DNA of 64,000 nt, from assembly GCA_030680855.1 (NCBI GenBank), contig JAUXUN010000021.1, forward strand, positions 1-64,000. The letters are read 5' to 3'. Source of the DNA: Aestuariivirga sp. (lineage in GTDB: Bacteria; Pseudomonadota; Alphaproteobacteria; Rhizobiales; Aestuariivirgaceae). Shown here in pieces: positions 1-64,000 of this stretch (positions are counted from its first letter, which is position 1; every line of letters starts with the position of its first letter). The notes beneath the pieces were generated by a model. It did no database searches. It was not told where the DNA came from and worked only from the letters and a program-made list of their open reading frames with translations. A program made the position numbers and the translations under genes.

Positions 1-1
1 T

Positions 2-121
2 CGGACGAGCAAGTGGAATCACATGCGAGAGGAAAGATGCGCCAGATTCAAAGTGTTGGAGCAGCTTGTCGACGGTCAGTTGACCGTCGGCTGCTCTAGT
101 CCCCCCGGCGAGGAATGGTAA
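2..121 (+). other. Possible C-terminal end of a gene entering from the left edge
   Basis: One forward frame is open from base 2 to a TAA at 119-121 and would give about 39 residues ending in PGEEW. The only support is that it stays open to the window edge. The same bases contain a strong hairpin at 59-96 that better fits a terminator for the leftward gene next to it, so this may be non-coding. Confidence 0.2.
59..96 (-). terminator. Strong hairpin downstream of the outer membrane protein gene
   Basis: A 9-bp perfect stem (70-78 with 81-89, two-base loop) is continued by a 7-bp stem (59-65 with 90-96), with a four-base bulge on one side. It lies 29 bases past the stop of the leftward outer membrane protein gene, where a terminator would be expected. 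There is only a weak T-rich tail on the transcribed strand, so factor-independent termination is inferred, not clear. Confidence 0.4.
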
Positions 122-124
122 CAA

Positions 125-745
125 TCAGTGGTAGTAGTCAATGCCAAGCTTGAAAGTTGCTATACTGCTATTCACCTCTGGTGAACCCGGCATATCGTAT
201 TCGACTTTGCCATAACTGTAGTAGTCCAACTGAAGCCTCGCTCCCAGGTGCTCTGATATAGCGCGCTGCATCCCAATGCCGAACGTCGGACCGTGAAGCA
301 TCTTGCTGTCGCGGTCGGTTGGCGTTGCCCGTTCCGAATCCGCCCACGCCCAGCCTGCGCTGACAAATAGCTGAAAGTTGTGGAATGGAATTCCCACTTG
401 GCCACGAACCGCCGCAATATTGTCGATGTCCTGGCTGACGAAGCCTGCACCGGAGCCTGTATCGCCATCCAGATCGGCTAAAGAAAGGTCACCAGCAACG
501 CCCAACGTAAAGCCGTCAAAGGCGACTGCATAACCTCCTATTATGCCCGGGTAAGGGTCTTTCGGATTGGAATTAGCATCATCGTTCGACTGCGTGTCGC
601 CATAACCATAGGCTCCATATATTCCAATGTGAAAACCCGACCAATCAAAGGCAGGATCGCTTACTGAAATAACCTCATCAGCGCGAGCGGCGTTCGAACT
701 CATCGAAAAAATCAAAAACACTAGTGCCGCCAAAAACAGCTTCAT
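125..745 (-). CDS. Omp25/RopB-like outer membrane beta-barrel protein
   Basis: This 206-residue protein belongs to the small 8-stranded outer membrane barrels that are abundant in Rhizobiales. Residues 1 to about 23 form a signal peptide (hydrophobic core, then an ARA cleavage site before DEV). The mature protein starts with the hallmark DWSGFHIGIYGAYGYG, and the rest alternates polar and hydrophobic residues as expected of beta strands, ending in a strand with IDYYH. Most such barrels end in Phe for recognition by BamA; this one ends in His. The ATG at 745 is preferred to a TTG two codons upstream because GAGAGG sits nine bases before it. It stands alone, with a hairpin downstream. Its likely role is structural or in surface stability; specific transport is not indicated. 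Confidence 0.8.
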   Translation of the reverse strand: MKLFLAALVFLIFSMSSNAARADEVISVSDPAFDWSGFHIGIYGAYGYGDTQSNDDANSNPKDPYPGIIGGYAVAFDGFTLGVAGDLSLADLDGDTGSGAGFVSQDIDNIAAVRGQVGIPFHNFQLFVSAGWAWADSERATPTDRDSKMLHGPTFGIGMQRAISEHLGARLQLDYYSYGKVEYDMPGSPEVNSSIATFKLGIDYYH

Positions 746-967
746 GAACAACCGCCTCTCACTAGAACAAACCGACCAAAATCGATTTTTACTGGATCAG
801 CCAACTGTAACAGAGAAATATGCAACTAGCGATTAATTAGGCTGCAAATCTCACTCAAAGATCACTACTCCCTGGCTACGTTGCAAATTTGCAACTACAC
901 CAATCCTGGCTCTTGCAGATATTTGTTCTTTTTTCGTTCCAAGACTGATTTGAGCCGGGAACGATGA

Positions 968-1144
968 ATGATCGCCTTCCATTTCTTGTGCACCGAAATT
1001 GAGCTGCTGGTCAACGCTGCTGAACTCGCCGGGCAGACTGGCTGGCCAGCGGGTGACGATAGGGTCAGAGTGCAGGTATTAAGAAAGCAGTTTGAGAAGG
1101 CGATTGTGGATTTGAGGGCTGAAGGCTGGCAGGGCCGAAGGTAG
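968..1144 (+). CDS. Small protein of 58 residues, unknown function
   Basis: Short frame with an ATG at 968 and GGGA seven bases before it. The product is soluble and reads like a helical protein: an acidic and hydrophobic N-terminal part (CTEIELLVNAAELAG), then a basic amphipathic part ending in GWQGRR. No family was recognised. The stop is one base before the ATG of the next tiny frame, so the two could be translated together. It lies in a sparse stretch between the outer membrane protein gene and tRNA-Lys, where remnants of integrated elements are often found. It could also be a chance frame. Confidence 0.4.
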   Translation: MIAFHFLCTEIELLVNAAELAGQTGWPAGDDRVRVQVLRKQFEKAIVDLRAEGWQGRR

Positions 1145-1145
1145 A

Positions 1146-1244
1146 ATGAAGAGCTTTCTACTCAACGCTCTGTTGCTACTCGCCTCGCTGGCAATCGTCG
1201 GCATCGCGGCCGCAAACATCTCGCGCGGGTTCTTTGGGTGGTAA
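1146..1244 (+). CDS. Tiny single-pass membrane peptide, 32 residues
   Basis: The ATG follows the stop of the 58-residue frame by one base, with AAGG five bases upstream. The product has a lysine-containing start, one hydrophobic segment of about 20 residues (leucine- and alanine-rich), and a short polar tail SRGFFGW. This is the usual shape of bacterial micro-membrane proteins. Function unknown. Coupling to the upstream frame is the main argument that it is real. Confidence 0.35.
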   Translation: MKSFLLNALLLLASLAIVGIAAANISRGFFGW

Positions 1245-1285
1245 CGCGTAACTAGAAATGCGCTTTAGATCCAATATCAAAGGGA

Positions 1286-1573
1286 GTGGTCGGGCACCCC
1301 ACTCAGGTCAAGCTCAAACTGTTGAACACACTCCGTGGCGACTGCCGCGTTGTTTACATAGAGCAAGGCGAACTCCTGATTACCAAATTCTCTGGAATTG
1401 ACGGAGTCGAAATGCAACCCATAGCAAATGCGTTTTCATCCAAAGTTTGGCGGGGAACCAAGGGTCGAGGCATAGGGCTCGATCATGGTTCAACTGGCTT
1501 GAGTTCGCAAACGTCTACAGGGGTTCGGAACCTGGCCTCCCGCCCCACCTTTGTGTTGACAGGCCGTGATTAG
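1286..1573 (+). CDS. Doubtful ORF of 95 residues
   Basis: A GTG-started frame whose first half (to about residue 50) has plausible protein composition and whose second half is rich in Ser, Thr and Gly without visible structure. AAGGGA abuts the GTG too closely for a good ribosome binding site. No motif or family was recognised. Nothing else convincing was seen between 1245 and 1673. Confidence 0.2.
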   Translation: MVGHPTQVKLKLLNTLRGDCRVVYIEQGELLITKFSGIDGVEMQPIANAFSSKVWRGTKGRGIGLDHGSTGLSSQTSTGVRNLASRPTFVLTGRD

Positions 1574-1673
1574 TAATCTTCAAAGCGGAACTCAGTTGAA
1601 GTGCGCAAGTTTGGCTTAGAACAGCACGTTAATACCGACGCGTACTACATTCATAATTTCAGCACAGTCGATT

Positions 1674-1853
1674 TCAAGTCTGCCGGTCGAGCATTGCAGC
1701 GAGCTGGCGCAGGGCTTTCGCCGTTTCGTGTAAATCGGTGCCCCGTTCGACGGTCACGACAAGCCGGGGCAGTTCATTTGCACCCGGCGATTGCGACAGG
1801 CGACGCGTGATATTGCCAGCCTGGTGGAGACTATAGGTCTCGATCAATTTCAT
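1674..1853 (-). CDS. Small protein of 59 residues, unknown function
   Basis: Leftward ATG frame. The C-terminal half looks like a genuine alpha/beta protein: a beta segment LPRLVVTVERG followed by a helix (HETAKALRQLAAMLDRQ). No strong ribosome binding site is seen. It may be a small regulator or a fragment of a larger decayed gene; no family was recognised. It sits about 290 bases left of the 3' end of tRNA-Lys, the side on which elements integrated at that tRNA would lie. An opposing 69-codon forward frame over the same bases is much less protein-like. Confidence 0.4.
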   Translation of the reverse strand: MKLIETYSLHQAGNITRRLSQSPGANELPRLVVTVERGTDLHETAKALRQLAAMLDRQT

Positions 1854-2143
1854 GGCGAGAGATTAGCCTGCGTTCAAAATGCGGCGCAAGTTGTATAGAA
1901 TCCGGCCAGCTCACCGCAACAGCACTCACCGCTTTTTCAACCCCAGCTCGCCCAGCCGTCTAACGCTCTCACCAATCGAAAAATCAAGGAGGCGGCGTAG
2001 ATTGGGCGCGGCACCGATGCCGGGTTTTTGTGTTTGGGGTGTTGCGGTTCTCCACACTGAATTGCGGACACAGTGCGGACACGGAAAAGGGCAGGGAAGT
2101 CCCTTCTTTTTGATCAATATATGTTTGAATTTGTTTCTTTTAT
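1854..2143. other. Non-coding stretch beside tRNA-Lys
   Basis: No convincing gene. Frames here either read through the tRNA or are arginine-rich shadows. Two nearly identical short units (GCGGACACAG and GCGGACACGG) lie close together near 2063-2085. Their meaning is unclear. Confidence 0.3.
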
Positions 2144-2218
2144 TGGTGAGCCCGGCGCGGATCGAACGCGCGACCTACTGATTAAAAGTCAGACGCTCTA
2201 CCACTGAGCTACGGGCCC
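2144..2218 (-). tRNA. tRNA-Lys (anticodon TTT)
   Basis: Complete cloverleaf on the minus strand: acceptor stem GGGCCCG paired with CGGGCTC (one G-T pair), D arm GCTC/GAGC, anticodon loop CTTTTAA giving TTT, T arm GCGCG-TTCGATC-CGCGC, discriminator A and an encoded CCA at the 3' end. The D loop is one base shorter than in many tRNA-Lys genes. A decayed copy of its 3' half occurs at 59131-59177. Confidence 0.95.
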
Positions 2219-2365
2219 ACGAGTCAGCCTTCGCGGATTGGCGCGGACCATAGTTGCGCGTCGCGGGGGGGTCAAGGGCGCTGTTCGGGTTTAATTCTCT
2301 GATCACACAATTGTCTTAAAGAGGCCGAATATGAACGAGTTTTGTGGGCGAGGCAGGTTCCTGAA

Positions 2366-3724
2366 ATGACTGATATTGCACTGGTTGTCCTGGCGGCGGG
2401 CATGGGAACGCGGATGAAATCCGCCCTCCCCAAGGTTATGCACCGGGTCGCCGGGCGCAGCCTTTTGGGGCATGTTCTGACCTCCGCTGCCGGATTGTCA
2501 CCGAAACGGGCCGTCGCCGTAGTGGGCCCCGACATGGATGCCGTGGGCCTGGAAGCCCAGCGCTATTTTCCGGGTTGCAATGTGGCCATCCAAGCGGAAC
2601 GCCAAGGAACGGCGCATGCGGTTTCCATGGCCAAAGAGGGCCTCAAGGGATTCACCGGAACCATTGTGGTGCTTTATGCGGATGTTCCGCTTGTTCAAGC
2701 TGCTTCTTTGAGCGCCTTGGCGGGCAAATTGGACAAGAAAACACCATTGGCAGTTCTGGGCTTTGAAGCGGCTAACCCTCGCGGCTACGGGCGTCTGCTA
2801 AAGGCGCGAAATGGCAGCATACGTGCCATCCGTGAAGAGCTTGATGCATCAGCCCAGGAAAAGAAGGTAAGGCTCTGTAACTCTGGCATTTTATCAGTAA
2901 ATTCCGACGTTCTCTGGAAGCTCATTCCGCTGATCAGCAACAAGAACGCCAAACGGGAATTTTATCTGACCGATCTGGTGGAACTGGCAGCGAAAGCCCG
3001 CGTCCAGGTGGGGCTTGTGACCTGCCCGGAAGGCGAAGTGGCGGGGGTTAATGACCGGGTACAGTTGGCGGCCATTGAGGCCAAGCTGCAGGCGCAGTAC
3101 CGGCGCGATGCGATGCTCGGTGGGGCCACCCTAGTGGCGCCGGATACGGTTTATTTTTCGGCGGATACCAAGATTGGCATGGACGTGGTTATTGAGCCCA
3201 ATGTGTTCTTTGGGCTCGGCGTTACGGTGGGCGACAATGTGCATATCCTTGCCAATTCGCACCTTGAGGGCGCGAGCATCAGTTCAGGCGCCAGGATCGG
3301 GCCATTCGCGCGGCTCAGGCCGGGGGCTGAAATTGGGGAAGATGCCCATATTGGCAATTTTGTCGAGGTCAAGAAGGCCGTGATCGGCCGGGGGGCCAAG
3401 GCCAATCATTTGAGCTATATTGGCGATTCCAAGGTGGGGGCAGGGTCCAATATTGGGGCCGGCACCATTACCTGCAACTATGATGGTTTCGAGAAGCACC
3501 TCACGGACATTGGATCCCAGGTTTTCGTGGGGTCAAATACGGCCCTGGTGGCCCCAGTCAAGATTGGAGACGGCGCAAATATTGCAGCGGGAAGTGTTAT
3601 TACCCAGGATGTGCCAGCCGATTCCCTTGCCATTACACGCGCCGAACTGCGGGTGAAAGATGGCTGGGCGACGCGCTACCGGAAAATGAAGGAAAGCCGC
3701 AAGGCAGCAAAGACCAAGGTTTAG
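2366..3724 (+). CDS. glmU: Bifunctional GlmU: GlcN-1-P acetyltransferase / GlcNAc-1-P uridylyltransferase
   Basis: Makes UDP-GlcNAc from glucosamine-1-phosphate in the cytoplasm, feeding peptidoglycan and lipopolysaccharide. The N-terminal uridylyltransferase domain (residues 1 to about 230) starts with the nucleotide-binding signature LAAGMGTRMKSALPKV; the C-terminal half is a left-handed beta helix of hexapeptide repeats (about 250-430), with the acetyltransferase region NHLSYIGDSKVGAGSNIGAG and NYDG. The 452 residues match the family. The ATG at 2366 is preferred to an upstream TTG at 2342: the conserved domain begins right after it and AGGCAGG lies eight bases before. glmS follows after nine bases, so the two successive steps of amino-sugar synthesis are probably cotranscribed. 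Confidence 0.97.
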   Translation: MTDIALVVLAAGMGTRMKSALPKVMHRVAGRSLLGHVLTSAAGLSPKRAVAVVGPDMDAVGLEAQRYFPGCNVAIQAERQGTAHAVSMAKEGLKGFTGTIVVLYADVPLVQAASLSALAGKLDKKTPLAVLGFEAANPRGYGRLLKARNGSIRAIREELDASAQEKKVRLCNSGILSVNSDVLWKLIPLISNKNAKREFYLTDLVELAAKARVQVGLVTCPEGEVAGVNDRVQLAAIEAKLQAQYRRDAMLGGATLVAPDTVYFSADTKIGMDVVIEPNVFFGLGVTVGDNVHILANSHLEGASISSGARIGPFARLRPGAEIGEDAHIGNFVEVKKAVIGRGAKANHLSYIGDSKVGAGSNIGAGTITCNYDGFEKHLTDIGSQVFVGSNTALVAPVKIGDGANIAAGSVITQDVPADSLAITRAELRVKDGWATRYRKMKESRKAAKTKV

Positions 3725-3733
3725 GAGTTAAGC

Positions 3734-5551
3734 ATGTGTGGAATTGTCGGCATTCTCGGCAAGCAGCCGGTGGCCCTGAGCATCGTCGAGGCGCTGCGCC
3801 GACTGGAATACCGCGGATACGATTCAGCCGGCGTTGCGACGCTCGAGAATGGCGGAATCGAACGGCGCCGGGCGCCGGGCAAACTGCGCAATCTGGAAGA
3901 GCGATTGCGGGAGTCTCCGATGATGGGCGTGACTGGGATTGGCCACACGCGCTGGGCAACCCATGGCGCTGCCACGGAGACAAATGCGCATCCCCACACG
4001 GCGGGTGACGTGGTGATTGTGCATAACGGCATCATTGAAAATTTCCGCGAATTGAAAGAGGAACTGGCTGGAACCGGTGCGGTTTTTCTTACGCAGACCG
4101 ATACGGAAGTCGTGGCCCATCTTCTGGCGGCGGAACGCGCCAAGGGGAAATCGCCGCGCGAAGCTGTGGGCCAGGTGTTGCCGCGGCTGCAGGGCGCGTT
4201 TGCCTTTGCCATTCTGTTCAAGGCCGAAGAAGATTTGCTGATTGGCGCACGGAAGGGCAGTCCTTTGGCCGTGGGCCATGGCGATGGAGAAATGTATTTG
4301 GGGTCCGATGCCATAGCGCTTGCCCCCTTCACCAACCGGGTGACCTATCTGGAGGACGGGGACTGGGCCGTGCTTACCCGCAATTCGGTTGAGATTTACA
4401 ATGCGGCGAACCTGCCTGTATCGCGCCCAATGAATTTTTCGCAGGCCTCTTCCATGATGATGGACAAGGGCAACCACCGCCATTTCATGGCAAAAGAGAT
4501 TGAGGAGCAGCCGGAGGTGGTTGGCCACACGCTGGCCGAATATCTGGATTTCTCCACGCGCACGGTGAGGGTGCCGGAAAAGTTGCCGTTTGAATTTACC
4601 TCGCTCGACCGCCTGACGATCACGGCTTGCGGCACGGCATCTTATGCGGGTCTAGTGGCCAAATACTGGTTTGAGCGCATTGCACGGCTGCCGACGGAAG
4701 TGGATATTGCGTCCGAATTCCGCTACCGCGAGGCGCCGCTGACGCCCAGTGGCCTGTCCATCGTGATCTCGCAATCTGGCGAGACGGCCGATACTTTGGC
4801 CTCGCTGCGCTACAGCAAGTCGCAGGGGCAGCATACCCTGGCTCTGGTGAATGTGCCGGAGTCAACGATCGCGCGCGAAGCCGATGTTGCGCTGCGCACT
4901 TACGCGGGGCCAGAAATCGGCGTGGCGTCAACCAAGGCGTTCACCTGCCAGCTTGCGGCCCTTGCCTGCCTTGCTTTGCTCGCGGCCAAGCAGCGGGGGC
5001 ATCTCGCAAAAGCTTTGGAGCAGGAGCTTGTGGGCGCTCTGGTTGAAGCTCCCCGCCACATGTCGGAGATCCTGAAGCAAGAGAAGCACATTGCCGGCGT
5101 GGCGCGAGAAATCGCCCATGCCAAAGATGTGCTTTATCTCGGGCGCGGCATCAACTATCCCATCGCCATGGAAGGGGCGCTCAAGCTCAAGGAGATTTCC
5201 TACATTCACGCGGAAGGCTATGCGGCGGGCGAGTTGAAGCATGGGCCCATTGCGCTCGTCGACGAGAACATGCCGGTGATCGTGATTGCACCGCACGATG
5301 AGCTTTACGACAAGACCATTTCAAACATGGAAGAAGTGGCGGCGCGCGGCGGAAAAATTGTGCTGCTTACAGATGACGAGAGCAACGCCCACAAGACGTT
5401 CCACCGCATCCGTGTGCCCAAGGCCCATTCCTTCATTAGCCCTTTGCTCTATGCGGTTCCGGTGCAGTTGCTGGCTTATCATGCGGCTGTTTTCATCGGT
5501 ACCGACGTCGACCAGCCGCGCAACCTGGCAAAATCAGTGACGGTGGAGTAG
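3734..5551 (+). CDS. glmS: Glutamine-fructose-6-phosphate aminotransferase (isomerizing)
   Basis: First committed step of hexosamine synthesis: fructose-6-P plus glutamine gives glucosamine-6-P plus glutamate. The nucleophile Cys2 directly follows the initiator (MCGIVGIL); the class II glutaminase domain spans about residues 1-220 and two SIS isomerase domains follow (about 285-425 and 455-600), with SQSGETADT in the first and the usual C-terminal tail ending in KSVTVE. The 605 residues are the normal size. A TAGGAG ribosome site overlaps the glmU stop. There is no glmS ribozyme in the nine-base gap, so regulation by that route is excluded. Confidence 0.97.
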   Translation: MCGIVGILGKQPVALSIVEALRRLEYRGYDSAGVATLENGGIERRRAPGKLRNLEERLRESPMMGVTGIGHTRWATHGAATETNAHPHTAGDVVIVHNGIIENFRELKEELAGTGAVFLTQTDTEVVAHLLAAERAKGKSPREAVGQVLPRLQGAFAFAILFKAEEDLLIGARKGSPLAVGHGDGEMYLGSDAIALAPFTNRVTYLEDGDWAVLTRNSVEIYNAANLPVSRPMNFSQASSMMMDKGNHRHFMAKEIEEQPEVVGHTLAEYLDFSTRTVRVPEKLPFEFTSLDRLTITACGTASYAGLVAKYWFERIARLPTEVDIASEFRYREAPLTPSGLSIVISQSGETADTLASLRYSKSQGQHTLALVNVPESTIAREADVALRTYAGPEIGVASTKAFTCQLAALACLALLAAKQRGHLAKALEQELVGALVEAPRHMSEILKQEKHIAGVAREIAHAKDVLYLGRGINYPIAMEGALKLKEISYIHAEGYAAGELKHGPIALVDENMPVIVIAPHDELYDKTISNMEEVAARGGKIVLLTDDESNAHKTFHRIRVPKAHSFISPLLYAVPVQLLAYHAAVFIGTDVDQPRNLAKSVTVE

Positions 5552-5634
5552 GGCAGTTCATTCTCCCTTATTTTTCGCGGCACGTGCAATTTCCGGTATA
5601 GTTGCGCTGCGAATCAACAATGAGGAGATCTAAC

Positions 5635-5805
5635 ATGAAACTTAGCGCACCATCCGTGTTGATATTTGTCATCTCACTGGTGATTGCCGTGATTGGAGTG
5701 CTTGCGGCACTGGGAACCGTTGCCTTCATTCCGCTCGCTTCGGTCTGGATCATGGCCATTGGCTATGCAGTTCTTGCCGCTGGCTGCCTCTTCAAGGGCG
5801 TCTGA
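5635..5805 (+). CDS. Small two-helix membrane protein, 56 residues
   Basis: The ATG at 5635 follows GAGGAG at a good distance; upstream in-frame codons lack this signal. The product is almost entirely hydrophobic: one transmembrane helix at about residues 8-28 and a second at about 32-52, ending in CLFKGV. No family was recognised. It lies 83 bases after glmS and converges with the MFS gene, the two stops being adjacent. It is probably an independent inner-membrane micro-protein of unknown role. Confidence 0.6.
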   Translation: MKLSAPSVLIFVISLVIAVIGVLAALGTVAFIPLASVWIMAIGYAVLAAGCLFKGV

Positions 5806-7026
5806 TCAGGCGGGAGCGTGGCTTGGCAAGCGCACGAAGATCGCGAGCGCAACCAAGCACAATGCTGCCGAGATGAAGTAGCCCACATTGGGCGACTGCA
5901 GCGGCGAACCTTCCTGCAGGAAATATCCGAAGATTTGCGCGAACATGACCGTGCCCGCGAGCAGGGCGAGGTTTTGCGCGCTGGCAATGCCGCCCTGCAA
6001 TTCGCCCTGGGCATCGGCAGGCGCATCTTTTGACATAAGTGCTGTCAATGCCGGCTGGGCGAAGCCTTCAGGTGCGTGTATGATGAATAGGATCAATACC
6101 ATGCTCATACCCGTGGCGAGGCCATAACCCGCCGCGGCAATGACCGACGTGACAAGGGCGAAAATGGCGGTATTCCTTTCGCCAAGCCATTTTACCACGG
6201 GTCCGGTGAAGCCGCCCTGAACGACGGCCGTAATCAGGCCAAAAATGGCGAGAGTGAGTCCAATGGTGGATTCGCTCCAGTTGAAGCGGGCAATGCCCCA
6301 GAACGCCCAGATGGCCGGATAGACCGACGTGGCGAAGAAATACATGGCCATGACGATGCACAGCGGAAGCGCTTGCTTGTAGGTTGAAAAAATCTTGAAC
6401 ACGCCAACCGGGTTGGAGCGGGCCAAGCTGAACGGCCTGCGCGATTCCCGGGGAAGGGTTTCAGGCAAAACAAAATAGCCATAGGCAAAGTTCAGGATTG
6501 AAATGCCGGCGGCTGCGAAAAAGGGCACGCGCGGGCCATATTCACCAAGAATTCCGCCAATTGCCGGGCCGATGATGAAGCCCAGCCCAAAAGCCGCCCC
6601 CATATAGCCAAAGACCCTGGCGCGGTCGTCCGGCTTTGTAATGTCGGCGAGATAGGCATTTGCTGTCGTATAGGAGGCTCCGCACAGGCCAGCGAGAGTT
6701 CGTCCCACGAACAGCCAAACCATGTTGGGAGCAAAGGCCGTAAGCACATAATCGACCCCAAGGCCAAAAACCGAAAGCAGCAGGATTGGCCTGCGGCCAT
6801 GGGCATCCGAGAGATTGCCAAGTAGGGGGCCGCACAGGAACTGCATTCCGCCATAGGCGAAGAACAGCCAGCCCGCGAGCAGGGACGCGTCCGCGAGGTC
6901 GGCGCCGCTCACATCTTCAATCAGCCGGGGCAGAACCGGCATGATGAGGCCAAAGCCAACCATGTCGAGAAAGACAGTGATAAAGATAAAGGTTACGGCG
7001 TGCCGGCTGGGGGTATGCGCAATCAT
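5806..7026 (-). CDS. TCR/Tet-type MFS multidrug transporter
   Basis: 406-residue major facilitator with 12 predicted transmembrane helices and the typical DHA1 start ([21 protein letters not shown]). Motif A between helices 2 and 3 is intact ([11 protein letters not shown]), and the motif-C-like glycine-rich stretch ([10 protein letters not shown]) marks drug/proton antiporters. It resembles the TetA branch, but this branch contains many chromosomal exporters that do not confer tetracycline resistance, so the substrate is not assigned. hspQ lies ten bases upstream of its start on the same strand, so the two may be cotranscribed. Confidence 0.85.
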
Positions 7027-7036
7027 TTGAACGGCT

Positions 7037-7375
7037 TTAATGCGCGCGGTGTTCGCGGAGCAGGTAGCTGTTCTTCTTTGCGTCGAAGCCCTTGAAATAT
7101 TGGTTGACCTGCGGGTGGCGCACTGGGGTTCCGGTCACATCCACAAGCAGGTTCTGCTCGGAGACATAGGCCACATATTCCGTGTCATCATTTTCGGCGA
7201 GCAAGTGATAGAATGGCTGGTCACGGCGCGGGCGTGACTCTTCGGGAATTGAGCTCCACCATTCCTCGGTGTTGCTGAAAACCGGATCCACATCAAAAAT
7301 CACGCCACGGAACGAGAACAGCCGGTGCTTTACAATCTGGCCGATCTGAAACTTGGCTGTTGGCATCTCGCTCAT
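7037..7375 (-). CDS. hspQ: Heat shock protein HspQ (YccV-like, hemimethylated-DNA-binding fold)
   Basis: Small beta-rich protein of the HspQ/YccV family. In enterobacteria HspQ binds DnaA variants and acts as a specificity enhancer of the Lon protease. Conserved features are FQIGQIVKHRLFSFRGVIFD near the start, the WW pair followed by PFYHLL, and YVSEQNLL. The ATG at 7375 is chosen because the family alignment begins close to it and AGG lies just before; a longer frame to 7417 adds residues unlike the family. The 112 residues are the usual length. The flanking UbiH-family hydroxylase gene is on the same strand upstream. Confidence 0.9.
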   Translation of the reverse strand: MSEMPTAKFQIGQIVKHRLFSFRGVIFDVDPVFSNTEEWWSSIPEESRPRRDQPFYHLLAENDDTEYVAYVSEQNLLVDVTGTPVRHPQVNQYFKGFDAKKNSYLLREHRAH

Positions 7376-7417
7376 GACACCTGATTGCCAAGAGTCCGCC
7401 TGGAAGGCAAGAGGCAC

Positions 7418-8596
7418 TTAAGAAACGCGCATGGCATAGGGCAGGTTACGTTTTGGCTGCAAGCCATGTTCCATAATGAAGCGTTTCAGCGGCCCCACAT
7501 AGTGCAATGCGGAAAGGCCCAGGGCGCGGGCCCCTTCAAGGGGGAGCAGTCCCAGGAGCAGGGATTTGTTCATAAGATCAATGAGCTGCTGGCGGGGAAG
7601 AACTTCGGCGCGGCGCAGGGCGTTGTACTCAGCCATGAGACTGTCGCTTCCGGCATCCTTGCTTGCAAGGATAAGATCGGCGGCGAGGGCGGCATCGCGC
7701 AAGGACATGTTAAGACCTTGCGCGCCGATGGGCGGCACAACATGGGCGGCTTCGCCGATCAATATCACGCGATCCTTCGCAAATTGGCGGGCGGTGAGAC
7801 CTTTCATGGGGAATGATTTGCGGGGGCCAAGGTTGGATATAAGTCCCAGTTCGCCATGTGTCTCAATCTGAATTTCGGCTGCCAGTTCACCTTCACTCAT
7901 GGCCATGAGCGCTTCGGCGCGGGCCGGACGTTCCATCCAGACTAGGCTCGAATGGCTTTCAGGCAGCGGCACCGTGGTGAACGGGCCTGCGGCCTTGTGA
8001 TATTCGGTCGAAACATTGTCGTGGCCCATGGAATGAGTGAAGCTCGTGGCAATCGCGATTTGGTCATAGGACCAGGTGTCAGTGGCAATGCCGGCGGCTT
8101 TTCGCATGGCGGAATTTGCACCATCGGCAGCAAGACACAGGGAAGCGGAAATTTCGGACATGTTGGACAAGGTTACATGAATGGCATCGCCACCAGTTCT
8201 GGCTCCAGTTGCCGTGGTCTCAATAAACGTAACCCCGAGCGCTTCGGCGCGTTTGCGGAGCGCGGGCAAAAGCAGGCCCAGCGGGATGTTCCAGCCAAAA
8301 GCTTCCAGGTTCAATTCCTCTGACTCAAATTCGAGGTTTGGGGCCGCAAGGAGCGACCCGGTATCGTCAATGATCCTGAGCTTTTTCAAAGGAGCTGTGT
8401 GGGCTTCGAGATTTCCCGGCCAGATATCGAGGTAGCGCAGTAGCTGGATGGAGGGTTGCATCAAGGCGACGGTGCGGGGATCTTCGGCCGCAGCGGGAGC
8501 AACAAGGGCGGTTGCAATCCCTTCCTTGGCAAGCAACGCTGCCGCGGCAAGGCCCGCGGGGCCTGCGCCTGCAACGATGACTTTGTAGTCCGTCAT
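7418..8596 (-). CDS. UbiH/UbiF/COQ6-family FAD-dependent hydroxylase (ubiquinone biosynthesis)
   Basis: 392-residue class A flavoprotein monooxygenase. The N-terminal Rossmann fingerprint GAGPAGLAAAALLAKEG binds FAD, and the second FAD motif appears as ILIGEAAHVVPPIGAQGLNM near residue 280. This signature is typical of the hydroxylases that add oxygen to the ubiquinone ring. Alphaproteobacteria have several such enzymes (UbiH, UbiF and UbiL types) that differ in regiospecificity; the sequence alone does not show which carbon is modified. The GST gene ends one base upstream of its start region on the same strand, suggesting a short operon. Confidence 0.85.
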   Translation of the reverse strand: MTDYKVIVAGAGPAGLAAAALLAKEGIATALVAPAAAEDPRTVALMQPSIQLLRYLDIWPGNLEAHTAPLKKLRIIDDTGSLLAAPNLEFESEELNLEAFGWNIPLGLLLPALRKRAEALGVTFIETTATGARTGGDAIHVTLSNMSEISASLCLAADGANSAMRKAAGIATDTWSYDQIAIATSFTHSMGHDNVSTEYHKAAGPFTTVPLPESHSSLVWMERPARAEALMAMSEGELAAEIQIETHGELGLISNLGPRKSFPMKGLTARQFAKDRVILIGEAAHVVPPIGAQGLNMSLRDAALAADLILASKDAGSDSLMAEYNALRRAEVLPRQQLIDLMNKSLLLGLLPLEGARALGLSALHYVGPLKRFIMEHGLQPKRNLPYAMRVS

Positions 8597-9211
8597 TCAG
8601 CCCGCCGCCAAGGCAGTTTTCAGCATGCTTTCGCGGGTGGAAAATTTTTCATGAAAGGCGCTGAGGCGTGGGCGCGTGTCGCGCCACTTGAAGGCGGGCA
8701 GGCGGAAATCGATGTAAGCCAGAGCGACGGCTGCGGCGATGGTTCCCGCGGTGACATCCGCGAGTTCGGCCTGCCAATTCGAATTCATATCATCCATGGC
8801 GGCATTGATACGCTGTTCGGTGCGGGCGATCCAGTCCGCCCACTGCGACCCTTGCGGGCGCATGGCAGTTTCATAGCGGTAAGCCACGCACACATCGGCC
8901 AGCCCTTGTCCCAGGGCCAGCAGGGTGAGAATGCGAAAGCGTTTGACGCCATCATCGGGGATCAGCGTTTTGTTGCCTGCGACATGGGCGAGATATTCAA
9001 TGATGACACGGCTGTCATAGATTGGATGGTGGTGATCGGTTTCAAGAATGGGGATTTTGCCAAGTGCTGAAAGCGCCGTAAGCTTTGGGTTCGCCAGGGT
9101 GGGCTTCACGGCTTCCTTGACATGCTCAAGCTTGCCGGCGAGGCCGCATTCATGGGCGGCGACAAGGCACATGCGCACAAAGGGAGAAATTGTATCGCCA
9201 TAAATTTTCAC
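8597..9211 (-). CDS. Glutathione S-transferase family protein
   Basis: 204 residues with an N-terminal thioredoxin-like domain (about 1-78, starting MKIYGDTISPFVRMCLVAA) and a helical C-terminal domain. The SPF stretch stands where the catalytic Ser/Cys of beta- and zeta-like bacterial enzymes is found, and the cis-Pro/glutathione-binding loop is seen as ALGKIPILETD followed by DSRVIIEYL. Substrate unknown. It directly abuts the ubiquinone-type hydroxylase gene downstream; a joint role is possible but unproven. Confidence 0.8.
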   Translation of the reverse strand: MKIYGDTISPFVRMCLVAAHECGLAGKLEHVKEAVKPTLANPKLTALSALGKIPILETDHHHPIYDSRVIIEYLAHVAGNKTLIPDDGVKRFRILTLLALGQGLADVCVAYRYETAMRPQGSQWADWIARTEQRINAAMDDMNSNWQAELADVTAGTIAAAVALAYIDFRLPAFKWRDTRPRLSAFHEKFSTRESMLKTALAAG

Positions 9212-9293
9212 AGGGGCTTACCTTCCGAAATGGCTCAGTCTGCAAACCCAGCTTAGACGATGGACGGCGATCAATGAAGGGCGAAACGCCGCG

Positions 9294-9998
9294 TTAGTAT
9301 TTCCTTAACAGGCCAACGAGGCGGCCCTGAACGCGCACTCGATCTGGTCCGAAAATGCGCGTTTCATAGGCCGGGTTTGCCGCTTCCAGGGCCACGGATT
9401 CGCCCTTCTTGCGCAAGCGCTTCAGGGTTGCCTCTTCATCGTCAATGAGGGCCACGATGATTTCACCGTTGTTGGCCGTGTCGCCCTTGCGGATGAGCAC
9501 CGTATCGCCATCAAAAATGCCGGCATCGATCATCGAGTCGCCTTTGATTTCCAGGGCAAAATGTTCGCCGCCGCCGAGCATTTCAGGAGGAATGGAAATG
9601 TTGTTGGTATGATCCTGAATGGCAGCGATGGGCACACCCGCAGCTATCTTGCCCATGAGAGGTACCATGACGGCGCGGGGAATACCGTCATTGGCCGCGG
9701 GCATGGACTTCACCTTGCCAAGGCTTCCCTGAATGACATTGGGCGAGAAGCCGGATTTCTTTGAGGTAAGGCTTGGCGAATGGGATTCTGGCAGCTTGAT
9801 CACCTCGAGGGCGCGGGCGCGGTTGGCCATGCGCTTCAGAAAGCCCCGCTCTTCCAGTGCCACGATCAGGCGGTGCACGCCGGACTTGGACTGGAGGTTC
9901 AGGGCGTCCTTCATTTCCTCGAAGGAGGGCGGAACCCCTTCCTCCTTCAGGCGCTCATTGATGAAAAGCAGCAGTTCGAGTTGTTTGCGCGTGAGCAT
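9294..9998 (-). CDS. lexA: LexA repressor, SOS regulator
   Basis: Represses SOS genes until RecA-stimulated self-cleavage. The N-terminal winged helix-turn-helix (about residues 1-70) begins [17 protein letters not shown]; the hinge is followed by the self-cleavage Ala-Gly in [10 protein letters not shown]; the S24 peptidase domain has the catalytic Ser in [10 protein letters not shown] and Lys in [10 protein letters not shown]. The ATG at 9998 is the family start; a longer frame to 10076 would run through the promoter and operator. The 234 residues fit alphaproteobacterial LexA. A perfect operator overlaps its own promoter (10057-10071), so autoregulation is expected. Confidence 0.96.
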
Positions 9999-10046
9999 GA
10001 TGGATCGCTTTCGTTGCAGGATACGGAATCGGAACAAACCTGCAAC

Positions 10047-10076
10047 ATCTATACAGGTTCCGGTTTGGTTCTGCAA
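10047..10076 (-). promoter_or_regulatory. lexA promoter
   Basis: On the minus strand a -35 TTGCAG (10071-10076) and a -10 TATAGA (within 10047-10053) are separated by 17 bases, about 50 bases upstream of the lexA ATG. The LexA operator occupies the spacer, which explains repression by blocking RNA polymerase. Confidence 0.65.
10057..10071. promoter_or_regulatory. LexA operator (GTTC-N7-GTTC)
   Basis: The direct repeat GTTC-CGGTTTG-GTTC matches exactly the LexA box known for Alphaproteobacteria, which differs from the CTG-N10-CAG box of gammaproteobacteria. It lies between the -35 and -10 elements of lexA. Confidence 0.85.
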
Positions 10077-10096
10077 CTGTTTACTTTTTGTGGCAG

Positions 10097-11296
10097 CTAA
10101 AAGTCGAGATTCAGGATGGGGACGAGGTCGCCAATGCCTGCTGCGGGGGCATTTGGGGGGCGGATGATGAGGCAGTTGGCGTCCCGGAAGGTGCGCTGCA
10201 TCGAGGAGTCCTGCTTACCATAAGGAGTGGCGGTTCGGGGGCCATCTGGGGCAATTTCGAGGCTGGCGCGGACATAGTCTTGACGGCTGTCATTGGCTGG
10301 CATGGAGGTCCCCAGGCGGGCCATGGTGACTTCTTCTTCAACAGGCAGGCCTTGCAGGAAATCGAGCAGGGGTTTCAGAAACAGCCGGGCACAGACAAGG
10401 GCGGCAACTGGATTCCCCGGAAGGCCCAGGACCTGCTGCTTGCCCCTGCGGCCATACATGAAAGGTTTTCCGGGACGCATGGCAATTTTCCAGAAATCTA
10501 TTTTGACGCCGGTGTTTTTCAAGGCCTGCTGGATGAAGTCATGATCGCCAACGGAGGCGCCGCCGGTGGTGACGATGACGTCGGCCCTGGCCATTTTGAG
10601 AATGGCGCGTTCGGTGGCTTTGAGATCATCCCGGACAATTCCACCGTTGATGACATTCGCGCCGAGGCTTTCGGCCATGGCGGCGAGGGCGTTACTATTG
10701 GAGGATACGATCTGATCGGGGCGCGGCTTCCCTCCTGGCAGAACCAGCTCATCGCCGGTGGCAATTACCGCTACAACCGGTATTTTCCGTACGCTGACGA
10801 TACTACAATTCATTGCCGCGGCAAGGCCAATGTCGCGGGCGTTCAAGCGGATGGCGGCGGGGAGCAGGGTTTCGCCCTTCCGGAAGTCCAAGCCGCGGGG
10901 GCGGATGTTCTGGCCGGCGCGGACGCCTTGCAGGATCTTTATGGTCCTGCCGCTGGCCGTGGTGTTTTCCTGAATGACGACGGCGTCGGAGGTTGCGGGC
11001 ACAGGTGCGCCGGTAAATATACGCACCGCCTCACCCGATTTCAGTTTGCCTTTGAAAGCATGCCCCGCTGCTGAGGTGCCAATGACAATGAACTCCGTCA
11101 TGTTGTCTTCAGAGCGCAAGGCGTAGCCATCCATGGCCGAGGAGTTGAAAGGTGGCTGATCGCGTTTGGCGTTCAAGGGTTTTCGCAATATGCGACCCAG
11201 TGCCTGGGCGAGGGGAACATTTTCCGGGGCCAGTGGCCTCACTTTTGAAAGGATTCGCGCGCGGGCTTCTTCGACTGGCAGCAGGGCCATGGTCAA
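10097..11296 (-). CDS. moeA: Molybdopterin molybdenumtransferase MoeA
   Basis: Inserts molybdate into adenylated molybdopterin to form the molybdenum cofactor. 399 residues with the family marks SSAMDGYAL near residue 50, [14 protein letters not shown], the MPT-binding domain [14 protein letters not shown] near 250, and [17 protein letters not shown]. The start overlaps the moaC stop by four bases, so translation is probably coupled. It is the last gene of the block running trpE to moeA. Confidence 0.95.
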
Positions 11297-11769
11297 TCCG
11301 CCGTAAAGGTGCCGGACTTGCCGCCGGATTTTTCGGTGAGGCGCAAGTCGGTGATTTTCATGCCACGGTCAACGGCCTTGCACATGTCGTAAAGGGTAAG
11401 CGCGGCAACGGAACAGGCGGTGAGGGCTTCCATTTCAACGCCGGTTTTTCCCTCGACCCTAACGGTGGCGCTGACTTCGATCGCGCTGGTTTTTTCATCG
11501 GTCACGAAATCAACGGACACCTTGGTGATAAGCAGGGGATGGCAGAGCGGAATGAGTTCATGGGCCTTTTTGGCGGCCATGATCCCGGCAATTCGGGCGG
11601 TGGCAAGCACGTCACCCTTTTTGGCCGTGCCGCCAAGGATGAGCGCGAGGGTTTCGGGCTGCATCAGGACCTGCGCCTTGGCGGTGGCCGAGCGCGAGGT
11701 AATGTGCTTGTCGGATACATCCACCATGTGGGCGTTTCCGGTGGCATCGAGATGGGTGAGCCTGTTCAT
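11293..11769 (-). CDS. moaC: Cyclic pyranopterin monophosphate synthase MoaC
   Basis: Converts the MoaA product to cyclic pyranopterin monophosphate in molybdenum cofactor synthesis. The 158-residue length is standard. Conserved stretches are [16 protein letters not shown] near the start, [13 protein letters not shown] in the middle, and the C-terminal [10 protein letters not shown]. Its start overlaps the trpC stop by four bases and its stop overlaps the moeA start. No moaA is present in the window. Confidence 0.95.
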
Positions 11770-12560
11770 GGTTTGATCAGTATAGCACGGGTTGCGGCGG
11801 CCACATCATCCTGCCGCATGAGGCTTTCCCCGATCAGGAAGGCGCTCACTCCGGCGACCGAAAGTTTCGCCAAATCCTCAGCTTTGAACAGGCCGCTTTC
11901 GGCAATGATCAGGCGATCCTCTGGAATGCACGGGGCAAGTGTCAGGGTGGTTTCGAGTGTCGTTTCAAATGTATGAAGATTGCGGTTGTTTATGCCGATG
12001 AGCGGCGACGACAACTTCAACGCCCGGTCGAGTTCAGACTGGTCGTGGACTTCGATAAGAACATCGAGGCTCCAATCCTTCGCTGCGGCTTCGAGTTCAC
12101 GGGCGAGGCCATCGTCGATCATCGCCAAGATCAGCAGAATACAATCGGCGCCCCAGGCCCGGGCTTCCAGCACCTGATAGGGATCAAGCATGAAATCCTT
12201 GCGCAGGGCGGGCAGGGAACATGCTTCCCGGGCCAACGTCAGGAATTCCGGTGCACCATGGAAAGATGGCGTGTCGGTGAGCACGGAAAGGCACGCGGCT
12301 CCGCCTTGCTCGTAGGCCCCGGCGAGTTCGGGGGGGTTGAAATGCTCGCGAATGAGGCCCTTGGAGGGGCTAGCCTTCTTGATTTCAGCAATTAGTGCCC
12401 ATTGGCCCGCAGCTATCTTGTTTTGAAGTGCCGTGTGAAAATCGCGCACCGGCGGGGCGTTTTTGGCGAGAGATTCAAGCTGCGCCGGCGGAATGGCTGT
12501 TTTGGCCCTGGCCACTTCCTCGCGCTTATAGGCGGCAATCTTGTCCAGGATGGTGGCCAT
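11766..12560 (-). CDS. trpC: Indole-3-glycerol phosphate synthase
   Basis: Closes the indole ring in tryptophan synthesis, acting on CdRP. 264-residue TIM barrel with the catalytic [66 protein letters not shown] and the phosphate-binding ESGLF...[12 protein letters not shown]. Overlaps trpD upstream by one base and moaC downstream by four. It is monofunctional, not fused to TrpF as in Escherichia coli. Confidence 0.97.
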
Positions 12561-13573
12561 CAGGAATTGGACACTTTGATCAGCCTGTCGTGGGCTTTGA
12601 GCGCCGCGCCACTGTCAATGGCCTGCTCGGCCAGTCGCACGCCTTCGGCGTGGGTCTTGACCTTGCTGTCGATGAGAAGCGCAGCACCCGTGGTCATCAC
12701 GACGGCATCGCGGAAGGCGGACTTTTCACCCTGCAGGACGCCACGCAGGGCGGCGGCGTTCTGCGCGGCATCGCCACCTTTCAGGTCTTCAAGCTTGGAG
12801 CGCTTGAGGCCGACCGTTTCCGGCGTGACTTCAAAGCTGGTGATTTTTCCGTTTTTCAACTCTGAAATCCAGGTGGTGCCGGTGGGAACAATCTCATCAA
12901 GGCCGCCTTCGCCGTGGCATATCCAACACGCTTCGCTTCCCAGGTTTTTCAGGACATGGCTCAAGGGTTCAACCCAGGCTTTTGAAAACACGCCGGTAAT
13001 TTGCTTCTTTACGCCTGCCGGGTTGGACAGGGGGCCGAGCAGATTGAAAATGGTGCGGGTCCCGAGCTCGACGCGGGTGGGGCCAACATACTTCATCGAG
13101 GAGTGGTGGGCCGGGGCAAACATGAAGCCGACGCCTGCCTCGGCAATGCATTCACTGATTTTTTCAGGTGGAAGATCAATCTTCACGCCAAGGGCCATGA
13201 GAACGTCCGCCGAGCCTGATTTTGACGAGAGGGCGCGATTGCCGTGCTTGGCCACTTTCAGGCCGGCGCCGGCGGCCACAATGGCGGCACAGGTTGAGAT
13301 GTTATAGGTGCCGGAGGCATCGCCGCCAGTTCCGACGATATCGATGGCGCCCGGGGGAGCGTCCACGCGGATCATTTTTTCGCGCATGATTTCCACAGCG
13401 GCGGTTATTTCGTCCACGGTCTCGCCGCGCACCCGAAGCGCCATGAGAAGTCCGGCGATCTGCGACGGCGTGGCATCACCCGACATCATGATGCCAAATG
13501 CCATCCGGGCTTCGTCGCGGGTGAGCGACTTGCCGTCGGCTGCCTTGGCGATGATCGGTTTGAGGTCTGACAT
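12560..13573 (-). CDS. trpD: Anthranilate phosphoribosyltransferase
   Basis: Transfers the ribosyl phosphate of PRPP to anthranilate. 337 residues with the diagnostic [35 protein letters not shown] (split here for length between the two anthranilate and PRPP sites) and [10 protein letters not shown]. It is a separate protein, without the glutaminase fusion found in enterobacteria. The start shares a base with the trpG stop and the stop shares one with the trpC start. Confidence 0.97.
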
Positions 13574-14145
13574 CAGCGCACCTTTGCCAATTCGAGAAAA
13601 TTCTTGAGCAGGGCATGGCCATGCTGCGAGGCAATGCTTTCCGGGTGAAACTGCACGCCATGCACATTCAGGGTTTTATGCTGGAGGCCCATGATCAGTC
13701 CATCGGTTTCAGCAGTAATTTCGAAACAGTCTGGCAGTCCCGCTTTTTCAACCACAAGCGAATGGTAGCGCGTGGCTTCGAAGTCCTTAGGTATATCCTT
13801 GAACACGCCCTTGCCTCCGTGGTGCACGATGGAGAGCTTGCCGTGCATAAGCTTAGGGGCGCGCACCACCTTGCCGCCAAAGGCCTGCCCGATGGCCTGC
13901 AGGCCAAGACAGACACCGAAGACCGGAATGGTGGCAGAGGCTTTTTCGATCAGCTCCAGACAGATGCCTGCTTCGTTTGGGGTTTTGGGTCCTGGCGACA
14001 GCACAATTGCCTGGGGCTTCGCAGAAATGACTTGGCCCACGCTAATCTTGTCGTTGCGGTGAACCACGGATTCAACGCCGAGGTCACCCAGATAGTGGAA
14101 CAGGTTATAGGTGAAGCTATCATAGTTATCGATGAGTATGATCAT
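13573..14145 (-). CDS. trpG: Anthranilate synthase glutaminase component
   Basis: Class I glutamine amidotransferase (190 residues) that supplies ammonia to TrpE. The nucleophile elbow is [15 protein letters not shown], and the triad His and Glu are in VQFHPESI near the C-terminus. In many bacteria this subunit also serves PabB for folate synthesis. It overlaps trpE by four bases. In several rhizobia TrpE and TrpG are fused into one polypeptide; here they are separate. Confidence 0.95.
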
Positions 14146-15662
14146 TGGGCCCTCCCGGCGCGGCCGGCAAAGCGCACGGCCTCATCGGCGGCGCGGAACA
14201 GGGCCTTTGCCTTGTTCACGCATTCCTGGTGTTCGCTTTCCGGCACGCTGTCGGCGACGATGCCCGCACCGGCCTGCACATACATCTTTCCGTCCTTGAC
14301 GATTGCGGTGCGCAGCACAATGCAGGTGTCCATCTCGCCATCGGCGGAGAAATAGCCGACACAGCCGCCGTAGACGCCGCGCTTGTGTTTTTCCAACTCG
14401 TCAATGATTTCCATGGCGCGCACCTTGGGAGCGCCGGAAACCGTGCCCGCCGGAAAGCCGGCGCAAAGGGCGTCGATCACGTCACATTTCTTGGACAATG
14501 TGCCTTCGACATTCGAAACGATGTGCATGACGTGGCTGTAGTTTTCGATGATAAACTGGTCGGTCACCTTGATGGAGCCGATTTCCGCAACCCGGCCCAC
14601 GTCATTGCGGCCGAGATCAAGCAGCATCAGATGTTCGGCCCGCTCCTTGGGGTCAGCCAGCAGTTCCTTGGCAAGCGCACGGTCCTCGGACGGCGTTTCA
14701 CCCCGCCTGCGGGTTCCGGCGATCGGCCTGATCGAAACCTTGCCATCACGTACGCGGACGAGGATTTCAGGACTGGAACCAATGACCGCAAACTGATCGA
14801 AGTCAAGATAATAGAGGAAAGGCGACGGATTCACCCGGCGCAGGGAGCGATAGAGGGCGAAGGGCGGCAGGTTGAAATTCGCCTCAAAGCGCTGGGAGAG
14901 AACGACCTGAAAAATATCGCCGGCTGTTATGTAGTCCTTGGCCCTGGCGATCATGCCCGTGTATTCCTGCGGCGTGGTGTTGGACGTTGCGGCCATGATG
15001 GGTGGAGAATCCACATCCTGGGAAGACAAATGATCAAGCGGCCTGTCGAGTGCGTCGACAACTTCGGAAAGGCGCTCTTGCGCGCGCGCGTAGGCGGCCT
15101 TGGGTGACACGCCCTTGTCAAAATAAACCGGCGAAGTGACGGTGACTTCGTCGCGTACGCTGTCAAAGATTGCCATCACGGTGGGGCGGATCATCATGCC
15201 ATCGGGCAGGCCCAGCGTATCGGGATTTGGCTCAGGCAAATCCTCCATCAGACGCACCATGTCATAGCCGACATAGCCGAAGATGCCTGCGGCCATGGGA
15301 GGCGCATCGGGGCCGAGCGGAATGCGGCTTTCGGCAAGCAGGGCGCGGAGCGATTCCAGCGGAGCGAGCCTGGTTGGTTCAAAGGGGCCGTCAGTATTGT
15401 GGAGGGCTTTGCGGTTGATCGATGCCTCGCTGCCCGCAACCTTCCAGATCATGTCGGGATTCATCCCGATAATGGAGTAACGCCCGCGCACCGCGCCGCC
15501 CTCGACGGATTCAAGCAGGAATGAATATTTGGCATTGCGGGTAAGCTTGAGCATGGCCGATACCGGGGTTTCGAGATCAGCGACAAGGCGGGTTGAAACG
15601 ATTTGCGCCTCGCCTTTTTCGTAGGCGGCCGCGAAGTGGTCGTAGTCGGGGGATATGGGCAT
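14142..15662 (-). CDS. trpE: Anthranilate synthase component I
   Basis: Chorismate-using subunit that commits carbon to tryptophan. 506 residues: the N-terminal anthranilate synthase domain carries a tryptophan-feedback-type LLES motif (FLLESVEGG), and the C-terminal chorismate-binding domain has PIAGTRRRGETPSED, LLDLGRNDVGRVA and GAPKVRAMEIIDELE. The following genes trpG, trpD, trpC, moaC and moeA all overlap end to end, so the block probably forms one transcript. ppiD lies 23 bases upstream on the same strand and may be part of it. No leader peptide or attenuator was seen in that gap. Confidence 0.97.
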   Translation of the reverse strand: MPISPDYDHFAAAYEKGEAQIVSTRLVADLETPVSAMLKLTRNAKYSFLLESVEGGAVRGRYSIIGMNPDMIWKVAGSEASINRKALHNTDGPFEPTRLAPLESLRALLAESRIPLGPDAPPMAAGIFGYVGYDMVRLMEDLPEPNPDTLGLPDGMMIRPTVMAIFDSVRDEVTVTSPVYFDKGVSPKAAYARAQERLSEVVDALDRPLDHLSSQDVDSPPIMAATSNTTPQEYTGMIARAKDYITAGDIFQVVLSQRFEANFNLPPFALYRSLRRVNPSPFLYYLDFDQFAVIGSSPEILVRVRDGKVSIRPIAGTRRRGETPSEDRALAKELLADPKERAEHLMLLDLGRNDVGRVAEIGSIKVTDQFIIENYSHVMHIVSNVEGTLSKKCDVIDALCAGFPAGTVSGAPKVRAMEIIDELEKHKRGVYGGCVGYFSADGEMDTCIVLRTAIVKDGKMYVQAGAGIVADSVPESEHQECVNKAKALFRAADEAVRFAGRAGRAQ

Positions 15663-15685
15663 TTGCGTTACTCTGGAATGGGTTG

Positions 15686-17575
15686 TCAGGGGGCAGCGTT
15701 GGGACTTCCTGAAACCTGTTGCCAGAGTGCATTGTTGATCGAGACGCCAATTTGCCCTTGGAGCGCCGTCAGGTAAACTGTCAGCAGATCCTTGGTAGCT
15801 GCATCCTTGACGCTTTGCGCAAGCTCCTTCGCCTGAGGCGAATTGCTGCTGTAAGGTTCAGCGAGGACTGATTGCGACTGCATGATTTTTGCGGTTTTGC
15901 CATCACCCTCCAGGCTCCAGGAAAATTCCTTTTCCGGAACGCTGAACAGGGCGGTGACGGCGGGCACGTCAAATTCGGCGTTCGCCTCATTTCTTTTCAA
16001 ACCTTGGGCCGTCTTGATTTCTGACGCTGCCTCGCTGGCAAGCTGCTCAAGAGTTGCGCCATCATACAGTTTCTTGACAATGCTGGTTGCACGTTCAGTC
16101 AGCAGTCCGCGGACTTTGCGGGCCGTCACATCGCTAGTGAGTTGCGATTTCACTGTATCCAACGGTTTGAGAGCTGAAGGAATAACCTCACGCACTTCGT
16201 ACCAGAAGTAACTGTCGTGCGGCGTGAGCGCATCGTTCTCAACGCCGACATCGCTTGCGAAGGCAGCTTTCAAAACATCCGCCTTGCCGGGCAAATCAAC
16301 CTCCTTGCCATCGGGGCCGAGGCCCGTTGCACTTACGGCAGGCACAACAACGAAGGGTATGCCCTGGGCCTTGGCGATGTCTTCAAACTTTGTCTGTGCG
16401 GCGCGGGCATCCTCGACCGCATCATAAATGGATTGGATTTCATCAAGAGCGCGCTCGGCCTGCAGGCGCTTGGTGAGTTCGTCTTTAACTTCATCCAGCG
16501 ATGCCTGTTTTTCCGGGGCGATTTTCGCAGCCTTCAGAAGGGCGGTGACAAGGCTTCCAGATACGGGTTCGCTGACTTCGTCCTGTTTCAGATTGAAGGC
16601 TGCCTCGGCTACGGTCTTGTCCAGAAATTCCGCCTTGGATTTGTCGGCAAAGGTGATGTCAGCTTCGCTGGCGCCACGTTCTTTGGCGATGGCCATGAAA
16701 TCCTCACCGGCGGAAATGCGGGCCTTGGCCCTTTCTGCTTCACCGATGGTGGGAAACGAAATCTGCAAGATGGTGCGTTTTTCCGGGGTGTAGTAGTTGC
16801 GCTTGTATTTCTCATAGCCGGCGGAAAGGGCTTCCGATGCAATGGCTATCTTGGGAGCCATGTCGGCGGGCTCCACTTTCATCACCGCAATGCTGCGGAA
16901 CTCGGGGGCGGTGTAGGCGGTGGGTGTTGCGTCGTATTGCCTTTTCAGTTCTTCGTCAGTTGGAGCTGGAACATCGGCTTCGCTTGCGTTGATGGTAAAA
17001 TACTTTGCGTCGCGTTGTTCGTTTCGATACTGATATAGCGCTTCAACAAACGTGTTAGGCGGCTTGAAGCCCCGAGCCACGGCGTCTGTAATGGCGTATT
17101 GCGCCCGGTTGCGGCTTTCGCTGGCCACATACATTTCTTCATTCAGGCCGTTTTGCTGCAAAATGCGGGCAAACAGCTGCGGATCAAATTGACCGTTGCT
17201 CTGAAATGCCGGATTGCCCTTGGCCTCCTCGGCAATCAATTGCCTGGAAATACTGAGCTTGAGGTTTGACGCTTGCGCATCGATTGCCGCCGACTGAATC
17301 ATGCCGCTCAGAATTGAACGGTCGATGCCCATGCGGCGGGCATCCTCGGCCGTCAGGTTCTGTCCAGTTTGCTGGGCCAAGCGCTGCATGGCTTGCCGGT
17401 AGGAGTTGCTGTACTGCTGACCTGAGATTTCCTGGTTGCCAACGGTTGCAAGGGCCGTGGCATTGAACCCGCCAAAGATGTCCTGGATGCCCCAGACGCC
17501 AAAGCTTCCCGCCAGCAGCACCAGCAGGATTTTTGCCACCCAGGATTTACCTGCGTTGCGGAACATTTCTAGCAT
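15686..17575 (-). CDS. ppiD: PpiD-type membrane-anchored peptidyl-prolyl isomerase/foldase
   Basis: Periplasmic folding factor anchored by one N-terminal transmembrane helix (about residues 10-33, VAKILLVLLAGSFGVWGIQD). A SurA-like N-terminal chaperone domain follows (about 35-170) and a parvulin-like PPIC domain (about 245-360, including the segment around SAGEDFMAIAKERGASEAD). The 629 residues match PpiD/SurA-N family proteins of Alphaproteobacteria. The ATG at 17575 has AAGGA about seven bases upstream and is chosen over a TTG at 17590. It is divergent from tpiA across a gap that holds two large palindromes. Confidence 0.9.
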   Translation of the reverse strand: MLEMFRNAGKSWVAKILLVLLAGSFGVWGIQDIFGGFNATALATVGNQEISGQQYSNSYRQAMQRLAQQTGQNLTAEDARRMGIDRSILSGMIQSAAIDAQASNLKLSISRQLIAEEAKGNPAFQSNGQFDPQLFARILQQNGLNEEMYVASESRNRAQYAITDAVARGFKPPNTFVEALYQYRNEQRDAKYFTINASEADVPAPTDEELKRQYDATPTAYTAPEFRSIAVMKVEPADMAPKIAIASEALSAGYEKYKRNYYTPEKRTILQISFPTIGEAERAKARISAGEDFMAIAKERGASEADITFADKSKAEFLDKTVAEAAFNLKQDEVSEPVSGSLVTALLKAAKIAPEKQASLDEVKDELTKRLQAERALDEIQSIYDAVEDARAAQTKFEDIAKAQGIPFVVVPAVSATGLGPDGKEVDLPGKADVLKAAFASDVGVENDALTPHDSYFWYEVREVIPSALKPLDTVKSQLTSDVTARKVRGLLTERATSIVKKLYDGATLEQLASEAASEIKTAQGLKRNEANAEFDVPAVTALFSVPEKEFSWSLEGDGKTAKIMQSQSVLAEPYSSNSPQAKELAQSVKDAATKDLLTVYLTALQGQIGVSINNALWQQVSGSPNAAP

Positions 17576-17685
17576 CGGACGTCCTTTCAAGGGCTGGCTT
17601 CTGCCAAATCATAAATTATGCATAATAGGTAGGTGCCTTGCCTCTCGCAAGCAAGAGATTGCTCTGCTATGAGGCAATGGATTCC

Positions 17686-17735
17686 GGCGCGTAATCAGGA
17701 AAAGTGGGACCCGGTTTTCCGTCCGATTACGCGCC
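17686..17735. repeat. Nested palindrome 1 between ppiD and tpiA
   Basis: Perfect 11-bp arms GGCGCGTAATC (17686-17696) and GATTACGCGCC (17725-17735) enclose a second inverted pair, GGAAAA and TTTTCC, around GTGGGACCCG. From memory, closely similar GGAAAA...GTTTTCC palindromes are dispersed between genes in many Rhizobiales genomes. Only one copy was noticed in this window. Confidence 0.75.
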
Positions 17736-17749
17736 AAAATGTAAAAAAC

Positions 17750-17796
17750 GATCACGTTTGCCACTTCGGGTTAACCAACCTGAAGTGGCCGTGATC
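17750..17796. repeat. Palindrome 2 in the tpiA leader
   Basis: A second long inverted repeat follows the first after 14 bases: GATCACG (17750-17756) pairs with CGTGATC (17790-17796), and CCACTTCGGGTT (17761-17772) pairs with AACCTGAAGTGG (17777-17788) with one mismatch and an AACC loop. It ends 20 bases before the tpiA start, so it may lie in the transcript leader. Confidence 0.7.
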
Positions 17797-17816
17797 TGTG
17801 GTTTGGAGCGGTTAAA

Positions 17817-18575
17817 ATGGTGAAATCGGGGCTGCGCCCTCTGGTGGCTGGCAATTGGAAGATGAACGGCACCACTGCCATGCTGAAGGAACCGCGCCTG
17901 CTGGCGGGCATGCTGCGCGACGTCAAACTGAAATGCGAGGTACTGGTGTGCCCCCCGACAACACTTATCCGGCGGGTCAAATCGGTGATGAGGGGCTCGC
18001 GCATCAAGGTTGGCGGCCAGGATTGCCACTGGAATGCCTCCGGCGCCCATACGGGGGATATTTCGGCAGAAATGCTGAAAGACGCGGGCTGCACCAGCGT
18101 CATCGTTGGGCATTCGGAGCGCCGCGCCAACCATGCTGAAACTGATGAGATGGTTTCCAGGAAGGCAAAGGCCGGGCATGGGGCAGGGCTGATTGCCATC
18201 ATCTGCATTGGCGAAACACTGGAGCAGCGCAAGGGCGGCAAGACACTTGGGGTTGTTTCGGGGCAACTAAAAGGCTCCCTGCCTGTGGGCGCAACGGCTG
18301 CAAACACGATTATTGCCTATGAGCCGGTTTGGGCAATTGGCACGGGGCTTACGCCTGCCGTGGCCGAGGTGGAGGAAGTGCACACGCATATCCGCGCCGA
18401 CCTCGGCAAGTTGCTGGGCGAAGACGGGGCAGGGGTCCGCATCCTCTACGGCGGCTCGGTAAAGCCTTCGAATGCAACGGAGCTTATGGGGGCTGCCAAT
18501 GTGAACGGTGCGCTAGTGGGTGGCGCCAGCCTTAAGGCAGCGGATTTCATCGGGATCATCAAAGCCTATATGTGA
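17817..18575 (+). CDS. tpiA: Triosephosphate isomerase
   Basis: Interconverts dihydroxyacetone phosphate and glyceraldehyde-3-phosphate. 252 residues with the catalytic Lys in VAGNWKMNG, catalytic His in IVGHSERR, catalytic Glu in [11 protein letters not shown] and phosphate loop [11 protein letters not shown]. The ATG at 17817 follows GGAG at a normal distance. Two palindromes lie just upstream. In many Alphaproteobacteria tpiA is followed directly by secG and pyrG; here about 4 kb of other genes lie between. Confidence 0.97.
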
Positions 18576-18584
18576 GGACTGCCT

Positions 18585-19061
18585 TTGGCCGAAATTCCAA
18601 CCATTGTTAAACGCAAGCTGCAAGCGCAGGTGATCGGGCCGATCTATGCGGAGATGGTGGAGCAGGTTGGCGAGGAGAAAGCTTCGGCAATCCTCGATTC
18701 AGCCATTCGGAAAGCTGCCATTGCCGAGGGGAGGGAATTTGCCAGGAAAGCCCCGGGTGGGGTGACCTCCATGGCGGATTTCATCAAGCTCTACGAATTG
18801 TGGACCGCCGACGGGGCGCTGGAAGTGACGGTGCATGAAGCAACCGACAAGGTATTCAACTTCGATGTAACGCGCTGCAAATATGCGGAAACCTACCGCG
18901 AGATGGGACTGGGCAAAATAGGCCACCTCATGTCGTGCAACCGGGACGGCACATTTTGCGAAGGATACGACCCAAACATCAAGCTTGAGCGGAACCAAAC
19001 GATCATGGGCGGGGCACCCTGCTGCACTTTCCGCTACCGCTATGAAGCGGAAGCGCCCTAG
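18585..19061 (+). CDS. L-2-amino-thiazoline-4-carboxylate hydrolase family protein
   Basis: 158 residues resembling the ATC hydrolase family, named for an enzyme that opens the thiazoline ring of ATC to S- or N-carbamoyl-cysteine in cysteine production by Pseudomonas. Seen in the sequence are a helical N-terminal half and a beta-rich C-terminal half with conserved Cys and Asp residues (FDVTRCKYAETYREMG, LMSCNRDGTFCEGYDP, GAPCCTFRYRYE). The start is TTG with GAGG just upstream, nine bases after tpiA. Most members of this family have unknown substrates. The adjoining TRAP transporter may import its substrate; this is inference from position only. Confidence 0.7.
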   Translation: MAEIPTIVKRKLQAQVIGPIYAEMVEQVGEEKASAILDSAIRKAAIAEGREFARKAPGGVTSMADFIKLYELWTADGALEVTVHEATDKVFNFDVTRCKYAETYREMGLGKIGHLMSCNRDGTFCEGYDPNIKLERNQTIMGGAPCCTFRYRYEAEAP

Positions 19062-19171
19062 CCATCAAATTGGCGTGACTACGGCCTTCGTTTTACTTGT
19101 GTGACCGGTGATTATCGTTCAATCTCTCGGCAAGCGCATCCGCTAGCGATGCCAACAATGGGAGATATGAG

Positions 19172-20299
19172 ATGACCAAAACCCGCAAAGTTACTGACGT
19201 TAATTCGCGCCGGGCATTCCTCAAGAGCGGCGCGGTTGCCGCTGCGGCTGGCGCCGCAAGCCTCGCCATGCCGAATGTGGCGCGCGCGCAAGATGCGGTG
19301 ACCTTCAAGTTTCAAAGCACGTGGCCGGCCAAAGATATTTTTCATGAGTATGCGGCGGATTTCGTTGCGCGCGTCAATGAAATGGCGGGCGGCAGACTGA
19401 AGCTCGAGCTCTTGGCTGCTGGCTCGGTTGCCAAGGCCTTTGAAGTGCAGGATGCGGTGCTCGCCGGCACCCTTGATGGCGGGCATGGGGTTTGCGCCTA
19501 CTGGTATGGCAAGCACAAGGCCTATTCGCTGTTTGGAACGCCGCCTGCTTGGGGCTGGCGCGCCAACCAGATGGTCGGCTGGATGAAATACGGCGGTGGC
19601 CAGGAGCTCTATGACGAGCTGGTGCAGCAGGTGCTGGGCCTTAACCTCGTGGGTTTCCTGACGGGTCCAATGCCAACCCAGCCGCTCGGCTGGTTCAAGA
19701 AGGAAGTGACGTCGCCTGACGACCTCAAGGGCATCAAATACCGCACAGTTGGCCTGTCGGCTGATCTCTTCAAGGAGATGGGCTCTGCAGTGACCATTAT
19801 GGGAGGTGGCGAGATCGTTCCCGCCATGGACCGCGGCCTGCTCGACGCCGCGGAGTTCAACAACCCTTCTTCCGACAAGCTCCTGGGCTTTGCCGATGTT
19901 TCGAAGGATTACATGGTGCAGAGCTATCATCAGGCGGCTGAGTGCTTCGAAATCATTTTCAACAAGGCGAAGTATGATGCGCTGGCTCCGGAACTTCAGG
20001 CGGTCATCAAATACTCAGCCGAAGCGTCATCAGCCGACATGAGCTGGAAAGCGATGGACCGTTACGCCAGCGACCTCGAGGCGCTGAAAGCAGCAGGGGT
20101 CAGGGTGCACCGCACACCTGATTCTGTGCTGCAGGCGCAACTTGCAGCCTGGGACACAGTCATCGCCGCGCAATCGGCAGAGCCGTTCTTTGCCAAGGTT
20201 GTCGAAAGCCAGAAGACTTGGGTCAAGCGCGTAGTAGGCACCGAATTCGAGCTTGAAGTCGAGCAGAACATGGCCTTCGATCACTTCTTCAAGGCCTAG
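19172..20299 (+). CDS. TRAP transporter substrate-binding protein, DctP family
   Basis: Periplasmic receptor of a sodium- or proton-driven TRAP transporter, 375 residues. The N-terminus carries a twin-arginine signal (SRRAFLKSG, an alanine-rich core, then ARA before QDAV), so it is probably exported folded. The mature part begins VTFKFQSTWPAKDIFHEYA and carries the conserved ligand-binding arginine region (GIKYRTVGLSADLFKEMG). The similarity seems closest to the branch that binds keto acids or lactate, but the ligand is not assigned. Both membrane subunits follow on the same strand. Confidence 0.9.
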   Translation: MTKTRKVTDVNSRRAFLKSGAVAAAAGAASLAMPNVARAQDAVTFKFQSTWPAKDIFHEYAADFVARVNEMAGGRLKLELLAAGSVAKAFEVQDAVLAGTLDGGHGVCAYWYGKHKAYSLFGTPPAWGWRANQMVGWMKYGGGQELYDELVQQVLGLNLVGFLTGPMPTQPLGWFKKEVTSPDDLKGIKYRTVGLSADLFKEMGSAVTIMGGGEIVPAMDRGLLDAAEFNNPSSDKLLGFADVSKDYMVQSYHQAAECFEIIFNKAKYDALAPELQAVIKYSAEASSADMSWKAMDRYASDLEALKAAGVRVHRTPDSVLQAQLAAWDTVIAAQSAEPFFAKVVESQKTWVKRVVGTEFELEVEQNMAFDHFFKA

Positions 20300-20310
20300 T
20301 CCGGCATTGG

Positions 20311-20338
20311 CCCCCTTCCCCTCAAGGGGGGAAGGGGC
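20311..20338. repeat. C-rich/G-rich inverted repeat between TRAP genes
   Basis: CCCCTTCCCC (20312-20321) pairs perfectly with GGGGAAGGGG (20328-20337). It lies 12 bases after the receptor stop and before the small permease start, without a T tract. It could attenuate downstream transcription or protect the receptor mRNA so that more receptor than permease is made. Confidence 0.5.
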
Positions 20339-20385
20339 TTGGGACGGAGGGGTGGTTTTGGAAGCAATCAAAGAAATAATGCGCC

Positions 20386-21276
20386 ATGAAAGGTGAGCGG
20401 CTGCCGTTCATTCTCTTTGCCGCAGGTGTGGCGCTCGTCATTCTGGCGATCTGTTGGTCCCTGTACGCCTATGGCGAAGTAGGGCGAATGGTCGCGGCCA
20501 AGGGTCTGCGGCCGGCAAATAGCTTCCATTGCCTTATGTTTTTCAGCGGCCCCTGCGATCTTCTCCCCCCCGCCCATGCCGAGAAGGGCTCTATCGCCTA
20601 CTCTCCCCTGGTGTTTTGGGCCGGGGTCATTGCTGTCATTGGAAGTTTTGTGCTTCATCTTAAACCACGCACCGCCGGTGAATCATGGAGTGCCCGGCTG
20701 CAACGCCTGCTCATCCCGGTGGATCAAGTGAGCACATTTATCGGACATGTTTTTGCCTGGTGCATCCTGTTGCTGACGATGGCCGTCAGCTATGAAGTTT
20801 TTTCACGATATGTGCTTGGCGCTCCCACCGAGTGGGCATTTGATGCAAGCTACTTCCTCTATGGCGCCCTGTTCATCATGGCAGGGGCCTATGCCCTTTC
20901 GCGCAATGCCCACGTCCGCGGCGACTTCCTCTACCGGTCATGGAGGCCCAAGACCCAGGCAGGAATGGACCTGGTTCTCTATTTTCTGTTCTTCTTCCCG
21001 GGGATCATTGCGTTCATTTATTCGGGATACGGTTTCGCGGCGCAATCCTGGGTCAATCACGAGCATTCGGCCTATAGCCCTGCCGGACCGCCCATCTATC
21101 ACTACAAGACGCTCATTCCGATAACCGGCGTATTCCTGCTGTTGCAGGGCGTTGTCGAAGTTGTCCGCTGCCTTGTCTGCCTCCGCACTGGAGTTTGGCC
21201 TAAACGGCTGCATGATGTGGAAGAACTCGAAAAAATCATCCTCGAGCAACACGCTGACGCTGAGGCCAAGCCATGA
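20386..21276 (+). CDS. TRAP transporter small permease, extended form
   Basis: DctQ-family four-helix subunit, here 296 residues instead of the usual 160 to 200. The DctQ core starts near residue 110 (STFIGHVFAWCILLLTMAVS, then VFSRYVLGAPTEWAFDASY). Before it is an extra module with two transmembrane helices (about residues 7-28 and 68-90) and a loop with cysteines (HCLMFFSGPCDLLPP) that should face the periplasm. The stop overlaps the large permease start by four bases. The extension is unusual and may form an additional interface to the receptor or a separate membrane domain. Confidence 0.85.
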   Translation: MKGERLPFILFAAGVALVILAICWSLYAYGEVGRMVAAKGLRPANSFHCLMFFSGPCDLLPPAHAEKGSIAYSPLVFWAGVIAVIGSFVLHLKPRTAGESWSARLQRLLIPVDQVSTFIGHVFAWCILLLTMAVSYEVFSRYVLGAPTEWAFDASYFLYGALFIMAGAYALSRNAHVRGDFLYRSWRPKTQAGMDLVLYFLFFFPGIIAFIYSGYGFAAQSWVNHEHSAYSPAGPPIYHYKTLIPITGVFLLLQGVVEVVRCLVCLRTGVWPKRLHDVEELEKIILEQHADAEAKP

Positions 21277-22604
21277 CCGACCCGCAACTTGGCGTGTTCA
21301 TGCTTATTCTCTTTGTTGGGCTGATCATGCTGGGCTTTCCGATTGCCTTCACGCTCATAGCCATGGGTGTTGGGTTTGCCTGGCTTGCCTTTGATGGCAA
21401 CTGGGAACCGGTCATGTCCTTGCTGGTGCAGCGCACCTGGTCGGTGATGACCAATGATGTCCTTATCTCGGTGCCGCTGTTTGTTTTCATGGGCTATATC
21501 GTCGAACGCGCCAATATCCTTGACCGGCTGTTCCGCTCTGTTCAGCTAGCGGCAGGCATCCTGCCAGGTTCTCTGGCCTTGGCCACACTGGTAACCTGCG
21601 CACTGTTTGCCACTGCCACCGGCATTGTGGGCGCGGTGGTGACCCTGATGGGCCTCCTTGCCTTCCCGGCGATGCTCAAGCAGGGCTATGATGTGCGGCT
21701 TTCTGCTGGGGTTATTTGTGCCGGCGGGTGCCTTGGGATTCTTATCCCACCCAGCATCATGCTGATTCTCTATGGTGCGACAGCTGGTGTTTCGCCAGTG
21801 CAGCTTTACGCTGGAGCCTTCTTTCCCGGCCTGATGCTTGCCGCCATGTATATGATCTATGTTATCGTCCGTGTGATGATCAATCCAGCGCTGGCGCCGC
21901 CGCTTCCCGACATTGAGAGAAATGTCCCATTTCTTACCATTATCCGCGAACTGCTGACTTCCTTTGTGCCTCTCGCGCTGCTCATCTTTTCGGTGCTTGG
22001 GGCCATCATGTTCGGCCTTGCTACGCCATCCGAGGCTGCCGCCATTGGGGCGCTTGGCGCATTGGTCCTGGCTGCCGCCTATCGTTCGCTGACATTCGAG
22101 AAACTGAAAGAGTCGGTTTTCCTGACGGCCCGCACCTCCGCCATGGTGTGCTGGCTGTTTGTCGGCTCGTTTACGTTTTCGGCCGTCTTTGCCATTCTTG
22201 GCGGCGACGCGGTGATCAAGGATTTTGTGGTTGGCCTTGATCTTTCGCCGCTCATGTTCCTGATAGTCACGCAGATCATTATTTTCATTCTTGGCTGGCC
22301 GCTGGAGTGGACGGAAATCATCGTGATTTTTGTTCCCATTTTCCTGCCCTTGCTGGAGCACTTCGGGATTGACCCGCTGTTTTTCGGAATCCTCATCGCC
22401 CTCAACATCCAGACTTCGTTCCTGTCGCCGCCGGTGGCCATGGCGCCCTTCTACCTGAAGGGCGTGGCGCCAAAACACGTGAACATCAACGACATCTTTG
22501 CCGGCGTAATGCCGTTTATCTTCATTGTGGTGTTTGCCATGGTGCTCCTCTACATGTTCCCTGCAATTGGCATGTGGCTGCCAAGCTATCTCTACGGACG
22601 CTGA
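21273..22604 (+). CDS. TRAP transporter large permease, DctM family
   Basis: Main transport subunit (443 residues, 11 to 13 membrane helices) that carries the ion-coupled translocation path. Typical segments are MLGFPIAFTLIAMGVGFAWL near the start, SVPLFVFMGYIVERANI, ILIPPSIMLILYGATAGVSP and the late SFLSPPVAMAPFYLKGVAP. Translation is probably coupled to the small permease through the ATGA overlap. It completes a three-gene TRAP system. Confidence 0.93.
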   Translation: MTDPQLGVFMLILFVGLIMLGFPIAFTLIAMGVGFAWLAFDGNWEPVMSLLVQRTWSVMTNDVLISVPLFVFMGYIVERANILDRLFRSVQLAAGILPGSLALATLVTCALFATATGIVGAVVTLMGLLAFPAMLKQGYDVRLSAGVICAGGCLGILIPPSIMLILYGATAGVSPVQLYAGAFFPGLMLAAMYMIYVIVRVMINPALAPPLPDIERNVPFLTIIRELLTSFVPLALLIFSVLGAIMFGLATPSEAAAIGALGALVLAAAYRSLTFEKLKESVFLTARTSAMVCWLFVGSFTFSAVFAILGGDAVIKDFVVGLDLSPLMFLIVTQIIIFILGWPLEWTEIIVIFVPIFLPLLEHFGIDPLFFGILIALNIQTSFLSPPVAMAPFYLKGVAPKHVNINDIFAGVMPFIFIVVFAMVLLYMFPAIGMWLPSYLYGR

Positions 22605-22636
22605 ATCGCGGCTGACTTGCGTGGATTTGAAAGCGC

Positions 22637-22665
22637 TTGAAGCGGGTTGCTTTGGGCCCATATAG
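22637..22665 (+). promoter_or_regulatory. Candidate secG promoter
   Basis: TTGAAG (22637-22642) and ATATAG (22660-22665) are separated by 17 bases and end about 40 bases before the secG ATG. The match is moderate. Confidence 0.35.
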
Positions 22666-22705
22666 ACGCTAAACCGCCCCGAAATTGAAATAGGTTCACT
22701 TCCCC

Positions 22706-23074
22706 ATGCAAACGGTTCTTCTGGTCATCCATCTCATTGTCGCCTTGGCCCTCATCGGGGCAGTCCTGCTGCAACGTTCGGAAGGCGGGGCGCTGGGCAT
22801 CGGCAGTGGCGGTGGAGGCGGCGGCAACCTGTTTTCGGCGCGGGGCGTGGGCAATGCCCTGACCCGGACCACGGCCGTTCTGGCCGTATGTTTCTTTATT
22901 ACTTCCATCGGTTTAACGCTGATCGCCGTCCGCGGCAGCGGCGCTGGTGGATCGCTTTTTGACGGTGCTGCACCAGCCACGGATCAGGCTCCGGCAACTG
23001 AGGGCACGGGTGGCAGCGTATTGCCGCAATTGCCCGCAGCGCCCGCCACACCGCAGGTCCCTGTTTCACAGTAA
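22706..23074 (+). CDS. secG: Preprotein translocase subunit SecG
   Basis: Small accessory subunit of the SecYEG channel, 122 residues. Two membrane helices (about 2-22 and 50-72) flank the conserved cytoplasmic loop LLQRSEGGALGIGSGGGGG. An unstructured Ala/Pro/Thr-rich tail follows, as in other Alphaproteobacteria. It lies just upstream of pyrG, which is a conserved pairing. Confidence 0.93.
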   Translation: MQTVLLVIHLIVALALIGAVLLQRSEGGALGIGSGGGGGGNLFSARGVGNALTRTTAVLAVCFFITSIGLTLIAVRGSGAGGSLFDGAAPATDQAPATEGTGGSVLPQLPAAPATPQVPVSQ

Positions 23075-23153
23075 TTGTTTCACGGTTTTTAACAATAATC
23101 TGAAAATCCTGGCTTTTCAGCCTTCGAATCATGTTTGCAAGCGAGTAGGTTGA

Positions 23154-24788
<1,635 letters not shown>

Positions 24789-24790
24789 CC

Positions 24791-27154
24791 ATGGGAAAAG
24801 CGCTCCAGCTTTTAAAGCCCTGGTTCGCGCTTATATTTTTCGTTTGGCTGTTTATGGGGCCCGCTTCTGCCTTTGACGAGGCGGTCATCGGGCAGGCGGA
24901 GCGCTCGGCGCTCGCTTTCCGCGCCAATCTGCAGGCCATTGACGGTGAGTTAGTGCTACCGTCGATTACCGACCAGCGGCTCATTGAGCACCGAACTACG
25001 CTTGAAGATATTCGCATCAAGGCGCTGAATCAATCAAGCGCGCTTAATGAACCAATCAGGGAAATTGCCGAGCAGGTTGCCAAGCTTGGACCTGCCCCCC
25101 CGGCAGAGCGGACAGAATCGGTTGAAATTGAAGCGCAGCGCAAGCTGTTGAATGATGCTCTCAACCGCGTGCAGGGCGCCAAAACCCAGCTTGAACTGGT
25201 GGCGGTGGAAGCCGAGCAAAAGGCGGGGCGTGCCTCATCCATTCAGCGCAACCAGTTTTTCCAGAAAATTTTTGAATCCAGCAGATCTGTTCTCAACCCC
25301 TACCTGTGGAGTGACGCCGGGGCCGGCCTGACGGTTTTCCTGCAGCGCCTCTGGGCTCTGATTGGAAATTGGTGGAATCAAATTCAGCATACCGCGAGCG
25401 TTTCGTCGCTGATCATGCTGCCGTTGACGATACTCCTGATAATGGCCCTGTGGTGGTTTGTTGGCCGGGTGCTGCGGGAACGTTATAAGGCAAGAAGTCT
25501 CGACAGCGATTTTCCAGACAATCTGGACCGGCTTTGGCGCGTCGTCCGCGCTACGCTGGGCACTCTGATTCTCCTCAGCATCCTGTTTGCCGTAACCCTC
25601 AGTTACCTGCAAAATGCGGGATTTGTGACGGCGCGGTTCAATCTCGTGCTCGATGGGCTTGCCGCCATCATAACAGGAACGCTGGTCAACGGTGTTCTGG
25701 CTTACCGTATTGCCGCGCCGAACCAGGCCAAATGGCGGCTGATCAACCTTGACGATGCAGCCGCCTCGCGCTTTGCAGTCCTTGCCACGGTTTGTGCGGC
25801 TATGTCCGGAGCCTCCGATGCGTTCAGCAATCTGGCGGATGGCATCTATCTCCCTGTGAGCTATTCCATTGGCCAATCGGCTCTTGCTTCCTGCCTAATG
25901 CTCGTGCTGCTGGCCCTGCTGCTGCTTAATTTTCGCAACCAGGCCGGCCTGGTTGAGAAAGCTCCAAATCAGGTCATCTACTTTCGCTGGGCCGAGGCAT
26001 TTCTAACACCGACCTGGCTGCTTGTCCTGGTTGCGACAATTGCCCTGCTGTTCGGATACGTGGCGCTGGCAAACTTTATCGTTTTCAAGCTGTTTGACAC
26101 GGCACTCGTCGTCACATTCCTGTTCCTGATTCACTACTCCGTCGACGCGGCTGTCCAAACGAGCCTCGATCCGGAGAGCTTTTTAGGCCGGTTTTTGCGG
26201 CGCGTTTCCGGCATGGGAGAGCGTGCCATTGAGCGGGCGGGGCTGCTGCTGCGCACCTTCGTGGATATCCTGCTTGTGTTCATCGGGCTGCCAATCCTAT
26301 TTCTGCTTTGGACGGTCACGTGGATTGATTTTCGGGCGCTTGCCAACAAGGCATTCTTCGGTTTTGAAGTTGGCAGCGTCACGGTTTCACCCTCGTCCAT
26401 CCTTCTTGTCGCATTTGCGCTCTTTAGCGGCATCGCAGTCACCAAGCTATTTGTGAGCTGGCTGAACCGGCGCATTCTTCTTGAGACCCGGATCGACAAG
26501 GGAGTCCAGGATTCGATACGCAAGGGCGCCACCTATGCGGGCTATATCATCGCGGCAGGATTTGCCCTTACGGCAGCGGGCCTGGAATTTTCAAATCTGG
26601 CCCTCGTTGCCGGCGCCCTCGGCGTTGGTATCGGTTTCGGCCTGCAATCCATCGTCAATAATTTCGTTTCAGGGCTTATTCTTCTGGCTGAGCGGCCAAT
26701 ACGGGTGGGTGACTGGGTTTCCATCCCAGCGGGTGAGGGGCTGGTCAAGAAGATAAATGTGCGGGCCACGGAGATTGAAACATTCGACGGCTGCTCTATC
26801 ATTGTCCCCAATTCCAACCTGATCACGGAGCCGGTAAAAAACTGGACTCACAGTGACACCATGGGGCGCTTCACCGTTAATGTCAGCGTTGCCTATGATA
26901 GCGATGCGGAAAAAGTCAAAGAGCTGCTGCTGCAATTGACGAAGGCCCACCCAAACGTTCTCACGTATCCGGAGCCTGTTGTATTGCTGCAGAATTTTGG
27001 CGCCTATTCACTGGATTTTTCCATAAAAGGCACGGTTGGCGACATATTCTATGGAATTTTCGTGGCCAGCGACATACGCTATTCAATTCTGAAGGCTTTC
27101 AGTGAGAAAGGGATTGTCATCCCTCAGCCCCCGCTTGTGAGCGTTACGCGGTAG
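24791..27154 (+). CDS. Large mechanosensitive channel family protein (DUF3772-MscS)
   Basis: 787-residue inner-membrane protein. An N-terminal signal or first helix (about 10-28) precedes a periplasmic, helical region of about 170 residues resembling DUF3772. Many membrane helices follow (about 190-600), then the MscS pore helix and beta domain: ALGVGIGFGLQSIVNNFVSG and LLAERPIRVGDWV near residues 615-650, and a C-terminal alpha/beta cage. Such multi-helix MscS relatives open on osmotic downshock or act as regulated efflux paths. It directly follows pyrG, but a functional link is not implied. Its stop abuts the convergent epimerase gene. Confidence 0.88.
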   Translation: MGKALQLLKPWFALIFFVWLFMGPASAFDEAVIGQAERSALAFRANLQAIDGELVLPSITDQRLIEHRTTLEDIRIKALNQSSALNEPIREIAEQVAKLGPAPPAERTESVEIEAQRKLLNDALNRVQGAKTQLELVAVEAEQKAGRASSIQRNQFFQKIFESSRSVLNPYLWSDAGAGLTVFLQRLWALIGNWWNQIQHTASVSSLIMLPLTILLIMALWWFVGRVLRERYKARSLDSDFPDNLDRLWRVVRATLGTLILLSILFAVTLSYLQNAGFVTARFNLVLDGLAAIITGTLVNGVLAYRIAAPNQAKWRLINLDDAAASRFAVLATVCAAMSGASDAFSNLADGIYLPVSYSIGQSALASCLMLVLLALLLLNFRNQAGLVEKAPNQVIYFRWAEAFLTPTWLLVLVATIALLFGYVALANFIVFKLFDTALVVTFLFLIHYSVDAAVQTSLDPESFLGRFLRRVSGMGERAIERAGLLLRTFVDILLVFIGLPILFLLWTVTWIDFRALANKAFFGFEVGSVTVSPSSILLVAFALFSGIAVTKLFVSWLNRRILLETRIDKGVQDSIRKGATYAGYIIAAGFALTAAGLEFSNLALVAGALGVGIGFGLQSIVNNFVSGLILLAERPIRVGDWVSIPAGEGLVKKINVRATEIETFDGCSIIVPNSNLITEPVKNWTHSDTMGRFTVNVSVAYDSDAEKVKELLLQLTKAHPNVLTYPEPVVLLQNFGAYSLDFSIKGTVGDIFYGIFVASDIRYSILKAFSEKGIVIPQPPLVSVTR

Positions 27155-28123
27155 CTATTTCCGGTAAAAGTCCCTGTACCAGCTTACGAATGCGCCAATT
27201 CCCTGGGCAAGGCCCATCTGCGGGTAGAATCCCGTCAGTTGCTTCAATAGCTCTGGGGAAGCATAGGTGCGTCGCACATCGCCTTGCTGCATAGGCAGCA
27301 TCTTGCGGATCGCCGGTTTGCTCAAAGCCCGTTCGAGAGTTTCGATGAAGGTCATAAGCCCAATGGGCTGGCCGCCGCCGATGTTGACAATCCGGAAGGG
27401 CACAGGCGCACCCGGAGGCGGCAGTGGCATCAGGCGCATGATTGCCTCAACCAAATCGCTGACATAAGTGAAGTCGCGTTCCATATTGCCCTCGCCATAC
27501 ACCTCAATGGGGCGGCCGCTCAGTATGGCATCGGTGAACTTGAACGGCGCCATATCAGGCCGGCCCCAAGGACCATAAACAGTAAAGAAGCGGAACGCGG
27601 TCGTTGGCACGTGATGGAGATTAGCATAGGCATGGGCCATGGCTTCCATGCCCTTTTTCGTGGCTGCGTAGAGGCTCATCGGCTCATCGGCCTTGTCCGT
27701 TTCCTCGAAAGGAACCTTGGAATTCGCCCCATAGATTGAACTGGTAGAGGCAAGCAACAGATGCTGCGGTTTCACCTTCCTGGCCAGTTCAAGCACGTTC
27801 CATGAGCCAATGAGATTGGCGTCTATGTAGGCCTTGGGGTTTTCAAGACCGTATCGAACACCTGGCTGGGCTGCCAAGTGCACGATAATGTCGGGCTTTG
27901 CCAGCTCTGCGGCACGGTTCAACGAAGCGGCGTCCTCAAGCTGGCCAAATACACATGTAAAGTTGGAATGGCGAGTCAACAGTCCATTGCGGGCTTCCTT
28001 CAGGGTTACGTCATAGTAGGGGGTCATGGCATCAAAGCCTGTCACCTCATGCCCCTCGTCGAGCAAGCGCTGGCTGAGGTGAAAACCAATAAAACCAGCG
28101 CTGCCGGTAATAAGGTATTTCAT
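27155..28123 (-). CDS. lpsL: NAD-dependent epimerase, UDP-glucuronate 4-epimerase type
   Basis: Extended SDR enzyme of 322 residues. The NAD motif is [19 protein letters not shown], the catalytic triad includes SSIYG and YAATKKGME, and the C-terminal part has [19 protein letters not shown], typical of UDP-GlcA 4-epimerases that make UDP-galacturonate for lipopolysaccharide (LpsL in rhizobia). It overlaps by four bases the UDP-glucose dehydrogenase gene that would supply its substrate, which supports the assignment. Related specificities cannot be fully excluded. Confidence 0.85.
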
Positions 28124-29457
28124 TGGGCTGCCAGTTTTTGCTCGGTGGATGAGGCTGGACGCCCGATACTGAAATAGGTGAAGCCATGGCTTGTTACATC
28201 TTCGGAGCGGTAGACATTGCGGAGGTCAACGAGTGTTTTAACCTGCATCGTTGCCGCCAATTTGCCAAAGTCGAGGGCGCGGAAGGCGTCCCATTCGGTG
28301 ATAATGACAAGGGCGTGGGCCCCTGCGGCCGCATCATAGGCATTGCCGGAAAAATGAACGTCATGGAGCAGGGCGCGCGCAGCTGTCATGCCTGCTGGAT
28401 CATAGGCCCGGATGACCGCTCCCTGATCCTGGAGGGCATGGATTACGGAGAGCGAAGGGGCCTCGCGCATGTCGTCGGTGTTGGGCTTAAAGGTGAGGCC
28501 AAGGATGGCGACTATCTTGCCGCGGACATTTCCGCCACAGGCGGCTATCACCTTGCGGGCCATGCTGCGCTTGCGCTGGTCATTGATGGCGACGGTTGCC
28601 TCGACCAGGCGGAGTGGGCTGCCATAATCCTGGGCAGTCTTGACCAGAGCCAATGAATCCTTTGGAAAACAGGAGCCGCCATAGCCCGGCCCGGCGTGGA
28701 GGAATTTGGAGCCGATGCGGTTGTCGAGGCCAATGCCGCGGGAAACTTCCTGCACATCGACGCCCGTTACTTCACAGAGATCGGCAATCTCGTTGATGAA
28801 GCTTATTTTCAGGGCGAGAAAGGCGTTTGCCGCATATTTGATAAGTTCGGCGCTGCGCCTTGCGGTAAACAGAAGTGGTGCCTGGTTGAGGTAGAGCGGC
28901 CGGTAAACCTCGGTCATGACGGCGCGGGCCCGGTCATCGCGAAGGCCTATCACAATGCGGTCCGGCTTCTTGAAATCGCCGATTGCCGAGCCTTCGCGCA
29001 AGAATTCGGGATTGGAGACCACGGCCACGTCTGCTGCCGGATTGATTTCGCGGATGATGCGCTCAACCTCATCGCCGGTTCCCAATGGCACTGTCGATTT
29101 TGTGGCCACTACCGTGAAACCCTTGAGCGCCAAGGCAACTTCGCGGGCAACTGCATAAACATAGGAAAGATCGGCATGCCCGTCACCCCGGCGCGACGGC
29201 GTTCCAACGGCAATGAACACAACGTCGGAATTGCCAACCGCGGCGGCGAGATCGGTTGAAAAAAATATCCGTGCCGCCGCCGCATTGTCTTTCACCAGTT
29301 TATCAAGACCGGGCTCATAGATGGGAATTTCACCGCGCTTCAGCGCGGCAATTTTTTCGGCGTTGCTGTCGATGCAGGTGACTTCATGGCCAAAGTCGGC
29401 GAGGCAGGCGCCGGACACCAATCCCACATAGCCCGATCCAATCATCGCAATACGCAT
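28120..29457 (-). CDS. ugd: UDP-glucose 6-dehydrogenase
   Basis: Oxidises UDP-glucose to UDP-glucuronate with two NAD. 445 residues; N-terminal Rossmann motif [20 protein letters not shown], central dimerisation domain, catalytic Cys in [12 protein letters not shown] near residue 260, and the C-terminal UDP-binding domain with [17 protein letters not shown]. The ATG at 29457 has GGAG upstream and begins directly with the Rossmann strand; a longer frame to 29478 lacks support. With the epimerase downstream it forms a UDP-GlcA/UDP-GalA module. Confidence 0.95.
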
Positions 29458-29579
29458 TAAACTCTCCACGGTTGCCATCCCGGAAAGGAGATGGCAGAAG
29501 CAAGAAAACTAGGCGTGTAGCGCCGTTTGGACGGGTTCACAAGCCCGCATAGAACAGCTTGGAAAGATGAACAAATAGC

Positions 29580-30746
29580 ATGCTTGGGAACGGTGAAATT
29601 GATGTCGCGATCATGCTCCATGATCTTGCCGAATCCGGCGTGGTACGCAATGCCTTGGCCATTGCGGGAGCCGCCCACCGCGAAGGAATGAACACTGAGA
29701 TTTGGGTTGTTGATGGGGCCGGACCGCTGATTGCACAGATCCCACATGGAGTGGGCCTGGTTACGCTAGGAGGCCTTGGATCGAAATGGAAAAACCGGCG
29801 TCTGGCGGGTGTTGCTGCTATGGGAAATTTGGCCAGGGCCTACCGTGAGCGGCGGCCCAAAGTGGCGCTTTCGGCCGGGAACCATTTTCACATCACAGCA
29901 AGCGCTGCCTATTTTTTTGCGGGATCGCCAAATTCTGTGCGACTTCACTTTCGTGCAAGCAATCCCCCGTTCCGCGGGCGCGATATTCGTTTCGGCGCGG
30001 TTCTCGCGTGGCTTTACCGCCTGAGGTTCATGGGCGCCCGGCGAATCATTTCCGTGTCGGCGGAGTTGGGCGAGATTCTGGTGAAAACTATCCGGCTCGA
30101 TCCCAGCAGCGTGGTGACAATCGCCAACAGCATTGATCTCGAGGCTGTCGCAGAACGGGCGGCGGAAGCGCCCGAACACCCATGGTTTGCGGCTGGTGAA
30201 CCGCCGGTGCTTCTTGGCATTGGGCGCCTTGCGCCGCAAAAAAATTTCAGCCTGCTGATCGAGGCGTTTGCGCAAGTACGACGAGCCAGACCTTTACGCC
30301 TGGCCATCATCGGCGATGGGGCAGGGGATGAATTGGCCAAGCTCCAGGCGCTGGCTGCAAACCTTGGTCTTACGTCGGCTGACGTGTGGTTTGCCGGTCA
30401 CCAGTCCAATCCTCTGAAGTTTCTGGCGCATGCCGGGCTGTTTGTTCTTTCCTCAAATTGGGAGGGCATGAGCAACGTATTGCTTGAGGCCATGGCGTGC
30501 GGCTGCCCGATCGTGGCAACAGACTGTCCCACAGGGGTGCGCGAACAACTGGACAATGGTCGGATCGGGCCGATTGTGCCAATTAATGATCCGGAAAAAC
30601 TGGCAAACGCCATAGCCCGCCGCCTTGAAGAGCCGCGAGGCAGTGAGGGCCTAATTGAGTACGTGGCCCGCTTTGACCATGACAACATGCTCGCGGCGTA
30701 CACGAATCTGTTCAGAAGCGAAGCAGGAGACGGAGCAACTGTTTGA
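29580..30746 (+). CDS. GT4-family glycosyltransferase
   Basis: 388-residue GT-B enzyme. The N-terminal domain includes DVAIMLHDLAESGVVRNALA; the C-terminal domain begins near VLLGIGRLAPQKNFSLLIEA and has the nucleotide-sugar binding E-x7-E type region SNWEGMSNVLLEAMACGCPI followed by VATDCPTGVREQL. This is the only clear sugar transferase in the accessory region, so it probably adds one residue, perhaps from UDP-GlcA or UDP-GalA made by the divergent neighbours. Donor and acceptor are not known. Confidence 0.88.
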   Translation: MLGNGEIDVAIMLHDLAESGVVRNALAIAGAAHREGMNTEIWVVDGAGPLIAQIPHGVGLVTLGGLGSKWKNRRLAGVAAMGNLARAYRERRPKVALSAGNHFHITASAAYFFAGSPNSVRLHFRASNPPFRGRDIRFGAVLAWLYRLRFMGARRIISVSAELGEILVKTIRLDPSSVVTIANSIDLEAVAERAAEAPEHPWFAAGEPPVLLGIGRLAPQKNFSLLIEAFAQVRRARPLRLAIIGDGAGDELAKLQALAANLGLTSADVWFAGHQSNPLKFLAHAGLFVLSSNWEGMSNVLLEAMACGCPIVATDCPTGVREQLDNGRIGPIVPINDPEKLANAIARRLEEPRGSEGLIEYVARFDHDNMLAAYTNLFRSEAGDGATV

Positions 30747-30806
30747 ATGCTCAGGGTCCCAGAATCGTCCTTAACTCCAACGCTGCACTGCGCTTAGTAG
30801 TGCTAG

Positions 30807-31424
30807 TCAGTTGCGGCCACCGAGTATTGTGTCGATCTTCAACGCATTCGCCGCGGGCGCCAATGTGCCATCGAGCTGGTGAAATTTCGTCCTGGTTGCC
30901 GAACTATATTGCTTTGCTAGGTCTTTGAGCAAATCTGCGCTTGCAGACAGCTGTGCATGGGTGGTTTCTAATGGCAGTCCGTCGTAGCGGCTGATGCCAT
31001 GGGTCCGCTTACCAATGCGTTCGACGGCGACGGCGACCGGTGTTTCGACCCAGATTATCCAATCTGGCGCGAAGGGTTTCAGCGATACGATTAACTTATG
31101 CAAACGCCTTGAAGGATAGTTGTCTGCGCCCGATAGGATAGACCAGAGTTTTTGAACTTGTCCCTGATCAACAAGAATTACGCGTTCGCGATGCTGATAG
31201 TGCCGCAAAAACGCAACCAGGTTTATTCCCCTTTTCAGCCGATCAATAGTGAATGGTCGTGTTGCACAGCAGAGGAGAAGGACATTCCATGAGGCCCGCA
31301 CAAGCATTGAATTCAAACGAGTTTCTCGAAGTTGAATTGAACCCTTCTTGCCATGTGTCAGGGTGACTAGCTTGCAGATTGTTGTTTTGCCGCTGCCTGG
31401 AAGCCCAACGCATTCCACGATCAT
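30807..31424 (-). CDS. P-loop kinase-like protein
   Basis: 205 residues with a Walker A motif at the very start (ECVGLPGSGKTTICKL), a possible lid region and an aspartate after a hydrophobic strand (RVILVDQGQVQKL). The overall pattern resembles thymidylate/adenylate-kinase-like NTPases found in capsule and lipopolysaccharide loci rather than a nucleotide kinase of central metabolism. Its start overlaps the stop of the next kinase gene by four bases, so the two probably work together. The substrate is unknown; a sugar or glycan phosphate is plausible. Confidence 0.65.
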   Translation of the reverse strand: MIVECVGLPGSGKTTICKLVTLTHGKKGSIQLRETRLNSMLVRASWNVLLLCCATRPFTIDRLKRGINLVAFLRHYQHRERVILVDQGQVQKLWSILSGADNYPSRRLHKLIVSLKPFAPDWIIWVETPVAVAVERIGKRTHGISRYDGLPLETTHAQLSASADLLKDLAKQYSSATRTKFHQLDGTLAPAANALKIDTILGGRN

Positions 31425-32875
31425 GATGACTCTGCCTTTGCCAGATATGCCCAGATAGCCCGTTTGGTGGCCCTGAGCACCTCTTCAGGACTCTGCCCGG
31501 CATCGATCACGGTGACTCTGGAACCGGGAAATTGCAGGGTGTCAATGATCGCGCATTTGCGGCGGATAGTAACGAGATTATGGTCAGGCTTCCGCAAAAT
31601 TGCCGTTTCGGGATCAACCTTGAGTTTTATGATAAGTTCTGGTCCGAGCTGGGCTGCTTCGGCGAACAGTTTTTGTTCGCTCTCGGCCGCCCAAGCAAAG
31701 CAACGACCGTTTTGCAATCGCGGGCCGTCACTGATGGCCTCAAATTGGCTTTGTGGGTAGCGGTCAAGCAGAATGACGCTTCCACTATCAGCAAGGCGCC
31801 TCCCAAGCCGCAGGAGCCTCAGTTTTCTGCGGAGCAGAAGCAAATCGAAAAGGCGATACGCCTTATTGACAAAGGAAACTGGACGCGCCGGGCTTGTTTC
31901 TTTTGTCGCCACGACGCGCTTTATTCTCTTGCCAATACGTTTCGAGAGCTGCCGTCGCGCCGCATTTACCCAGCCCGCTCGACCATCGCCCGACCCCATA
32001 TAGATCAGGTGGACATCGAGTTTGCGGCGGAGCCACCGCTCGAATGACTGGCTCACGGTAGATTTACCCGAGCCATCGCTTCCAATGAAAGCAATCATAA
32101 CGCCCCCGCCGGCCAAGGTCTTGCCATAGCGGATTGGACCAATATGGCGCAGCCAGAGCCGGGTCAGTGCAAGCCAGAGGTTTAGCATTGCTGCCCGGAT
32201 CAGGGCTGTGGGCCAGTTCATCCGGTAATGCTGCTTGACCTGACCGTAGAGCTGCCGCGCCAGCGCAATGAGTGCAGCATCGCCGCCCAGCGGCAAGTGA
32301 ATATCCGCGTTGAGACCGAGGCCCTTGGCGAGTGTGGCGAGCCGGCTGGTCTGGACTTCGCTTTCGAGCCAGCGCACTTCCTCTTTCACATGCGGCGGAA
32401 TCTTTGGCGCGAAGAGCCTGCGCCATGGTGGCATCTTGGCCCAAATCCGCACCAGCAGAATGAGAAGTTCCATCTCGGGCATCGGAATGGGCCAACCACT
32501 CCGTTCGTCAATGCGCAGATTTGCAAGCACCGTATCGGCCCAGGGCAGGCGCAGATGCTTCACCCGCTTAAGGCCGGTCACCATGTCGAAGTGAACGTGA
32601 AGATGCAGAAAATTGCCAGTTGCGCCATCAAAAACCAGCCAATCCACGACATTTGGATAGCGCGCCCAAGGCTGGCTGAGAACCCTTATCGCCTTCAAAT
32701 TACACAGAATGCGCTCAAATTCAGCCTCGTCGTGGCAATCCACCAGCATATCAAGGTCGGTCTTGCCTGCCAGCGCGTCATCAATATGATAGTTGCTCTT
32801 CCATAAAGCAAAGCCAACATTGGCTTCCTGCAGGGCGGTCCGGAGCTGGACAGTGACGGGTAGCGGCGATGTCAT
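31421..32875 (-). CDS. Two-domain protein: nucleotidyltransferase-like region plus thymidylate-kinase-like domain
   Basis: 484 residues. The N-terminal part (about 1-240) contains LWKSNYHIDDALAGKTDLDM, with paired acidic residues in a pattern like that of nucleotidyltransferase-fold sugar or lipid modifying proteins, and HLHVHFDM. The C-terminal part (about 260-484) is a P-loop kinase with Walker A AFIGSDGSGKSTVSQSF, an LLDRYPQSQFEA motif after the second strand, and RKPDHN, all similar to thymidylate kinase. dTMP kinase activity itself is unlikely, given the fusion and context. The ATG at 32875 is the first before the conserved N-terminus; no clear ribosome site is seen. It is coupled to the small P-loop gene downstream. 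Confidence 0.65.
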   Translation of the reverse strand: MTSPLPVTVQLRTALQEANVGFALWKSNYHIDDALAGKTDLDMLVDCHDEAEFERILCNLKAIRVLSQPWARYPNVVDWLVFDGATGNFLHLHVHFDMVTGLKRVKHLRLPWADTVLANLRIDERSGWPIPMPEMELLILLVRIWAKMPPWRRLFAPKIPPHVKEEVRWLESEVQTSRLATLAKGLGLNADIHLPLGGDAALIALARQLYGQVKQHYRMNWPTALIRAAMLNLWLALTRLWLRHIGPIRYGKTLAGGGVMIAFIGSDGSGKSTVSQSFERWLRRKLDVHLIYMGSGDGRAGWVNAARRQLSKRIGKRIKRVVATKETSPARPVSFVNKAYRLFDLLLLRRKLRLLRLGRRLADSGSVILLDRYPQSQFEAISDGPRLQNGRCFAWAAESEQKLFAEAAQLGPELIIKLKVDPETAILRKPDHNLVTIRRKCAIIDTLQFPGSRVTVIDAGQSPEEVLRATKRAIWAYLAKAESS

Positions 32876-33007
32876 CGCTTTATTAGTCTGGCTTAATCGG
32901 CAAGTGCAAGCGGCTAGTTGCCGGATTTCAGGGCTATCACTAACAACGCAACCGGCGTGACCTGGCAACTGAGATGTGCCGACACTTCAGTTTGGTCCGT
33001 CCAGCAC

Positions 33008-33691
33008 CTAAATTCCAAAAAGACCATAAATCGCTCCACGGAATTTGATTGTCGAGAAAATCTGGGTATAAGTCCGCATATCGTGTTTGGAGGCCGTTAA
33101 GGAGCCTATGCGCCGAATATAGTCGAATTTGAATTTCCTTCCGAAGACCAGGCTGTAGACGAAGCAGGAACCTATACGGCTGTCGACGAATGCTGTGATG
33201 GGTTTATCACTCTTGGCAACCAGGAGCAGGATGTCGGCGTCGAACTCAGTTTGCCGGTCATAATTTGGTCCGTCGATCCAAACGAATTCATAGTCCCGCT
33301 CTGGAATTGACTGATATGCCCTTCCCCGGAAAGGTCCGTAGTGGACCTGATGGGAGGGACTCAGCTGCAGGTCGATATGAGGGCGCAGATGATCAGGAAT
33401 GATCGCCTGCAATGCGTCATAATACTTTTTCAGATCCTCCATCGCTGTTACCCGGCCTGAGCCGTTCTCGTAAAGAGCTTGGGCGATGACCAACGTTGTA
33501 ATTCCCGGTCCAAACTCCAGCACCTCGTGCGGTTTATTCGATTTTATATGAGAATATAGCAGCCAATAATCGTAATAATTGGCACCGGTAGAGGGACTGT
33601 CTGTTGACACAAGCGCGCGAAGGGCTTCATTCCGGAGAACATTCCTTCGAGCCCACCATTGGGGCAATTTGCGTATGTCTGGCAGCGCCAT
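33008..33691 (-). CDS. Class I SAM-dependent methyltransferase-like protein
   Basis: 227 residues with a Rossmann-like methyltransferase core: motif I as VLEFGPGITTLVIAQALYE, an acidic end of strand 2 in VTAMEDLKKYY, and a strand-4 motif FVWIDGPNYDRQTEFDADIL. The DGP and following tyrosine resemble the class I enzymes and relatives that often sit in glycan loci. A methyl acceptor cannot be given. It reads leftward, in line with the kinase gene 132 bases downstream, and is divergent from the first methyltransferase/P-loop fusion. Confidence 0.6.
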   Translation of the reverse strand: MALPDIRKLPQWWARRNVLRNEALRALVSTDSPSTGANYYDYWLLYSHIKSNKPHEVLEFGPGITTLVIAQALYENGSGRVTAMEDLKKYYDALQAIIPDHLRPHIDLQLSPSHQVHYGPFRGRAYQSIPERDYEFVWIDGPNYDRQTEFDADILLLVAKSDKPITAFVDSRIGSCFVYSLVFGRKFKFDYIRRIGSLTASKHDMRTYTQIFSTIKFRGAIYGLFGI

Positions 33692-33851
33692 AGCTTTCGT
33701 CCCATATGGGTTTCCATACTCCTAACAGACCCAAAGGGGTGGTCAATACCTATCCCTGGCGAGGCTGGTTGATTCCTGCATTGGTTTTTCTTTCCAAATT
33801 GCCGGGAGATGGACTAATTTCACATTTTCAAATCAATTGAGCGTCCACAAC

Positions 33852-35075
33852 ATGTCAAAGTCATTGCTACCGGAATGTGGCGGCACAGCCGCAAAGCTGC
33901 ATGAAGCTGCTTTGGATATCATTCTTCCAATCGATTCCACAAAGACTAGAACAGTATTGGACGCTGCGTGCGGCAGTGGTGAACTTTGTATTAAGCTTCT
34001 GCAGCGCGGTGCAATGAGTGTCACCGGTGCCGACTCTGATAGACATTCCATCGCGCACTGCCGGCGAATTGCAAGCAGCAATGGATTCATGGCGAATTTT
34101 CTTGAATTCGACATTGAACGCGAAAAATTAGAAGAAGTTTATGATGTAGTTCTGTTCTTGAGCGGTTTGCAGCGGCTCCGAAATCCGGTTTCCGCACTTG
34201 AGGCTCTCACTGGCGCCACCCGTGAGGAGCTCATAATTGGCATTGATGACAAGAGGAGCTTTCAAGAGGCACTTGGAAGTTTTTGGCGCTTGATTTCAAA
34301 TGTGTTTTGGAAGTTGCCAATATTGTATTTAGGTGGGTTGGAAAAAAAGGATTGGGACGGCGTCAATCACTTTCTATTCTCGGACCGCGCCATTGTAGCG
34401 CTGCTCACCCGGCACAGATACAGCTTTGCTCGCGTCGACTTTGTCCCCTGGGAGGCAGCGGGGCGCCGGCTCGCCGTTGCGCATAAACGGCAGATCGGGC
34501 ATCTCGTGATAGTTGCCGGCGTTCCAACATCGGGGAAAACAACCGTAATGAACAAGCTCATGGCGGGTGAATTACCGGATATCGCAAAACAGTTGGACTT
34601 CGACTGCAAAAAAAAATGGCTGAGCACGGGGTATGGCGAAGTTTGCCACATTCAGGACGCACGGGTTGAGAATTTGCTTCTCCATTTCAATATCACCAAG
34701 TCTCTCGTGGATGGCGATCACTACGGCTACAAAGGGGGGCTGTTGGATCTGATCAAATCGGCCCAGCGGATTTCGGTGGTTAGCTTGTGGTGCCCTCCTG
34801 CGGAACTCAGGCGGCGCTATTTGGAAGGCCGCGTCAGAACCAAACTTTCCCGCTCCAAACGTTTGCGTCAAGACAGGAAAAACCGCATCCTGCTTTCACT
34901 TTATGATGAGCCTGAGAATCTTGCCCGTTTGTTCGCAAAATGGCTATCATTTGTCGAGTTGCACCGTGCTGCTCCAGTAATACTCGAAAGCACGGCCTTG
35001 GGGAAAACAATTAGCCTGAGCGATTGGCGACAGGAGTTCTTGCAAGGGGAAGATATATCTGCCGGGGGTAGCTGA
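33852..35075 (+). CDS. Methyltransferase/P-loop NTPase fusion protein A
   Basis: 407 residues in two parts. Residues about 20-200 are a class I methyltransferase: motif I VLDAACGSGELCIKLLQRGA, acidic strand-2 end VTGADSDRHS, and strand 4 YDVVLFLSGLQRL. After a linker, residues about 215-407 hold a P-loop domain with Walker A VIVAGVPTSGKTTVMNKL, a basic region (RTKLSRSKRLRQDRKN) likely to bind phosphate, and LLSLYDEPENLARLFAKWLS. The P-loop half is related to that of the protein encoded at 36071-37324 on the other strand. The ATG at 33852 is preferred to a TTG five codons earlier, though the ribosome site is weak. I know no named family with this order. Base composition here seems more A+T-rich than in the flanking housekeeping genes. 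Confidence 0.7.
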   Translation: MSKSLLPECGGTAAKLHEAALDIILPIDSTKTRTVLDAACGSGELCIKLLQRGAMSVTGADSDRHSIAHCRRIASSNGFMANFLEFDIEREKLEEVYDVVLFLSGLQRLRNPVSALEALTGATREELIIGIDDKRSFQEALGSFWRLISNVFWKLPILYLGGLEKKDWDGVNHFLFSDRAIVALLTRHRYSFARVDFVPWEAAGRRLAVAHKRQIGHLVIVAGVPTSGKTTVMNKLMAGELPDIAKQLDFDCKKKWLSTGYGEVCHIQDARVENLLLHFNITKSLVDGDHYGYKGGLLDLIKSAQRISVVSLWCPPAELRRRYLEGRVRTKLSRSKRLRQDRKNRILLSLYDEPENLARLFAKWLSFVELHRAAPVILESTALGKTISLSDWRQEFLQGEDISAGGS

Positions 35076-35167
35076 GTGGATGCCCACCTAAGAATCACTC
35101 TTGCCTTTGCGGCTGTTGGAAAGCAGAATGATTTATTTGCCCGAGCACCGTTGATTGAGAGGCGCTG

Positions 35168-36049
35168 ATGATACCCAACAGTAGTATACTTAGGAAAGGC
35201 GCAGGCTCAATTCACAAGGCGGCGCGTGTGATTTTGCGATCTGCACGGGCGCTCGGCAACATGGCATCCGAGCGCAGGGCTGTGCAACTTGGGCGGTTGG
35301 TCGGGGCATCCGGGCTGACTATTGGCGATGAGCAGGGGTATGTCGCTTTTTCAACTCGCGAGTTGGGGTTGACAGAAAAAATTGCCAGACTGGCCTCTCT
35401 TGCTGGCCAGTGGACCAAGGACCCGATCCGGAACAAGGGTGACAAACCTTTTCTCCGAAACTTATTGAACGGGCAAGACCTTCTCGACATTCCGGAGTTC
35501 ATGGATGTGGCTACGCATCCGGTCTTTTACGGTGCTGTCACAAAATACCTTGGGCAAGCTCCTTGGCTGGTATCAATGAACCTTTGGCTCACTCCACCGA
35601 ACCAGACCGCCGTGCGCAGCCAGCTTTATCACTATGATCATAAGGATACGCGGCAGGCGAAGATTTTTATCAATCTCAACGACGTAACGCCGGATTGCGG
35701 CCCACTGCACTTTTTACCGGCAACGGAATCCATAAAAGTCGAGAAAGCCGCTGGCTATTCTCAAGGTCGATACACCGACGAGGAAGTTTATGGCGCTGTT
35801 GCCAAGAGTGAGGTTGTCGCGACAGTTGGGAATACCGGCAACGGCTTTATTGTGGATACGGCGAGATGCCTGCACTATGGCAGCCGCGGCAATGTTAAAG
35901 AGCGGCTGATGCTCATGGTCAACTTTGCCCGCGTCAATTGTGTTGATCGAGGGTCCGGTTGCGAGGTGCTTGATCAGGTGCGCGACCAGCTGATCCGTCA
36001 GAGATACTCAATGGATCCAGCGCGGGCGTTTACCATCGGCAGTCATTGA
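35168..36049 (+). CDS. Phytanoyl-CoA dioxygenase (PhyH)-like protein
   Basis: 293 residues of the Fe(II)/2-oxoglutarate dioxygenase fold. The iron ligands are probably His and Asp in YHYDHKDTRQAKIFINL and the distal His in TARCLHYGSRGN; an arginine for 2-oxoglutarate follows in KERLMLMVNFARVN. PhyH relatives hydroxylate small molecules, lipids or carrier-bound metabolites. Start chosen because GAGAGG lies five bases upstream of the ATG. It lies between the two methyltransferase/P-loop fusions, which suggests a shared pathway of methylation, phosphorylation and hydroxylation. Confidence 0.75.
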   Translation: MIPNSSILRKGAGSIHKAARVILRSARALGNMASERRAVQLGRLVGASGLTIGDEQGYVAFSTRELGLTEKIARLASLAGQWTKDPIRNKGDKPFLRNLLNGQDLLDIPEFMDVATHPVFYGAVTKYLGQAPWLVSMNLWLTPPNQTAVRSQLYHYDHKDTRQAKIFINLNDVTPDCGPLHFLPATESIKVEKAAGYSQGRYTDEEVYGAVAKSEVVATVGNTGNGFIVDTARCLHYGSRGNVKERLMLMVNFARVNCVDRGSGCEVLDQVRDQLIRQRYSMDPARAFTIGSH

Positions 36050-36070
36050 TAGAATGCCTTCGCGATATGG

Positions 36071-37324
36071 TTAGGGTTGCCCGGCCACACCCTGTTCCAA
36101 TACGGCGGACCAATCGTCCTGCGCGGCGCGCCTAAATTCACCACAGTTTTCAACTACCATCCGGGTTGCAGCTGGAAAGGATGAACCAAACGAATCCCAA
36201 GCGTTGTACCAGTCGTTCAGGAATTGTGGCGTGCCATAGAGCTTGAGCAGTTGCAAGTCTCTCTCACGTGGCTTTCTGCCCTTCCTCTCGATTTCGCCTT
36301 TTTGCAACTGCTCGGCCAATCTGTGACGCGGCGTCGCTACGGTCAATATTGTCACCGTTTCTGCGACTTTTAGAAGGTCCAGGGATGGATCCCTGTCGAA
36401 CGAGTGAATGCTTGTTCTTGAAGGACGCAGAAAATCATAGTGGAAAATCAATTGATCCCGTCGGCCGGGAAGCATTTTCGGAACTTCAGACGAACCAACA
36501 AGTGGCCACGACCCCGGTTGCATCCCGAATTGTTGCTGCAGACTTCCATCCTCACGGAGCCTTGCGCACAACGTACTTTTTCCGGATGAGGTTGGGCCGG
36601 CTACAACGACAAGATGTCCGATACTCTTTTTCTGGGCAACCACGACAAGCCGGCCCTTGAATGGTGAACTTGTAATCGAAATAGGTTCAAACAGGTTGGA
36701 ATGAACGTTGAATATTATTCTTAAGGCCTGGGGTGTGAACATGTAGGTTCGGCCAGCAATGTAGCCGCGCTTTTTGGGCTTACCCAGAAATATCGCGGGG
36801 GAGCCAAGACCAGCCAAGCGCAACGGGTTAATGTGATCTTTCAAGACTTCTCGCCATGTTGGCTTGGCCACCTCCAGAACAATCCGTGATTTCGACAATT
36901 GCATGATTTTCCGAATGGCATTTATGGGGTCAGTAAGATGGTGCAGGACATTCAAACAAGTGACAACATCGAAGGTCTCATTCGGGGGAACCCATCGTTC
37001 GAAGTTTCCGTTGATATACTCTGGCTTCATTGACAGCAGGCCTGCAATCCTCTGGGCCCGGCGAACGTGGGACACATCAGTTTCAATGCCGCAAGATCTT
37101 ACCGCACCTCTACGCAGCGCCTCGATACAGAAATGGCCGAGATAGCTTCCGATATCAAAATAACTCTTTCCGGTGAATTCATCGCCGAAAACTGTCTTGA
37201 ACATGTATGCCCGATCGTGGCCGGGGGTGACTACGCCGCCGGGCAGAGTAACGGATTGATAGGCCAATTCCTCCTCTTCCAGAAATTTCAGCGACTCGGC
37301 ACGCACCTGCTGCTCATCAACCAC
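36071..37324 (-). CDS. Methyltransferase/P-loop NTPase fusion protein B
   Basis: 417 residues with the same order as fusion protein A. The methyltransferase part (about 50-230) has motif I YFDIGSYLGHFCIEALRRGA, CGIETD at the end of strand 2 and FDVVTCLNVLHHL at strand 4. The C-terminal P-loop part (about 235-417) has LVVVAGPTSSGKSTLCARL, FHYDFLRP, a basic segment (RKGRKPRERDLQLLKLYGTP) and a conserved tryptophan region DWYNAWDSF. The P-loop segments of A and B share GHLV-VAG-TSGK and LYD/GTPxxL, but the methyltransferase halves differ more. The start is GTG with AAGGA ten bases upstream. It converges on the PhyH gene. Confidence 0.7.
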   Translation of the reverse strand: MVDEQQVRAESLKFLEEEELAYQSVTLPGGVVTPGHDRAYMFKTVFGDEFTGKSYFDIGSYLGHFCIEALRRGAVRSCGIETDVSHVRRAQRIAGLLSMKPEYINGNFERWVPPNETFDVVTCLNVLHHLTDPINAIRKIMQLSKSRIVLEVAKPTWREVLKDHINPLRLAGLGSPAIFLGKPKKRGYIAGRTYMFTPQALRIIFNVHSNLFEPISITSSPFKGRLVVVAQKKSIGHLVVVAGPTSSGKSTLCARLREDGSLQQQFGMQPGSWPLVGSSEVPKMLPGRRDQLIFHYDFLRPSRTSIHSFDRDPSLDLLKVAETVTILTVATPRHRLAEQLQKGEIERKGRKPRERDLQLLKLYGTPQFLNDWYNAWDSFGSSFPAATRMVVENCGEFRRAAQDDWSAVLEQGVAGQP

Positions 37325-37575
37325 GATTCTTGGTTCCTTTTTTGGCGCCCAGGGCGCGATCTGATGCCTCCTATCTTCAGAAATATCTCCATTGTCAATG
37401 GCGGAGGCAAAGGGTGCCGGAGGGCAGGGTAAAAATGCTGCAATCTCAAGCTGGTAGAGTTGCGAGTATCTGCAACATGAGCAAAAAACAGAACGCCATT
37501 TCCGTTAAGTCAGTTGGACTCGCAAACCGTTCTGAACGTGAGTTTGCGGCTCCACGTCACCATCCGGTATTGAGG

Positions 37576-38421
37576 TTAGTAGCCTAAAGTAGGATCCATG
37601 CTGTGCCTTATCATCTCATCGATTTCTTTAACCTGAGCGTCAGTGAATTGCTGTTTATAACCGCCACTTTTGCCGCTTCTGACCTTGAATGACTGCGGGT
37701 CCGCGTTGTCGCTTGCTTGCAGGTGAGTGTCGGCGAAGTAGCGCTCCTTCTCTAGTTTTTTCAAGTTTTCAAATTTTCCAAAATCGACTGCGTCTTGCAA
37801 TTCCTCATTCGTGAAATTGCCACCGAAGTGATCGGTAATCCGCTTGAGCCATACGACAGGCTCCTTGAGCAAGTCTTCGTAACGCACCATCAGGACGTAT
37901 GGGTTGTCTTTTGCAAAAGCCATCCAGTGGTTTATGAAGGCAATGGCGGTATGGATTCCTTGACCTGGTCTGGTTGCAAAGGAAAAGACGTCCAAATCTT
38001 TTGTAATGTTATCGCGCCTGTGAGCGCGGCGGTGTTTCTGATGATAGTAGAGCGAAGCGATTACATCCCCCGGATGCCTTACCAGAACAACGATGTTTTT
38101 CCCGTTGTAAGCCGATTTGTCGGGAATCAGATCTTTGACGCTTGCGAGCTTGTCACCGTCATGGGTGAAGAAAATGACGGGTATCCTGCCGTCAAGCTTG
38201 TGCAAATTGTCTAATCTTATCAAAAGATTATCTGGGGTGCCAAAACGAACGTGGTATAGTCGCGTCAGCATGGCGCGCACCCAAGTTCTTCCCGATTTCG
38301 GAAAGGACACCAGAATGTAGTCTGAGGTTTTTATCAATCTGGGATTAACAAACAGACGTTCGATCAGCTTGTTTCTTGCACGGCGCGAAATGATGAGCTT
38401 TAGAATATTCGGTACTCGCAT
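37576..38421 (-). CDS. Sulfotransferase family protein
   Basis: 281 residues. The 5'-phosphosulfate loop that binds PAPS is clear (ILVSFPKSGRTWVRAMLTRL), and the 3'-phosphate region is seen as IVVLVRHPGDVIASLYYHQK; the C-terminal PAPS loop with basic residues is GKSGGYKQQFTD. Together these define sulfotransferase family 1, which in rhizobia sulfates surface polysaccharides or Nod factors. The ATG at 38421 has AAGGGAC upstream; a longer frame would overlap the next gene. The acceptor is unknown, but the context implies a glycan. Confidence 0.88.
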   Translation of the reverse strand: MRVPNILKLIISRRARNKLIERLFVNPRLIKTSDYILVSFPKSGRTWVRAMLTRLYHVRFGTPDNLLIRLDNLHKLDGRIPVIFFTHDGDKLASVKDLIPDKSAYNGKNIVVLVRHPGDVIASLYYHQKHRRAHRRDNITKDLDVFSFATRPGQGIHTAIAFINHWMAFAKDNPYVLMVRYEDLLKEPVVWLKRITDHFGGNFTNEELQDAVDFGKFENLKKLEKERYFADTHLQASDNADPQSFKVRSGKSGGYKQQFTDAQVKEIDEMIRHSMDPTLGY

Positions 38422-38500
38422 TGAATTGTCCCTTGCAAAAAGGCATTTCGATTTGGCCGGAAGGCGGCCAGACCGTGTCAGGACGGTCGTCCTGCTGCCG

Positions 38501-39643
38501 TTATCCACCCAGTGATTTTAGATCTTCGGCAAGCAATTTCGTGTGCCACGCCAGAGTTTTTGTATACCAGGGTTTTGTGACGTCCTCTTCCGATTTGCCC
38601 AGGACATCTTTGGATCTCTGGAAGAGATAAGCCACCTGCACCAGCCTTCCGAAAACGGCATCCTCTGTCTGGCCCAGCGCCTCAAGAGGTTGCGTCTCAC
38701 TCCAAATTTGAAACAACGCAGTCAATTGCGTTTGCAGCCCTGGAACCCGCCTGAAAAGTTTGTAAAAGTCAGTAAAGATCGGCGCATGGTGGGCACGCTC
38801 CCAGTCAACAATGTAGGTGATGCCATCTTCAACCAGAAGATTTCCGACTGACATGTCGCCATGGGTCAGCCCAAACGGAACTCCTACTTTGGTGATGTCC
38901 CGCCTTATGAAATTGCGGTCTACGAATCGCCGCAACTCCGCGTTGTCCAGGCCAAATTGAGAAAAGAGGTTTTCTATGGCACTCAGGGTCTGGGGCAAAG
39001 GGACCGCATCGGCGATCGAACGTTGAACCATCCCGTTGCGCAAGTAGAAATCAAATAGACCTTTAGCCAGTTTTTCGCCATCGCGCGCGGGCTCAAACAG
39101 CCTTGCCCCATCCAGCAACTGCTCAACCAGGAAACACCCGTCGGGTTTCACTTCGGTATGAACCAATCGCGGCACACGGATAGCGCCGGCGTCCTTAATT
39201 GACTTCCGCACGGTAATTTCATTCGCAATTGCGGGTGTGGCCATCTCCAAAACAGGATTGGAGCACTTCAATGTGACACGTTGATCGAAGTAAAATCCCC
39301 TGATGTTGTTTTTCAGAAACACCGCGTCAGCGGCCAGCGTGGATACGCGTTGGTTCGCTGGGGCGAGCCCAAGAAGAAGCCGCCGCAGCGAACACCCTGA
39401 AATTCGCTGCAAGAAACTGTCGTGACTATCGAGGTCCTTGCTTCGAGGCAAACGTGCCTTGATGAGCCGTTTTACGAGCTTCGTGGGCAGATACCAGCGG
39501 CCAACAAGTGACAGCTTTCTTGGATCTGGTGCTTTACCAACAAACTCCCTTGCGCTCGACTCATTTGAGCCAAGCCAGTTGAGTGACCGTGCAATATCGT
39601 GGCGGTTCACCGACTTATCGGGGATGTTCGCTAAGACTTTCAA
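38501..39643 (-). CDS. APH/choline-kinase-like phosphotransferase
   Basis: 380 residues of the protein-kinase-like APH fold. The catalytic loop is FGLTHGDMSVGNLLV (Asp as base, Asn as metal ligand) and the metal-binding motif is YIVDWERAHHAPIFTDFYKL in place of DFG. N-terminal lobe signatures are weak. Members in surface-glycan loci phosphorylate sugars or amino alcohols; antibiotic resistance is not suggested. The start is TTG, with GGAG about ten bases before it. The sulfotransferase gene follows 80 bases downstream on the same strand. Confidence 0.75.
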   Translation of the reverse strand: MKVLANIPDKSVNRHDIARSLNWLGSNESSAREFVGKAPDPRKLSLVGRWYLPTKLVKRLIKARLPRSKDLDSHDSFLQRISGCSLRRLLLGLAPANQRVSTLAADAVFLKNNIRGFYFDQRVTLKCSNPVLEMATPAIANEITVRKSIKDAGAIRVPRLVHTEVKPDGCFLVEQLLDGARLFEPARDGEKLAKGLFDFYLRNGMVQRSIADAVPLPQTLSAIENLFSQFGLDNAELRRFVDRNFIRRDITKVGVPFGLTHGDMSVGNLLVEDGITYIVDWERAHHAPIFTDFYKLFRRVPGLQTQLTALFQIWSETQPLEALGQTEDAVFGRLVQVAYLFQRSKDVLGKSEEDVTKPWYTKTLAWHTKLLAEDLKSLGG

Positions 39644-39999
39644 AGGTTCATGACTCCGGCAGCAAAACTATCTGGCACAACACACTTGCATTTGGATATT
39701 TCTCAAGCTTCAATTTCGCGTCTCCAGACACTTCCCGCTACGACGAGCCATTTTTTTATCCCCCTGCCAGTGGGCCATCAACCCGGCATTTCTGCCTTTA
39801 TGCGTTGCACCCCGGACCATAAGGCATCGCTGCGAGCGCCTTGACAAAGGTTCCACTTGAACCAAATACCTAGCGGGCGCAAGTGTTCTGCAGCAGCCGG
39901 ATTCAGGACAAAACCGATGGCTCGACAGGATGCTTTGGGTTAAGTAGTTACTACCGATTTGGTCATTGCACCTGTAAATTGTGGAGAGTGTGGCAAGCC
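39644..39999. other. Divergent intergenic region of 356 bases
   Basis: Separates the leftward kinase gene from the rightward surface-carbohydrate gene and presumably holds both promoters. No clear -35/-10 pair, repeat or RNA structure was recognised. Part of it may be the coding start of the rightward gene, whose initiation codon is uncertain. Confidence 0.4.
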
Positions 40000-41340
40000 T
40001 TGCGAACCTATAACGACATTCTGTTACCTGTTGAAACGACAGCCCGCGAGCTGGATGCAAAGCTTCTTCTTGCGTTGTTTGCCGCGGAAGCGGGGTTCAC
40101 GGCGCATATCGGAACGTTGGGCGCAATTCAATCCCCTGGATTTCCACCCTCGATCTATCTTTCCAAGAGCGTGCGCTTCACGAAGAGCGTTCAGATCATG
40201 GCTCGCTTTGGCCATGCTGTCGTGGCATGGGACGAAGAGGGGCTTGTCCGCTTCGATGATGAGAAGCATGGCAGCCGAATTGAGATGGGCGCGCTCCAAA
40301 TCCCTCATTTACTTCTGAGTTGGGGGCCCGACAATGCCCGCATGTGGAAAGCACACGCCTTCTACAACGGACGCCCTATTGCCGAGACAGGCAATCCCCG
40401 GATCGACCTCCTGCGGCCTGAACTCCGAACCTTGCACGAGAAGGATGCTGCTGACTTAATTGGCCGATTTGGCAACTTCGCCTTGCTCAACACCAATTTC
40501 GCCATCGCCAATCATTTTAGACCGGGCGGGAGGCGTGTAAAGGCATCAAAGAACTCACACAATTCGGAGGCGTTCATTGAATTCCGCGAAGGATTGGAGA
40601 ACCATAAGAGTGCGTTGTTAAAGTCGTTTCTTTCGGCGCTTCCTGCAATTGCACAGGGCATCAAGCCATTTCGACTGATCGTCAGACCACACCCTTCTGA
40701 AAGCCTGGTTCCTTGGCAACAGGCGACGAAAGGACTGGACAATGTCATGGTATTGTTGGAAGGCCCCGTTGTACCGTGGCTTCTGGCCACAAAATGCTTG
40801 CTCCACAACGGCTGTACAAGCGCGGTAGAGGCCTCTGTCTTAAACACGCCAGCACTTGCCTATTGTCCACTCGAAAATACTGAGTACGACCTTGACCTGC
40901 CCAATGCGCTAAGCGAGAAACTAGTCGACGTGGCTTCGGTGGTCCATCGAGCCCGGCAACTTCTCGAAAACGGGCGAAAGACCAATCAAATGGCTGCTTG
41001 GCCAGAGTTGTTACGGGACAATATTTCAGCGCTTGATGGGCCATTGGCATCTGAGCGGATCGTTCAGGAGCTTTTGAAACTGCGCGATAGCACTCCCGTT
41101 GTGAAGCCTTCTGCAGTTAATCTGACGCGCGCTTACGGCAAGTACGCCTTTAAGTCCATCCGTCGCCAACTCTCACCAGGCCGGCGCAAGTATGAAGAAC
41201 ATAAGAGCAATCCGTTGGAGTTCAATAAGCGCGAGATCGAGAAGAAAATTGAAACAATGAGTCGCGCCATTGGCAGGTTCGGTAATATGCAAGTCAGCGA
41301 AAGGTCTCCCGGAATACTCACAATTACTGCTCTGAGTTAA
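40000..41340 (+). CDS. Surface carbohydrate biosynthesis protein
   Basis: Resembles the family annotated as surface carbohydrate biosynthesis protein, usually found beside nonulosonic-acid genes. The family-type start is ILLPVETTARELDAKLLLAL. Further on are WGPDNARMWKAHAFYNG, a conserved GNPRIDLLRPE and RLIVRPHPSE with a late NGCTSAVEASVLNTPALAY; the last two resemble donor-binding stretches of GT-B transferases, so a transferase role is possible. The 5' end is uncertain: the frame is open from a GTG at 39883, and GTG 39988 is another option. TTG 40000 is used because the family starts a few residues before ILLPVE and GGAGAG lies upstream. It converges with the neuA operon, as expected for a partner. 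Confidence 0.75.
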   Translation: MRTYNDILLPVETTARELDAKLLLALFAAEAGFTAHIGTLGAIQSPGFPPSIYLSKSVRFTKSVQIMARFGHAVVAWDEEGLVRFDDEKHGSRIEMGALQIPHLLLSWGPDNARMWKAHAFYNGRPIAETGNPRIDLLRPELRTLHEKDAADLIGRFGNFALLNTNFAIANHFRPGGRRVKASKNSHNSEAFIEFREGLENHKSALLKSFLSALPAIAQGIKPFRLIVRPHPSESLVPWQQATKGLDNVMVLLEGPVVPWLLATKCLLHNGCTSAVEASVLNTPALAYCPLENTEYDLDLPNALSEKLVDVASVVHRARQLLENGRKTNQMAAWPELLRDNISALDGPLASERIVQELLKLRDSTPVVKPSAVNLTRAYGKYAFKSIRRQLSPGRRKYEEHKSNPLEFNKREIEKKIETMSRAIGRFGNMQVSERSPGILTITALS

Positions 41341-41454
41341 TGCGCAGGGATATCCTGCTTTGCGAATAAAACCTGCGCTACCAACATTCTAAAGTGGCGT
41401 AGGGCTGGGTTGAATTCACACAGTTTGAACCCGCCAGGCAATATCCAACCACCT

Positions 41455-42180
41455 TTATCGCTTCGCTCCTGGAATCGGCTGGCGTTGCAGCAGGAACTCG
41501 GCCCATTCCAGATCGAGTTCGGTGTCAATATTCGCAACGGGCCCTTCGATGATGACGGCGCCAGACCTCCTGCCTTTGGTGGTCTTTTGGAGGAGCAGGC
41601 AGTCGCGCGTGAAAGCGTAGGCGATGCCGTTACGGTGATAAAGGGGTTTGAGTTGCTGGCGAGCAATGATGGTGGCACCACGCGCATCGTAATAGTCAAG
41701 GTCATGAGAGTCGGATACCATAAGCTGTTTGAGTGGATGGCCTTTGCTATCTGTTTCGCTCACGGTCCAGACAGTGTCGAAGTCCTCCGTTACCAGGCGG
41801 GAAAGGGTCTGTTCAACATGCTCGGGCTTGCGGCTGGGCGATGTCGGCTGAAGCATCAGGACGATGTCGTAGACCACGCCATCAAGCGACTCCATCGTGG
41901 TCAGTGCGTGGTAAAGCACTTCGAAATCACTGATGATGGAGCCTGAGATATTGTCTGGCCTGCGGAATGGTGCCGCAAGGCCCGACTCTTCCGCAACCCG
42001 TTTAATTTCTTCGTGATCAGTGGAAACAATTGCCCGATCAATGCTCGGTATGGCCCTCACGACATGGCCAACCAGCGCCACCAGAGGCACGCCACCAACC
42101 TTCCTGAGATTTTTGAGTGGGATGCCCTTGCTGCCACCCCGGGCTGGAACAACAGCTAAGACGCGGCGGCCTTCAAGCAT
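41455..42180 (-). CDS. neuA: Acylneuraminate cytidylyltransferase (CMP-nonulosonate synthetase)
   Basis: 241 residues activating a nonulosonic (sialic-like) acid with CTP. The N-terminal nucleotide motif is VLAVVPARGGSKGIPLKNLR, followed by GVPLVALV, IVSTDHEEI and MLQPTSPSRKPEHVEQTL, all typical of NeuA. The exact sugar (Neu5Ac, Kdn, legionaminate or another) cannot be read from the sequence. Its start overlaps the HAD gene by eight bases, so it is the last gene of the operon Gfo/Idh/MocA, neuB, HAD, neuA. Confidence 0.9.
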   Translation of the reverse strand: MLEGRRVLAVVPARGGSKGIPLKNLRKVGGVPLVALVGHVVRAIPSIDRAIVSTDHEEIKRVAEESGLAAPFRRPDNISGSIISDFEVLYHALTTMESLDGVVYDIVLMLQPTSPSRKPEHVEQTLSRLVTEDFDTVWTVSETDSKGHPLKQLMVSDSHDLDYYDARGATIIARQQLKPLYHRNGIAYAFTRDCLLLQKTTKGRRSGAVIIEGPVANIDTELDLEWAEFLLQRQPIPGAKR

Positions 42181-42790
42181 GCTGGTGTAGCTCCGTTCCG
42201 GGAAGTGCCAGAAGATCCTCAGGCTTACTGATCCGGTGAAACTGACAACCGTTCCGGGCTGCGGCTACTGCGTCATTCTCTCCGTCACCAACTACGAGCA
42301 ACCGGGAGGGCCGAACGCCATGGTGAGTCAAGAGGTTCGTAATAGTTTGTACCTTGTTGTGCGGGTAGCCATAGATGCCGGTGAATAGACTCAGCCAGGC
42401 ACGTCGCGCCAAAAGCAGGGTGAGCTGCTCATGCGGTGTTATGGAAAAGACATAAAGCGGAACTGCGCCAGATAATCTTTTCAGGAGGTTGCTTGCACCC
42501 GGCATTTCCGGTGCTGCGTCAACGGCGGCGGCAGCGGCCGCGCCGTAGGCACCGATCATCGCGTCTGCGACAATTGTCTGGGCCGGAAGGCCAATCCTTG
42601 CCGCTTCAATTATCATCTCGGGAATTACCCGCTGTCGTGGCCCGTCAGGGTCGCGGTCAAGAACGGTTGCAACTGCAGGAGCAAGATCCGCCGGGAAGAC
42701 ATCGAAGAACGCCTGGCGCTTGGCCCCGGCAGATTGCACCAAGGTACCGTCAAAATCGAAAACAATGACGTCAAAGTGTGTGTTTGACAC
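42173..42790 (-). CDS. HAD-family phosphatase
   Basis: 205 residues with the HAD motif I VIVFDFDGTLVQSAG, a threonine/serine motif II in YVFSITPHEQL, a helical cap of about 60 residues, and motif IV GDGENDAVAAARNGCQF. The start is GTG and overlaps the neuB end by 20 bases. Placed between neuB and neuA, it is probably the phosphatase that removes phosphate from a nonulosonate-9-phosphate before CMP activation, as KdsC does for Kdo and NANP for animal sialic acid. That role is inferred from position. Confidence 0.75.
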   Translation of the reverse strand: MSNTHFDVIVFDFDGTLVQSAGAKRQAFFDVFPADLAPAVATVLDRDPDGPRQRVIPEMIIEAARIGLPAQTIVADAMIGAYGAAAAAAVDAAPEMPGASNLLKRLSGAVPLYVFSITPHEQLTLLLARRAWLSLFTGIYGYPHNKVQTITNLLTHHGVRPSRLLVVGDGENDAVAAARNGCQFHRISKPEDLLALPGTELHQHA

Positions 42791-44303
42791 GGAAATATGA
42801 GAGCCAGTTGTCGACTTTCGTCTTGCGCTGATCGCGGTTCATGCGGGCTATCGCAGGATCCTCGTAGAACGAGTCGTTGTTGAAATGAGTTGTTGACACT
42901 TCTTCGAAAATGCAACCTTCGAGCGTGTGAAACTTGTGCCATTGGTTGGGTTCGACAAGCAGGGTGTCACCTGGCTGCATGGTGAACTTATGTCCGTCTT
43001 TGACGATTTCGAGATCGCCCGCAAGGAGCTGGAATGTTTCTTCCTTCTGCTTGTGAAAATGATAGGGGTGTTTCTGCCGTGCCAGTTGAATTACCAATTT
43101 CTTGGCATAATCGCGATTTATGCAGGTGATGATTACCGCGCCAAATTCGCGGAATCTGCGCAGGCCATAGTGATGCGATATCTCAATTGAGGAATCCTCG
43201 TTAATGTGGATGCCGGCCTTGTTCAGCATGCCCCGGATCTGGAGCATGATCTGATAGACCAGTTGATCGTCGGTGACATCCTGTCCGCCCATCGCCTCGG
43301 CGAGTGGGGCACGCGCGGCGTAGTCTCTGTCGGCGGTCATGCCAGGCCGGAAGTTGCCGCTGCTCATGCAGCCTTCCTGCAATGGCATGGCGAAGAAAAC
43401 ATCGTCCTTGCCAACCAGCTCGCCCTTCTTGATCGCCCTCGCGGCAAAGGCGCCGCGTTTCAGTTCGGTCAGCGTCTGACGCTCTTCCAGAGGTGCCGGA
43501 GCCCGTTCGGCGGACCCGATCATTGCTTTCGCAGCCTTGAAGGCAGCAAGCCACTTTTCCAGCTGCGCTGGCGTGGATGAATAGGCATTGAGCTTGTACT
43601 TGTCGGTGTTGAGGCCTACGTGGCGTTCGAATAACCTGGCACCCAGCGCTGCAGCGATCTGGATAGCAGAGGTATTGTCTTGATTCTCATGTGTTGACCA
43701 GCCAACGGGTACGCCACGATAACGCGCCTTGAGCTGTTTCACCTGGTTGAGTTGAAGCATATTGTCGGGTGTGGGATAGATCGCCACGCAGTGCATCAGG
43801 GCGAAGTTCACGCGCTCGGTCTGGAGAAAATTCGCCAGCCAGTCGATTTCGTCGGTGCGCAGGCCAGCAGTCGAAACAACGACTGGTTTATTCACCCGGG
43901 AAATCTTTTCAATAAGCGGCCTGTCATCCGCCGAACAGCTGGCGACCTTGATAATATCCAGCTCCATGTCGCAAATTATATCAACCGACTCTTCATCGAA
44001 GGGCGTGCACATGGTCAAAAGGCCGCTATTTCTTGCCACATCAGCGAGGCTGTGGAATTCGTCCAACGACAGCTTGGTCTCGCTGAATCTCTTGATGTAC
44101 TTCATGTCGGTTCGTGCCTTGAAATCCGGATGAATGAAGCTGTCGAGTTGCCGGAATTGAAACTTCAGGGCGCCCCTTACACCTGCTGCATTGTTAACTT
44201 TCGCAACTTCCTCGACTATCCGTGCGGCATGCGCGAAGTCGCCCTGGTGATTGTTGGCCAGGTCGTAGATGAACAAGTCGTCGAACTTGAAGGGTTCCTG
44301 CAT
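42771..44303 (-). CDS. neuB: NeuB-family nonulosonate synthase with SAF and C-terminal cupin domains
   Basis: 510 residues in three parts. Residues about 1-270 are a NeuB TIM barrel that condenses PEP with an amino-sugar (FIYDLANNHQGDFAHAARIV near the start, LKFQFRQLDSF, MHCVAIYPTP, GWSTHENQD). A SAF/antifreeze-like domain follows (about 285-350, KRGAFAARAIKKGELVGKDD). The extra C-terminal cupin (about 385-490) has metal ligands in HPYHFHKQKEETFQLL and the second cupin motif QPGDTLLVEPNQWHKF. Typical NeuB is about 350 residues, so the cupin is an addition. It lies between the oxidoreductase gene and the HAD gene and is probably coupled to the latter by overlap. Confidence 0.88.
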   Translation of the reverse strand: MQEPFKFDDLFIYDLANNHQGDFAHAARIVEEVAKVNNAAGVRGALKFQFRQLDSFIHPDFKARTDMKYIKRFSETKLSLDEFHSLADVARNSGLLTMCTPFDEESVDIICDMELDIIKVASCSADDRPLIEKISRVNKPVVVSTAGLRTDEIDWLANFLQTERVNFALMHCVAIYPTPDNMLQLNQVKQLKARYRGVPVGWSTHENQDNTSAIQIAAALGARLFERHVGLNTDKYKLNAYSSTPAQLEKWLAAFKAAKAMIGSAERAPAPLEERQTLTELKRGAFAARAIKKGELVGKDDVFFAMPLQEGCMSSGNFRPGMTADRDYAARAPLAEAMGGQDVTDDQLVYQIMLQIRGMLNKAGIHINEDSSIEISHHYGLRRFREFGAVIITCINRDYAKKLVIQLARQKHPYHFHKQKEETFQLLAGDLEIVKDGHKFTMQPGDTLLVEPNQWHKFHTLEGCIFEEVSTTHFNNDSFYEDPAIARMNRDQRKTKVDNWLSYFRVKHTL

Positions 44304-44315
44304 AGCGTCAATTCC

Positions 44316-45410
44316 TTACAATAGTGCTTCGGGAACGTAACCCGCATTCCAGTCGATCCTCACCCGGCGATCGAGAGCATGTGACTTGAATGCCGCGGCA
44401 ATCACCATCATTGTGTCGAGACCACGTTCGAGGCTAATGGGAGATTGGCTGATTTCTCCATTCATCACGCGGGCCAGATGATCAATCTCAGCTTTAAAAT
44501 CGTCGGGCCGTTTCTTCTCAATCAGTTCCTCCTGTACTGAACCATTGGCCTGGCCGCTGAAAACTGCATCGTGCCCAGGCAGATGATTAACACGCCATTC
44601 GACGAAGCCGCCACTGCCCTGAAGTCTGGCCGATTTTTCGACAGGCAGCGTCACCACATCCTGAATGACGTCCCCCACGAGTCCGTGCTCGGTCCTAAGC
44701 GTTAACAGTGCCAGCTGATCATAGTTGGCACCGTCCTGCTTTACCATGTCAAGAGTGGCAGACACCTCGCAAACTCGTCCGGCGCCTGCTATATTGGCAA
44801 AATGCTGCCAGATATTGATGGCATGTGAATGCTCGCCCGTAGCGCCTCCACCTCTGGCAGAGAAGCCCAGATAGGAATCTGCTGGCCCCGAAAGCCATGG
44901 GTGAGCGCCAAAAATGCCCTTCCAGTGCTCGCGTGTGCGAGCTGAAATTGTCTGGAGACTGCCAAGGATTCCGGATTGGATGGCAAGCTCCGCCCTTTCA
45001 GTGTTTTGTCCCAGACAATGATTATATCCCACGGCAGCAAAGACGCCCGCTTTGTGAACCATTTTGAAGAGTTTTTCGCATCCCTCCAGACCTGGTCCGG
45101 CGAGCGGTTTTTCGATGAGCAAGGCGCGGGGACGCACACGTTCGAGTGTCTCTTGCGCAATCGTTATATGGCTATCGGGCGGTGTGCCAATGAAGATTAC
45201 ATCTGCTGGATCGCCGAAAGCATCGCGTGAATCTTTCAATACTATTGCATCGTCCCAAGAGCCGTAACGCCCCGGGTAAATGCTATCTCGCGCGCGCACC
45301 AAGGCTGCTGCATCGATATCAGTTAGTGTAACCTGCCAGCCGCGGCTGCGGGCGGCATTTGCGAGATGGTTTCCAATCGAGCCAGCACCAATGATTCTTA
45401 TTGAAAACAA
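44316..45410 (-). CDS. Gfo/Idh/MocA-family oxidoreductase
   Basis: 364 residues. N-terminal NAD(P) fold with IRIIGAGSIGNHLANAARSR and the loop FIGTPPDSHITIAQETLE followed by LLIEKPLAGPGLEG, which contains the conserved EKP. The C-terminal alpha/beta domain binds the sugar. The TTG at 45410 is chosen because GGAG lies eight bases before it and the Rossmann strand begins a few residues later; the longer GTG frame to 45491 covers a region with a palindrome. First gene of the neu operon, so it probably oxidises or epimerises the sugar precursor of the nonulosonic acid. Confidence 0.82.
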   Translation of the reverse strand: MFSIRIIGAGSIGNHLANAARSRGWQVTLTDIDAAALVRARDSIYPGRYGSWDDAIVLKDSRDAFGDPADVIFIGTPPDSHITIAQETLERVRPRALLIEKPLAGPGLEGCEKLFKMVHKAGVFAAVGYNHCLGQNTERAELAIQSGILGSLQTISARTREHWKGIFGAHPWLSGPADSYLGFSARGGGATGEHSHAINIWQHFANIAGAGRVCEVSATLDMVKQDGANYDQLALLTLRTEHGLVGDVIQDVVTLPVEKSARLQGSGGFVEWRVNHLPGHDAVFSGQANGSVQEELIEKKRPDDFKAEIDHLARVMNGEISQSPISLERGLDTMMVIAAAFKSHALDRRVRIDWNAGYVPEALL

Positions 45411-45502
45411 TATGAAAACTCCCGCGTCCCATAAAATGCGCGGTATCCTTAGCTTCTCGAAAGAGGTATGTCTACCGCGCGCTTGGTCCACATATAACCA
45501 TT

Positions 45503-45529
45503 CAAATCAGTATGATTTGTGCCAAATCA
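45503..45529. promoter_or_regulatory. Palindrome upstream of the neu-type operon
   Basis: CAAATCA (45503-45509) and TGATTTG (45513-45519) form a perfect inverted repeat with a 3-base spacer, and a third half-site CAAATCA follows at 45523-45529. It lies about 100 bases upstream of the operon start and could be a regulator site. No regulator gene is adjacent. Confidence 0.3.
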
Positions 45530-46480
45530 CTATCGCGCAGTTGACGGCGCTTGACCGGATTGCGAAGGCTTTGCAGCGGCCAATTTAACCGAGATCAGGC
45601 CGGCAACCAGGATCAGTCCGAGGCCCGTGAGGGTGGTCCAGCGCGGGATTTCGCTGAAGAACAGGAAGCCCCAGAGCGGTGCCCAGAACATGCCCGTGTA
45701 TTCAAACACGGTGACGAGATTTGCGTCGGCCATGCGATAGGCATTGGTGAGCAGCGACATGGCGACGGCGGCGATGGCGCCGCAGATGCCCATGAGAAAC
45801 AGATCGTAATTGTTTGGCCAGGCCCAGGAACGCACCAGGAAATCCAGGCTGGGGTGGCCGAGTTGGTCTATTCCGGCAATCGAAAAAAATCCCGCAATGA
45901 AGATGGCCCCCAGGAAGTAGACGGCGTTCTGGTAGAAGGCCATGACTGTTGCGGGTTCCGAAACGCCGAGCCTGCGGGCGATGATCATGGCAAGCGCATA
46001 AGTGGCAGCGCTCACAAGGCTGAAGAGGGCGGCCGGGTTGAACAGTGCCGTGCCGGGCTGCAGGATCACGAGTACGCCTATGAAGCCCAGGGCGATTGCT
46101 GCCCAGGATTGGCCCGAGACCTTTTCACCCAGCATGGGCACCGAAAGAATGGTCACGATAATGGGGGCCGCAAAGAAGAGCGCAATTGCTTCGGCCAGCG
46201 GAAGGGCCGGCAAGGCCATGTAATAGGTGGTGTAGGCCACCAGGAGTATGCCGCCGCGCATGACGAGCGCCCAGAACAGGGGTGACCGCAGCTTTGCAAT
46301 GCCACACTCAAAATGAACCAGGATAAGCAGCAGCGGCAAGGCAACGATACAGCGGATAGCCATGGCAAGCGTGACCGCATGATCATGGCTAATGGATTTG
46401 ATGATGGCGTCCTGGGTTGAAAACAGCATGACGCCGAAGGTGAGCGAAGCAATGCCGAACAGATTGCGATTGGACCGCAT
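45530..46480 (-). CDS. EamA/DMT-family transporter 1
   Basis: 316-residue inner-membrane protein with ten predicted helices in two EamA repeats (about 10-140 and 155-290). Conserved features include FSTQDAIIKSIS near the start and a second-repeat end MFWAPLWGFLFFSEIPRW. The substrate is unknown; members export amino acids, nucleotide sugars or metabolites. It lies two bases after another EamA gene, pointing to a tandem pair that could act together or reflect duplication. Confidence 0.85.
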   Translation of the reverse strand: MRSNRNLFGIASLTFGVMLFSTQDAIIKSISHDHAVTLAMAIRCIVALPLLLILVHFECGIAKLRSPLFWALVMRGGILLVAYTTYYMALPALPLAEAIALFFAAPIIVTILSVPMLGEKVSGQSWAAIALGFIGVLVILQPGTALFNPAALFSLVSAATYALAMIIARRLGVSEPATVMAFYQNAVYFLGAIFIAGFFSIAGIDQLGHPSLDFLVRSWAWPNNYDLFLMGICGAIAAVAMSLLTNAYRMADANLVTVFEYTGMFWAPLWGFLFFSEIPRWTTLTGLGLILVAGLISVKLAAAKPSQSGQAPSTAR

Positions 46481-46482
46481 GG

Positions 46483-47376
46483 TCAGGCTTCAACCGCTAC
46501 GGATATGTGGCGGCGCTCGCGGTGGAAGATATAGAGGCCAGAGCCAATGATGAGGGCGGCCCCAGCCCATGTCCAGAGATTTGGCCAATCGCCCCAGATC
46601 ACAAAGCCGAAAAGCGCGGCCCAAATCAGCGAGGAATAGCTGAATGGGGCAACGACGGAGGCGGGCGCCAGGCGCAGGGCGCGAATCAGGCAAAGGTGAC
46701 CAATGGCCCCTGCCAATCCGCTGCCAATCAGCAGCAGCCAATCAAATGCCGTGGGCCAGGACCAGAACCAGGGAACGATCAGGCTTGTAACGATGGCTCC
46801 CGCCGTTGCGGTAAAGAGCAGCGAGGTAAGGGGGGCATCGTCGCGCACCATGCGAGTGACGATCTGGTAATTGGCATTGAGCAAGGCTGCGGCGAGCAGG
46901 AACAAAACGCCCAAGCCAATTCCGCCGAAGCCGCTTTGCCAGGGCTGGACAACGATAACGGCTCCCGTGAAGCCCACAACAATACCCGCCCAGCGGCGCA
47001 AGCCAACCTTCTCGCCAAGCAGTGGAATGGACAGGAGGGTTACCAGGATAGGGCTGAGAAACATGATGGTCGTTGCGGTGGCAAGCGGGGTCGTGCGGAT
47101 TCCTGCGTTGAATGCTGCCGTCGTGGACATCAGGAGCACTGAGCGTATTGCCTGCTTTCCCGGGGATATGCTTCTTGCCAGTCTTCCGAGGTTTCGGCCA
47201 CAGACAAGAGCGGCAATGATGGTGGCAAAGAAAAACCGTGCCCAGGTAACCTGCACAAGCGAATAGCTTTCAAGCAGGTGCTTCATGATGGCATCAAGGG
47301 TTATGAAACACAGCATGGTGGCCAGCATCCAGAGGATGCCGCGCATGCGATTTTCGTGGGAATCCGCAGGAGACAT
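46483..47376 (-). CDS. EamA/DMT-family transporter 2
   Basis: 297-residue, ten-helix transporter. The repeats are marked by MLCFITLDAIMKHLLESYSL near the N-terminus and SYSSLIWAALFGFVIWGDWP in the second half, both matching the pattern of the downstream paralogue. Intergenic distance is two bases, so cotranscription is likely. Substrate unknown. Confidence 0.85.
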   Translation of the reverse strand: MSPADSHENRMRGILWMLATMLCFITLDAIMKHLLESYSLVQVTWARFFFATIIAALVCGRNLGRLARSISPGKQAIRSVLLMSTTAAFNAGIRTTPLATATTIMFLSPILVTLLSIPLLGEKVGLRRWAGIVVGFTGAVIVVQPWQSGFGGIGLGVLFLLAAALLNANYQIVTRMVRDDAPLTSLLFTATAGAIVTSLIVPWFWSWPTAFDWLLLIGSGLAGAIGHLCLIRALRLAPASVVAPFSYSSLIWAALFGFVIWGDWPNLWTWAGAALIIGSGLYIFHRERRHISVAVEA

Positions 47377-47439
47377 GCACGTTCTATAGAGCGCTAGGGC
47401 AAACTATCCCACTGCGGCTGGGAAGCTAGCAAGGTTGCG

Positions 47440-48417
47440 CTATTTGCATGGCGCAAGCTCATCTTCCATATGCACCCTGATGATGTCTTCGAAACTGCTC
47501 TCTGCCTTGAAGCCCAAGCCCAGGGCCCGCCGGGGGTCAAAATTGCGCGGCCAGCCGGAGACGATTTTGGCTATCGTTTCGTCAGGTTCCCGGCGGATGA
47601 GCTTAACCACATCATTGCCTGCGACCTTGCGCAGCGCCTCGATTTGCTCGGCCACGGTGCAGGATAGGCCGGGCAGGGTGAGGGTGCGGCGGTTTCCCAG
47701 CTTTCCCGTGTCCAGTGTTGCCGCCTGGATGAGGAACAGAACGGCGGCACGGGGCGAGGCGTGCCAGTGGCGCACGGTGTCACTCACCGGAAGGACGGCC
47801 TCCTTTCCGGCGAGCGGCTCGCGGATGATATTGGAAAAGAACCCTGAAGCCGCAAGATTGGGCTTGCCGGGCCGGACGCAAACGGTTGGCATGCGCAGCG
47901 CCACCCCATCAAAGAAGCCGCGGCGGGAATAGTCATTCAACAGAAGTTCGTCGATGGCCTTCTGGGTGCCGTAGCTGGTGAGCGGCGTGGTGAAAAACTC
48001 GTCGCCGATGGCATCGGGGAAGGGAGTGCCAAAAACCGCAATGGAGGACGTGAAGATGACCTTTGGCCTGTAGCCGCCACCCACCTTGCGAATGACTTCG
48101 AAGAGAATGCGGGTGGCGTCGAGGTTGATGCGGTAGCCCTTTTCAAAGTCCTTTTCCGCTTCGCCGGAAACGATGGCCGCGAGGTGGAAAATAACATCAG
48201 GTCTGCCGGCAACGAGTTTTTCAGCTTCACCAGAAGCCGAAAGATCGCCGACAAAGGTTTCAACCGGGTAGTTTGAGGCCGGCGGGGCAGGGGGGATAAC
48301 GGCGTCAAAGCGGGTGACGCGAGATATGGCCTTGCCGCCCAGCATTCCCTCGTTGCCAAGGCGCGCGAGCAGTTTTGCGCCGAGCATGCCGCCCGCGCCG
48401 ATAACCAGAATATGCAA
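47440..48417 (-). CDS. NAD-dependent epimerase/dehydratase, D-erythronate dehydrogenase-like
   Basis: 325-residue extended SDR with GAGGMLGAKLLARLGNEG at the start, FHLAAIVSGEAEKDFEKGY, SSIAVFG and YGTQKAIDELLL (catalytic Tyr/Lys). The pattern resembles DenD, which oxidises D-erythronate at C2, but other sugar acids are possible. The start is TTG with GGAGG five bases upstream. It follows rhaI by 14 bases, so it is probably the third gene of the leftward rhamnose transcript; how its activity fits rhamnose breakdown is not known. Confidence 0.65.
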   Translation of the reverse strand: MHILVIGAGGMLGAKLLARLGNEGMLGGKAISRVTRFDAVIPPAPPASNYPVETFVGDLSASGEAEKLVAGRPDVIFHLAAIVSGEAEKDFEKGYRINLDATRILFEVIRKVGGGYRPKVIFTSSIAVFGTPFPDAIGDEFFTTPLTSYGTQKAIDELLLNDYSRRGFFDGVALRMPTVCVRPGKPNLAASGFFSNIIREPLAGKEAVLPVSDTVRHWHASPRAAVLFLIQAATLDTGKLGNRRTLTLPGLSCTVAEQIEALRKVAGNDVVKLIRREPDETIAKIVSGWPRNFDPRRALGLGFKAESSFEDIIRVHMEDELAPCK

Positions 48418-48431
48418 ATGAACCTCCGATG

Positions 48432-49724
48432 TTAAATGATGCCGGCGGAGGCTACTCCACTGACGGGTCTTTCCCTGGCTTTCGCAGCACGATAGCCGGA
48501 GGTGCGGTACAGGCTCAAGGGGTCTATGGCGCCACCCTTGCGACGGCGGGCCTCGGCAAGGATAGGGCCGACATCCGTATTGAAGGCCTGTTTGATCAGG
48601 CGGTGGCCCGCCATCACGTCGCTTTCGTCCTGAGCGGCGCTAAGGGCTTTGCGGTCCACCAGTGAAGCCTGCACGTAAGCCCTGACAATCTCAATGGCAG
48701 AGGCCATGAGGCTTTCGATGGGGTCCGTCACATTGTGGGACTGGTCGATCATGTAGGCGGGTGCGAAGCCTTTGGCGTTGCGCAACTCGGCATCGACAAG
48801 CTCGTTGAAAATCAGGAACAGGCGGAATGGGTCGGTGGAGCCTGAATCGAGATCATCGTCGCCATATTTGGAATCATTGAAGTGGAAGCCCGCTAGTTTT
48901 TCGGCGCGGATAAGGCGCGCCACGATCTGCTCGATATTGGTGTTGGGGGCATGATGGCCGAGGTCAACCAGGCATTTGGCCTGGGGGCCAAGCTCCGAGG
49001 CTGCCAAGAAACTCGAACCCCAGTCGGAAATGACGGTTGCATAGAACGCCGGCTCATAGAGCTTGTGTTCCAGAAACACGAACCAGTTCTTGGGCAGCTT
49101 GTCGTAGATCGCGGCGAGCGAGTCCATGTAGCGATCAAAGGCAGCGTTGAGGTTGGTTTGGCCCGGGAAATTTGCCCCGTCGGCGATCCATACGGTCAAT
49201 GCGGTGGAACCTAGTTTCTGACCGATTTCGATGCACTCGATGTTATGTTCAACGGCCTGGTCACGGGTGGCTTTGCTGGCGTGGGTGAGTGAGCCGAATT
49301 TATAGGACGTCTCCTGGCTGCTCTGGTCCTGAAAGGTGTTTGAGTTCACCGCATCGAAGCCCAGCTCATAGGACGCCGCTTCCTGGCGAAGTGCGTTGTA
49401 GTCGGCGACCTTGTCCCACGGGATATGGGGGGAGACATTGGGTGTGGCGCGGCAGAGTTGCTGGACCACGCCGCAATCGGCGAGCTTGTCGTGAATGTTG
49501 CGGGGTTCGCCTGCGCCGGGGAAGCGGGCAAAGCGGGTGCCGCCGGTTCCCACCCCCCAGGTTGGGATGGCCACCGCATAGTCCATGGCGCGTGTGGTCA
49601 TGGCCTCAATGTCTATGCCCCGGCGCTGCAGCTGGCGCGCCAGGCTTGCGTAATCATCGGCCAAAGCCTGTTCGATTTTCTTGTTTTCCGTGCCAATCAG
49701 GTCGGGTGAGATTGTGAAGGTCAT
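48432..49724 (-). CDS. rhaI: L-rhamnose isomerase, rhizobial type
   Basis: 430 residues, a TIM-barrel sugar isomerase of the type found in rhizobial L-rhamnose catabolism, distinct from the enterobacterial RhaA. Visible marks are the metal and substrate residues in WIADGANFPGQTNL, FLEHKLYEPAFYATVISDWG, DLGHHAPNTNIEQIVA and FHFNDSKYGDDDLDSG. Converts L-rhamnose to L-rhamnulose. It overlaps nothing but lies three bases after rhaD on the same strand. Confidence 0.92.
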   Translation of the reverse strand: MTFTISPDLIGTENKKIEQALADDYASLARQLQRRGIDIEAMTTRAMDYAVAIPTWGVGTGGTRFARFPGAGEPRNIHDKLADCGVVQQLCRATPNVSPHIPWDKVADYNALRQEAASYELGFDAVNSNTFQDQSSQETSYKFGSLTHASKATRDQAVEHNIECIEIGQKLGSTALTVWIADGANFPGQTNLNAAFDRYMDSLAAIYDKLPKNWFVFLEHKLYEPAFYATVISDWGSSFLAASELGPQAKCLVDLGHHAPNTNIEQIVARLIRAEKLAGFHFNDSKYGDDDLDSGSTDPFRLFLIFNELVDAELRNAKGFAPAYMIDQSHNVTDPIESLMASAIEIVRAYVQASLVDRKALSAAQDESDVMAGHRLIKQAFNTDVGPILAEARRRKGGAIDPLSLYRTSGYRAAKARERPVSGVASAGII

Positions 49725-49727
49725 GAT

Positions 49728-51797
49728 CTACCTCGAGAAGGTAACGGCATTGCCGCCATCGACATTGAGGAAATTGCCGGTGGATTTGGCCGAAAGATCG
49801 GAGGCGAAGAAATAGACGGCCTCGGCGATGTCCTCGGGAAACACCGAGCGCTGCAGAAGCGAACGCTTGCGGTAATGCTCCTCCAACTCATCTTCTGAAA
49901 TCTTGTTGGAGGCGGCGCGCTGCTGGCGCCATTCGCCCTGCCAGATCTTTGAGCCACGCAGGACGGCATCCGGGTTGACCACATTCACGCGAATGCCCAT
50001 GGGTGCCCCTTCCAGGGCCATGCAGCGGGCCAAATGCACTTCGGCGGCCTTGGCAGTGCAATAGGCCGAAGCCCCTGCAGAGGCCGCTATGGCGTTCTTG
50101 GAGGCAATGAAGACCATGGAGCCGCCGAGCCCCTGGCGTTTCATCAGGCGGTAGCCCTCGCGGCCCACGAGGAAATAGCCGGTGGCCATGATCGACATGT
50201 TCTTGTTCCACAGGTCAAGCGTCGTATCTTCGACATTGGCAGCAAGGGTGATCCCCGCGTTATTGACGACGATATCCACGCCGCCGAAGGCCTTCACGGC
50301 ATCATCCATGGCCTTGATCACCGCGTCCTCGCGGGTGACATCCATGATCACGCCACGGACATTGTCCTTGCCGAAGCTCTTGCCGAAATTGGCAACGGTT
50401 GAGTCGAGCGAGGCCTCGTCAATATCTGCAAGAACCACGCAGGCCCCTTCTTTCATCAAGCGCTCGGCAATGGCCGAGCCGATGCCGCCAGCGCCCCCGG
50501 TGATAAAGGCAACCCGCCCGGCCAGGCTCTTGGCCTTTGGCATGCGCTGCAGCTTGGCTTCCTCAAGCAGCCAGTATTCAATGTTGAAGGCTTCCTGTTC
50601 GGGCAGTCCCACATAGGCGGAAACCGATGACGCGCCGCGCATGACATTGATGGCATTGACGTAGAACTCGGCGGCAACGCGGGCGGTGGCCTTGTCCTTG
50701 GCGAAGGACAGCATGCCGACTTGCGGCACGAGATAGATCACCGCGTTGGGATCTCGCATCTTGGGTGAGTTGTGGTGCTTGCACCGGTCGTAGTAGCGGC
50801 CATAGTCGGCGCGGTAATCGGCAATCAGTTTGTCGAGGACCGCACCTTCCGCATCATGGGGAATGATCACCGGCCGAATTTTTGTGCGGAGGAAATGATC
50901 CGGGCAGGACGTTCCGAGCGGTGCCAAGGCACCAAGCATTTTGCCATTTACAAATTCCAGAACCTCCGGGGCATCAGTGAAATGTCCGGTTTTCATCTCT
51001 TCCTTGGAAATCCGTCCCCTAATTTCGGGCAGCAGGCGCAACACCACGGCCTGTCTTTCAGCCGGACTGAACGATTTGACGGCTTCGCCGCCAAAGGCCG
51101 GCTTCTTGCCATTCCTGTCAAGCCAGGTGGCGGTTTTGTTGATGATGCGGAGGGTAGTTTCGTAGCAATCCCTGGCGTTGTGGGCCCAGGTGAACAGGCC
51201 ATGGCTGCCAAGCACGACGCCCACATATTCCGGGTGTTCGGTTGCCATATTGCCGAGTTTTATCCCGAGATCAATGCCGGGGCGCCGCCACGGAAGATAG
51301 CCCATCTCATTTCCATAGATCTCTTTAGTGAGCTTCTCGGAATCCTTTGATGCGGCAATGGCGATGACGGCGTCGGAGTGGACATGATCCACATGGGCAT
51401 AAGGCACATAGCCATGAAGGCAGGTATCAATCGAAGCGGCGCGGGAATTGAGATTGAATGTGCAGTGATTAAGGTTGTGGACCATCTCGTCTTCCTGGGA
51501 GAGGTCCTTGTAGAGGTTTTTCAAGGCCAGCAACTTGTCCATGTAGAGCGTAGCGAAACCATCGAGCTTCATGGAGGCGATGTCACCACCAGAGCCCTTT
51601 ACCCATAGCACCTGCACCGGTTTCCTGGTCAGCGGATCGGTCATTTCCACTTTGGCGGAGGTATTGCCGCCGCCAAAATTTGTGATGCGGAGGTCGCTGC
51701 CCAAAAGATTGGAGCGATAGAGCAGGAGTCCTGGTTCATCGAGATTTTTGGCGTGTGAATTGTCCCACAGGGATGGGATCAAAAGTGATGATGTCAT
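49728..51797 (-). CDS. rhaD: Bifunctional rhamnulose-1-phosphate aldolase / short-chain dehydrogenase
   Basis: 689 residues. The N-terminal class II aldolase domain (about 1-400) has NFGGGNTSAKVEM, a zinc-site HVDHVHSDAVIAIAAS and GSHGLFTWAHNA; the C-terminal SDR domain (about 430-689) has FITGGAGGIGSAIAERLMKE, VNNAGIT and SAYCTAKAAEVHLARCMA. It splits rhamnulose-1-phosphate to dihydroxyacetone phosphate and lactaldehyde and probably oxidises the lactaldehyde. The ATG at 51797 follows AGG and is chosen over an earlier in-frame start. Divergent from the regulator gene. Confidence 0.93.
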   Translation of the reverse strand: MTSSLLIPSLWDNSHAKNLDEPGLLLYRSNLLGSDLRITNFGGGNTSAKVEMTDPLTRKPVQVLWVKGSGGDIASMKLDGFATLYMDKLLALKNLYKDLSQEDEMVHNLNHCTFNLNSRAASIDTCLHGYVPYAHVDHVHSDAVIAIAASKDSEKLTKEIYGNEMGYLPWRRPGIDLGIKLGNMATEHPEYVGVVLGSHGLFTWAHNARDCYETTLRIINKTATWLDRNGKKPAFGGEAVKSFSPAERQAVVLRLLPEIRGRISKEEMKTGHFTDAPEVLEFVNGKMLGALAPLGTSCPDHFLRTKIRPVIIPHDAEGAVLDKLIADYRADYGRYYDRCKHHNSPKMRDPNAVIYLVPQVGMLSFAKDKATARVAAEFYVNAINVMRGASSVSAYVGLPEQEAFNIEYWLLEEAKLQRMPKAKSLAGRVAFITGGAGGIGSAIAERLMKEGACVVLADIDEASLDSTVANFGKSFGKDNVRGVIMDVTREDAVIKAMDDAVKAFGGVDIVVNNAGITLAANVEDTTLDLWNKNMSIMATGYFLVGREGYRLMKRQGLGGSMVFIASKNAIAASAGASAYCTAKAAEVHLARCMALEGAPMGIRVNVVNPDAVLRGSKIWQGEWRQQRAASNKISEDELEEHYRKRSLLQRSVFPEDIAEAVYFFASDLSAKSTGNFLNVDGGNAVTFSR

Positions 51798-51874
51798 GAA
51801 TATGTACCTGGTTGAATTCAAATCACCGTATGGTCAGGTTCGCTCAAGGTCAATCATAAACTGGCGTATTGCAG

Positions 51875-51920
51875 CGCAATGACGTTTTGCATTGCGGTAA
51901 GTATTGACGTTCGTGATTGC
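51875..51920. promoter_or_regulatory. Candidate RhaR operator in the rha intergenic region
   Basis: Two copies of TGACGTT-N4-ATTGC start 25 bases apart (51880 and 51905), and the first overlaps an inverted repeat CGCAATG (51875-51881) / CATTGCG (51890-51896). Position between rhaD and the regulator gene fits a control site for both. Confidence 0.5.
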
Positions 51921-51953
51921 TAATGATTAGTTTTGATTATCTTGGAGGGTTCG

Positions 51954-52754
51954 ATGCACGAACGGGAACGCTGGCAGATGATACTCGGAGCGACCAAGGA
52001 TCGCGCCGTGGTTACGGTTCGCGAACTCATTGTGCGGACTGGCGCTTCACCGGCAACGCTGCGCCGGGATTTGGCCAAGCTTGAAGAAGCGGGCCAGATC
52101 AAGCGTGTGCACGGCGGGGTCGAAGCGCTTAATTTTGAGGACCGCCCGCATTTGGCGACGCGGGCTTTTGAGGCGAGCCAATCGCTGCGGGCCGCTGCCA
52201 AGCGGGCGATCAGCCGGGCGGCGGCTGCACTCTGTCAGGATAATGACTCAATCATCATCAATGCTGGGACCACCACCTTTCAAATGGTTGACTTCCTGCG
52301 TGACCGCAAAATGCAAATCCTCACCAATTCATTTCCGATTGCCGAGGCGCTTGTGGCGCACAGCGAAAACCGTATCATCATGCCGGGAGGCGAGATCTAC
52401 CGTGAGCAGGGCATTGTGCTGTCGCCGTTTGATGGCGACGCTTCCCAGCATTACACGGCATCCAAAATGTTCATGAGCTGCTTTTCCTTTGGGCCCCTCG
52501 GGGTGATTGAAGGCGACGCGCTGATTGCGCGCGCCGAGGCCAAGCTCTTGGGCCGCGCCGACAAGCTTATCGTGCTTGCCGATTCCTCGAAATTTGAAAC
52601 CCGGGGCAGCATGGCGGTTTGCCCGCTCAGCCGGGTTCATACACTCATCACCGACGACGAGGCCCCCGAAGCCATTCTGGATCAGGTCCGGCAGGCAGGC
52701 GTAAACGTCATCGTCGTCAGTGCAGAGCAGGCCGACATTTCTTTCGCTGCCTGA
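51954..52754 (+). CDS. rhaR: DeoR/GlpR-family repressor of rhamnose genes
   Basis: 266 residues. The N-terminal helix-turn-helix (about 15-60) contains ATLRRDLAKLEEAGQIKRVHGG, the DeoR hallmark in shortened form; the C-terminal ligand-binding domain has INAGTTTFQMV and LADSSKFETRGSM, the sensor fold for phosphorylated sugars. ATG 51954 has GGAGGG just upstream. Divergent from rhaD, with candidate operators between. Location and family match RhaR of Rhizobium leguminosarum; the inducer would be a phosphorylated rhamnose product. Confidence 0.88.
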   Translation: MHERERWQMILGATKDRAVVTVRELIVRTGASPATLRRDLAKLEEAGQIKRVHGGVEALNFEDRPHLATRAFEASQSLRAAAKRAISRAAAALCQDNDSIIINAGTTTFQMVDFLRDRKMQILTNSFPIAEALVAHSENRIIMPGGEIYREQGIVLSPFDGDASQHYTASKMFMSCFSFGPLGVIEGDALIARAEAKLLGRADKLIVLADSSKFETRGSMAVCPLSRVHTLITDDEAPEAILDQVRQAGVNVIVVSAEQADISFAA

Positions 52755-52823
52755 GGCGGAGGAAAAGGATTCTAAACCGGACGGCGATAACGCCTTCCAA
52801 AGCCAACCAAATGGGAGAAAAAC

Positions 52824-53843
52824 ATGACGAAAACAACACGCAGACAAACGCTTCAGCTGTTCACGGCCGGCGCCTTTCTTGGCCTTGCGCCCGGCATGCT
52901 GTCCACGCCGGCGCGCGCCGAGGGCAAACGCATTGCCATGGTGGTGAAAAATCTCGGCAACAGCTATTTTGACGCCTGCGCAAAGGGCGCCACGGAAGCG
53001 GCAACCGAAGTTGGCGGTTTCGAAATCATTTATACAGCTTCCACCAAAGCAACCGCTGAAGAGCAGATTGCGGTCATTGATGCGCTCATCGCGCAGAAAG
53101 TGGATGGCATCATCGTTTCAGCCAATGATGCGGATGCCCTCGTGCCGGTCGGCAAAAAGGCCATGGAACGCGGCATCAAGGTTATCAGCTTTGACTCGGC
53201 AATCGGCCAGGAAGGCCGCATCATGCATCTGAATGCCTCCTCGACGCCGCTGATTGGCGCCAAGCAGGTTCAGATGATCGCAAAGACCCTGGGCGGCAAG
53301 GGCGAGGTTGCCATTCTGTCGGCGGCCTCCACCATGACCAACCAGAACTCATGGATCGAAGCCATGAAGGAAGAGTGGAAAAAGCCGGAATACAAGGACA
53401 TGCCGCTGGTTGCCACCGTTTATGGCGACGACCAGGACGACAAGAGCTACCGCGAAATGCAGGGCCTGGCCAAAGCCTATCCCAATCTCAAGGGCGTCAT
53501 TTCACCGACCACGATTGGCATCCGCTCAGGCGCCAAGGCGATCATTGACGGCGGGCTTGTCGGCAAGGTGTTCATCACCGGGCTTGGCCTGCCTTCGGAA
53601 ATGAAGGACGCCGTTCTCAAGGGCGCCTGCGACAGCTTCGCGATCTGGAACCCAGTCGACTATGGCTATTCCTCCACGCAGATCATGATCAACATTCTGA
53701 ATGGCGCGGAAGCCGGTGCGGGATCGGTGGTCAAGATGGGCCGCATGGGCGAAACCAAGATCGGCGATGACGGCCAGGCCGCCATGGGCGACCCCTTCAC
53801 CTTCGACAAGTCCAATGTTGAGGAATTTGCGAAAATATTCTGA
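52824..53843 (+). CDS. rhaS: Rhamnose ABC transporter substrate-binding protein
   Basis: 339 residues of periplasmic binding protein family 1 (sugar-binding). Signal peptide of about 33 residues with an Arg-Arg pair after the start (TRRQTLQLF), ending in ARA before EGKRIAMV. The body shows NLGNSYFDACAKGATEAATE and IVSANDADALVPV, as in ribose-type receptors. GGGAGAAAAAC lies before the ATG. The next gene starts in the stop codon, so the transporter genes are translationally coupled. Confidence 0.92.
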   Translation: MTKTTRRQTLQLFTAGAFLGLAPGMLSTPARAEGKRIAMVVKNLGNSYFDACAKGATEAATEVGGFEIIYTASTKATAEEQIAVIDALIAQKVDGIIVSANDADALVPVGKKAMERGIKVISFDSAIGQEGRIMHLNASSTPLIGAKQVQMIAKTLGGKGEVAILSAASTMTNQNSWIEAMKEEWKKPEYKDMPLVATVYGDDQDDKSYREMQGLAKAYPNLKGVISPTTIGIRSGAKAIIDGGLVGKVFITGLGLPSEMKDAVLKGACDSFAIWNPVDYGYSSTQIMINILNGAEAGAGSVVKMGRMGETKIGDDGQAAMGDPFTFDKSNVEEFAKIF

Positions 53844-55375
53844 TGCAAAAATCTGATGCAAGCTCTCCTCCGCAAGGGGGAGAGCCTGTTCTGCTTCTTA
53901 ACGGCGTTTCCAAGTCATTTCCCGGGGTTCGGGCGTTGAACAATGTTTCGTTTGCGCTGCGCGCCGGCGAGGTGGCGGCACTGGTCGGCGAGAACGGGGC
54001 GGGCAAATCGACGATCGTGAAAATTCTCACTGGCATTTATAGTCCGGATGCCGGGGAAATTGCCGTGGGCGGCCAGCTCCGCAAGTTTCAGTCGCCGCGC
54101 GATTCCTGGGCTGCCGGCATCGCCGCCATCCACCAGGAAACGGTCATGTTTGACGAACTGAGCGTGGCCGAGAACATTTTCATGGGTCACATGCCCTGCC
54201 AGAAATCAGGCTTGGTTGACTGGCCGCATATGCGCCAGCGCACCGCCGAGCTCCTTAAAAGCATCGAGGCCGATTTTGATCCCGAAGACAAGCTGAAGCA
54301 GCTTTCGGTGGCCCAGAAGCACTTGGTCGAAATCGCCAGGGCGCTGAGCCATGAAGCCTCCGTCATCATCATGGATGAGCCCACGGCCGCCCTGTCGCGC
54401 AATGAGATTGATGATCTTTTCCGCATCATCGCGCAATTGAAGGCCGCGGGCCGGGCGGTCATGTTCATCTCCCACAAATTCGATGAGATTTTCCGGGTGG
54501 CGGATTCCTTTGTCTGCCTGCGCGATGGCGAGAAAGTTGGTGACGGCAAGATCAATGGCATAACCGAGCCCAAGCTTGTGAGCATGATGGTAGGCCGGCC
54601 CATTGACCAGGTTTTTCCGAAACGTGACATCGCTATCGGTGACGTGGTTCTGAAAGTAGAAGGCCTGTCAAACCCGACAGAATTTGCGGACATTTCCTTT
54701 GAACTCCGGCGTGGCGAAATTCTGGGTTTCTATGGGCTTGTGGGGGCTGGCCGCTCCGAGGCCATGCAATGTCTCTTCGGCATGAGCGCCGCATCTTCAG
54801 GCCGTGTTTTATTGAACGGCACGCCGTTGAGGATTGCCTCACCGGTTGATGCCATTGCGGCCGGAATTTCCTATGTGCCGGAGGACCGGCAGGAGCAGGG
54901 GGCTGTCCTGCCGCTCACAATCCGTGAAAACATAACCCTTGCCTCCATTGCTTCGCACGTACGCAATTTCTTCCTGTCAAAGTCGTCTGAACTTAAAGCG
55001 GTGCGGGCGCTCGGAAAGCGGCTTGATGTGCGCGCCGCCCACTGGGAACAAAAGCTTGGAGAGCTGTCCGGTGGCAACCAGCAGAAGGTTGTCATTGCCA
55101 AGTGGCTCGCCGCGAGACCCAAAGTCATCATTCTCGATGAGCCGACCAAGGGCATCGATGTGGGCTCAAAAGCTGCGGTGCATGACTTTATCGGCGAACT
55201 GGCGGAGGAGGGGCTCGCGGTGATCCTGATCAGTTCGGAGCTGCCGGAAATCATGGGCCTGGCTGACCGCGTGGTGGTCATGCAAGAGGGCCGGATTGCA
55301 AATGTATTCACACGCGGCACATGGTCCGCTGAAGCCATCGTATCGGCGGCAACCGGCGCACGGAAGGCCGCATGA
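53843..55375 (+). CDS. rhaT: Rhamnose ABC transporter ATP-binding protein
   Basis: 510 residues with two ABC domains. The first has Walker A GENGAGKSTIVKIL, a divergent signature LSVAQKHLVEIARALS and Walker B VIIMDEPTAALS; the second has a degenerate P-loop GLVGAGRSEAMQ with signature LSGGNQQKVVIAKWLA and ILDEPTKGIDVGSK. This double-domain form with a weak second P-loop is usual for CUT2 sugar importers. It overlaps rhaS and rhaP. Confidence 0.93.
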   Translation: MQKSDASSPPQGGEPVLLLNGVSKSFPGVRALNNVSFALRAGEVAALVGENGAGKSTIVKILTGIYSPDAGEIAVGGQLRKFQSPRDSWAAGIAAIHQETVMFDELSVAENIFMGHMPCQKSGLVDWPHMRQRTAELLKSIEADFDPEDKLKQLSVAQKHLVEIARALSHEASVIIMDEPTAALSRNEIDDLFRIIAQLKAAGRAVMFISHKFDEIFRVADSFVCLRDGEKVGDGKINGITEPKLVSMMVGRPIDQVFPKRDIAIGDVVLKVEGLSNPTEFADISFELRRGEILGFYGLVGAGRSEAMQCLFGMSAASSGRVLLNGTPLRIASPVDAIAAGISYVPEDRQEQGAVLPLTIRENITLASIASHVRNFFLSKSSELKAVRALGKRLDVRAAHWEQKLGELSGGNQQKVVIAKWLAARPKVIILDEPTKGIDVGSKAAVHDFIGELAEEGLAVILISSELPEIMGLADRVVVMQEGRIANVFTRGTWSAEAIVSAATGARKAA

Positions 55376-56364
55376 ATTTCCTGCTGAAACACCGCGAGCT
55401 GGCGCTTTCGCTGATCATTGCACTCATGGTCACGGGTGTAGGCATCTATGCGCCGGCCTTTGCGACGCTTGAAAATGCGGCAAGCGTCCTCAATGATACG
55501 TCTATCCTTTGCATGCTGGCGATTGGGCAGATGATGGTGATCATAACGCGGGGCATCGATCTGTCCGTTGCCTCAAATCTTGCACTCAGTGGAATGCTCG
55601 CGGCGTCGCTGGCGCAAAATTATCCGGACCTGCCGGTGATCGCCTTTATTGCGGTGGCGATAGCAACTGGCCTGGTGCTCGGCCTGATCAATGGAAGTTT
55701 CGTTGCAGGGCTGGGCATCCCTCCCATTGTGGTGACGCTGGGGACGCTCGCCATCTTTCGCGGCATGATCGTGGTTTATGGCGGCGGCAACCAGGTCAAC
55801 GCTTCGGAGATGGGGGATGTTTTCCAGTCCTTTCCCAAAGTCACGTTTTTAGGCCTCTCCACCATTTTCTGGATCATGGCCGCCGTGGCCGTGACGGCAT
55901 GGGTGTTCCTGTCGATGACGCGGGTGGGCCGCGGACTGTACGCTGTGGGCGGCAATCCCGTTGCGGCGCGCTATTGCGGCATTGATCTTGCCCCGCAGCA
56001 ATTGCTGGTCTATTCGCTGGCAGGGGCGATTTCCGGCCTCTGCGGTTATCTTTGGGTTTCGCGCTATGGCGTGGCCTATTCGGAAATTGCCTCGGGGTAC
56101 GAACTCACCGTCATTGCCTCGTGTGTGATCGGCGGCGTTTCCATCGCCGGTGGCGTTGGCACCGTGGCTGGGGCTTTGCTGGGCGCGCTGTTCCTTGGGG
56201 TGATCGTGAATGCGCTGCCTGTCATGCAGATTACGCCCTTCTGGCAGATGGCGATTTCCGGTTCGGTTATCCTTGCGGCCGTCGTTGTCAATGCGCGGGC
56301 GGAAAAGCGTGGGGTGAAGCTTATTCTACCCGAAGCCCGGCTTGCAGCGGGAGCGGCAAAATGA
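55372..56364 (+). CDS. rhaP: Rhamnose ABC transporter permease 1
   Basis: 330-residue BPD-type CUT2 permease with about nine membrane helices. Conserved segments are ILCMLAIGQMMVIITRGIDL with SVASNLALSGM, FVAGLGIPPIVVTLGTLAIF and GGNPVAARYCGIDL. Start overlaps rhaT by four bases. It pairs with the next permease to form a heterodimeric channel. Confidence 0.92.
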   Translation: MNFLLKHRELALSLIIALMVTGVGIYAPAFATLENAASVLNDTSILCMLAIGQMMVIITRGIDLSVASNLALSGMLAASLAQNYPDLPVIAFIAVAIATGLVLGLINGSFVAGLGIPPIVVTLGTLAIFRGMIVVYGGGNQVNASEMGDVFQSFPKVTFLGLSTIFWIMAAVAVTAWVFLSMTRVGRGLYAVGGNPVAARYCGIDLAPQQLLVYSLAGAISGLCGYLWVSRYGVAYSEIASGYELTVIASCVIGGVSIAGGVGTVAGALLGALFLGVIVNALPVMQITPFWQMAISGSVILAAVVVNARAEKRGVKLILPEARLAAGAAK

Positions 56365-57365
56365 ACAAGGTGCCCCGGCAGGATGTGGCCGATGCCGCAC
56401 CCAGGAGCCTCAGCGACCGGCTGCTGCGCTGGGAAAGCATTCTCGTTGTCATGTTGGTTGCGGTCATCGTCGGCAATACCGCAATCTCACCGTACTTCCT
56501 CGATATCTACAACCTCTCTGACGCCACCTACAATTTTTCCGAGAAGGCCATTGTGGCGCTCGCCATGGCGCTGTTGATCCTGGTCCGTGACATCGATCTT
56601 TCGGTGGCGGCCATCATTGCGCTCGCCTCGCTCGCCATCGGGCTAGCCGCGCAAGCCGGGGCAGGGCTTCCCGTCCTGCTGCTGATCGGGCCTCTAGTCG
56701 GCGCCGCCTGTGGCGCCTTCAACGGCTTTCTGGTGACGCGCATCGCCCTGCCGGCAATCGTGGTTACCATCGGTACGATGTCACTTTATCGCGGCCTGGC
56801 GCAGGTTGTGCTTGGTGACAAGGCGATTACCCAGTATCCGAAAGACCTTGCTGCAATTGGCCAGAGCTATCTGATCAAATGGCCGCCGCTGCCCTATTCC
56901 TTTGTGATCTTCCTGGGGCTCGCTGCTATCTTCGCCGTCGTGCTGCACAAGACAGCTTTCGGGCGCAAACTCTATGCCATCGGAAACAATCCGGTAGCGG
57001 CACGGTTTTCCGGCATCCCGGTTGAGCGCATCCGTTTCATGCTTTTCGTTCTGACAGGAACATTGGCGGGCCTTGCGGCGGTGCTTCTCACGGCGCGCAT
57101 CGGTTCGACGCGGCCCAACATCGCACTGGGCTGGGAACTTGAAATCATTACGGCTGTTATCCTCGGCGGGGTTTCGATTGCGGGCGGTTCGGGCACCATT
57201 CCGGGCGTGGTGCTTGCCGTGTTCATTCTGGGCCTTGCGACCTTTGGCCTGTCGCTGGTGAATGTTCCGGGCATCGTGATCAGCGTGCTGCTGGGACTGC
57301 TGCTCATTTTTTCGATTGCCATGCCCATCGTCGTGCGGCGGCTTATGAAAAGTCGGGCCACGTGA
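56361..57365 (+). CDS. rhaQ: Rhamnose ABC transporter permease 2
   Basis: 334-residue CUT2 permease. After a short hydrophilic N-terminus it has LAMALLILVRDIDLSVAAII, VTRIALPAIVVTIGTMSLYR and GNNPVAARFSGIPVERIRF. The ATG at 56361 overlaps the rhaP stop by four bases; the reading frame is open further upstream but only as an overlap with rhaP. The next gene begins in its stop codon. No rhamnulokinase or mutarotase follows, unlike in Rhizobium leguminosarum. Confidence 0.92.
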   Translation: MNKVPRQDVADAAPRSLSDRLLRWESILVVMLVAVIVGNTAISPYFLDIYNLSDATYNFSEKAIVALAMALLILVRDIDLSVAAIIALASLAIGLAAQAGAGLPVLLLIGPLVGAACGAFNGFLVTRIALPAIVVTIGTMSLYRGLAQVVLGDKAITQYPKDLAAIGQSYLIKWPPLPYSFVIFLGLAAIFAVVLHKTAFGRKLYAIGNNPVAARFSGIPVERIRFMLFVLTGTLAGLAAVLLTARIGSTRPNIALGWELEIITAVILGGVSIAGGSGTIPGVVLAVFILGLATFGLSLVNVPGIVISVLLGLLLIFSIAMPIVVRRLMKSRAT

Positions 57366-57727
57366 TTATTGGGAGGCTGCGGCGGTTAAGCATCGTTGCC
57401 GGATATGCCGGCTATGTGATGATTGTCGTTCTGTCGCTGATGCCGGCGCAGGCAAGGCCGCACAGCGGGTTTGGCGGCGAGTATGAGCACTGGATGGCCT
57501 ATGGCCTGGTAGGCGGGGCATTCGCTGCGGGATATCTGGCAACGCGGGCAAGGATCCTTGCCGGCCTCGCGCTGACGGCAAGCTCAGCCATTCTCGAGCT
57601 TCTTCAGAACTTCATTCCAGGGCGAACACCGGAATTGACGGGTTTCGTGGCCAGTTCCCTGGGAGCCTGGGTTGGCATTTTCCTGGCGGCGCTGACGGCT
57701 TTTTTTCTTTGCAACCGGGCGGAGTGA
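57362..57727 (+). CDS. VanZ-like membrane protein
   Basis: 121 residues with four predicted helices. The VanZ-type features are SLMPAQARP after the first helix, EYEHWMAYGLVGGAFA with its acidic-histidine pair, and the helix 3/4 segment SAILELLQNFIPGRTPELTG. Function of this family is unclear; the founding member gives low-level teicoplanin resistance. The GTG start overlaps the rhaQ stop by four bases. A later ATG at 57417 would remove the first helix. Its place at the end of the rha transporter operon is unexpected. Confidence 0.8.
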   Translation: MIIGRLRRLSIVAGYAGYVMIVVLSLMPAQARPHSGFGGEYEHWMAYGLVGGAFAAGYLATRARILAGLALTASSAILELLQNFIPGRTPELTGFVASSLGAWVGIFLAALTAFFLCNRAE

Positions 57728-57811
57728 GGCAGACCCAAGAAAACTCTTGACTTCTATTCCTATCTCGAACTATGTGTTCCTGTTTTGTTCTTTAAGCAGG
57801 ATTGGAACCAC

Positions 57812-58513
57812 ATGGATTGGAAGTTGGACTGGGACCTGGCCGTCACACGCAACAGCAAGGCGCTGAAAGCCATCATTGAAGTGCTTTTCGCCCTGCTGGG
57901 GCTGGATGGCACGGGGGCTGCTCAGCGGATTCCGAGGTCCCTGCATAGTGCGGTCTTGGCGGTGCTGCGGCCCGCCGAATCCGCCGTGCGGCGGCTTATT
58001 GTCGTTGCCGCCCGGAATGTGGTGGTGAAGCTGGCCCCGTCGCGGCCCATGCCCAAGGGGAAGGTCATCGGGAAGGGTGGGGGCAGCAGGCCTCCCGCCT
58101 TCAGGCTTTGCGACACGCGGAAAGATTTCCCGGAGCTGCGTGAGCGCCGGGTAAGGTATTCGAAATATCCCCCGCGCATCCTTTTCCTCAGGCCGGAGTC
58201 CAGGATCGACGAACTGTGGCCAAGGCCCCAACCCAAAGCCGCTCCCGTGGCCCCCGATGGCCTGGCTCCGGCAGCACGCCTCCACCGGAGGCTCCAGGCC
58301 CTCAAGGCAGCCCTTGACGATCTTCCCCGCCAGGCCCGGCGCATGGCCCGCTGGCACCAGAGGCGCGCGGCCATGCCGGGCCCGGTTTACAGATCACCGC
58401 TCCGCCCCGGCCCGCCCCCCGGCCACCGCAAGCGGAAAATCCACGAAGTCGATGAGGTCCTGGCCAATTGCCACTGGCTCGCCTGGGAGGCGCTGAAGTT
58501 GGATACGAGCTGA
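57812..58513 (+). CDS. Basic conserved-looking hypothetical protein
   Basis: 233 residues, rich in Arg and Pro and strongly basic. It starts MDWKLDWDLAVTRNSKALKA and has a helical hydrophobic segment (IIEVLFALLGLDGTG), a low-complexity middle with several PxP, and an acidic-aromatic end HEVDEVLANCHWLAWEALK. I recall proteins with a similar start in Rhizobiales but no assigned function. The ATG at 57812 is used; a TTG at 57785 is possible. A palindrome 40 bases past the stop may act as terminator. No membrane helix is clear. Confidence 0.55.
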   Translation: MDWKLDWDLAVTRNSKALKAIIEVLFALLGLDGTGAAQRIPRSLHSAVLAVLRPAESAVRRLIVVAARNVVVKLAPSRPMPKGKVIGKGGGSRPPAFRLCDTRKDFPELRERRVRYSKYPPRILFLRPESRIDELWPRPQPKAAPVAPDGLAPAARLHRRLQALKAALDDLPRQARRMARWHQRRAAMPGPVYRSPLRPGPPPGHRKRKIHEVDEVLANCHWLAWEALKLDTS

Positions 58514-58553
58514 GGAAAGTATAATCAGTATACGGACCAACATAACTCCACTT

Positions 58554-58583
58554 CTGTCATCCCGGCGCAAGCCGGGGTGACGG
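58554..58583. repeat. Palindromic repeat with GTCATCCCGGC arm
   Basis: GTCATCCCGGC (58556-58566) pairs with GCCGGGGTGAC (58571-58581) through a GCAA tetraloop, with one G-T pair. This stem-loop type is common between genes in Alphaproteobacteria. It lies 40 bases after the basic hypothetical gene. Confidence 0.6.
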
Positions 58584-58819
58584 AAATTAAAGGGGACCCG
58601 ATTGAAAGGTGAAGCTCTGCCAAATTTTCCCTTCGCTCCATTCATCATGGCCGTGCTCGACGCGGCCGTCACTCACTTCAGCGTCAAACCACATCCCCAC
58701 CCGAAATTCGCAACTTGCGAAATTCGACCTCCCCCTTGCGGGGAAGTGCAAGGAAGGAGAGGGAAGGCATTTCTTAAGCCCTCTCCCTCCGAGGGAGAAG
58801 GTGGCGTGGCACGCGCTGG
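58584..58819. repeat. Repeat-rich non-coding stretch
   Basis: Contains direct copies of CGAAATTCG near 58700-58725, and a C/T-rich and G/A-rich palindromic patch near 58728-58800 (GGAGAGGG with CCCTCTCC, then CTCCCT with AGGGAG). Similar patches are frequent in intergenic DNA of Rhizobiales. No convincing gene is seen here. Confidence 0.45.
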
Positions 58820-59128
58820 ATGGGGGCCTTCGCGGCCATCTGCAAAGTTTGGCAGGCCAGCGAAGCGAGGCTGCATCTCGAACGCGTCGAGGCCGGCAAC
58901 TATGATGAGTTGTGCAGCACCGCCTGTGGCAGGGACGACGGGCGGATTGCAAAGCTTTTCGCCAAGCTGCAGGAGATGAGGCCGGTGGCGGACGATGAAA
59001 TCAGCAACCTTCTCCACTCGGCAAAATCACTGCGCGAATTTTCGTGGGAGAATTTCAAGCGGATCAGGGCGATATTGCAGATGGCCTCCAATGCCCTGCA
59101 TGATCGAAAGATCAAGCAAGCGGCATGA
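58820..59128 (+). CDS. Hypothetical protein, 102 residues
   Basis: From about residue 12 the sequence looks like a helical soluble protein (EARLHLERVEAGNYDELC, then DEISNLLHSAKSLREF). The first codons lie in the repeat patch and no ribosome site is seen, so the true start may be internal. No family was recognised. The stop is three bases before the tRNA-Lys-like fragment. Confidence 0.35.
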   Translation: MGAFAAICKVWQASEARLHLERVEAGNYDELCSTACGRDDGRIAKLFAKLQEMRPVADDEISNLLHSAKSLREFSWENFKRIRAILQMASNALHDRKIKQAA

Positions 59129-59130
59129 GT

Positions 59131-59177
59131 TGAGCCCGGTGCAGATCGAATGCGCGGCCTACTGATCAAAAAGCAGG
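59131..59177 (-). pseudogene. Decayed 3' half of a tRNA-Lys
   Basis: The first 44 bases match the corresponding part of tRNA-Lys(TTT) at 2144-2218 at 37 positions: acceptor 3' strand, T arm and the 3' side of the anticodon arm. Most differences are transitions. The 5' half, D arm and CCA are missing, so it cannot be a working tRNA. It could be an old integration site of a tRNA-targeting element. Confidence 0.7.
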
Positions 59178-59310
59178 CCAAGCATGCGCCAGATAGCGGC
59201 TTGGCCTGGTGTTAAGGCAATCTGCAGCAAAGCTTGGTGCCGCAAAAGAAATGCCGAAAACCACGATCAATGTGGCGGCTGGCGCCAGCATGGCTTATTC
59301 CACTCTGCTG

Positions 59311-59457
59311 TTATTTGAAGTTTTGAGCAATTCCATCATCTCTTTGATCGTGTTTTGTGCTTATACTCGACTGGAGCTTTGATCCAGGCTTGGCTTCGAC
59401 AAGGCCAGTTGCGGCGACGAAAAACAAGACAGTTATGGTGATGACTATGGTCTTCAT
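59311..59457 (-). CDS. Small secreted peptide, 48 residues
   Basis: Leftward ATG frame with a GAGAGGA ribosome site eight bases upstream. The N-terminus is a clear signal peptide (MKTIVITITVLFFVAATGLV, cleavage probably after VEA). The mature part would be about 26 residues, hydrophilic, Ser-, Asp- and Lys-rich, ending in NFK. No family was recognised. Candidate secreted or periplasmic micro-peptide; it lies alone between the tRNA-Lys remnant and tRNA-Ser. Confidence 0.5.
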   Translation of the reverse strand: MKTIVITITVLFFVAATGLVEAKPGSKLQSSISTKHDQRDDGIAQNFK

Positions 59458-59681
59458 GGCAATTTCCTCTCAGTTGCATTCTGGACTATCCAGATTTTGA
59501 TGAGGAAAGACTGCCACAGTCAGAATGAGCTGAAGCTGAACCGTGCGTTCATTCAACGTTTAGAAATTACCCAGTTGGTGCCGCCCTTTGCCGCCCGCGG
59601 TTTATTGTTTTCGGAGCGTGGCACCCGCCCAGTGGGTCGCAAGTGCGATTTCATAATTTATTCAATGAAATCAAAGGAACG

Positions 59682-59771
59682 TGGCGGAGGGGGAGGGATT
59701 CGAACCCCCGGAAAGCTTTCACTTCCAACGGTTTTCAAGACCGTCGCAATCGACCACTCTGCCACCCCTCC
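59682..59771 (-). tRNA. tRNA-Ser (anticodon TGA)
   Basis: Full type II tRNA on the minus strand: acceptor GGAGGGG / CCCCTCC, discriminator G and encoded CCA, anticodon stem ACGGT/ACCGT around loop CTTGAAA giving TGA, a long variable arm (GGAAGTGAAAGCTTTC), and T arm CGGGG-TTCGAAT-CCCTC. All arms pair well. Confidence 0.95.
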
Positions 59772-59833
59772 GCGAGGTAAACCTGATCGCTAGAACCCAC
59801 GCGATGTAGCAGTATCTTACAAGGTTTCAAGCC

Positions 59834-60601
59834 CTATTCGGCGTAGCTCGCGTCAGTCGCATCGAGGATGGATTTCATCTCGGTGAAGTGGGCATGAAAC
59901 TGCTCGCGGTCGGCTTCCCATTCCTGGGCGGTTTTTTCGGCCACCTTGGCGCTCATCACATGAAGGGGCTGTCCCGTCTGGTAGGCGAGCACCAGATTGC
60001 GGCAGGAGCGCTCGAGATAATAGGTGAGGTCATAGGCCTCGGCGACGGTTGCGGCGCAGATCAGCACGCCATGATTGCCCATCATCATGATGGATTTATT
60101 GCCCATGAGGCGCGCCAGGCGCTCGCCTTCCTCATCCGTGTTGGCCATGCCGCCGTAGTCCATGTCAAAGGCGATGCGGTTATAAAACCGCGCGGTATTC
60201 TGGTCGATGGGCTTTATGTCGGGATCGGCGAGCGAGCAGATGGCAGTGGCATAGGGTGGATGCAGATGCATGATGCAGCGGGCCTGGGGGAGCAGGGCAT
60301 GAAGCCTGCCATGGAGCGACCAGGCGGTGAGGTCCGGGGCGTTCGGCTTTTCCATGGTGGAGTGGTCATCCGTATCGAGCAGGAGGAGTTCCGAAGCGGT
60401 TATCCTGGAAAAATGGCGCCAGCGGGGGTTCATCAGGAACTTCTTGCCGTCGCTCGATACCGCCTGGCTGAAATGATTGGCCACGGCCTCGTGCCAGTCA
60501 TTTTTGGCCGCCAGCCTGAATGCCGCCGCAAGGTCAACACGCAATTGCCATTCGTTTGAGTCATGGCTGCGGTGGCGGCTGAGATTGGTGACGTTGCCCA
60601 T
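59834..60601 (-). CDS. Class II aldolase/adducin-family protein
   Basis: 255 residues. Zinc-binding pattern with HLHPPYATAI and a later GNHGVLICAATV, with the acid after ITASELLLLD, as in class II aldolases and decarboxylase-like relatives. The family includes L-fuculose and rhamnulose phosphate aldolases and other proteins with unknown substrates. AAAGGAAG lies before the ATG. It is about 2 kb from the rhamnose locus with sparse DNA between, so a link is not assumed. Confidence 0.8.
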   Translation of the reverse strand: MGNVTNLSRHRSHDSNEWQLRVDLAAAFRLAAKNDWHEAVANHFSQAVSSDGKKFLMNPRWRHFSRITASELLLLDTDDHSTMEKPNAPDLTAWSLHGRLHALLPQARCIMHLHPPYATAICSLADPDIKPIDQNTARFYNRIAFDMDYGGMANTDEEGERLARLMGNKSIMMMGNHGVLICAATVAEAYDLTYYLERSCRNLVLAYQTGQPLHVMSAKVAEKTAQEWEADREQFHAHFTEMKSILDATDASYAE

Positions 60602-60709
60602 GACCGGCTTCCTTTGTTATATCCGTGAAGCGGGAAACTAGCTGAGTTATGAAAGCCGTACAATTGCCTTGAAAGCATGGTCGCTGACAGAAATTGTCAA
60701 GGGAGACGG

Positions 60710-61141
60710 ATGTTGAAATTATTCAGGAAACTGGGAATCGCGGGGCTTTTTTCTGTGGTTTTGTCAGGGCTTGCAATGGCCGATGAGGGGGCCAACGGAA
60801 TTTGGAAGCTGAACAGCGGCAAGGTTACGGTGCGAATCGCGCCCTGCGGGCCCAGCCTTTGCGGGGCAATTGTCGGGTTGGCCAAACCGCTGGACAAGAC
60901 GGGCAGGCCGAAAGTCGACAAGAAAAACCCCAAAGAATCACTACGCAACCGGCCGCTGATGGGCCTTCCCATTCTTGCAAACATGAAGCCCGCAGGCGAG
61001 AACAGGTGGCGGGGAACGATCTATAATGCCGATGACGGCCGGACCTATTCCTCCTATATGAATCTTTCAGGAAACAACATGAAAGTGAAGGGCTGCGTCG
61101 GGCCTTTTTGCAAGGCCATGGTATTTGTACGGCAGAATTGA
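60710..61141 (+). CDS. DUF2147 domain protein, exported
   Basis: 143 residues. A signal peptide (about 1-23, ending in AMA before DEG) precedes a DUF2147 domain: GIWKLNSGKVTVRIAPCG, GAIVGLAKPLDKTGRPK, a Leu-Met-Gly segment and a cysteine pair near the end (VKGCVGPFCKAMVF). Members of this family are periplasmic and of unknown function. The ATG at 60710 has GGGAG upstream; earlier codons in frame lack it. Confidence 0.8.
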   Translation: MLKLFRKLGIAGLFSVVLSGLAMADEGANGIWKLNSGKVTVRIAPCGPSLCGAIVGLAKPLDKTGRPKVDKKNPKESLRNRPLMGLPILANMKPAGENRWRGTIYNADDGRTYSSYMNLSGNNMKVKGCVGPFCKAMVFVRQN

Positions 61142-61204
61142 ACGGCGCCAGATTATTGTCATGATTGTATATCAAAATGTGCTTTGCGGGGGTAAGGCAG
61201 TCCC

Positions 61205-61945
61205 ATGAAACGTGTTCTTGTCAGTTTGCTTTCCATCTCAATACTTGCCGGAGCCCCGTTTACGGTGGCTCAGACGCTGGATGAGATTCCCTTCGACAAG
61301 AGGCTGAAGCTTGCCGAAGTGGGTGACGAAGAGGCCCAGATGGCGGTGGCCAGCGCCTATGAGCAGGGCGTCAAGCCTGCAAAGAAGAACATTGTCGAGG
61401 CGGCCCGGTGGTACCGTGAGGCGGCGTTGAAAGGCAATATCGAGGCGGAATTCCGCCTTGCCCGGCTGGTCAGCAAGGGCGCCAAGGGCCTGACCAAGGA
61501 CCTGCCGACGGCGGCCAAGCTTTATGAGGCGGCAGCCAGCAGCGGCCACTTGGAATCAATGAATGCCATTGGCCATGCCTACCAGAACGGGCTGGGCGTT
61601 GCGGTCAATGAAACCAAGGCGGTGGAATGGTACCGCAAGGCGGCGGAAGGGAAACTTGCCGTTGCGCAAAACAACCTGGGCATCCTTTACCTCAATGGCA
61701 AGGGCGTGGAGCGCAATGTGGCCGAGGCCTTCAAGCTTTTCGAACAGGCGGCAAACCAGGGTGACGGTTGGGGGCTGAACAACCTCGGCGGCATGTATGA
61801 AATGGGCTGGGGCGTTGCCAAGGACCGTACGAAGGCTGCAAGTTTTTACAAGCGGGCGGCTGAAAAGGGCATTGAATCTGCCCAGGCCAATCTGGTGCGG
61901 CTCACGCTGGGAGCAGCCCCTGTAGCGCCCGTAACCTTAAATTGA
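61205..61945 (+). CDS. Sel1-repeat protein, exported
   Basis: 246 residues: signal peptide (about 1-22, ending in TVAQ), then five to six Sel1/TPR-like repeats of about 36 residues from residue 35 to 235, each with the pattern A-xx-W/L-Y-xx-AA-x-G (for example AARWYREAALKGNIEAEF, KAVEWYRKAAEGKLAVAQ, KAASFYKRAAEKGIESAQ). Such proteins are adaptors in the periplasm or cell envelope, often in signalling or exopolysaccharide control. It ends in a short Val-Pro tail. No partner can be named. Confidence 0.85.
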   Translation: MKRVLVSLLSISILAGAPFTVAQTLDEIPFDKRLKLAEVGDEEAQMAVASAYEQGVKPAKKNIVEAARWYREAALKGNIEAEFRLARLVSKGAKGLTKDLPTAAKLYEAAASSGHLESMNAIGHAYQNGLGVAVNETKAVEWYRKAAEGKLAVAQNNLGILYLNGKGVERNVAEAFKLFEQAANQGDGWGLNNLGGMYEMGWGVAKDRTKAASFYKRAAEKGIESAQANLVRLTLGAAPVAPVTLN

Positions 61946-62062
61946 CGGTTAACGATTAGCTAACCAAACAATTCAACTCAAATTTTACGCAGTTCGCGCG
62001 AAACTCATCGCTGTGGCTTTGCGGCAACGCAAAAGGGGCCCGGGGGGCCCGGTGGAGTAAGT

Positions 62063-63034
62063 ATGCGTAAATTGCTCAGCGTATCGTGCATTCTGATGGC
62101 CATGAGCCTGACCATCTCCGGCTGCTCCTCAAACAAGACCGCGTCGCGTGATCCATTTGCCGGCATCGGAAGCCCTCGTTTCAAGGGCGATGGCCCGGTT
62201 CCCATGGGTGGCGGGCGCTACCATGTCGGTGAACCTTACCAGGTTGCGGGCCGCTGGTTCACGCCCAAGAAACAGCCCAACTACGACAAGACAGGCCCTG
62301 CTTCCTGGTACGGCGAGGCCTTCAACCGGCGCATGACCTCCAACGGCGAATGGTTTGACATGACCCGCCTGACGGCGGCGCACCCGACGCTGCCCCTGCC
62401 AAGCTATGCCAAGGTCACCAACGTCAACAATGGCAATACAATAGTAGTTCGCATCAACGACCGCGGGCCTTTCGTTGGCACGCGCATCATCGACCTCTCG
62501 AAGCAATCGGCGTCTGCCTTGGGATTCAAGCGGCAAGGCACCGCCACGGTTCGCGTACAATATATTGGCCCGGCGCCACTCAATGACGACGGATCAAACC
62601 TTGTGGCGATGAATCAGGAATTGCAGAATGGCACGCCACTGCGCCAGATGATTGCCGCCGCCAGCGGCAAACGCCGTGCGGAGCCGGTGCAGGTGGCGGA
62701 GGCAGATCCGGTCGAGCAGGGTGCCTATGAAGCCGACGAGGAGCGGCCAATTGCGCAAATGGAGCAAAACACGCCAAGTGCGGTGAATTATTTCGTGCAG
62801 GCCGGGACTTTCGCCGATCCTGACAACGCGGAGCGGCTGCGCCAGGAATTCGTCAACATTGGTCCAGTCCAGGTGGCCGAGCTCATGGGAAACGACGGAC
62901 CGGTTTACCGGATGCGGGTTGGGCCGTTCAACAACCTCAGTGATGCGCAAGTCGCGCTCAACCAGGTTCACGGCTACGGCCTTCCCGATGCGCATCTGCT
63001 TGAATCGCACCTTCGTCAGGCATCGCTGCAGTAG
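62063..63034 (+). CDS. rlpA: Septal ring lipoprotein RlpA with SPOR domain
   Basis: 323 residues. Lipoprotein signal with lipobox ISGC (Cys about residue 21); a double-psi beta-barrel domain (about 70-170) with GPASWYGEAFNRRMTSNGE, the catalytic-type Asp in RINDRGPFVGTRIIDLS and SKQSASALGF; then a C-terminal SPOR domain (about 235-315), NYFVQAGTFADPDNAERL. RlpA acts as a lytic transglycosylase on denuded peptidoglycan at the septum. GGTGGAG precedes the ATG. The gene for a probable D-Ala-D-Ala carboxypeptidase lies 860 bases downstream, an arrangement seen in related species. Confidence 0.93.
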   Translation: MRKLLSVSCILMAMSLTISGCSSNKTASRDPFAGIGSPRFKGDGPVPMGGGRYHVGEPYQVAGRWFTPKKQPNYDKTGPASWYGEAFNRRMTSNGEWFDMTRLTAAHPTLPLPSYAKVTNVNNGNTIVVRINDRGPFVGTRIIDLSKQSASALGFKRQGTATVRVQYIGPAPLNDDGSNLVAMNQELQNGTPLRQMIAAASGKRRAEPVQVAEADPVEQGAYEADEERPIAQMEQNTPSAVNYFVQAGTFADPDNAERLRQEFVNIGPVQVAELMGNDGPVYRMRVGPFNNLSDAQVALNQVHGYGLPDAHLLESHLRQASLQ

Positions 63035-63043
63035 AAGCCTTGA

Positions 63044-63490
63044 TCACATGCTGCCGGGCTGCTCGGAAAGCGGCACGCCATTGTCGCGGCATTGCCCCTT
63101 TACGTATCTTGGGTCAGACTTGGCGGCGAGGGTGACGAGCACCGCTTGCTGGTTCACGGGCAAATACCTTGCGTAGAATGGCCTGTAGCTTTCCCACCGG
63201 CCCAGATAGTTCTTTTCATTGACCCATCCGCAGACGTTCACAATCCCGCCCTCGCCTTGGGTCGCGTTCATGAAGCCGAATTGCGCCGTCTCTGGGTTTT
63301 TCAGCTTGGTCAGGACAACGTTTTGAACCCTGGTCTTTTCCTCGGGCGTAAGGGCAGCGGTTGGCGCCGCATGGGTTTCGTATCGCTTGTCGAGTTCAAC
63401 TGCAGGCGGGGAGCCGGGATTAACGTTCGTGCAGGCGGCGGGCAGCAAGCAAGCTAATAGTTTTAGGACTCTATCGGCGGCAGTACTCAC
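63044..63490 (-). CDS. Possible lipoprotein of unknown function
   Basis: 148 residues. The N-terminus is hydrophobic with LLAC and AAC, either of which could act as a lipobox; the mature part has LTPEEKTRVQNVVLTKLKNP, then FGFMNATQGEGGIVNVCGWV and a Tyr-rich stretch. GTG 63490 is chosen because GGGGGA lies six bases upstream; an ATG at 63526 would lack a good signal. The body resembles small uncharacterised exported proteins of Rhizobiales; no function can be given. It converges on rlpA. Confidence 0.6.
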   Translation of the reverse strand: MSTAADRVLKLLACLLPAACTNVNPGSPPAVELDKRYETHAAPTAALTPEEKTRVQNVVLTKLKNPETAQFGFMNATQGEGGIVNVCGWVNEKNYLGRWESYRPFYARYLPVNQQAVLVTLAAKSDPRYVKGQCRDNGVPLSEQPGSM

Positions 63491-63693
63491 CGCTTTCCCC
63501 CTAATCCCACCGCACCCTCTGGCCATTCACTGGCCGTCTTTCGCTTAGGCTTGGGTTGTCCAACACGCTCGCTGTGTCCCAAGGACACCGGATCGCTGGC
63601 GGGAAAAGACTCGTCAAGAGCTTCATCAAGCTTTTGGTTGATGGTGGTCTTGGGTCCATTGGAAGCCGGTTTGAGTTCGTTCTTGCGGCCCAT
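63487..63693 (-). CDS. Small hydrophilic protein, 68 residues
   Basis: Soluble, charged, with a motif LDEALDESFPASDPVSL that I recall from short alphaproteobacterial proteins of unknown role. ATG 63693 follows GGAG at eight bases. It overlaps the start of the lipoprotein gene by four bases, so both may be on one transcript. Confidence 0.6.
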   Translation of the reverse strand: MGRKNELKPASNGPKTTINQKLDEALDESFPASDPVSLGHSERVGQPKPKRKTASEWPEGAVGLGGKR

Positions 63694-63894
63694 CGTTTTC
63701 TCCAAAGTTCAGGAAGGAACGCTATCATGTGCCTTGGCTCGCGTCTTTACATCATTTCCATGGTTCAGAGAAAAAAGACAGAACTCAAGTGTTTTCAACC
63801 AGCCGGAATTTCAAACTGATGCGCCATCCATTTGCGCTTCGCGTTGATTTTGGTTCGAAAGGTCATTAGGTTAGCGATCCCAGCGAGGTGATTT

Positions 63895-64000
63895 GTGAAC
63901 GGTATTCGGGTTTTCCTAGGAACTGCCATATGGCTTGTGTTTCTTGCCATGTCCGGTATCGCATTTGGCCAGGATGTGCTGCCGTTTGAAACCACGGCGC
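63895..64000 (+). CDS. N-terminus of a probable D-alanyl-D-alanine carboxypeptidase (truncated by window edge)
   Basis: 35 codons are present. GTG start with GAGG six bases upstream, then a signal peptide (hydrophobic core WLVFLAMSGIAF, cleavage near GQ) and the mature start DVLPFETTA. This PFETTA type of start is seen in DacA/DacF penicillin-binding proteins encoded beside rlpA in related species. The catalytic SxxK region lies outside, so the assignment rests on context and these few residues. Confidence 0.5.
   Translation, partial: MNGIRVFLGTAIWLVFLAMSGIAFGQDVLPFETTA

Follow-up and report, generated by a model that had tools for sequence, protein, structure and literature searches.

Two genes on opposite strands flank a putative dioxygenase gene, and each encodes a class I methyltransferase domain with a P-loop domain after it; this locus raises the question of what such proteins do and to which substrate. 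It was analysed within a 64,000-nucleotide stretch of Aestuariivirga sp. DNA, called here the window (Table 1). At a probability of about one half, P0001 and P0002 are bifunctional surface-glycan tailoring enzymes, working in the manner of the chain terminator WbdD and the Klebsiella O7 terminator, though with a kinase of another type. The domain order, proposed in a first-pass annotation of the sequence, was confirmed: the reading frames of P0001 and P0002 were open over their whole length, their N-terminal halves matched Pfam methyltransferase models (Methyltransf_31 in P0001, 3.2e-11; Methyltransf_23 in P0002, 6e-12), and both carried a Walker A motif ([AG]x4GK[ST]). AlphaFold models of the two proteins were confident (pLDDT 88.4 and 91.7) and consisted of a methyltransferase fold and a kinase-like P-loop fold.

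Table 1. Features of the locus, with positions numbered from the first letter of the window.
Feature	Position	Strand	Remarks
205-aa P-loop protein	30807..31424	-	weakly dTMP-kinase-like
515-aa protein	31421..32968	-	C-terminal half weakly thymidylate-kinase-like; N-terminal half nucleotidyltransferase-like by eye
Second, separate methyltransferase	33008..33691	-	Methyltransf_24
P0001, methyltransferase-P-loop protein	33852..35075	+	407 aa; Walker A GVPTSGKTT; P-loop half 34485-35075; B clade
2,492-bp stretch with P0003 and P0002	35082..37573		109 bp instead in close relative G009
P0003, PhyH-like (2-oxoglutarate dioxygenase-like)	35168..36049	+	293 aa; H-x-D...H...R; distant homologues annotated as phytanoyl-CoA dioxygenase family
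P0002, methyltransferase-P-loop protein	36071..37324	-	417 aa, GTG start; Walker A GPTSSGKST; P-loop half 36071-36631; A clade
Sulfotransferase	37576..38508	-	PF00685, 9.4e-25
APH-fold phosphotransferase	38501..39643	-	PF01636, 8.9e-10
TIGR04396 surface carbohydrate biosynthesis protein	39883..41340	+	3.7e-82
Cytidylyltransferase (CTP_transf_3), PseF-like	41455..42180	-	106.7 bits, under PseF cut-off of 205.7
HAD-type hydrolase	42173..42790	-	
NeuB + cupin protein	42771..44303	-	
Gfo/Idh/MocA oxidoreductase	44316..45491	-	

The methyltransferase fold matched CmoB (Z 18.8, rmsd 3.0, 213 aligned; model against PDB), and the N-terminal domain of EvdMO1 was also matched (Z 18.3, rmsd 3.8, 210 aligned). 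CmoB and TIGR04290-type methyltransferases resembled the window proteins in fold and sequence, but the TIGR04290 scores (45.5 and 39.3 bits) were far under the curated NCBIfam cut-off of 300, and in the window proteins the methyltransferase is joined to a second, kinase-like domain. P0001 and P0002 had PHROGs matches in the methyltransferase half, the P-loop halves giving none. As the matches listed for the full-length model against the PDB all lay in the methyltransferase half too, the P-loop half was folded alone.

Folded in this way, the P-loop half matched nucleoside monophosphate and nucleoside kinases, PSTK and zeta-type kinases with Z scores of 8.0-9.9, the best of which is modest, since 7 to 8 are typical without a clear match. 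The fold and the Walker A motif were shared with archaeal adenylate kinase, PSTK, dCK and zeta-type kinases, at an identity of 10-21% among the 50 matches listed, whereas the motifs HY(D/N), an invariant Tyr and a near-invariant Trp set the P-loop half apart from nucleotide and nucleoside kinases. The LYxxP motif had an invariant Tyr and a variable Pro in the 21 P-loop domains compared, and the Asp of HYDxxRP was replaced by Asn in the P0001 clade. The P-loop halves remained below the Pfam cut-offs (AAA_18, the best for P0001, 26.7 bits vs. 29.4; AAA_16 for P0002, 15.1 bits vs. 32.6), and no NCBIfam model was above its cut-off among the matches listed (best 25 of 35 for P0001). The view that the P-loop half of the window proteins belongs to no named family thus stood in Pfam, NCBIfam and PHROGs, and no characterised family was matched in these libraries; nor was any published work on the fusion recognised among the open-licence papers listed.

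CmoB, a tRNA enzyme, was among the closest methyltransferase folds, and PSTK and a polynucleotide kinase were among the P-loop matches, as would suit a tRNA-type methyltransferase joined to an RNA or tRNA kinase for RNA modification or repair. This role is very improbable: the module had a patchy spread (10 of 100 relatives, own genome counted), the genes sat in surface-carbohydrate clusters in the window and several relatives, and methyltransferase and P-loop kinase-like folds are both common to many non-RNA enzymes.

P0001 and P0002 were paralogous over almost the full sequence (BLASTP: 375 aa at 25% identity, E 3e-34), a homology that by sequence is far above chance, and had in common the IGHLV(I/V)VAG strand, the basic stretch and LYxxP, all noticed beforehand. 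The P-loop halves were, as had been suspected, more alike (29.8% identical, 54/181) than the methyltransferase halves (23.0%, 49/213). The dN/dS of P0001 against its orthologue in the close relative G009 was 0.27 overall, 0.35 for the methyltransferase half and 0.18 for the P-loop half; by this measure purifying selection acts on both halves, and the P-loop half is the more constrained. The suggestion that one module had been duplicated held for the full-length homology but had to be corrected in its timing: P0001 and P0002 fell in two separate clades of the tree, so the duplication is old, and a recent tandem duplication was ruled out. The two clades also neighbour each other in one other genome (G044), and in two more (G040 and G063) if a modestly supported sister group is counted.

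Fused copies came from 14 genomes; most of these belonged to the same order as the window, with Rhodospirillales, Nitrospirae and Elusimicrobia represented as well. The P-loop half occurred without the methyltransferase in 9 of 23 genomes, some of the cross-genome homologue tallies being lower bounds (8 candidates were scored per genome). Fused and separate forms thus both exist, and an artefactual fusion of the window genes, the doubt raised by the first-pass annotation, was ruled out by this recurrence and by the purifying selection on P0001. Of 27 modules, nine had a lost or altered Walker A, and every one of these kept an intact methyltransferase motif I; both copies found in one genome (G055) were without Walker A. 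Such losses would be expected if the methyltransferase were the working enzyme, for O-methylation of a glycan or glycolipid, and the P-loop half an ATP-binding regulator or scaffold, active in few members. We consider this unlikely: Walker A was kept in the other 18 modules, the P-loop half occurred without a methyltransferase in the nine genomes already mentioned, the methyltransferase motif was the decayed part in five modules (G063_C, G040_C, G007_B, G044_B and G007_D1), and the P-loop half is the more constrained half of P0001. None of the 27 modules lacked both motifs, which was not significant (hypergeometric 0.06 to 0.11, the rows not being independent). As judged from these motifs, the kinase step is not universal among family members, and since Walker A is lost in several homologues phosphorylation cannot be assumed for every one of them; the earlier proposal that the proteins phosphorylate and methylate the same molecule therefore needs limiting, and for the members with both motifs catalysis is predicted from their folds and motifs.

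Methyl-phosphate capping of bacterial glycans is already known with two unrelated kinase domains. One of these is compared with AmiN, which is APH-like. WbdD, the chain terminator of E. coli O9a, phosphorylates and then methylates the phosphate in a surface polysaccharide pathway and, in the parts of its description considered here, has its methyltransferase before its kinase domain, in the same order as the window proteins (PMC3482155). Its kinase has the eukaryotic protein-kinase fold, and it bears an extended C-terminal coiled coil (PMC3482155). The window proteins have instead a Walker A motif and a P-loop fold of the nucleotide-kinase-like type, there is no coiled coil in the P0002 model (ending with helix 405-410 of 417), and two paralogues lie near each other. 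No long helix followed the P-loop domain in the P0002 model. The K. pneumoniae O7 terminator ORF6, which makes a methyl-phosphate cap, likewise has an N-terminal methyltransferase and then a kinase of unrecognised sequence, but this kinase is AmiN-like (set apart from the P-loop fold by the description of ORF6, not by sequence) and is followed by a carbohydrate-binding domain and a coiled coil, as far as the available passages describe it, neither of which the window proteins have (PMC11231755). The idea that the domain order has no precedent was abandoned, because WbdD and ORF6 show it with other kinase folds; the new element relative to them is probably a third kinase fold without coiled coil, as far as the models indicate.

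Eleven of 23 genomes, against an expected 0.33, had a PF00685 sulfotransferase gene within 5 kb of a family gene. This strong linkage would also fit an APS-kinase-like P-loop half supplying PAPS to the neighbouring sulfotransferases, which we regard as hardly credible: no APS-kinase Pfam model matched P0001 or P0002 at E<=1, the other 12 genomes had no PF00685 gene within 5 kb, and the methyltransferase fusion would be left unexplained. Five of 23 genomes had TIGR04396 and the family on one contig, and in four of them the two were no more than about 8 kb apart. The association with sulfotransferase and neuB, foreseen earlier, was present in the window, but NeuB and PhyH were nearby in a minority of genomes: 10 of the 14 with the fused form had neither a PhyH-like homologue nor NeuB within 20 kb (the G009 contig ends before NeuB). 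The APH-like kinase is not claimed as a constant partner, a look-alike at another locus (L023) being without Pfam match at E<=0.01. A Pfam scan of 29 window ORFs (118 ORFs of at least 120 aa were listed) revealed no Wzm/Wzt-type O-antigen exporter, which leaves the link to chain termination weak.

In two phosphonate-type loci, from Elusimicrobia (L027) and Balneolales (L031), some 3 kb separated the P-loop domain from PEP mutase-cytidylyltransferase fusion genes, and in L031 the domain adjoined LicD. The protein might on these grounds act on phosphonate or phosphate esters, activating or methylating a phosphonate headgroup bound for a glycan, but in 17 genomes of the same class as the window no family-bearing contig had a PEP mutase match, and 8 of 23 genomes had none anywhere, so that this activity is improbable. 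The passages of PMC6697681 on phosphonate nucleotidyltransferases mention no kinase, P-loop or methyltransferase.

The dioxygenase reading of P0003 was retained in part. The H-x-D...H...R motif of P0003 was kept in three homologues, and five Agrobacterium plasmid records carry distant homologues (24-26% identity) under the name "phytanoyl-CoA dioxygenase family protein"; P0003 itself matched no Pfam or NCBIfam model at E<=1, PF05721 (PhyH) found three other genes but not P0003 in its own genome at E<=10, the P0003 profile was weakly similar to these three proteins (hhalign E 0.0012, probability 19.5), and the family profile matched no PDB sequence at E<=1. The name PhyH-like was used because of the missing PF05721 match, the weak hhalign likeness and the Agrobacterium names. 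In G009 the flanks of the stretch with P0003 and P0002 were collinear with the window (blastn, 84% and 82% identical), and the two genes behaved as one insertion/deletion unit in this one comparison. Homologues of P0003 lay near methyltransferase-P-loop genes in three other genomes; elsewhere in the loci compared there were none.

In the surface-glycan reading, the kinase half would most likely phosphorylate a sugar hydroxyl of a glycan or glycolipid, and the methyltransferase half would then methylate that phosphate or a neighbouring hydroxyl, giving a methyl-phosphate-type decoration such as WbdD makes. Because P0003 and P0002 are jointly absent from G009, P0003 would most likely introduce the hydroxyl that P0002 then uses, and P0001 may act on another position or unit. 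This reading draws on the folds, the domain order known from WbdD and ORF6, the purifying selection on P0001, the sulfotransferase, NeuB and surface-carbohydrate neighbourhood, the two phosphonate-type loci, the P0003 and P0002 unit and the two old clades neighbouring each other in more than one genome; the altered Walker A motifs, the Asn in HYDxxRP of the P0001 clade, the missing exporter, the modest P-loop Z score and the genomes without nearby PF00685, PhyH-like homologue or NeuB speak against it. A wider proposal is tentative and rather doubtful: the P-loop half would found a new family of glycan kinases spread over several phyla (occurring by itself, joined to a methyltransferase or doubly fused in one chain), the two co-inherited clades would form a heteromeric phosphorylate-and-methylate machine with activities split between the partners in places, and the cassette of oxygenase and second enzyme would make and cap one more position on a surface glycan of the sulfated, nonulosonate type. 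Methyl-phosphate capping with a P-loop kinase would be the third independent way of doing so, and an unnamed protein family, found here in several phyla, would gain an annotation; neighbouring copies that recur, the double fusion and the insertion/deletion unit of P0003 and P0002 offer concrete, testable leads to the substrate.

Carriage as phage or plasmid cargo was rejected: P0002 had no match in the phage database, and none of the 37 plasmid records matching it covered more than 80% of the query (the 20 listed covered the methyltransferase half only). On viral contigs, 60 stretches fitted a pattern and 0 were confirmed. The viral structure library returned generic kinase-type matches for the P-loop half.

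The paired genes P0001 and P0002 encode members of a real, recurrent and unnamed enzyme type, in which a class I methyltransferase (MT) half precedes a P-loop half and to which a kinase-methyltransferase function is putatively assigned. Both genes, and the domain order read in them by the first-pass annotation, were borne out in the sequence. The N-terminal halves matched Pfam methyltransferase models, and the two proteins were homologous nearly end to end (25% identity over 375 aa, E 3e-34). Divided at IGHLV, the P-loop halves were 29.8% identical (54/181) and the MT halves 23.0% (49/213), in agreement with the earlier remark that the P-loop halves are the more alike. These P-loop halves fell below every Pfam and NCBIfam cut-off, and for the gene between the pair (P0003, PhyH-like) neither collection gave a match at E<=1. 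Two unnamed genes upstream kept their order in the close relative G009 (locus L070): one encodes a small P-loop protein, with look-alikes recognized by eye close to family genes in L069 and L031, and the other a protein whose C-terminal half is weakly thymidylate-kinase-like.

Features of the window considered here
Feature	Position	Strand	Length	Remark
Small P-loop protein	30807-31424			unnamed
Upstream protein	31421-32968		515 aa	unnamed
P0001, MT-P-loop protein	33852-35075	+	407 aa	open frame as first annotated
P0003, PhyH-like gene	35168-36049	+		
P0002, MT-P-loop protein	37324-36071	-	417 aa	open frame as first annotated

Structure prediction, proposed earlier for both proteins, gave confident models of the whole of P0002 (alignment of 24 sequences; pLDDT 88.4, pTM 0.87) and, for P0001, of the P-loop half modelled alone (21 sequences; pLDDT 91.7, pTM 0.88), with MT and nucleotide-kinase-like folds. 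Among the class I MTs that residues 1-234 of the P0002 model resembled were CmoB (Z 18.8, rmsd 3.0, 213 aligned) and EvdMO1, in its N-terminal domain (Z 18.3, rmsd 3.8, 210 aligned). The P-loop half of P0001 has a predicted nucleotide-kinase-like P-loop fold to which no solved structure comes close: its best match was an archaeal adenylate kinase (Z 9.9, rmsd 3.1, 137 aligned, 16% identity), and others included PSTK (Z 8.7), dCK (8.2) and zeta-type kinases (8.0-8.3), where models with no clear match typically reach a best Z of 7 to 8. Among the sequence matches listed (60 of 297), those of the P-loop profile to PDB chains lay mostly around Walker A.

Relatives of P0002 were present in 10 of 100 genomes; for the P-loop-half profile the counts were at least 9 of 69 genomes at the level of the taxonomic family, at least 8 of 397 at that of the order and at least 3 of 386 at that of the class (own genome counted each time). 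A scan of named genome contigs gave at least 15 loci, adding fused forms from Nitrospirae (L022), Rhodospirillales (L026) and Elusimicrobia (L027) and P-loop-only forms from Balneolales (L030, L031); matches in L032-L035 covered mainly MT-side residues (62-302 in L034). Open reading frames around the matches were read in 23 genomes, where fused and separate forms were both found, as had been envisaged: fused in 14 (G000, G004, G007, G009, G017, G040, G044, G047, G055, G063, G540, G827, G828, G829), some with a second copy whose MT is decayed, and without recognisable MT in nine (G307 and G391, both with uncertain gene starts, G585, G602, G672, G681, G831, G832 and a second gene of G828). The verrucomicrobial copy (G830, L029:7054-8417) comprised two open frames with a break, natural or due to assembly, between the MT and P-loop halves. 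One stand-alone P-loop gene (L084:665-2112) overlapped a gene resembling a 2-oxoglutarate oxygenase by eye, without a Pfam match.

Two or more modules lay within about 2.5 kb of one another in G000 (the genome of the window), G004, G007, G040, G044, G047 and G063. G007 carried a single 879-residue open frame, MT-P-loop-MT-P-loop (L021:7278-9917), with more modules adjoining; the first of its two MT motifs was decayed. Trees were built from the P-loop halves (33) and from the MT halves (27), and long branches leave several positions in them unsure. P0002 grouped with G044_A, G540_A, G063_C and G040_C (support 99/93 in the P-loop tree and 99/100 in the MT tree), joined by one solo form in the P-loop tree. 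The P-loop half of P0001 fell in a group (100/98) that also held G007_B, G009_B, G044_B and the Rhodospirillales form, and G063_A1/G040_A1 formed the sister of this group (82/85); the P0001 group was poorly resolved in the MT tree. By these placements, G000 and G044 each carry P0001-type and P0002-type modules as near neighbours; the same holds for G063 and G040 if G063_A1/G040_A1 are counted as P0001-type. The Rhodospirillales form, at locus L026, combines an MT half carrying CLNVLHHL, the motif of the P0002-like forms, with a P0001-type P-loop half.

According to two reports, WbdD adds a phosphate to the terminal mannose and subsequently methylates this phosphate (PMC3482155), the Klebsiella pneumoniae O7 terminator uses an AmiN-like kinase to produce a methyl-phosphate end (PMC11231755), and in both the MT precedes the kinase, as in P0001 and P0002. 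From this order we infer a kinase-methyltransferase that would act on a surface glycan. The likeness is one of working principle; by kinase fold P0001 and P0002 lie outside both families, and by the coiled coil also outside that of WbdD.

In 11 of 23 genomes, 10 of them among the 14 with fused forms, a PF00685 sulfotransferase gene lay no more than 5 kb from a family gene. Genome-wide density predicts 0.33, a figure that does not factor in a shared preference of both gene kinds for polysaccharide regions. TIGR04396, a surface carbohydrate biosynthesis protein, was found in 5 of 23 genomes (G000, G009, G040, G063, G540), 2.6-8.0 kb from a family gene in four and 239 kb in G540. The distance to NeuB was 5.6-6.2 kb in G000, G040 and G063 and about 21 kb in G829; in G009 NeuB lay on a different contig, and in G540 it was far off. 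The neighbourhood survey suggested in the first-pass annotation was positive for sulfotransferase and partly so for neuB (within 6.2 kb in three genomes). Among the loci examined, the only P0003 homologues were those close to family genes in G063, G540 and G040. An MsbA-like ABC exporter was seen by eye near family genes in L023, L026, L028 and L069 (in L069 also by Pfam). In Elusimicrobia and Balneolales, family genes stood beside PEP mutase-cytidylyltransferase genes, identified by Pfam around the fused gene of the elusimicrobial locus L027:5506-18576; a decarboxylase-like gene and several CDP-alcohol-transferase-like genes were seen there by eye only.

The losses of Walker A speak against the idea that all members carry out a kinase step. 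Among 27 aligned modules, Walker A ([AG]x4GK[ST]) was kept in 18, including G063_C and G040_C (APTSGGKST), which a stricter script pattern missed and which were added by eye; it was altered to GKKT in G047_A1 and G004_A1 and lost in seven, and both copies of G055 were without it. MT motif I was lost in five (G007_D2 is doubtful), and the absence of modules lacking both motifs was not significant. A further counter-point to the kinase-methyltransferase mechanism is the HYD motif, which in the P0001 clade is replaced by HFN, QYN or EYN. Family members without Walker A but with an intact MT motif (L066:2501-4832, L025:8923-11269) adjoined genes resembling APH-type kinases by eye; no Pfam model matched a comparable gene in L023.

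The window and G009 were collinear, with 82-84% identity on both sides of 35082-37573, which 109 bp replace in G009. The missing stretch comprised the PhyH-like gene and P0002, P0001 being present, and its G+C content (0.522) equalled that of the flanks (0.525, 0.513). This joint absence, a gain or a loss seen in a single comparison, suggests that the oxygenase may make the acceptor of P0002. Plasmids of rhizobia, agrobacteria and azospirilla (17 records) carried more distant P0003 homologues; of the two viewed, both on rhizobial plasmids and annotated "hypothetical protein" (L088:11776-12741, L089:2812-3777), one adjoined nodD2 and one was near nifH.
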